A stretch of 21,486 nt of DNA from a virus. The stretch is taken from the IMG/VR virus record IMGVR_UViG_3300037852_000521, positions 1 to 21,486 of that record; one strand, 5' to 3'. Within the stretch, counting starts at the first letter, position 1. Each line of letters opens with the position of its first letter. The notes beneath the pieces were generated by a model. It did not search any database and was not told the DNA's origin. It saw only the letters and a list, made by a program, of their open reading frames with translations. Shown piece by piece: positions 1-21,486 of this stretch. Made by a program: the position numbers and the translations under genes.

Positions 1-714
1 TCCACAGAGATCCTACTTGCGGAATTCTCACAATTTTGGGAATTGAGGGAGCAGTTCGATAACCGTGGTTTTACCTTCAAGCGTGGCATGCTCATGTGGG
101 GGCCTCCAGGCTCCGGTAAAACCAGTGCTATCTGGCAAATGACCCAACGCCTTATTCAGGATTTGAAGGGTGCAGTGCTATTTGTGGATAATCCACAGAC
201 TGTTATTTGGTGTATTAATATTCTAAGGCGCATTGAGCCAAAGCGTCCCATTATCACGGTAATGGAGGATATTGACGCTATTATCAGTCAACACGGTGAG
301 CACACTCTACTGGCTCTGCTAGATGGTGAGTTCCAAACCGATAATGTGGTGCATATAGCTACCACGAACTACCCCCAATACCTGGATAGGCGCTTTGTTG
401 ACAGGCCATCCCGGTTTGACACGATCATGGAAATTGGCATGCCCTCGGAAGCAGCCAGAAGGGTCTACTTCAAAAACAAAGAAGTTGATTTGTCAGATGA
501 CGAACTTGAGCGCTGGGTTGAATTGACCGAGGGCTACAGCATCGCACATTTGAGGGAAGTCATTATTGCCATCAAATGCTTTGGTCAAACTGAGAAGGAT
601 GTATTTGAGCGCCTTGACGCAATGCGCGATGCCATCAAAGTAAACGAATACGGAGAGTCACGTGGGAAGGTTGGGTTCGCAGTTCAAGCCTACCCTATTA
701 AAAAGCATAGGTAA
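1..714 (+). CDS. AAA+ ATPase, 5'-truncated by window edge
   Basis: The reading frame is open back to base 1, so the N-terminus lies outside the window; the TTG at 43 is only an internal codon. Visible residues show a Walker A GPPGSGKT (about residues 34-41 of the in-window part), a Walker B ending in ED (VMEDID), a sensor-1 segment ATTNY and a second-region-of-homology stretch LDRRF...RPSRFD with candidate arginine fingers. This is the layout of classic AAA ATPases (FtsH, BCS1 and Cdc48 type), which use ATP hydrolysis to remodel proteins. No protease or nuclease domain follows; the protein stops soon after the small AAA lid. It sits 3 bases ahead of the primase, so a role in replication-complex remodelling is possible but is inference. 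The ATPase call is firm; the substrate is unknown. Confidence 0.88.
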   Translation, partial: STEILLAEFSQFWELREQFDNRGFTFKRGMLMWGPPGSGKTSAIWQMTQRLIQDLKGAVLFVDNPQTVIWCINILRRIEPKRPIITVMEDIDAIISQHGEHTLLALLDGEFQTDNVVHIATTNYPQYLDRRFVDRPSRFDTIMEIGMPSEAARRVYFKNKEVDLSDDELERWVELTEGYSIAHLREVIIAIKCFGQTEKDVFERLDAMRDAIKVNEYGESRGKVGFAVQAYPIKKHR

Positions 715-717
715 CAC

Positions 718-1785
718 ATGGACTGGGTAAGGTTCTTAGATGAAAACAATATCCCGTATGTCACTCGTGGCCCGAATACGAAGCGTGGAGAAGTTTCTAT
801 CAAATGCCCCATGTGCGGAGACGACGATCCCTCAGAGCATCTCGGTATCAATCTGCAAACTAAGGCATGGGGATGTCATAGAGATCCAAGTCATAGGGGG
901 AAATCTACACATTTCCTCATCCGGGCAATCCTACGTTGTTCCATACAGCAGGCCAAATTCATATCCACACAGTATAACAAGGCTGACCCTGACACTTTAG
1001 ATGCTATGCTAGCCTCGCTTCAGGATACAGATCCACCAGATATTGAGGCAAAACCTGTTGACCTGGAACCGTACTTCAAAACTTTCCATAAAATAAAGTC
1101 ACGCGGGTTTACCAGCCGGTTCTTCAGATATCTGCAAGCCCGTGGCTATGAAAACCCGCACGACATCATCAATACCTTTGAGTTGCGTTGTGCATTAGCA
1201 GGCACCTACAAGGATCGGATAATTATGCCTGTCAGGCACAACGGTGAACTGTATGGCTGGACCAGTAGGGCATTGGGTGCCCCTAGAAATGCCCCGCGCT
1301 ACCTGATGTCCAGTGAACTGGTCAAAGCCACGGTCTTCCATTTTGACACTGTTAAAAAAGGCGGAACAAGGCTGTTCGTGGTTGAAGGCCCATTTGACGC
1401 TATGAGGATTAACGACCACTCATATGCTGACGTACACGCAACATGCACATTTGGGACTTCTCCAACAATTAGTCAGATAGCCTTACTCAGAACATTGGTT
1501 AAAAAATTCGATCAAACCTTTGTACTGTTTGATGAAGGGGCAGAAGGCCCTGCAATTAATTTGGCTGAGTGGATTAATGCACGAGCAGCTTACTTGCCAA
1601 AAGGGGTTAAGGACCCCGGAGACCTAAATACCAAACGCATTGTTGAGCTCTTAAAGCCCGGCTTTAATGGCATTTTCAATCCTTCTTTAACTGACTTTGT
1701 AAACCAATATTTTGGTCCCAAAGCCACCACAAACCTATTCAAAAGCAACGCCCTTCTATCTAGAATAATGAAGTCCAAGCCTTGA
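718..1785 (+). CDS. DNA primase (zinc finger plus Toprim), DnaG-like
   Basis: This 355-residue protein should make RNA primers for replication. Near the N-terminus a zinc-binding set is visible: C30 and C33 (CPMC), then C53 with H54 or H59 (WGCH....H), the CHC2-type arrangement of DnaG primases. The Toprim domain shows its acidic motif in VVEGPFDAMR (E223), a later FDEGAEG acidic loop and a KDPGDL motif near 299-304, which match metal-binding elements of DnaG. No helicase domain is fused, unlike T7 gp4. The start ATG follows the stop of the ATPase by three bases and is preceded by AGGTAA. Length is shorter than bacterial DnaG (about 580), as is usual for phage primases without the helicase-binding domain. 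Confidence 0.88.
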   Translation: MDWVRFLDENNIPYVTRGPNTKRGEVSIKCPMCGDDDPSEHLGINLQTKAWGCHRDPSHRGKSTHFLIRAILRCSIQQAKFISTQYNKADPDTLDAMLASLQDTDPPDIEAKPVDLEPYFKTFHKIKSRGFTSRFFRYLQARGYENPHDIINTFELRCALAGTYKDRIIMPVRHNGELYGWTSRALGAPRNAPRYLMSSELVKATVFHFDTVKKGGTRLFVVEGPFDAMRINDHSYADVHATCTFGTSPTISQIALLRTLVKKFDQTFVLFDEGAEGPAINLAEWINARAAYLPKGVKDPGDLNTKRIVELLKPGFNGIFNPSLTDFVNQYFGPKATTNLFKSNALLSRIMKSKP

Positions 1786-1838
1786 CCTTCTTAAGAATTA
1801 AGGTAATCCTAGGATGCATCTAACCAAGAGGGCAAGCC

Positions 1839-2612
1839 ATGCACGAGATTGAGCGTGAAATCCTTGAAATTACCCATTACAAAATCCAACGGAAATTCTC
1901 AGGTAGGCAAGATTACCTGAAATCAATCTTCAACGCAGTGCAAAAACTCAAAAATGACGAATTTGATGAATTGACGGATGAAGCTGCATTGTGGGCCAAT
2001 GCCTGTGTTGAATCCTACAACCGTGACAAAGACGCTGAGCTACCTGATTTCAACGAAGTAGGTGATCCCGATGACGCCGATGTCGATAGTGAGGACAATG
2101 GGCAGGAAGAACCCGTTGATGACGAGGTTGAAGATGAGGATGGATCTGAGGATCTTTCAGATTCCGATGACGACGAGGGAGATAATCAGGGAAGTGATGA
2201 ACAACCCGAGATGGAAACTGAAGACGAGGCAGGAGTTCAACTTACCGGACTTGAAGAAGAAGTTGATGAACCTGAGGATACAGCACCTCGCAAAAAGACT
2301 AAACGAATTAAAGAACCAAAAATAAAGAAACCTACTAAACCACCCCCAGTACGCGAAGATGATGACAGTGACGTAGAGCTCGACAAATGGGGCTCCATGG
2401 TCGGCTCTAAAAACAGCCGTGCCTTGTCTATGTTTGAAAAGGGTGCTACAGCCGGTGAAGTCAAAGACCAGCTCGGTGGCACCTATTACAACATCCTCAA
2501 AAAAATGGTGTCACACGGACATAAGCTTGAAAAGAATGGCGCGGTGATTACACTCATTCACCTAACGGAAAAACGTTCAAGAGTTTCATCACCTAAGCGA
2601 TCTAAGAAGTGA
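1839..2612 (+). CDS. Acidic phage protein with C-terminal helix-turn-helix-like domain
   Basis: Function not recognised. The 257 residues fall into four parts: a helical N-terminus (about 1-70) whose pattern (LTDEAALWANAC, then LPDF) resembles a small conserved domain I recall in other phage early proteins; a very acidic stretch (75-145); a Lys/Pro-rich basic segment (150-170); and a C-terminal domain (190-245) containing a helix-turn-helix-like pattern around GATAGEVKDQLG followed by a basic helix. The tail is again basic (KRSKK). The start is set by AAGAGGG at 1826-1832, six bases before the ATG. The mixture of acidic linker and putative nucleic-acid-binding end suggests a DNA- or RNA-binding accessory or decoy-type protein, but that is speculation. 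No overlap with the primase; a 53-base gap with an AT-rich 10-base palindrome (1788-1797) lies between. Confidence 0.75.
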   Translation: MHEIEREILEITHYKIQRKFSGRQDYLKSIFNAVQKLKNDEFDELTDEAALWANACVESYNRDKDAELPDFNEVGDPDDADVDSEDNGQEEPVDDEVEDEDGSEDLSDSDDDEGDNQGSDEQPEMETEDEAGVQLTGLEEEVDEPEDTAPRKKTKRIKEPKIKKPTKPPPVREDDDSDVELDKWGSMVGSKNSRALSMFEKGATAGEVKDQLGGTYYNILKKMVSHGHKLEKNGAVITLIHLTEKRSRVSSPKRSKK

Positions 2613-2622
2613 TACTGGAGTG

Positions 2623-2651
2623 TTGAGGTTTCCACTGACCTAATGGATAAA
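2623..2651 (+). promoter_or_regulatory. Possible sigma70-like promoter
   Basis: TTGAGG (2623-2628) and GATAAA (2646-2651) are separated by exactly 17 bases, just after a gene end and ahead of the structured leader. Both boxes are imperfect, and the predicted start would fall inside the left arm of the hairpin at 2654. Weak support, based only on spacing and position. Confidence 0.2.
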
Positions 2652-2653
2652 TG

Positions 2654-2695
2654 CACGGCCGGGCTCAATACTTCTCTAGTCTATGCCCGGCCGTG
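2654..2695 (+). other. GC-rich perfect 11-bp inverted repeat (RNA hairpin)
   Basis: CACGGCCGGGC at 2654-2664 pairs perfectly with GCCCGGCCGTG at 2685-2695 around a 20-base AU-rich loop. It follows the acidic gene by about 40 bases, where a terminator would be expected, but there is no run of T after the right arm (TACCTAATG follows). It may be a rho-assisted terminator, an RNA-processing or stability element, or a protein-binding operator. Confidence 0.6.
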
Positions 2696-2699
2696 TACC

Positions 2700-2858
2700 T
2701 AATGCGACGTCATGATCTTCTTTCGCCCTACGCGTAGCGGGAGACATGGCGATGAGTGTTAGACGGACCCGCTGGGGCGTGCTCGCGAGCGTTCCTGGCT
2801 ACACCGAGACAAGCTGGGCGCTGCACACTCAACCAGAGCGCCACGTAAAGGAGGTAAT
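2700..2858 (+). other. GC-rich structured leader before the 2859 gene; possible ncRNA
   Basis: This intergenic stretch is clearly richer in GC than its neighbours and packed with self-complementary segments: the palindrome CTACGCGTAG near 2728-2737, AGCGGG pairing with CCCGCT some 30 bases on, the palindrome GCTCGCGAGC near 2788-2797, and GGCGCT pairing with AGCGCC shortly before the ribosome binding site. It ends in a full-strength AAAGGAGG at 2847-2854. It could be a 5' UTR that controls the next gene or a free RNA. A 45-codon frame (2746-2883) also crosses it, discussed in the findings. Confidence 0.35.
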
Positions 2859-3320
2859 ATGGCTACAGGTGATACCCCAATGATGGCCTCGTCGACCTAC
2901 AGTTCCAATGCCTACAATCTGGAATCAATGCAAGGCCGATCAGCCTTAGACGATGAATGGACCCAGCAACTGGCACGCAGAGCACTCTTTGATAAAGATC
3001 CAGTCTCGCAAGCGTATCAAAGACTACCTTTAGTACAAGGAAAACCAATGTCTATACGACGCGTAGTTCAAATCTTCATTGCTGACCCGAATGAAAATAT
3101 CCCACTTGAAGACTGCATGCTTCATGAAAGTGAAAGAAAGCTGACTGACGCTACTGATCAGGAACTGTTCTTTGAACTTGATATCAAAGGCATTCTTGAA
3201 AAGCACAATGCAAAGCGTACCAAGGTAATTGATAAAAAGGTCAAGGACCGGACAGAATACCTTGAGCCAGCTAAGGTTCGTGATTTGAAGATGGTCGTTG
3301 TTACAGTAGCGACTTTGTAA
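2859..3320 (+). CDS. Conserved-looking phage protein of unknown function
   Basis: A 153-residue soluble protein with no signal peptide or membrane segment. The N-terminal 25 residues are Ser/Met/Thr-rich and likely disordered. The middle carries a DEWTQQLARRALFDKDP segment, and the C-terminal half is a mixed charged region ending in a hydrophobic strand (RDLKMVVVTVATL). The start is well supported by AAAGGAGG four bases upstream. It stands as its own unit: a long structured leader precedes it and tRNA elements follow four bases after its stop. The strong ribosome site and individual leader suggest high or separately controlled expression. I do not recognise a catalytic motif, and no function is proposed. 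Confidence 0.75.
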   Translation: MATGDTPMMASSTYSSNAYNLESMQGRSALDDEWTQQLARRALFDKDPVSQAYQRLPLVQGKPMSIRRVVQIFIADPNENIPLEDCMLHESERKLTDATDQELFFELDIKGILEKHNAKRTKVIDKKVKDRTEYLEPAKVRDLKMVVVTVATL

Positions 3321-3324
3321 CTAA

Positions 3325-3398
3325 GGCGGGGTAGCTCAGGCTGGTAGAGCATTAGGTCCATAACCTAAGGGTCGTCGGTTCAAATCCGCCCCCCGCAA
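3325..3398 (+). tRNA. tRNA with anticodon CAU (Met; initiator-like 3' half)
   Basis: A full cloverleaf can be drawn: acceptor GGCGGGG/CCCCGCA, D-arm GCTC/GAGC, anticodon stem TTAGG/CCTAA with loop TCCATAA, and T-arm with loop TTCAAAT. The anticodon (3359-3361) is CAT. The 3' half (from the anticodon arm to the discriminator) closely follows bacterial tRNA-fMet, including GTCGTCGGTTCAAATCCG and CCCCCGCAA. Position 1 (G) opposes A72, so the end pair is unformed, as in bacterial initiators. The D-arm is elongator-like (C11-G24), loop position 33 is C instead of T, and the T-stem has one T-C mismatch. No CCA is encoded. It could be initiator, elongator Met or Ile2. Confidence 0.8.
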
Positions 3399-3403
3399 CA
3401 CTA

Positions 3404-3474
3404 GGGCGAGCCGGGTAGGGGCTAAGGGCTTCTAATCCCACAGCTGAGGGTTCAACTCCCTACTCGCGCCGCCA
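3404..3474 (+). tRNA. Degenerate tRNA-like element, probable tRNA-Arg(UCU) remnant
   Basis: The segment CTTCTAATCC is the usual anticodon loop and 3' stem of tRNA-Arg(UCU), with T33 at 3430 and TCT at 3431-3433. A canonical T-loop (GGG TTCAACT CCC) follows at 3448-3460, and a CCA is present at 3472-3474. The acceptor GCGAG pairs with CTCGC, but the 3' arm seems to carry two extra bases (CTCGCGCC rather than CTCGCC). The D region has only about ten bases and cannot form a normal D-arm, and the anticodon stem is weak. Either a decayed tRNA or a D-arm-reduced one. It lies five bases after the CAU tRNA. Confidence 0.4.
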
Positions 3475-3565
3475 ATGGAGGTTAACATGACGTAGATTAC
3501 CACGTGGCCCACCCTAGAGGTGGAAAGCAGTTAAAAAGAGTTCATATACCCTCTAGGAGCATCAA

Positions 3566-4141
3566 ATGAGATCACATCTTAAAGTGAAGGTCTTTTCACT
3601 GACGTCTGAAATGTCATACATACGTCGTCAAGAAGAGAAATGGAAAACTAAAGCCAGAATAAACCGACAAAAACTGGCCCAATTCTATACTTTAGAAGCC
3701 AGAGAAAAAATCAACCAAAGCGTAATGTATTGTGAGTCTAATTTCTGGTCACAGTACTGGCACCGCCTAGACCTCAAATACCAAGCCCGCCATGCCCATC
3801 TTGCCTACGGTTGCATAAAGGGCGTCCCCTACCATAAAATGGAAACCATATGTTATGGCCCTATGAAGGGCTTTGGCGGCTATGAGCCAAAGTGGGAAGA
3901 CGTCAGTGCCATGGTTGAGCGTTTTTCCAAGGATGAGCCCAATCAGCAGGAAATCAATCAAAAGGCTGCTGAGTGGATTACTGATGCCAAATCTTGGTAT
4001 AGTGGCAATGAAGACCGCATCAAGCGTATGTGGAACGTAAAAGAAAATCAGCGCGAAAGCGCTGAGTGGAAAGCCAACTGGGTAGCTGTCAAAGAAAAGG
4101 CAAATAAGTGGAGAGAATCCATGGGCTACCCGACTAAGTAA
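3566..4141 (+). CDS. Unknown phage protein, basic and aromatic-rich
   Basis: A 191-residue protein that I do not recognise functionally. The N-terminus (MRSHLKVKVFSLTSEMSYIRRQEEKWK) is of a kind I recall from other phage proteins, with a strand followed by a long basic helix. A central HAHLAYGCIKGVPYHKME segment contains several His residues. The C-terminal third is rich in Trp, Lys and Glu (ESAEWKANWVAVKEKANKW). No Walker, zinc or membrane motif is seen. AGGAG at 3555-3559 lies six bases upstream of the ATG and fixes the start. It follows the tRNA elements after a 91-base spacer and is closed by the terminator-like structure at 4147, so it may form a transcription unit with the tRNAs. Confidence 0.75.
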   Translation: MRSHLKVKVFSLTSEMSYIRRQEEKWKTKARINRQKLAQFYTLEAREKINQSVMYCESNFWSQYWHRLDLKYQARHAHLAYGCIKGVPYHKMETICYGPMKGFGGYEPKWEDVSAMVERFSKDEPNQQEINQKAAEWITDAKSWYSGNEDRIKRMWNVKENQRESAEWKANWVAVKEKANKWRESMGYPTK

Positions 4142-4146
4142 CACCA

Positions 4147-4231
4147 ATTGGCCCCGATTTTCCAGGCTCTCTACCTTAGGGAGAGAGTGACCTTTCAGTG
4201 ATGCTAGGTTGGGTCGGGGCCAATACTTTTT
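4147..4231 (+). terminator. Large structured terminator-like element with closing 11-bp stem and T5
   Basis: ATTGGCCCCGA (4147-4157) pairs perfectly with TCGGGGCCAAT (4214-4224), and TTTTT follows at 4227-4231. Inside, CTCTC...GAGAG and ACCT...AGGT can form two further hairpins, so the RNA may fold as a three-way junction. The position just after a stop codon and before a new gene fits a rho-independent terminator, although the 56-base interior is unusually large for one. Confidence 0.6.
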
Positions 4232-4240
4232 AGGTGATTA

Positions 4241-5173
4241 ATGCTTTTTAGAAAATTCGATAAAGTTTCAGGTAAGGTACTCAAAACTACCCGCCCTCTA
4301 ATAGTCACCACACAAGAGGCATACGTGCCTCCTGCACAGGGGAAAGACTGGTGGGCTACAACAACCACTATATGGAATATTGATGAAATCATGAGCCGTC
4401 GTATCCGTGACTGGCGAAGGCTCATGGGTGAAACCGGGCACAGTGGTGCCCGCAATCAAACCTTTAGAAAAGACCACAACTCGTCATATACTGGCACCCA
4501 CTCAGTATTCCCTGCCCCACTGATGGAGATGATCATTGTTCGATATGCAGGTAAAGTTGGCAATACAATTTTGGACGCTTTTGCTGGAGGCCCACCTCGA
4601 GGCTTGGTATCCGCCATTATGGGATACAAATACACCGGAATTGAAATCAGAAGAGAACAAATCAGAGAAAACGAAACTACACTTAGTTCACTCAAAATAA
4701 AGGGTGCGTCTTATGTCCTTGGCGATGGTAGGCATCTTGACGGTGTTGGTCAGTACGATGTTGCCATTACCTGTCCTCCTTATTTTAATCTGGAACAGTA
4801 CAGTGATAACAAGGATGACCTTAGCAATCATAGCAGTTACAATGAATTTAATGCTTCTATGTGGCTTTGTGCAAATGCACACTATAACCATCTTAAGCCA
4901 GGGGCATTCGTATGCATCATTGTCGGATTATTTAGGGATAAAAAAACAGGAGAACTAATAGACTTCCCAGCTCATACGGTAGAAAACTTCCGTGAAGCTG
5001 GATTTATTTATTGGCAGCACATTATCCTATCTAAGAACTTCGCATCAGCCGCAGTCAGAGCTTCAAATGCTTGGCTGGGCCACAAGCTTGTACCACGTCA
5101 TGAAAACCTTCTAATTTTTAGGAAACCTGATGAAAAAGACACTATTAGCACTAGCAACAATTCTGGCACTTAA
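4241..5173 (+). CDS. DNA methyltransferase (N6-adenine or N4-cytosine type)
   Basis: This 310-residue protein should transfer a methyl group from S-adenosylmethionine to an amino group in DNA. Residues 88-136 hold a SAM-binding region: a lead-in HSVFPAP, the motif I analogue LDAFAGG (111-117) and the acidic strand-2 end GIEI (133-136). The catalytic motif IV is TCPPY (177-181). In typical beta-class N6/N4 enzymes the PPY motif precedes the SAM motif; here it follows, so the order resembles the alpha or gamma classes while the local sequence looks beta-like. The C-terminus ends in a strand typical of the family (HENLLIFRK). AGGTG precedes the ATG. No restriction partner is adjacent, so it is an orphan, perhaps for anti-restriction or gene control. 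Confidence 0.85.
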   Translation: MLFRKFDKVSGKVLKTTRPLIVTTQEAYVPPAQGKDWWATTTTIWNIDEIMSRRIRDWRRLMGETGHSGARNQTFRKDHNSSYTGTHSVFPAPLMEMIIVRYAGKVGNTILDAFAGGPPRGLVSAIMGYKYTGIEIRREQIRENETTLSSLKIKGASYVLGDGRHLDGVGQYDVAITCPPYFNLEQYSDNKDDLSNHSSYNEFNASMWLCANAHYNHLKPGAFVCIIVGLFRDKKTGELIDFPAHTVENFREAGFIYWQHIILSKNFASAAVRASNAWLGHKLVPRHENLLIFRKPDEKDTISTSNNSGT

Positions 5174-5411
5174 TTCGGCGGCTTTCGCCCAATGTGGTTA
5201 TTACGGTCAGGTTCCTTGTGGGCCACCGGCTCATGTATGGCCACGTGATGCAAGACCTTGGAATCCAGAACGGTTTGGTCCTGTATATCGAACTGATCCA
5301 GGCTTGTGTATTAACCGTAACGAATGCCGGGACCCAAGGCGGGGATTTCCTGTTTTCCCGCCCGTAGGCCCATACGGCCCTCCAGGTGTTCCGGGACCTG
5401 ACTATTGGTAA
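5130..5411 (+). CDS. Small exported Pro-rich protein
   Basis: The 93-residue product begins with a textbook Sec signal peptide: MKK, a hydrophobic core TLLALATILALNSA and an AFA cleavage site before Gln. The mature part (about 72 residues) is rich in Pro, Gly and Tyr with four Cys (QCGYYG, VPCGPP, GLCINRNEC), and would be periplasmic or cell-surface. It overlaps the 3' end of the methyltransferase by 44 bases in another frame, with GGAA a few bases before its ATG. Similar small Pro/Cys exported proteins are common in alphaproteobacteria, so it may be of host origin. Function unknown; perhaps envelope alteration during infection. Confidence 0.7.
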   Translation: MKKTLLALATILALNSAAFAQCGYYGQVPCGPPAHVWPRDARPWNPERFGPVYRTDPGLCINRNECRDPRRGFPVFPPVGPYGPPGVPGPDYW

Positions 5412-5461
5412 TAGATTGGCCCCATGTTGAGTCCGACATGAATGAGTGGCGTGAGTGGGCC

Positions 5462-5468
5462 AAAGGAG
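5462..5468 (+). promoter_or_regulatory. Ribosome binding site that decides the clamp start
   Basis: AAAGGAG lies five bases before the ATG at 5474. The frame is open further upstream (ATG at 5405), but only the 5474 start has this site and gives an N-terminus that aligns with beta clamps. Confidence 0.7.
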
Positions 5469-5473
5469 TTGGG

Positions 5474-6490
5474 ATGAACAGACAGTACCTAGTTGACACG
5501 CTTGAACTAATACGACCTGCCTTATCCAAGAATGATACAGTTCCTATCTTCCAGTGTTTCACATTCGAACAGGGGTTTGTCACAGCCTATGACGACACTA
5601 TTGCCATTATTGGACCTAACGACTCTGAAGATAATTTTGGAGTGCATGGCACTGTACTACTTGGCCTGCTTTCTAGTAGCTCTGCTGAGGAGGTAACCTT
5701 AGACCTAGACAAAAATGATCTTGTTATCAAAATGGGCAAAAGCGTCAGCAGGCTGCCTTACGTACCGAGTTCAGATTTTCTGTTTAAAGAACCAAATGGT
5801 AAATGGGAAAAAACACCCATTACCCTCAGTGTAATTAATGCCCTCAATCTATGCCTGCAAACAGTGTCTACTGATGAAACACAACTGGCTCTGCATGGTG
5901 TGACTATTGAACTAGACACCATGTTCTCTTGCAATGGGGATACCATCACACGTGTTAGGCTCAAAAATAGCATTGGTATTAATAGGGTACTTCTGCCTAC
6001 TGCTTTTGTATCTAGTGTTCTGAGGCTATGGGAAAAACTTGAACTGACCAAAGGTCAATTGTGCTTCAACGATGAATGGGTATGGGCTGACTTTGACGAT
6101 TGGGCTGTGTATGGTCGAGTACTCAAGATTGAAAATCCCATTGATTTTGATGCACTGATCAAACAGGCTACCAAAGGAAGTACCAAAACCGTACAGTGGC
6201 CTAAAGCACTCAATGAAGCCCTATCAAGGGCTAGGGTGCTGGCAGACCCTGAAAGCAAACGCACCGATATAGCCATAACCAAAGGCTACATCAGAATGCG
6301 TACTGAAACCCCTATGGGTGAGATCAAGGACGAAATCAAAATTGATGGACACCCAGATATCACCACTATGATAAATGCTGGTCACGTCCAGGAAGCACTA
6401 CAGGCATGTGATAATATTGCTTTCCTTGAAAACTGCACCATGCTTGAGAAAGCACCGTCACTCCTCATGATAGTGAGTAATATGGGATGA
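5474..6490 (+). CDS. dnaN: DNA polymerase III beta-type sliding clamp
   Basis: From the ATG at 5474 the product has 338 residues, a little short of the bacterial clamp (about 366) but long enough for three clamp domains. The N-terminus MNRQYLVDTLELIRPAL followed by TVPIFQCFTFEQGFVTAYDD reproduces the first helix and strand pair of DnaN proteins, where the segment after the helix reads roughly 'temPIL...l....l..tatD'. The rest alternates strands and short helices with low similarity, as usual in phage clamps. It should encircle DNA and tether the polymerase at 7119; the DnaX-like protein at 9707 is its likely loader. The stop overlaps the cupin start by four bases. The clamp call rests on N-terminal pattern and context. 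Confidence 0.72.
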   Translation: MNRQYLVDTLELIRPALSKNDTVPIFQCFTFEQGFVTAYDDTIAIIGPNDSEDNFGVHGTVLLGLLSSSSAEEVTLDLDKNDLVIKMGKSVSRLPYVPSSDFLFKEPNGKWEKTPITLSVINALNLCLQTVSTDETQLALHGVTIELDTMFSCNGDTITRVRLKNSIGINRVLLPTAFVSSVLRLWEKLELTKGQLCFNDEWVWADFDDWAVYGRVLKIENPIDFDALIKQATKGSTKTVQWPKALNEALSRARVLADPESKRTDIAITKGYIRMRTETPMGEIKDEIKIDGHPDITTMINAGHVQEALQACDNIAFLENCTMLEKAPSLLMIVSNMG

Positions 6491-6816
6491 AAGTAGTGAT
6501 CAAAGAATGGGGGCTTGAATATTGGATAGTAAATAAATCAGCTTACTGCGGTAAAAAATTAGAACTATTCGAAGGTATGCAATGCAGCCTGCACCATCAC
6601 AAGGTTAAAGATGAAACCTTTTATGTAGTATCAGGAAAGGTAGCATTTGAATTGGATGGTAGACATCAGGTACTAGAATCTGGGGATTCAATACATGTAC
6701 CCCCTCTTGCTAAACATCGTTTTGGTGGGATTGAGCCCAGTGTAATAATGGAGTTCTCAACCTACCATTCAGATGATGATACCTACAGAGATGAGCCATC
6801 AGGGAGAATGGAATGA
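6487..6816 (+). CDS. Small single-domain cupin protein
   Basis: The 109-residue product is one cupin beta-barrel. Motif 1 is HHHKVKDETFYVVSGK (from residue 37), supplying His and Glu metal ligands, and motif 2 is GDSIHVPPLAKHRF, supplying a final His. The sequence around motif 1 is like that of sugar-isomerase or phosphomannose-isomerase type cupins (HxH...E..YV..G), so a metal-bound sugar, nucleotide-sugar or other small-molecule enzyme is plausible, though binding without catalysis is equally possible. Its start overlaps the clamp stop (ATGA) and its stop overlaps the next gene (ATGA), so it is translated with replication genes. It is an auxiliary metabolic-type gene whose substrate cannot be told from sequence. 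Confidence 0.82.
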   Translation: MKVVIKEWGLEYWIVNKSAYCGKKLELFEGMQCSLHHHKVKDETFYVVSGKVAFELDGRHQVLESGDSIHVPPLAKHRFGGIEPSVIMEFSTYHSDDDTYRDEPSGRME

Positions 6817-7028
6817 GAAAAGAGCCATATACTGAAGAAGAGTTTAATGAGATGGAGTATGATGAAGGCAAAACACGGGAATACTTTACTGACGTAGCTA
6901 CAAATATGTTCATCCGAGCCAACAATATGCCTGCTGGTAAGTCCAAACTTAACTTAATGAGAACATCACTTTTGCTTTTCAAATACATAGATGACTTTGT
7001 TAAATGTTCATGTAAAGAACGGGAATAA
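6813..7028 (+). CDS. Small unknown protein
   Basis: A 71-residue, acidic-then-basic helical protein (starts MRKEPYTEEEFNEMEYDEGK; ends FVKCSCKERE) with no signal peptide. Its ATG overlaps the cupin stop by four bases and its own stop abuts the tRNA-Pro. The CSC near the C-terminus could bind a metal, but nothing else indicates a function. The coupling suggests it is a partner or simply a co-expressed companion of the cupin. Confidence 0.65.
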   Translation: MRKEPYTEEEFNEMEYDEGKTREYFTDVATNMFIRANNMPAGKSKLNLMRTSLLLFKYIDDFVKCSCKERE

Positions 7029-7106
7029 CAGAGTGTAGCTCAGCCTGGACAGAGCACGTGCCTTGGGTGCACGGGGTCGGGAGTTCGAATCTCTCCACTC
7101 TGACCA
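7029..7106 (+). tRNA. tRNA-Pro (anticodon UGG)
   Basis: A complete cloverleaf: acceptor CAGAGTG pairs perfectly with CACTCTG; D-arm GCTC/GAGC; anticodon stem CGTGC/GCACG around CTTGGGT (anticodon TGG); T-arm GGGAG/CTCTC with loop TTCGAAT; discriminator A and encoded CCA at 7104-7106. The C1-G72 end pair is the known identity feature of bacterial tRNA-Pro, which supports function. It lies between the small gene and the polymerase gene, whose ribosome site begins a few bases after the CCA. Confidence 0.95.
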
Positions 7107-7118
7107 TTTGGAGGGGAA

Positions 7119-9707
7119 ATGTCTTTCTTTTTTAGTAAAGAAAAAGCTAAACCAACCGTCAAGCGTGCCCTCCCCAAATCAGCTAAGAATCAAAAAGAAA
7201 CCTTAAACAGATTGGGGTGCCGTGCCTGCCCCTTGGATAAGGCTGACAATTGCTCACCCAAGATGCAGCCTGACTTGGCTGATCAAACTGATGTCTATGT
7301 ATTAGGCAGTCAACCAACGGAGGCAGACGATGAGAAGGGAAGCTTCACGTCTAAAGAAGGCAATCTCGTTCGTTATTGCCTGGGTCGCATTGATTATGTA
7401 TCTTTCGATTATATCATTCGTGATTACAGTGCTAATTCTTCTAGTAATTCATGGGTGGCCATGGAATGCTGTCGTTCGTTGATTACTAAATCAATTGAGC
7501 GGGCAAAACCCAAAATCATCATTGGGCTGGGTATTCTACCACTTCAATGGATGCTAAATTCCTCAGACATGATAGGGCTCAGAGGTAGGGTCTTTGCAGT
7601 CAAAGTGGGCAACCACTCTTGTTATTTCATGCCCACTTATGGCCCCGAGTATGTCATTGACAAGGCATTCAAGAAGTCAGACCCGCTGCGAAGCAAGTTT
7701 GGGCATGCCCTCAAGTTTGACATAGCCAAAGCCAAAGAACTGGCACTTGAGTTGGACCCTCCAACAATTGACACGCCACAAGCGGTTAGGGCGGGTATAC
7801 AGGCGTTTAACGGCAAAGGGCGGGGGCAACTGCCCATTTTGCTTAAACTCATGAGTGAGGCTGCCAAGGCCGCTGAGAGGGCTATTGACCTAGAAACCAG
7901 TCACCTTAGGCCATACGCCGCAGGGGCCAAGATACTCACGGTAGCCCTGAGTACCCTAGATGCAAATTTCTCATTTGCACTAGACCACCCTAAGGCAGGG
8001 TGGACTGAAGATGAAAAAAAGCAAATCATCAAAGCACTGATAGCAGTGCTGGAGGGAGAAGGACGGCTAATAGCACACAACACCCCGTTTGAGGTTGAAT
8101 GGTTGATCTTCAGACTGGGTAAGAAAGTTATCTATCATGAGGTTTGGGAGTGCACGATGATGCAGTCCCATTTCCTTGATGAACGACGAGGCAAACGCGG
8201 AGGGTCAGATGACCAGTTCCAACCAAACCCGTACCAAGCACTGGATTTCCTCGTCAAGCAATATTTCGGGTTGGCTTATAAGTCACTCTTTAAGCTTGAT
8301 CGTAAGAATATGGCCAACGCCGATCTTGACGAAACCCTACTTTATAATGGTGCGGACACGAAATTCACATTACGCCTTTATTATTTTCAAACGAATCGTC
8401 TTAAACAAACAGGTCTATATCCTGCATATAAGCAAACGCGCGAAAGGCAACCCACTGTCGCCTTGATGCAGTCAATTGGCATTGACATCGATCAGGCTGA
8501 AAACAAACGACTCGAAAGGAAAATGAATGAAGAGGTCAAGACATGTGAGAGACGTATATTCGCAATTCATGAGGTTAAAGCTTTCATTGCAGAACGAAAG
8601 ACGTTCAATCCGGCATCACAACCAGATGTTATCAAGATCTTTAAAGACTATATCAAAGTTGGAGATAAAATTATTAACGCTGATGGAAAGGAGTCAGTTG
8701 ATAAAGGGGTCCTTGCAAAAATTGACCACCCCCTCGCCAAAGCAATCGAAGAGCACCGCAATAAAACGCACCTCAAATCAACCTACATCGACCCCTTCAC
8801 GCTCGGCAAAGGTAACTTCATATGGCCCGACGGCAGGATCCACCCAAGTTTCAATACCACCTTCGCAGAAACAGGTAGGACAAGCTCCGACGAACCAAAC
8901 CAACAAAACTGGCCAGTAAGAGTAGACAAGTGGCTACGCAAACAGATAGTGGCCCCTAAAGGTCATGTCCTCGTAGCTTTTGACTACGGGCAATTAGAAG
9001 CCTGTACATCAGCTATGTGTACGCAAGATCAAGTACTGATCAAAGCCATGTGGGAGGATTATGATATTCACATGGAGTGGGCAGTTAAGGCTGCCCACCG
9101 CCATCCTGATTTCATTGGTGGATTGAAAAATTTAAAGAACCCTGAAATCATGGGTAAGTTCAGGGGCAGGATCAAAAACAAGCTAGTATTCCCAGTCATT
9201 TTTGGAGCCGCCAATACCTCAGTAGCAGGCTATCTAAACGCGCCACAAGAACCAATCGATAAACTCATGAATGAGTTCTGGAAAACCTTTCATGGAATTT
9301 ATTCATGGCAGCAGGAGACCATGAATGCGTACTACGCTACTGGTTTTGTTAGTGCTCCTACTGGTCGTAGGCGGCATTATCCTCTCACTAAAAATCAAGC
9401 AATTAACCACCCCATACAATCTGTGGCTTGTGATATCGTTTGCAGTGCTATGTGCTATTTATCTAATTATTCTGCTTATACAGGCAATTGGCATCTACAT
9501 CCAATCATGAATATTCATGATGACCTAACTTTTTGCATCCCTGATAGTCCTAAAATCCTTGAAGAATCAATTGAAACTATCTACCGGGCAATGTTAAACC
9601 CGCCCTACAAATTCATCAATGTTCCCTTATCCGTAGAATGTTCAATCGGCACCAACTGGCTTGAAATGGACAAAATAGGGAAATTCTTTTCCAATAAGGA
9701 TCTGTAG
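7119..9707 (+). CDS. polA: Family A DNA polymerase with N-terminal UDG-like domain and 3'-5' exonuclease
   Basis: The 862 residues carry three domains. Residues 30-200 resemble family 4 uracil-DNA glycosylases (GCRACPL, LGSQPTEADD, PKIIIGLG, MPTYGPEYV). A DnaQ-like exonuclease follows: D257/E259 in AIDLET, HNTPFE (320-325) and YNGAD (409-413). The polymerase domain has motif A FDYGQLE (D622), motif B R682...K686...F691..F695 and motif C HDD (800-802). This is the replicative polymerase, copying and proofreading. Fusion of a UDG-like domain to PolA is also known from phage SPO1. The glycosylase motifs look degenerate, so this part may be structural or an Fe-S holder. GGAGG precedes the ATG; the TAG stop overlaps the GTG of the clamp loader. 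Confidence 0.93.
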   Translation: MSFFFSKEKAKPTVKRALPKSAKNQKETLNRLGCRACPLDKADNCSPKMQPDLADQTDVYVLGSQPTEADDEKGSFTSKEGNLVRYCLGRIDYVSFDYIIRDYSANSSSNSWVAMECCRSLITKSIERAKPKIIIGLGILPLQWMLNSSDMIGLRGRVFAVKVGNHSCYFMPTYGPEYVIDKAFKKSDPLRSKFGHALKFDIAKAKELALELDPPTIDTPQAVRAGIQAFNGKGRGQLPILLKLMSEAAKAAERAIDLETSHLRPYAAGAKILTVALSTLDANFSFALDHPKAGWTEDEKKQIIKALIAVLEGEGRLIAHNTPFEVEWLIFRLGKKVIYHEVWECTMMQSHFLDERRGKRGGSDDQFQPNPYQALDFLVKQYFGLAYKSLFKLDRKNMANADLDETLLYNGADTKFTLRLYYFQTNRLKQTGLYPAYKQTRERQPTVALMQSIGIDIDQAENKRLERKMNEEVKTCERRIFAIHEVKAFIAERKTFNPASQPDVIKIFKDYIKVGDKIINADGKESVDKGVLAKIDHPLAKAIEEHRNKTHLKSTYIDPFTLGKGNFIWPDGRIHPSFNTTFAETGRTSSDEPNQQNWPVRVDKWLRKQIVAPKGHVLVAFDYGQLEACTSAMCTQDQVLIKAMWEDYDIHMEWAVKAAHRHPDFIGGLKNLKNPEIMGKFRGRIKNKLVFPVIFGAANTSVAGYLNAPQEPIDKLMNEFWKTFHGIYSWQQETMNAYYATGFVSAPTGRRRHYPLTKNQAINHPIQSVACDIVCSAMCYLSNYSAYTGNWHLHPIMNIHDDLTFCIPDSPKILEESIETIYRAMLNPPYKFINVPLSVECSIGTNWLEMDKIGKFFSNKDL

Positions 9708-10651
9708 TGGATTCACTTTGGACCAAATACAGGCCTAAAACCTTTGATGATGTTTTAGGCCAAAACACAATTGTCCGCTCACTCAAAAAGGTAATCAAAG
9801 ATGCACGTGCTCATGCTTTCCTCTTTAACGGCCCTAGCGGGACTGGAAAAACTACTCTTGCCCGGATTCTTGCTATGTCTTTTGCTGCTGGGGGTAGCAG
9901 CATTAATCTCGTCGAAATAGATGGTGCATCACAATCAGGTGCTGATGCCGCTCGTGAGTTAGTAACCAGGAGTCTGTACCGAGCAATAGGTGGTAGTCCA
10001 GTCAAGTTCATCATCATAGATGAAGCACACAGGCTTTCAAGCCAAGCGTGGACGGTGTTATTGAAACCAGTTGAAGAGCCACCGCAGCACGTATACTATG
10101 CTTTTTGCACTACCGAAATCTCCAAGATACCCAAAGCTATCATCACTCGGTGCACACGCTATGACCTAAAGCCGGTTAAAGAAGAAATTATCTTTGATCT
10201 GCTGTGCAGCGTATGCAACGGAGAAGAGATAGAAACTACTGACGAAATATTAGAATTAATTGCTGAGAACAGCAATGGGAGCCCCCGTCAAGCACTGGTA
10301 TATTTGGAAGAGTGCTATTCCGTAAAAAACATTTCTGAAGCGCGAGAGTTGATGCGTGCTTCAGGCCAAAACAAGGAGGTTATAGATCTAGCCCGCTGGC
10401 TAGTCGCTGGTAAAGGTCACACATGGGCCGCCGCAATGAAGTTTGTCCATGACCTTGAAGGCCAAGACGCTGAAAGCATCAGAATAGTCCTACAAAACTA
10501 CTTTGCAGCTGTACTAATCAAAACCAAAAGCGATAAAACAGCAGCACACTTGCTTGGATTAGTTGACGCATTTCGCACCCCCTACCTACAATCAGATAAA
10601 TTAGCACCCCTGCTTTACTCCCTAGGCTTAGCCATGAGGTTAGACGCATGA
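9707..10651 (+). CDS. dnaX: DnaX-type clamp loader ATPase
   Basis: This 314-residue AAA+ protein starts at a GTG sharing a base with the polymerase stop (TAGTG), with AAGGA upstream. It opens with the classic LWTKYRPKTFDDVLGQ clamp-loader signature, then Walker A GPSGTGKT (42-49), Walker B IIIDEAH (103-108), sensor-1 CTTE and an arginine-finger motif TRC (147-149; usually SRC), and GSPRQAL as sensor 2. The DnaX zinc-binding cysteines between Walker A and B are missing, and there is no tau extension. It should use ATP to open the clamp (5474) and load it at primer ends. No separate delta-like subunit is seen here, so it may act as a homo-oligomer or with host subunits. Confidence 0.92.
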   Translation: MDSLWTKYRPKTFDDVLGQNTIVRSLKKVIKDARAHAFLFNGPSGTGKTTLARILAMSFAAGGSSINLVEIDGASQSGADAARELVTRSLYRAIGGSPVKFIIIDEAHRLSSQAWTVLLKPVEEPPQHVYYAFCTTEISKIPKAIITRCTRYDLKPVKEEIIFDLLCSVCNGEEIETTDEILELIAENSNGSPRQALVYLEECYSVKNISEARELMRASGQNKEVIDLARWLVAGKGHTWAAAMKFVHDLEGQDAESIRIVLQNYFAAVLIKTKSDKTAAHLLGLVDAFRTPYLQSDKLAPLLYSLGLAMRLDA

Positions 10652-10947
10652 GAACCCTGTTAATCAGAGCAGTAGTATTGACGGACGGTGAAAAATATCT
10701 AGTTCACGGCAGTGATAGTGAAACACCCCAAGAGATGTTCAAGGCTATGCAGCCTATTTGGGATTTTGATCCCAGAAGGGAAACAGCGCACTTTGTAGAA
10801 TTAACGGTACACGTACCTGAGTGGGAAAAGCCATGGGTAGCGGAGGCTAGGGAGTATAAACATTATGATGGCCATGATGAATTGACTCTCGCAGGCCCCG
10901 ATCCTCGTATGAGCTTGACCCTTCATGACCTCCATATCTCTAAATGA
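10648..10947 (+). CDS. Small unknown protein
   Basis: A 99-residue soluble protein whose ATG overlaps the clamp-loader stop (ATGA). It begins with a hydrophobic strand (RTLLIRAVVL) followed by charged, aromatic segments (PIWDFDPRRE, VPEWEKPW) and ends in LTLHDLHISK. No motif is recognised. It overlaps the UvsY-like gene by 23 bases. The position between clamp loader and recombination mediator suggests expression with the replisome. Confidence 0.65.
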   Translation: MRTLLIRAVVLTDGEKYLVHGSDSETPQEMFKAMQPIWDFDPRRETAHFVELTVHVPEWEKPWVAEAREYKHYDGHDELTLAGPDPRMSLTLHDLHISK

Positions 10948-11437
10948 TCTCCAAAAAAACTTATCCATCGATAAAATGGTTCTTGATGATGAAGTCATCA
11001 GACAACCCATGCTATTTTATGAAGTGAGCGATCAGCTGACAGATGCCTTAGCTGAACGTGACGCTGCGAAAGAGGAGCTCGCTGTTGTTGATGCGGAGCT
11101 CGACAATTCTTGGCGCAAGAAACTTGCTAAAGTCAAAGATAGGGTTACAGATAAAGTTGTTCAGAGCTGCGTCCTAACCAGCCCAGAACATGAAAAAGCC
11201 TTTCAAACCTACTTACACGCCAAAACAAAAGCCGACAGGTTCCTCGCATTGAAGGAGGCTTTCCAGCAGCGCAGTTTCATGCTAAGAGATTTGGTAGCCC
11301 TTTATTCAGCCAACTATTATGAAACGACTTCATTGAAACCCTCAAAAGCACAGGATATATCACACTACCATTCAAATAGAGCGCATATGAATGACGCACG
11401 AGTAGCCAGAAAGGTGATTAATGGCAAAAATAGTTAA
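10925..11437 (+). CDS. uvsY: UvsY-like recombination mediator (probable)
   Basis: A 170-residue, mostly helical protein. Its pattern follows T4-type UvsY: an N-terminal LNDLQKNLSIDKMVLDDEVIRQPMLFYEV segment, two long coiled-coil helices rich in Ala/Glu/Lys, and a final amphipathic helix with QQRSFMLRDLVALYSANY, which corresponds to the RTYHIKNAI helix of UvsY. In T4, UvsY helps load UvsX onto ssDNA covered by gp32. The context agrees: the ssDNA-binding protein follows with a 17-base overlap and the RecA/UvsX gene is about 1.5 kb on. No catalytic motif is seen, as expected for a mediator. It is longer than T4 UvsY (137), mainly at the C-terminus. Assignment by pattern and position only. Confidence 0.6.
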   Translation: MTSISLNDLQKNLSIDKMVLDDEVIRQPMLFYEVSDQLTDALAERDAAKEELAVVDAELDNSWRKKLAKVKDRVTDKVVQSCVLTSPEHEKAFQTYLHAKTKADRFLALKEAFQQRSFMLRDLVALYSANYYETTSLKPSKAQDISHYHSNRAHMNDARVARKVINGKNS

Positions 11438-12515
11438 AAAGGAAGAGCGTGGCTTTAGTTATAAGAAGCGCAGCGCAGAGACGCTTAAAGAACGGGCTAA
11501 CATGAAAGGTGGCAATTTCGACACCTTTGTAAAACCCAAGTTCAAACAGTGGAAGCCTAAAGAAGGCAAAAACCTAATCCGTATCCTCCCCCCTACCTGG
11601 GAACCTGATGATGCTCCATGGCAGGAAACTGCCCATTATGGTTTAGACATTTTCGTCAACTATAACATTGGTGCTGACAATCAGGCTTATTTGTCCTTGA
11701 ATAGGCACCTTAAAGGGGAAGATCCACTTGCAGAAGCTAAACGCGAAGCACAACAAGAAGGCGAAAAGGAATTCGCCAAGAAACTCAGCCCCACCCAACG
11801 CATCCTTTACTGGATCATTGACAGAAATGACGAGGATGAAGGCCCCCTATACTGGGCAGCGCCTTTCACATTTGATAAGTCACTGTCAAATCTTTGCATT
11901 GACGAAGATACTAAGGACGTAATTTTCATTGATGACCCTACTAAGGGTCGCGATGTACGTTTCTACAAAGAGGGCACTGGGCTCAATACCAAGTATGACT
12001 CGAGCAAGATGAAAGTGCTTGGCCCATCGTCTATTCACGAGGACGAAGGTATTGAAGAGGAGTGGCTTGAGTTTATTACTGAAAACCCATTGCCTTCAAT
12101 TCTTAACTTCTATGACTATGAACATATCAAGGGTAGCTTTGACGGTCAGATTGGTAAGTTTGATGATGATGAAGAGGATGACAAGCCTGTGAAAAAACCT
12201 GTGAAAGGTCGACAACACGTAGGTTCAAGGAGGCACGACCCTGATGACGAAGAGGAAGCTCCTGAAGAAATTGAAGAAAAACCACGTTCACGCCGCCGCC
12301 CACCTGTTGAAGATGATGATGATGATCCAAAACCCATACCAAAGCGCCGTAGAGTTGCGGATGATAATGACGATGATGAAGATAACTCGCCCCCTACGAA
12401 AAGCCGCCGTGGGAGGAATGAAGATGACGATGAGCCAGAGACAGAAGGCCGTCGCGGCAGCCTTCGCGAAAAACTAGCTGCGAGGCGTCGCAGTCGCGAC
12501 TCAGACGACGATTGA
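11421..12515 (+). CDS. gp32-like single-stranded DNA-binding protein
   Basis: The 364 residues show a basic N-terminal arm (MAKIVKKEERGFSYKKRSAETLKERA), an OB-fold-type core beginning with KFKQWKPKEGKNLIRILPP, aromatic strands including ILYWIIDRND and GPLYWAAPFTF, and from about residue 245 a long disordered tail of Asp/Glu runs mixed with Lys/Arg (ending in RRRSRDSDDD). This plan of arm, OB core and acidic tail is that of phage gp32-class proteins, which coat ssDNA and recruit replication and recombination partners through the tail. The tail here is unusually long and alternates acidic and basic blocks. It overlaps the UvsY-like gene; the hairpin at 12534 follows its stop. Confidence 0.82.
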   Translation: MAKIVKKEERGFSYKKRSAETLKERANMKGGNFDTFVKPKFKQWKPKEGKNLIRILPPTWEPDDAPWQETAHYGLDIFVNYNIGADNQAYLSLNRHLKGEDPLAEAKREAQQEGEKEFAKKLSPTQRILYWIIDRNDEDEGPLYWAAPFTFDKSLSNLCIDEDTKDVIFIDDPTKGRDVRFYKEGTGLNTKYDSSKMKVLGPSSIHEDEGIEEEWLEFITENPLPSILNFYDYEHIKGSFDGQIGKFDDDEEDDKPVKKPVKGRQHVGSRRHDPDDEEEAPEEIEEKPRSRRRPPVEDDDDDPKPIPKRRRVADDNDDDEDNSPPTKSRRGRNEDDDEPETEGRRGSLREKLAARRRSRDSDDD

Positions 12516-12533
12516 AAGCATTATAAAGCGGTC

Positions 12534-12567
12534 AGGACGGGATCCAGTTCAGCTGGACACCCGTCCT
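12534..12567 (+). terminator. Strong hairpin after the ssDNA-binding protein gene
   Basis: AGGACGGG (12534-12541) pairs with CCCGTCCT (12560-12567), and inside it TCCAG pairs with CTGGA around a 5-base loop. It starts 19 bases after the stop codon. The following CTTAGTATAATT is T-containing but not a clean T run, so termination may be partial, or the hairpin may protect the upstream message from 3' decay. Confidence 0.55.
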
Positions 12568-12579
12568 CTTAGTATAATT

Positions 12580-12705
12580 ATGAATGACTATTTTCCGTAT
12601 GAGCGTTGGGCTAAAGAGCAAAATGTGATTAATCGTGCTGGTTACCGCACATGGTACGAATTATTGAAGGCTAGACATGCCAAAAAACAGCGCCGCACCT
12701 CCTGA
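12580..12705 (+). CDS. Possible 41-residue small protein
   Basis: ATG at 12580 opens a 41-codon frame with balanced composition: aromatic and charged N-terminal half (MNDYFPYERWAKEQN), then a helical segment and a basic tail (RHAKKQRRTS). It starts 13 bases after the hairpin and runs 29 bases into the next gene in another frame. No clear Shine-Dalgarno precedes it, and a TATAAT (12573-12578) lies just before the ATG, so leaderless translation is an option. Basic tail suggests nucleic-acid contact. Not recognised; the case rests on composition and on filling the gap. Confidence 0.4.
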   Translation: MNDYFPYERWAKEQNVINRAGYRTWYELLKARHAKKQRRTS

Positions 12706-12937
12706 CCCTCATTACCAGCTGACCCTTTTACTACTCAACGAGTTCAAAAATAAATTTACCGAACTGGCAGCCAGGGATTTAGCAGACCCTGTTGTGCTAT
12801 CAAGGTTGAGCACGGTAGCTCTAAGCCAGCTAGCAGCTATGCTAGCTGTTGACGTAGGGATGAAACAAGATCAATTTACTGCTGTGTGCCGTTCAAATTT
12901 TGAAGAGGCGTTTAAACGTGCCCCCAGATTCGGCTAA
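12677..12937 (+). CDS. Small unknown helical protein
   Basis: An 86-residue protein with GAAGG at 12666-12670, six bases before its ATG. After a Pro-rich start (PPDPHYQ) it is nearly all helix, Leu/Ala-rich (LTLLLLNEFKNKF, STVALSQLAAMLAVDVGM), but not hydrophobic enough for a membrane segment. It overlaps the recombinase gene by 20 bases and could be a small partner of it. No recognised motif. Confidence 0.65.
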   Translation: MPKNSAAPPDPHYQLTLLLLNEFKNKFTELAARDLADPVVLSRLSTVALSQLAAMLAVDVGMKQDQFTAVCRSNFEEAFKRAPRFG

Positions 12938-13946
12938 GCGTAATAGGGCTGTCCTACAGCCAAGAAATTCATATTTCACTTCAGCTAAGGAGAACATTCA
13001 ATTTGTTAGTTCTGGCTGTGCTGTTCTTGATTGCGCTCTTGGCGGTGGTTTTGCTCTGGGCCGCACGGCGAACGTGGTAGGTGACAAAAGCACGGCTAAG
13101 ACCGGCACCGCTACGGAAGTCATGATCAACTTTACCAGAGCTTATGATGGTGCCGTAGCCTACCGTGAGGCTGAGGCAGCGTGGGACAATGCCTATGCCG
13201 AGGCCATGGGGCTACCCCTTGACAAGATTGACTTTGGTGACCCGGAGAAACCACTTGAAACCGTTGAAGAATTTATCCGTGATTTCGATAGTTTCCTTGA
13301 GAACCAAACTAAGCGAAAGAAGCCGGGCTTATACGTTTTGGACTCGTTGGATGCCATTTCAGATGAGGATGAAATGGACAGGGATCCAAGCAAGGGTACG
13401 TACGGTGGAGCTAAAGCTAAAAAACTTAGTGAATTCTTTAGACGTCTAACCAGACGGCAGGAAAAAGCCAATGTGCTGCTCCTTATTATATCTCAAGTGC
13501 GAGACAATATTGGTGCCCTATTTGGTGAGAAGCACAAGCGCAGCGGGGGGCGAGCACTTGATTTTTACGCCTCACAAATTGTGTGGCTTGCACACATTAA
13601 ACTCCTCAAACGTTCAATTAACAACATTGAGCGACCCTACGGAATTGAAATCAAAGCCAAAGTAAAAAAGAACAAGGTAGGAATGCCCTTCCGTGAAGCT
13701 GACTTCCAGTTTGAATTTGGCTACGGAATTAATGACTTGCTTGCCAGCATCAACTGGCTTGAAGAGGTAGACAGGCTTGCTGACTTCAATCTGAAGAAAT
13801 CAACACTCAAAAACTACATCAAAGATCTCAATTTAATGTCTTCAAAAGAATACTTTGAGGAACAAAAAGCTGCTGCTGAGGTAGTCAAAAAGGTTTGGGC
13901 TGAGGTCGAAGAAACGTTCATACCAAAACGGAGTAAGTATTCATGA
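12918..13946 (+). CDS. uvsX: RecA/UvsX-type recombinase
   Basis: I chose the GTG at 12918, which has AAGAGG ten bases upstream (12902-12907) and gives 342 residues; a TTG at 12900 is in frame but has no site. It should form filaments on ssDNA and drive strand exchange. The core shows SSGCAVLDCALGGGFALGR, a Walker A of the form GDKSTAKT (55-62), a Walker B ending LYVLDSLDAI, and LLLIISQVRDN, the conserved SQVR-type segment of UvsX proteins, followed by the GGRALDFYAS loop region. An Ala replaces the usual Gly before the Walker Lys. Its stop overlaps the next gene (ATGA). UvsY-like and gp32-like genes upstream support a T4-style recombination set. Confidence 0.9.
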   Translation: MPPDSAKRNRAVLQPRNSYFTSAKENIQFVSSGCAVLDCALGGGFALGRTANVVGDKSTAKTGTATEVMINFTRAYDGAVAYREAEAAWDNAYAEAMGLPLDKIDFGDPEKPLETVEEFIRDFDSFLENQTKRKKPGLYVLDSLDAISDEDEMDRDPSKGTYGGAKAKKLSEFFRRLTRRQEKANVLLLIISQVRDNIGALFGEKHKRSGGRALDFYASQIVWLAHIKLLKRSINNIERPYGIEIKAKVKKNKVGMPFREADFQFEFGYGINDLLASINWLEEVDRLADFNLKKSTLKNYIKDLNLMSSKEYFEEQKAAAEVVKKVWAEVEETFIPKRSKYS

Positions 13947-14716
13947 GCCGATGCTGTATTGTAAATTCTCTTTATGGTCCACTCATAGTCAATTCCTTGG
14001 ATGTAAGCCTAGGTACAACAGTCATTAAAACAGGAACACATGAACAAGACGCTATCAACATTGGCCTGAATATTATTGGAAAACAACTTGAATTACGTGG
14101 ACACGGCGTCAGCGTTCTTGATGTTGGAGCAAACATTGGTGTGAACACGGTAGCTTGGGCCAAATCCTTGATAAAAGACAATGTCATGGTTGGATCCGTC
14201 ATTGCCTTTGAACCGCAAGAGAGGGTTTATTACATAGCGGCTGGGAACATTGCCCTAAATAACCTTTTGAATGCCCGGATCTGTAATGCAGTCGTATCTA
14301 ATAAATCAGGAATGATGAAAATCCCTAAAATGGATCATAGCCTAGAAGGAAGTTTTGGTGGACTATCAATGCTGGAGTCTCGGGAGGCCGACACAGGCCA
14401 AAAGGTTTCCTTTGATGAAAAGAATATGGTGGATATGCAGGCTGTAATGTTAGACAGTTTTCAAGGACGTGTTGATTTCATCAAAATGGATGTTGAGGGG
14501 ATGGAGCCTTACGTCCTTGACGGCGCACAAAAATTAATTGCCCGAGAACGGCCTGTCATTTTGGCTGAGTATCAAATTTGCAACCCAAATGAGATTAAGA
14601 AAAGACTCAAAGACTATAATTTCATGTTAGTGGGAATTAACGTCTGTGCTGTTCCTGAAGAACAGACAGAAATGTTAGAGTTCATTAAAAGCACCATTAC
14701 CTACAAAAGAAGATAG
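13943..14716 (+). CDS. FkbM-family SAM-dependent methyltransferase
   Basis: A 257-residue class I methyltransferase. The SAM-binding motif is VLDVGANIGVNT (58-69), the acidic strand-2 end is VIAFEPQ, and the FkbM signature IKMDVEGMEPYVLDGA lies in the C-terminal half, followed by RPVILAEYQ. FkbM enzymes usually O-methylate hydroxyl groups of sugars or small molecules, often in surface polysaccharide or natural-product pathways. The target here is unknown; candidates are host surface glycans, a sugar carried by phage DNA or protein, or a small molecule. It starts within the recombinase stop codon (ATGA) and abuts the nuclease gene, so it is translated as part of the recombination operon. Confidence 0.87.
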   Translation: MSRCCIVNSLYGPLIVNSLDVSLGTTVIKTGTHEQDAINIGLNIIGKQLELRGHGVSVLDVGANIGVNTVAWAKSLIKDNVMVGSVIAFEPQERVYYIAAGNIALNNLLNARICNAVVSNKSGMMKIPKMDHSLEGSFGGLSMLESREADTGQKVSFDEKNMVDMQAVMLDSFQGRVDFIKMDVEGMEPYVLDGAQKLIARERPVILAEYQICNPNEIKKRLKDYNFMLVGINVCAVPEEQTEMLEFIKSTITYKRR

Positions 14717-15229
14717 ATGCGTAAAGGTGGCGGCAAACAGAAGGGAGCTCAATTTGAGAGGGAGGTTTGCGTTCGGTTATCAAAGTGGATATCCAGAGGT
14801 ACTCAGGAAGATATCTTCTGGAGATCGGCAATGTCTGGAGGCCGCACTACAGTTGCTGCAAAACGTGGCAAGCGGCTATCGAACCAAGTCGGAGACATAT
14901 CTTGCATCCATCCAATTGGTAACAAGTTCATCAGCACCTTTGCCATTGAATGTAAGTACTATGCCGACCTCGACTTTAAGGGGCTCATTACTGGGAAAGG
15001 CAAGCTACTTGAGTTTTGGGAAGAAATAGCCAATCAAGCTATTAGTCATAAAAAATACCCGTTTCTAGTAGCGCGCCAAAACAGAATGCCTACCCTAGTA
15101 TGCCTTTCATACAATGGGATGAACCATCTTAACATAGGGCCATCTCAAACAATTTTAATCAGTCGACCATGGGACTTGTATATTCTGAAATTTGACCGCT
15201 TTGTGCAAGTGTGCGTACCGTTTGTGTGA
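14717..15229 (+). CDS. PD-(D/E)xK nuclease, Holliday-junction-resolvase-like
   Basis: The ATG directly follows the FkbM stop. The 170-residue protein has the archaeal-Hjc-like layout: a basic N-terminus, KGAQFEREV with a candidate Glu (E14), then GD (D60) and, after a strand, IECK (E78, K80) giving the D...ExK active site. A Gln-containing helix follows (EIANQAI), and the C-terminal strands end in a hydrophobic tail. Such enzymes cut branched DNA; with RecA/UvsX and SbcCD nearby, resolving recombination junctions or trimming branches before packaging is the natural role. A different structure-specific or single-strand nuclease of the fold cannot be excluded. Confidence 0.78.
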   Translation: MRKGGGKQKGAQFEREVCVRLSKWISRGTQEDIFWRSAMSGGRTTVAAKRGKRLSNQVGDISCIHPIGNKFISTFAIECKYYADLDFKGLITGKGKLLEFWEEIANQAISHKKYPFLVARQNRMPTLVCLSYNGMNHLNIGPSQTILISRPWDLYILKFDRFVQVCVPFV

Positions 15230-15243
15230 CACAGGAGAACTAA

Positions 15244-15714
15244 ATGAAGCGTGCGTTCTTTATTGGGATCATCGCGTACTCCGTGATGATCTTTCTTACC
15301 AATGACTGGTACAATGCTATCAATACCACCGACAACTCAGCTTGGTTTTGGATTGTAAAGTGCCTAGTTGACTTCTGCTTTGCTGGCTTTGGTCTATTCA
15401 AAGTGTTTGGTAAACTCATTCACTTCGATGAGGATGAGGTTGGCATTCATGAGGATGATATCACAGTACCAGATACGTGGCTCTACGGCCTGTTTGGTTT
15501 GAATCTAATTGCTAACTGTAGTTGGCATGCTTATCAGTTCAAATCCCAATCAGGTGCTGAATCCGCCTACAACTCAGTTTGGTTCTTTGTTGAGTTTGTT
15601 GGCGTAGTCGCTACCTTTATTCTGTACAAGCATGCAGCCATGGTTGCTGTACGCGAACAGCGTAAGGCTCGTGCAGCTGCCAAGTTTAACGATCGTGGCA
15701 GTAGCGTAGCGTAA
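15244..15714 (+). CDS. Four-helix membrane protein
   Basis: A 156-residue inner-membrane protein with about four transmembrane segments (roughly residues 4-20, 33-56, 79-98 and 112-132), a short acidic loop (HFDEDEVGIHEDD) between the second and third, and a basic C-terminal tail (REQRKARAAAKF) likely in the cytoplasm. CAGGAGAA precedes the ATG. Four helices and the basic tail are broadly compatible with a holin, a superinfection-exclusion protein or a transport component; the sequence does not decide. It heads a run of five membrane or exported products and is followed by a terminator-like hairpin. Confidence 0.75.
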   Translation: MKRAFFIGIIAYSVMIFLTNDWYNAINTTDNSAWFWIVKCLVDFCFAGFGLFKVFGKLIHFDEDEVGIHEDDITVPDTWLYGLFGLNLIANCSWHAYQFKSQSGAESAYNSVWFFVEFVGVVATFILYKHAAMVAVREQRKARAAAKFNDRGSSVA

Positions 15715-15748
15715 GCAAACTAGGGAGGGGGCAACCCCTCCTCTTTGC
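15715..15748 (+). terminator. Terminator-like hairpin with GCAA tetraloop
   Basis: GGAGGGG (15724-15730) pairs with CCCCTCC (15735-15741) around a GCAA loop, and an outer GCAAA/TTTGC helix (15715-15719 with 15744-15748) can extend it. A short T-containing tail (TCTTT) is part of the outer helix. It directly follows the four-helix membrane gene and could terminate or attenuate transcription. Confidence 0.6.
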
Positions 15749-15764
15749 TCTGGAGGAGAAAAAA

Positions 15765-15998
15765 ATGTCTAAACAAGTTAGCTTTAACTGGGAAAAGTGG
15801 ATGACACTTGCACTACTGACAGTTTCTTTCTTTCTACTGTCATACATAATGGCAGCTACAGTACCTGACTGCCCCACATGTAAAGATAGCAATATATCAG
15901 GAATGCAGATGTTTCACGCTATTTTCAGTTTTCTATTTGGGGCAGGATCAGTGATTACTTGTATCGGCGCGTTAATGACATGGAATGATGGTATCTAA
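15765..15998 (+). CDS. Small two-helix membrane protein
   Basis: A 77-residue protein with GGAGGAG upstream of its ATG. Two hydrophobic segments (about 13-33 and 50-73) flank a short loop with CPTC, suggesting a hairpin in the inner membrane with an oxidisable or metal-binding loop. Size and shape are compatible with a class II holin, but neither the charged tail nor a lysis neighbour proves this. Twelve bases separate it from the next exported protein. Confidence 0.68.
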   Translation: MSKQVSFNWEKWMTLALLTVSFFLLSYIMAATVPDCPTCKDSNISGMQMFHAIFSFLFGAGSVITCIGALMTWNDGI

Positions 15999-16009
15999 AG
16001 GAAACACAA

Positions 16010-16282
16010 ATGAAACTAGCAGCACTATTTCTAATTCTGACAACAACAGCAGCGTCTGCACAAGTAGTAGTACTGCCCCCAAGGCATCAGCATCCATATA
16101 TTGAACAGCCCGATAGCCGCGTTTACCAAGTGCCTACATACCCAAGAAGGCACTATTGCCCCCCAGGAACTAGTTGGCAATATGGTTGTGTAGCGTGGAG
16201 TGTACCGGATCCTGGTGAGATAGTTGGGGCCTGTCAGGCTGAAGCATTCTCATGCAAACGCATTCCTGGTCCTATCCAGTGA
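16010..16282 (+). CDS. Small exported protein with conserved Cys
   Basis: The 90-residue product starts with a Sec signal peptide (MKLAALFLILTTTAASAQ, cleavage likely after ASA). The mature part is Pro/His/Tyr-rich at first, then has four Cys (HYCPPG, QYGCVAW, GACQAEA, FSCKR) that could form two disulfides in the periplasm. AAAGGAAA lies just before the ATG. The GC and codon character is like its neighbours. Type resembles small secreted proteins of alphaproteobacteria; function unknown. Its stop shares a base with the next start (TGATG). Confidence 0.7.
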   Translation: MKLAALFLILTTTAASAQVVVLPPRHQHPYIEQPDSRVYQVPTYPRRHYCPPGTSWQYGCVAWSVPDPGEIVGACQAEAFSCKRIPGPIQ

Positions 16283-16473
16283 TGCAGTGGATCCTTGTAC
16301 TGATGATCTTCAGCAATATAAGTACTGGGCTAAACGTACCCCAAACTATGTCCATTACTACTGTTGCTGGTTTTACGACACATCAGTCATGTGAATATAC
16401 TGGAGAAGCGTGGAAAAAAACTAAACAAGACTATGACCGTGAGTACGAATGCTTACCGGCGGATCAAAAATGA
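16282..16473 (+). CDS. Small probable exported protein
   Basis: With the ATG at 16282, coupled to the preceding stop (TGATG), the product has 63 residues: a hydrophobic N-terminus (MQWILVLMIFSNIS) that looks like a signal peptide or anchor, then a polar domain with two Cys (HQSCEYTG, YECLPADQK). An in-frame ATG at 16252 would spoil the signal, so the later start is preferred. The mature half (THQSCEYTGEAWKKTKQ) looks like short periplasmic proteins that I cannot name. Its stop overlaps the next start (ATGA). Confidence 0.55.
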   Translation: MQWILVLMIFSNISTGLNVPQTMSITTVAGFTTHQSCEYTGEAWKKTKQDYDREYECLPADQK

Positions 16474-16694
16474 AAATGCACAAATTCTGGGAATACCCAT
16501 CCACCTACATCATATTCATATTGTGGGGGATGGGAGGATTTGGCTACCAACCCGGTTTTGCTACATTCGTTCTACACTTCATCATGATGCCAGCACTGTA
16601 TTTACTTGGACAATACATTGCACATTGGGAAGGTAGAAAACAAGAGCGGGAAGAGGCACATGTGGCTTCTGATAGGCGATCTGCATCTAACTGA
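16470..16694 (+). CDS. Small two-helix membrane protein with charged tail
   Basis: Start at 16470 (ATGA overlap with the preceding stop; GGCGGA upstream) gives 74 residues. Two hydrophobic segments (YPSTYIIFILWGMGGFGY and a FATFVLHFIMMPALYLLGQYIA stretch) are followed by a strongly charged tail (HWEGRKQEREEAHVASDRR). Two helices with a charged cytoplasmic end fit small phage inner-membrane proteins, holins included, but identity is unproven. It overlaps the SbcD-like gene by 35 bases, linking this cassette to the repair operon. Confidence 0.62.
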   Translation: MKMHKFWEYPSTYIIFILWGMGGFGYQPGFATFVLHFIMMPALYLLGQYIAHWEGRKQEREEAHVASDRRSASN

Positions 16695-17652
16695 TCAAGC
16701 CAAAGATGCTTACCGCTTCGGTATCTTTGACTGGATCAAGCGGCAACAGGACCAACACCCTGTTGCCGCTACTTTTTTGTGTGGTGACATTACAGACGCT
16801 AAAGACAGACATTCAGCTACGCTAGTTAACAAGATTGTAGCTGGACTCACCAAGCTACAACCACCTGTCTACGTATGTATGGGCAACCACGATTACCGTG
16901 ACCCTAAAAACCCCTTCTTTAAGTTCCTAAATCACATAGAAGGAATACACTTTGTCATCAAACCTTATGTTCATGATAGCGGAATGGCTATCATCCCCCA
17001 TTACCGTGAGCAGGGGGGCTTTGATTCTGCTGTGTCTGCTGTCAGTGGACGCAAACCTATGGCTTTTCTTGTTCATCAAACTTTTGATGGGGCAATAGCT
17101 GAGACAGGTGCCCGTTTAACGGGCTTGGCAAGCTTACCCATTGAGTTATTGAAGCCGCCCTTAGGGGTGTACGCTGGTGACGTGCACAAGCCTCAGACCC
17201 AAGGTATAGTCACCTACGTAGGATGCCCCTATCACGTGCGCTTTGGAGACGCTTACAGGCCCCGCGTACTGTGGGTCACCAAGGATGCCGATACCAACCT
17301 ATACTTCCCTGCACCTAAGAAGTGGTCCCTGACTGTACGTGGACCTGAAAACCTTGATCCTGAAAAACTCAAGACAGGTGATCAAGTTAAGCTAACAATA
17401 GAGATTGCTCGTGAAGAAACAGTTGACTGGAAATCAATCAAAGCAGATACATTAGCAAAATGCCAAGAATTAGGATTAGAAGTTCATGGAGTCAAACTTC
17501 AAATCAACACAACAAAGCAGCGGAAAAGAATACCAATGGCTGGTAAAACCAATAGTGAAATTATGGAGAGTTTTTGTGAAACGGAAAACCTCCCAATTGA
17601 CATTAGAACAACAGGACGGAGAATATTCGATGGCTACAAGGATATTTTGTGA
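16660..17652 (+). CDS. sbcD: SbcD/gp47-like nuclease subunit (metallophosphoesterase)
   Basis: AAGAGG at 16651-16656 and alignment to the family place the start at 16660 (330 residues), not at the in-frame ATG at 16606. The N-terminus MWLLIGDLHLTD supplies D7 and H9; CGDITD gives D43; GNHD gives N76, H77 and D78; H139 lies in FLVHQTFDG; GDVHKPQ (173-179) ends the metal site, with Asp where bacterial enzymes have the first His of GHxH. This is the Mn-dependent nuclease half of the SbcCD/Mre11-Rad50 complex, which opens blocked or broken DNA ends and, in T4, makes ssDNA for recombination. The ATPase partner lies downstream at 17989. Confidence 0.92.
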   Translation: MWLLIGDLHLTDQAKDAYRFGIFDWIKRQQDQHPVAATFLCGDITDAKDRHSATLVNKIVAGLTKLQPPVYVCMGNHDYRDPKNPFFKFLNHIEGIHFVIKPYVHDSGMAIIPHYREQGGFDSAVSAVSGRKPMAFLVHQTFDGAIAETGARLTGLASLPIELLKPPLGVYAGDVHKPQTQGIVTYVGCPYHVRFGDAYRPRVLWVTKDADTNLYFPAPKKWSLTVRGPENLDPEKLKTGDQVKLTIEIAREETVDWKSIKADTLAKCQELGLEVHGVKLQINTTKQRKRIPMAGKTNSEIMESFCETENLPIDIRTTGRRIFDGYKDIL

Positions 17653-17989
17653 TCATTGCGGCTTGAAAATTCCATCAGCAACTAAATTCTTTTTTGGTAA
17701 ATGCCCGACCAACCAACCAATGGCTCAGCAAGCAATTGTCCAAGCAGCTTATCAAGCTCAGCAATATTCTCTCTCTCAAAATATCTATCAAGGATCGACC
17801 GGAGGATTATTAGGAGGTTCAGGAGGTTCAGGAGGTTACACCGTAACAACACAACCCGCCTATGTTCCTTCTCCTGTTCCTGCTAAATCAGAACGTTACT
17901 ACGCAACCGTAGAAGTTGATCTCTGTGAGGTCTGTGTTCCTATTTGGTATGAACGCGCAAATAACTTATGCAAAGCAAATAAAGATTAA
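17630..17989 (+). CDS. Small zinc-ribbon-like protein with Gly/Ser linker
   Basis: The start at 17630 is preferred over an upstream in-frame ATG (17486), because it has GGAG upstream and begins where the protein-like pattern begins; it overlaps the nuclease gene by 23 bases. The 119 residues carry CDHC (C7, C10) near the N-terminus and CEVC (C99, C102) near the C-terminus, so one zinc site could be built from both ends. Between them lie a Gln/Ala-rich helix, a flexible GGLLGGSGGSGGY linker and a Pro/Val segment. The gene sits between the two halves of SbcCD, so it may act with that complex or simply be inserted there. Function not recognised. Confidence 0.65.
   Translation: MATRIFCDHCGLKIPSATKFFFGKCPTNQPMAQQAIVQAAYQAQQYSLSQNIYQGSTGGLLGGSGGSGGYTVTTQPAYVPSPVPAKSERYYATVEVDLCEVCVPIWYERANNLCKANKD
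17812..17838 (+). repeat. Three tandem 9-base repeats, AGGAGGTTC
   Basis: Units at 17812-17820, 17821-17829 and 17830-17838 (the last ends in A). They encode the Gly-Gly-Ser linker of the zinc-ribbon-like protein, and each contains a perfect AGGAGG Shine-Dalgarno-like core. Confidence 0.9.
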
Positions 17990-19740
17990 TGTTTGCACTG
18001 CACGACATACAAATTACAAATTTCAGGTCATTCAAGGGAACTCATAAATTTGAGTTCCCTCAAGAAGCTGGATTATACTTCTTCGGTGGCACCAACCTGC
18101 ATGACAAAATAGGTGCCAATGGTGCAGGCAAGTCTACCTTCCTTGATGCTATTGTCTGGTGCCTATATGGGCGTACCTCACGCGGGCTAAAGGCCAACGA
18201 CATTATTTCGTGGGGAGCCAAGAGCTGCAATGTGACCCTTACCCTCACAGTTGGAGGTAGAACTTACCAAATCAGGCGATCTCAAAAGCCTAATACATTG
18301 CTTATTGATAAGAAGCCGGTAGATCAAACTGAACTTGAAAAGCATATCAGGCTCAATTTTGATTCGTTTCTTCATTCAGTACTGAGTGCTCAATTTGGTA
18401 CGTCATTCTTTTCACTCACCCCTTCAGAGAAACTGACTACCTTCTCCAATATAATGGATTTAGACTTTTGGTTGGTAAAAAGTGACAACGCCCTCCTGAT
18501 TTCAGGAGAATTAGATCAATTAATCAGAAAAACAACAGATGCAATTAAGTATCTAAAGTCACGTAAAAACGATGCTATCAACGCATTAAATGACGCTAAA
18601 GATAGAGTAAACGATTACAAGGAAAGTAAAGCAGTAAAAATTGAACATCTTAAACAGCAAATAGCTAAAGCAAAAGCCGACCTTGGGAAGCTTGACGTTG
18701 ATTATGCAATTGAATCGACTAAAGATGAGATTATACGATTAAATGCAACAATTGAGGCTCACCTAACCAACATTTCTAATGCTGTAAGATTAAAGGCAAA
18801 AGGTGAAGGCCAGCTAAAGGAATTAGCAATACCCAACTCTGGATCTGTCTGCCCTACATGCCGTCAGCTTGTTGACCCAAAACATGCAAGAGATCATTTA
18901 GTCGCCATTGCAGTAGTCAGTAAACAGATAGAAGGTGCTGAATGGGATCTTGACGCCTACAAGAAAGGCTTAGTCAGAACCAAAACTAAAATTACCTCTC
19001 TTAATGCAAGACTGGAACAGTTCTATGAAGAGAAGTCCAAAAAACAATCCTTGAAGGCTCAGGTCACAAGATTACAAGATCAACTTCTTGATCTAAGAAA
19101 TCAAGAAAACCCATGGAAACATGTTCAATCCATAAAGCAATTTGATCTAAAAGCCATAAATATCAGGCTCAAAGGCAAAAGAGAAGGCTTAGCTTATGAA
19201 GAAGCTTCTTATGAAGCTACCAAGTTTTGGATCAAGGGATTCAAGCGCATACGTCTGCATATCATTGAACAAACCTTCCGTGCTCTTGAGATTGAAGTAA
19301 ACAACAGCCTCACCCAGCTAGGGATGCCTGACTGGCAAATAACCTTTGATATTGAACGAGAAAATAAATCAGGTGGCATCACCAAAGGCTTCGTTGTTTT
19401 TATAAAAAGTCCACATAATAAAGCCCCAGTTCGGTGGGAAAATTGGTCAGGAGGTGAAACTCAGCGCTTGCAATTGGCTGGGGACCTTGGCTTAAGTAAT
19501 TTGATCATGACGCAAGCGGGGCTCAACAATACCGTTGAGTTCTATGATGAACCCTCGACACATCTGTCTCAAGAAGGCATGCTTGATCTTGCAGACCTAT
19601 TGCATGAGCGAGCCTTAGACGAAGACAAATGTATCTGGATTGTTGATCATACCGCCATCACCAATTTTGGTGACTTCAAAGGAGTCATAACTGCAAAGAA
19701 GGACAACAATGGTTCAAGTATCAGTTTTAAAGCCGGATGA
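17989..19740 (+). CDS. sbcC: SbcC/gp46-like SMC-type ATPase
   Basis: A 583-residue Rad50-type ATPase that partners the nuclease at 16660. Walker A is GANGAGKST (42-50). Two coiled-coil arms (about 170-280 and 300-430) flank a zinc hook CPTC (288-291) by which two molecules dimerise. The C-terminal lobe has the signature NWSGGE (485-490), Walker B VEFYDEP (516-522) and the His switch in VDH (552-554). ATP binding closes the head and moves DNA ends into the nuclease. It is short for the family, with arms like T4 gp46 (560) and much shorter than bacterial SbcC (over 1000). The ATG shares bases with the preceding stop (TAATG). Confidence 0.94.
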   Translation: MFALHDIQITNFRSFKGTHKFEFPQEAGLYFFGGTNLHDKIGANGAGKSTFLDAIVWCLYGRTSRGLKANDIISWGAKSCNVTLTLTVGGRTYQIRRSQKPNTLLIDKKPVDQTELEKHIRLNFDSFLHSVLSAQFGTSFFSLTPSEKLTTFSNIMDLDFWLVKSDNALLISGELDQLIRKTTDAIKYLKSRKNDAINALNDAKDRVNDYKESKAVKIEHLKQQIAKAKADLGKLDVDYAIESTKDEIIRLNATIEAHLTNISNAVRLKAKGEGQLKELAIPNSGSVCPTCRQLVDPKHARDHLVAIAVVSKQIEGAEWDLDAYKKGLVRTKTKITSLNARLEQFYEEKSKKQSLKAQVTRLQDQLLDLRNQENPWKHVQSIKQFDLKAINIRLKGKREGLAYEEASYEATKFWIKGFKRIRLHIIEQTFRALEIEVNNSLTQLGMPDWQITFDIERENKSGGITKGFVVFIKSPHNKAPVRWENWSGGETQRLQLAGDLGLSNLIMTQAGLNNTVEFYDEPSTHLSQEGMLDLADLLHERALDEDKCIWIVDHTAITNFGDFKGVITAKKDNNGSSISFKAG

Positions 19741-20251
19741 AACTCCGCTCTACATGATCAACAGAGTAACTGGGAAGCGCGATTGGACACCTTTTGGTGT
19801 TCAAACAATCTTAGGGTACTATAAAGATAAAAGGTCAATAAAAGAGATTGCCAATCTTTGTGAAACTACAAGTAACTCTGTAGTTGGAGTTTTAGCCAGA
19901 GCCAGGAAACGTGGTGAGTTAGCACCAGTTGAAAATTCCCCAACAAGAGGGATACCAAAACTGCGGCTACCACCCACACCAAGGATGGACCCAGAATCAT
20001 TACGAGTACGCGCAATGATGAAGGTAAAGAAGGAAGCACAGAAACAAGAACGTGCACGCTTGAGGGTGATCACGGATAAAAAAGAAGTCACCGTTTTGGA
20101 ACTCAAGTTCGATTCATGCCGATGGCCTATTGGTGATCCAAAGTTGTCAGATTTTCGTTTTTGCGGTAAAACTCGTCTGGCTAAGTACCCGTATTGCCCT
20201 GAGCATAAAGCCATAAGCTACAGACCAAGCAGAGGTAGAGGAGACTATTAA
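19709..20251 (+). CDS. gcrA: GcrA-family transcription regulator
   Basis: The 180-residue protein has a helix-turn-helix near 42-66 (RSIKEIANLCETTSNSVVGVLARA), a basic linker, and the C-terminal GcrA signature: FDSCRWPIGDP (C137), FRFCGK (C152) and YCPEHK (C163, H166), a likely Cys3His zinc site. In alphaproteobacteria such as Caulobacter, GcrA binds sigma70 and activates promoters carrying methylated GANTC. A phage copy may redirect host RNA polymerase or read DNA methylation on the phage genome; the methyltransferase at 4241 could be its writer, but that link is inference. It overlaps the SbcC-like gene by 32 bases, with AAGGA upstream of its ATG, and its stop overlaps the next start. Confidence 0.88.
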   Translation: MVQVSVLKPDETPLYMINRVTGKRDWTPFGVQTILGYYKDKRSIKEIANLCETTSNSVVGVLARARKRGELAPVENSPTRGIPKLRLPPTPRMDPESLRVRAMMKVKKEAQKQERARLRVITDKKEVTVLELKFDSCRWPIGDPKLSDFRFCGKTRLAKYPYCPEHKAISYRPSRGRGDY

Positions 20252-20505
20252 TGGCAACACCTAGTAAGAAGCGTGGTGAAAGTGGTGCTAGTAACGCCAA
20301 AAACATTCCATTTCGTTATGGTGGCAGGCCTTGCCACTATAGCACAAATCCCGGCAACCCCACTTTCTCCCCACGTGGAGCCGGTAGCTTGCTAGTCCAA
20401 GCTATGTCTTTGGCCGTAAAATTACCTGGATTCAATCCTAGTGATTCGCTTATGCGTAAGACAGAAGCTGCAATGTACAATTGCACTTCCCCGCATCTAA
20501 CCTAG
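20251..20505 (+). CDS. Small unknown protein
   Basis: An 84-residue basic protein beginning at TAATG with the GcrA-like stop. It is Gly/Ser/Asn-rich at first (KKRGESGASNAKNIPF), with RPCHYSTNPGNPTFSPRG and an amphipathic helix later (LLVQAMSLAVKL). Two separated Cys and one His give no clear site. The ribosome site of the following gene lies over its last codons, so the two are tightly packed. Not recognised. Confidence 0.6.
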   Translation: MATPSKKRGESGASNAKNIPFRYGGRPCHYSTNPGNPTFSPRGAGSLLVQAMSLAVKLPGFNPSDSLMRKTEAAMYNCTSPHLT

Positions 20506-20513
20506 GAGGTATG

Positions 20514-21125
20514 ATGAAATTTCTTACTATTTTTGGAGCCATTGTGCTCTTTTTAGCTGGGGGTGTGGCGCAAGCCCACCCCCACCATCATCGTGGCCAT
20601 CATCATATGAGGGTGCCATTACCCGAACCACGCCCTACTTATTCTAATAATTTTTTTTTCAACAATTGGTCTCAACCCCATCCATGGTTCCAACAGCAAC
20701 CCCAACAGCAATGGTTTCAACCATGGACCCCAGCCCCTCAAGCTCCACAGGTGTCTACCCGACCAGTTAAACATGGTTATGTACGTCACCACCACGAAGA
20801 ACACGAAGAACATTTTGAACAAGAAGAGCATCAAACTAGCTTTGACAGACCAGGTGATTGCTACGGCATAGCTTGGTGCGGCTGTTTTCTGCGCCATTAC
20901 TTTGGTCTGGCTGACCGGGCGCTCAATAGCGCCTTTGAATGGACCCACATAGGGCAGCCTACAACGCCCCACAATGGCGCTATAGTGGTCTGGCGGCACC
21001 ACGTAGGCCTACTCAGGTCTGACCCTGTAGACGGCCGTGCCTTGGTCCTAAGCGGCAATGATGGCCATAGGGTCCGCCTGCGGGCGGTCTCATTAGGCAG
21101 GGCAATTGCTTACCGACAAATGTAA
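20514..21125 (+). CDS. Exported His-rich protein with CHAP/NlpC-P60-like C-terminal domain
   Basis: AGGAGG at 20504-20509 precedes two adjacent ATGs; I prefer 20514, which has better spacing and gives a clean signal peptide (FLTIFGAIVLFLAGGVAQA). The 203-residue product then has a His cluster (HPHHHRGHHH, 22-31), a Gln/Trp/Pro-rich disordered stretch, a second His/Glu cluster (91-106), and a C-terminal domain with WCGCF (candidate Cys C122), a GAIVVW strand, HHVG (candidate His H163) and a closing RVRLRAVSLGRAIAYR. The domain resembles TIGR02594-type NlpC/P60-like or CHAP cysteine peptidases, which cut peptidoglycan peptides. It could be an exported lytic enzyme or a host-derived envelope protein with metal-binding clusters. 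Confidence 0.7.
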   Translation: MKFLTIFGAIVLFLAGGVAQAHPHHHRGHHHMRVPLPEPRPTYSNNFFFNNWSQPHPWFQQQPQQQWFQPWTPAPQAPQVSTRPVKHGYVRHHHEEHEEHFEQEEHQTSFDRPGDCYGIAWCGCFLRHYFGLADRALNSAFEWTHIGQPTTPHNGAIVVWRHHVGLLRSDPVDGRALVLSGNDGHRVRLRAVSLGRAIAYRQM

Positions 21126-21126
21126 G

Positions 21127-21486
21127 CTAACCCTGCGCACCCATCATAAAACACTGGATGGTTGCACCATACGGACCATATACAGGCCAAACAAGGGTGC
21201 TTCCATCCTTGTTTGGGTCCTCAACAACCGAGTCATCAGGTACATCAACCCATTCTACGTGACTACCATCTTGTTTGGTTGGTATCCTGACCCTAAAATG
21301 ACTTGTCGGTTTATTTTGAGATTCCCAGTCTACATCACGTAAATGTAGAGCATCTGAACCATCACAACATGAAGTATTGCGTTTATTTTTTAGAGACATC
21401 ATCCAGTTATTCAATTCTGGATGCTCACTGTCATGCGCCAATGCTGAGGTAGTCAATAAAAAGATAAGCAACGCTACTCGTTTCAT
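21127..21486 (-). CDS. Small exported protein on the reverse strand
   Basis: The only gene on this strand. It starts at the very last base of the window (ATG complement at 21486) with a clear Sec signal peptide (MKRVALLIFLLTTSALAH) and runs 119 residues to a stop one base past the stop of the forward gene. The mature part has HPELNNWMMSLKN, a CCDGSDALHL motif, DVDWES, FRVRIP, WVDVPDDSVVEDPN and a final Cys near the C-terminus. I recall this pattern in secreted proteins of rhizobia and relatives, of unknown role; if right, it is host-derived. The ribosome site would lie outside the window, so the start rests on the signal peptide. Confidence 0.78.
   Translation of the reverse strand: MKRVALLIFLLTTSALAHDSEHPELNNWMMSLKNKRNTSCCDGSDALHLRDVDWESQNKPTSHFRVRIPTKQDGSHVEWVDVPDDSVVEDPNKDGSTLVWPVYGPYGATIQCFMMGAQG

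Follow-up and report, generated by a model that had tools for sequence, protein, structure and literature searches.

A 21,486-base virus fragment from IMG/VR (the whole stretch that we analysed, hereafter the window) encodes a tRNA with a CAU anticodon at 3325-3398 on the plus strand. Bacterial CAU tRNAs are initiators (tRNA-fMet), Met elongators, or Ile2, and this one has an initiator-like body with an elongator-type D-stem. Is it an initiator, one of the two elongators, or a decaying copy? The gene itself is complete and real: ARAGORN calls a tRNA-Met(cat) at 3325-3399 (+), and 3325-3398 is matched by Rfam RF00005 with 51.8 bits (E = 1e-8), which is far above the threshold. Unaided folding did not recover the cloverleaf as the minimum-energy structure of this tRNA. 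Unmodified tRNAs commonly lack the cloverleaf as their minimum-energy fold, so we did not use the folding result.

In the acceptor stem, GGCGGGG (1-7; 3325-3331) faces CCCCGCA (66-72), which is followed by the discriminator A73 (3391-3398). G2-C71, C3-G70, and G4-C69 are paired, and G1.A72 is unpaired. After TA, the D-arm (3334-3350) consists of GCTC (10-13), the loop AGGCTGGTA, and GAGC (22-25). By the sequence and the position profile described below, its stem is of the elongator type (C11-G24/U12-A23), and its loop has the initiator form (GGTA, not GGTTA) and the initiator length. After an A, the anticodon arm (3352-3368) has the loop TCCATAA, with U32 and C33, between TTAGG (27-31) and CCTAA (39-43); this gives the pairs A29-U41, G30-C40, and G31-C39. 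After GGGTC, the T-arm (3374-3390) has GTCGG (49-53), an initiator-type loop TTCAAAT, and CCGCC (61-65), with a U50.C64 mismatch (3375 and 3389) that cmscan flags as a non-standard pair. The 50:64 pair is formed in all 80 canonical phage initiators that we sampled, versus this mismatch in the window tRNA. Overall, 19 of the 21 stem pairs are intact. The gene does not encode CCA (CAC directly follows A73). The unformed 1-72 pair, the elongator-like D-stem, and the C at position 33 were all read correctly in an earlier note on this DNA, which did not mention the initiator form of the D-loop, the second mismatch (in the T-stem), the missing CCA, or the degenerate tRNA-like stretch downstream that is described below.

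As a yardstick, we used a published survey of 9,917 bacterial CAU tRNA genes, comprising 4,438 initiators, 2,762 Met elongators, and 2,717 Ile2 genes (PMC5143459). G.A at 1:72 is found in 7 of the initiators and in none of the Met elongators or Ile2 genes. AGG/CCU at 29-31/39-41 is present in 522/4,438 initiators, 1/2,762 Met elongators, and 1/2,717 Ile2 genes. C:G at 11:24 is found in just 3/4,438 initiators (4,430 have A11-U24) and in nearly all elongators. Against this survey, two of the diagnostic places in the window tRNA are of the initiator kind (1:72 and the anticodon stem) and one is of the elongator kind (11:24). By our own arithmetic on the published counts, the three features combined are nearly neutral, with odds of about 2:1 for the initiator; the great rarity of C11-G24 in initiators offsets the other two.

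We also gathered reference initiator, elongator Met, and Ile2 genes from Pseudomonadota genomes, with the Met and Ile2 genes separated by acceptor and anticodon-arm features (our own assignment, not annotation). A position profile built from these genes assigned 79 of the 81 reference sequences correctly in leave-one-out tests, and it scored the window tRNA at -77.2 as an initiator, -91.6 as Met, and -111.4 as Ile2. By region, the D-stem favours the elongator by about 33 bits and the anticodon stem favours the initiator by 32 bits; the D-loop, the acceptor, and the T-stem also favour the initiator. Our own isotype covariance models gave 77.4 bits for the initiator, 73.1 bits for elongator Met, and 63.9 bits for Ile2. 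This is the scoring that the earlier note had proposed, and neither the elongator nor the Ile2 model scored better. The lead of the initiator over elongator Met is small in the covariance models (4.3 bits) and clearer in the profile.

Of the marks of bacterial tRNA-fMet, the window tRNA has the CAU anticodon, the 1:72 mismatch, the AGG/CCU anticodon stem, the pairs G2-C71, C3-G70, and G4-C69, and A73. It has C11-G24 instead of a purine11:pyrimidine24 pair (A11-U24), and we therefore file it as a variant rather than a plain member of this class. Of the marks of elongator tRNA-Met, it has C11-G24 and lacks both a standard or wobble 1:72 pair and a best score with the elongator model. As a tRNA-Ile2 it scores lowest of the three. 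We dropped the formylase-type acceptor (GCGG/CCGC) as proof of initiator identity on its own, as the alphaproteobacterial type of elongator Met shares it, with G1.U72. Judged by its sequence, the only clearly elongator element of the window tRNA is the D-stem, and we see in it the body of an initiator whose D-stem has been swapped, which fits neither class cleanly.

The anticodon stem might seem to weaken this reading. The earlier note had observed that only two of the three G-C pairs of the initiator stem are kept. The letters are right (A-U, G-C, G-C), but the A-U pair is not a lost initiator feature, and we rejected that interpretation after a class-level control. In the Alphaproteobacteria (the class of Fuscovulum blasticum), all 46 of 46 matching initiator stems were CAGG/CCTG (31 of 51 genomes had a match). 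The full stem of the window tRNA (TTAGG/CCTAA) is identical to that of the initiator of one genome (L349, genome G065). A-U is also the commonest form of 29-41 in 80 sampled ordinary phage initiators. A29-U41/G30-C40/G31-C39 is thus a normal initiator form in Alphaproteobacteria and not an elongator trait.

C33 was seen in 4 of the 80 ordinary phage initiators, and we found no initiator-type tRNA with C33 in 299 Pseudomonadota genomes. Using the U32-C33-CAU-AA loop in a GG/CC-stem pattern, we parsed tRNAs from six of seven further contigs, and all of them (L417-L422) are initiator-type: they have A11-U24, and 1:72 is unpaired. Initiators are not the only ones with C33, since some phage CAU tRNAs whose ends are paired have it too. 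The turn in the anticodon loop is made at U33, and C33 should impair decoding in the A site.

We propose, with a probability of roughly 60%, that the window tRNA is a phage-encoded variant of the initiator type (tRNA-fMet class), with C11-G24/U12-A23 in place of A11-U24/G12-C23, plus C33. Most likely, to go by its sequence, it is a working phage initiator of this variant type. The earlier suggestion of a phage initiator-like tRNA is thus our leading reading, and the resemblance to initiators in the acceptor end and the 3' half, on which it was based, is supported, as are the elongator-type D-stem and the unusual C33. That note also raised the idea that such a tRNA could steer initiation on phage messages, and the tRNA sequence shows no feature of selectivity for phage mRNAs.

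If so, the host's methionyl-tRNA synthetase would charge the tRNA via CAU and A73, and host enzymes would add the CCA tail. The host formyltransferase should accept it, given the open 1-72 position, G2-C71, C3-G70, G4-C69, and A73. The determinants for the formylase lie mainly in the acceptor end, with G2-C71, C3-G70, G4-C69, and A73 as minor ones (PMC9976931). In E. coli, a chimera with the initiator acceptor stem on another body was fully formylated, and A11-U24 counts as secondary among the determinants (PMC4611024). IF2 and the P site of the 30S subunit would accept the tRNA via its alphaproteobacterial-type anticodon stem with G30-C40 and G31-C39; in the P site, the pairs 30-40 and 29-41 contact A1339 and G1338 of the 16S rRNA (PMC11497404). 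The phage tRNA might then top up or replace the host initiator during infection. More speculatively, the altered loop and D-stem may spare it from a nuclease of the host that targets the host's own initiator.

Some points count against an initiator: the covariance-model margin is just 4.3 bits, the T-stem has the U50.C64 mismatch, and the gene lacks CCA. Also, the GGCGGGG strand could derive from an elongator Met of the alphaproteobacterial type, whose G1.U72 is one base away from G1.A72. This leads to the strongest rival, in which the tRNA is an elongator tRNA-Met for internal AUG codons (GGCGGGG...CCCCGCU) whose end pair was weakened by a change of U72 to A. We rank it first among the rivals because that type of elongator Met shares the GGCGGGG strand and closes its acceptor end with nothing firmer than a G1.U72 wobble. 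The D-stem, A9, A26, the V-loop, and the 5' acceptor strand are all of the elongator-Met type, and the elongator model's 73.1 bits are near the initiator score. However, the survey has a single Met elongator with AGG/CCU and none with G.A at 1:72 (PMC5143459). Furthermore, 27-43 (U-A), 31-39 (G-C), and the D-loop are initiator-like. C33 also argues against a tRNA that has to decode in the A site. Overall, we consider a frayed elongator unlikely.

Less likely still is that the gene is a decaying, non-functional copy, as the earlier note had allowed. The U50.C64 mismatch, the lack of CCA, and the rare C33 are compatible with decay, and a degenerate tRNA lies directly downstream: at 3404-3470 (+), there is a tRNA-Arg(tct)-like stretch, followed by GCCA, which ARAGORN calls at half threshold and which scores 12 bits with elongator models. 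This stretch has no Rfam match and is below the normal thresholds, and it is probably a decayed second tRNA. But the CAU tRNA is identical in three contigs, including the window, although these phages are near-identical, and its 19 intact stem pairs and its Rfam score do not suggest decay either. A more diverged relative (L004) ends inside the tRNA after 36 nt, or half of it, and all 36 of these are identical, including G1, the D-stem, and C33. The upstream gene in L004 has 82% protein identity and 74% identity at fourfold third positions. Over its last ~110 nt, that gene is fairly well conserved too (about 88% identical, as judged by eye in the alignment), which puts the chance of 36/36 identity nearer to 1 in 100 than to 1 in 50,000. 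The comparison with L004 leans towards constraint rather than decay, but it covers half a tRNA beside a gene end that is itself rather well conserved. The odd features also recur in other phages, as described below.

The upstream gene (2859-3320, +; 153 amino acids) is an open reading frame that is preceded by a GGAGG site. It has a weak match to a PHROG of unknown function and has relatives in L002-L009. The tRNA begins 4 nt past its stop codon and is probably in its transcript. Genes for primase, sliding clamp, DNA polymerase I, and clamp loader are in the same region, and a normal-looking tRNA-Pro(tgg) with an encoded CCA (7029-7106, +) lies directly before the DNA polymerase I gene. At 45% G+C, the main open reading frames of the window have AUA for 22.5% of their Ile codons and AGA for 21% of their Arg codons. 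Codon supply could explain the tRNA-Pro and the former tRNA-Arg.

Codon supply could also be invoked for the CAU tRNA if it were a tRNA-Ile2, with C34 modified to lysidine so that it reads AUA, a codon that the phage uses often. The AUA usage in the window fits this, and so does the tRNA-Pro(tgg), which likewise suits codon supply. We think that Ile2 is very unlikely: it is lowest by covariance model (63.9 bits) and by profile, the survey has G.A at 1:72 in no Ile2 gene and AGG/CCU in one of 2,717 (PMC5143459), and the acceptor has G4-C69/G5-C68, versus C4-G69/C5-G68 in most of the Ile2 genes that we collected.

Finally, it seems highly improbable that this is a Met tRNA kept mainly as a nuclease-resistant stand-in, with U32-C33 and a changed D-stem that shield it from an enzyme by which the host initiator is cut. 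In favour, it has been suggested that phage tRNAs change their anticodon loops to avoid host tRNases, and initiator tRNA is a substrate of some VapC toxins (PMC10264068); in addition, initiators with C33 turned up repeatedly in phages and in none of the 299 Pseudomonadota genomes. But we know of no nuclease here that needs U33 or A11-U24, and where VapC cuts tRNA-fMet, phages are reported as a rule not to carry this tRNA (PMC10264068).

Are there other tRNAs like the variant initiator that we propose? When we searched with a pattern that joins the elongator D-stem to the initiator 3' half, 17 viral contigs matched, compared with just two in the GTDB genome collection. On visual inspection, roughly half of the 17 viral matches are real hybrids, and the others are 3' halves without a D-arm. 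One of the GTDB matches (L046) has the same tRNA as L038, a contig that IMG/VR lists as viral, and the other is a 3' remnant of a tRNA-fMet. We rejected L032, L035, L036, L039, L040, L042, L045, L047, L021, and L022 as hybrids, as they have only tRNA-fMet 3' halves and no matching D-arm. Loose halves of this kind (L021, L022, L045, L047) were in viral contigs and a Rhodobacter contig; they are probably attachment-site remnants of elements that integrate in initiator genes.

Among the matches listed, 24 of 62 distinct viral CAU tRNAs with the GGTAGAGC elongator D-arm have an initiator-type 1:72, a fraction that is not an unbiased frequency, as the hybrid sets are derived from patterns and few bacterial elongators have the GGTAGAGC form. 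The acceptor mismatches in these tRNAs, again among the matches listed, are concentrated at 1:72 (15, with 6 spread across the remaining six pairs); random decay would not produce such a distribution. G2-C71/C3-G70/G4-C69 is present in 17/24 of those with an initiator-type 1:72 and in 2/38 of those with a paired 1:72 (p = 6e-8, among the matches listed). We also considered the 50.64 mismatch as a common antideterminant for EF-Tu and rejected this: the association is weak (6/24 versus 2/38, p = 0.047, among the matches listed), and one phage with a paired G1-C72 has the mismatch as well. Many metagenomes contain phage CAU tRNAs that closely resemble one another and have A1.A72, a GGA/TCC anticodon stem, and a U50.U64 mismatch (L064, L069, L074, L083, and others).

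The initiator 1:72, the initiator anticodon stem, and C11-G24 are combined in 12 distinct viral sequences, including that of the window tRNA. The mixture is also found in isolated phages: Rhizobium phages X66, V1VFA-S, and B1VFA; Bordetella phages PHB04 and PHB09; and Pseudomonas phage Nican01. Stenotrophomonas phage Philippe has the same mixture but with U11-A24. The Rhizobium and Bordetella phage tRNAs share the initiator-type 1-72 and C11-G24 with the window tRNA and differ from it in having U33 and GGA/TCC or GGG/CCC anticodon stems. None of 398 Pseudomonadota genomes matched the equivalent pattern that has CGCA at 69-72. A nucleotide search with the whole window found no match among named phages, and a literature search found no paper on this mixture. 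Several published records have CAU tRNAs that are not annotated: Pseudomonas PaMx74, Bordetella PHB09 and PHB04, roseophage DSS3P2, and Nocardia NTR1 (L404, L407, L408, L409, and L414).

Mixed tRNAs thus recur in unrelated phages and are almost absent from bacterial genomes. It is possible, and we suggest it tentatively, that a second kind of initiator, which bacterial genomes avoid, has been evolved or assembled by phages time and again; it would combine the acceptor and anticodon stems of an initiator with the D-stem of an elongator and, in some cases, C33. If this is true, then initiation in infected cells can do without the near-invariant A11-U24 pair, or the pair was changed under selection to escape host control of the initiator or attack on it. 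A set of phage tRNAs that drop A11-U24, and sometimes U33, but keep the other initiator marks would be a direct way to ask what that pair is for. Do phages alter their initiators to sustain translation when the host initiator is limited or attacked? Phage CAU tRNAs that are annotated just as tRNA-Met need to be sorted by 1-72, 11-24, and 29-31/39-41.

Among known tRNAs, the alphaproteobacterial tRNA-fMet shares with the window tRNA the open 1-72 with A72, G2-C71/C3-G70/G4-C69, A73, A29-U41/G30-C40/G31-C39, the form of the D-loop, and the T-loop TTCAAAT. It has A11-U24/G12-C23 and G at both 9 and 26, where the window tRNA has C11-G24/U12-A23, A9, and A26. It also has C1 and C32-U33, in contrast to G1, U32-C33, and the unpaired U50.C64, and proteobacterial initiator genes usually encode CCA, unlike the gene in the window. 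A11-U24 is among the strictest marks of bacterial initiators and is counted as a recognition element for the formylase. The bacterial elongator tRNA-Met of the form GGCGGGG...CCCCGCU shares the 5' acceptor strand, U8-A9, the D-stem, and A26; it has G1.U72, whereas the window tRNA has G1.A72, an initiator-like anticodon stem and 31-39 pair, and the initiator's D-loop length. Elongator tRNA-Met genes with G1.U72 and G2-C71/C3-G70/G4-C69, which are probably alphaproteobacterial, are seen in L305, L306, L311, and others, so the formylase must tell the initiator apart by little beyond 1:72 and the D-stem. The ordinary tRNA-fMet of Sinorhizobium phage phiLM21 and Caulobacter phage CcrColossus is likewise a phage-borne initiator, of a kind in which A-U or U-A at 29-41 is common, but unlike the window tRNA it keeps A11-U24. 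Eukaryotic initiators (tRNA-Met-i) also carry C33 in place of U33 (PMC9023262) and also lack R11:Y24 (PMC9976931), but they are not formylated, have a paired 1-72, and are unrelated in sequence, so the likeness is at most convergence.
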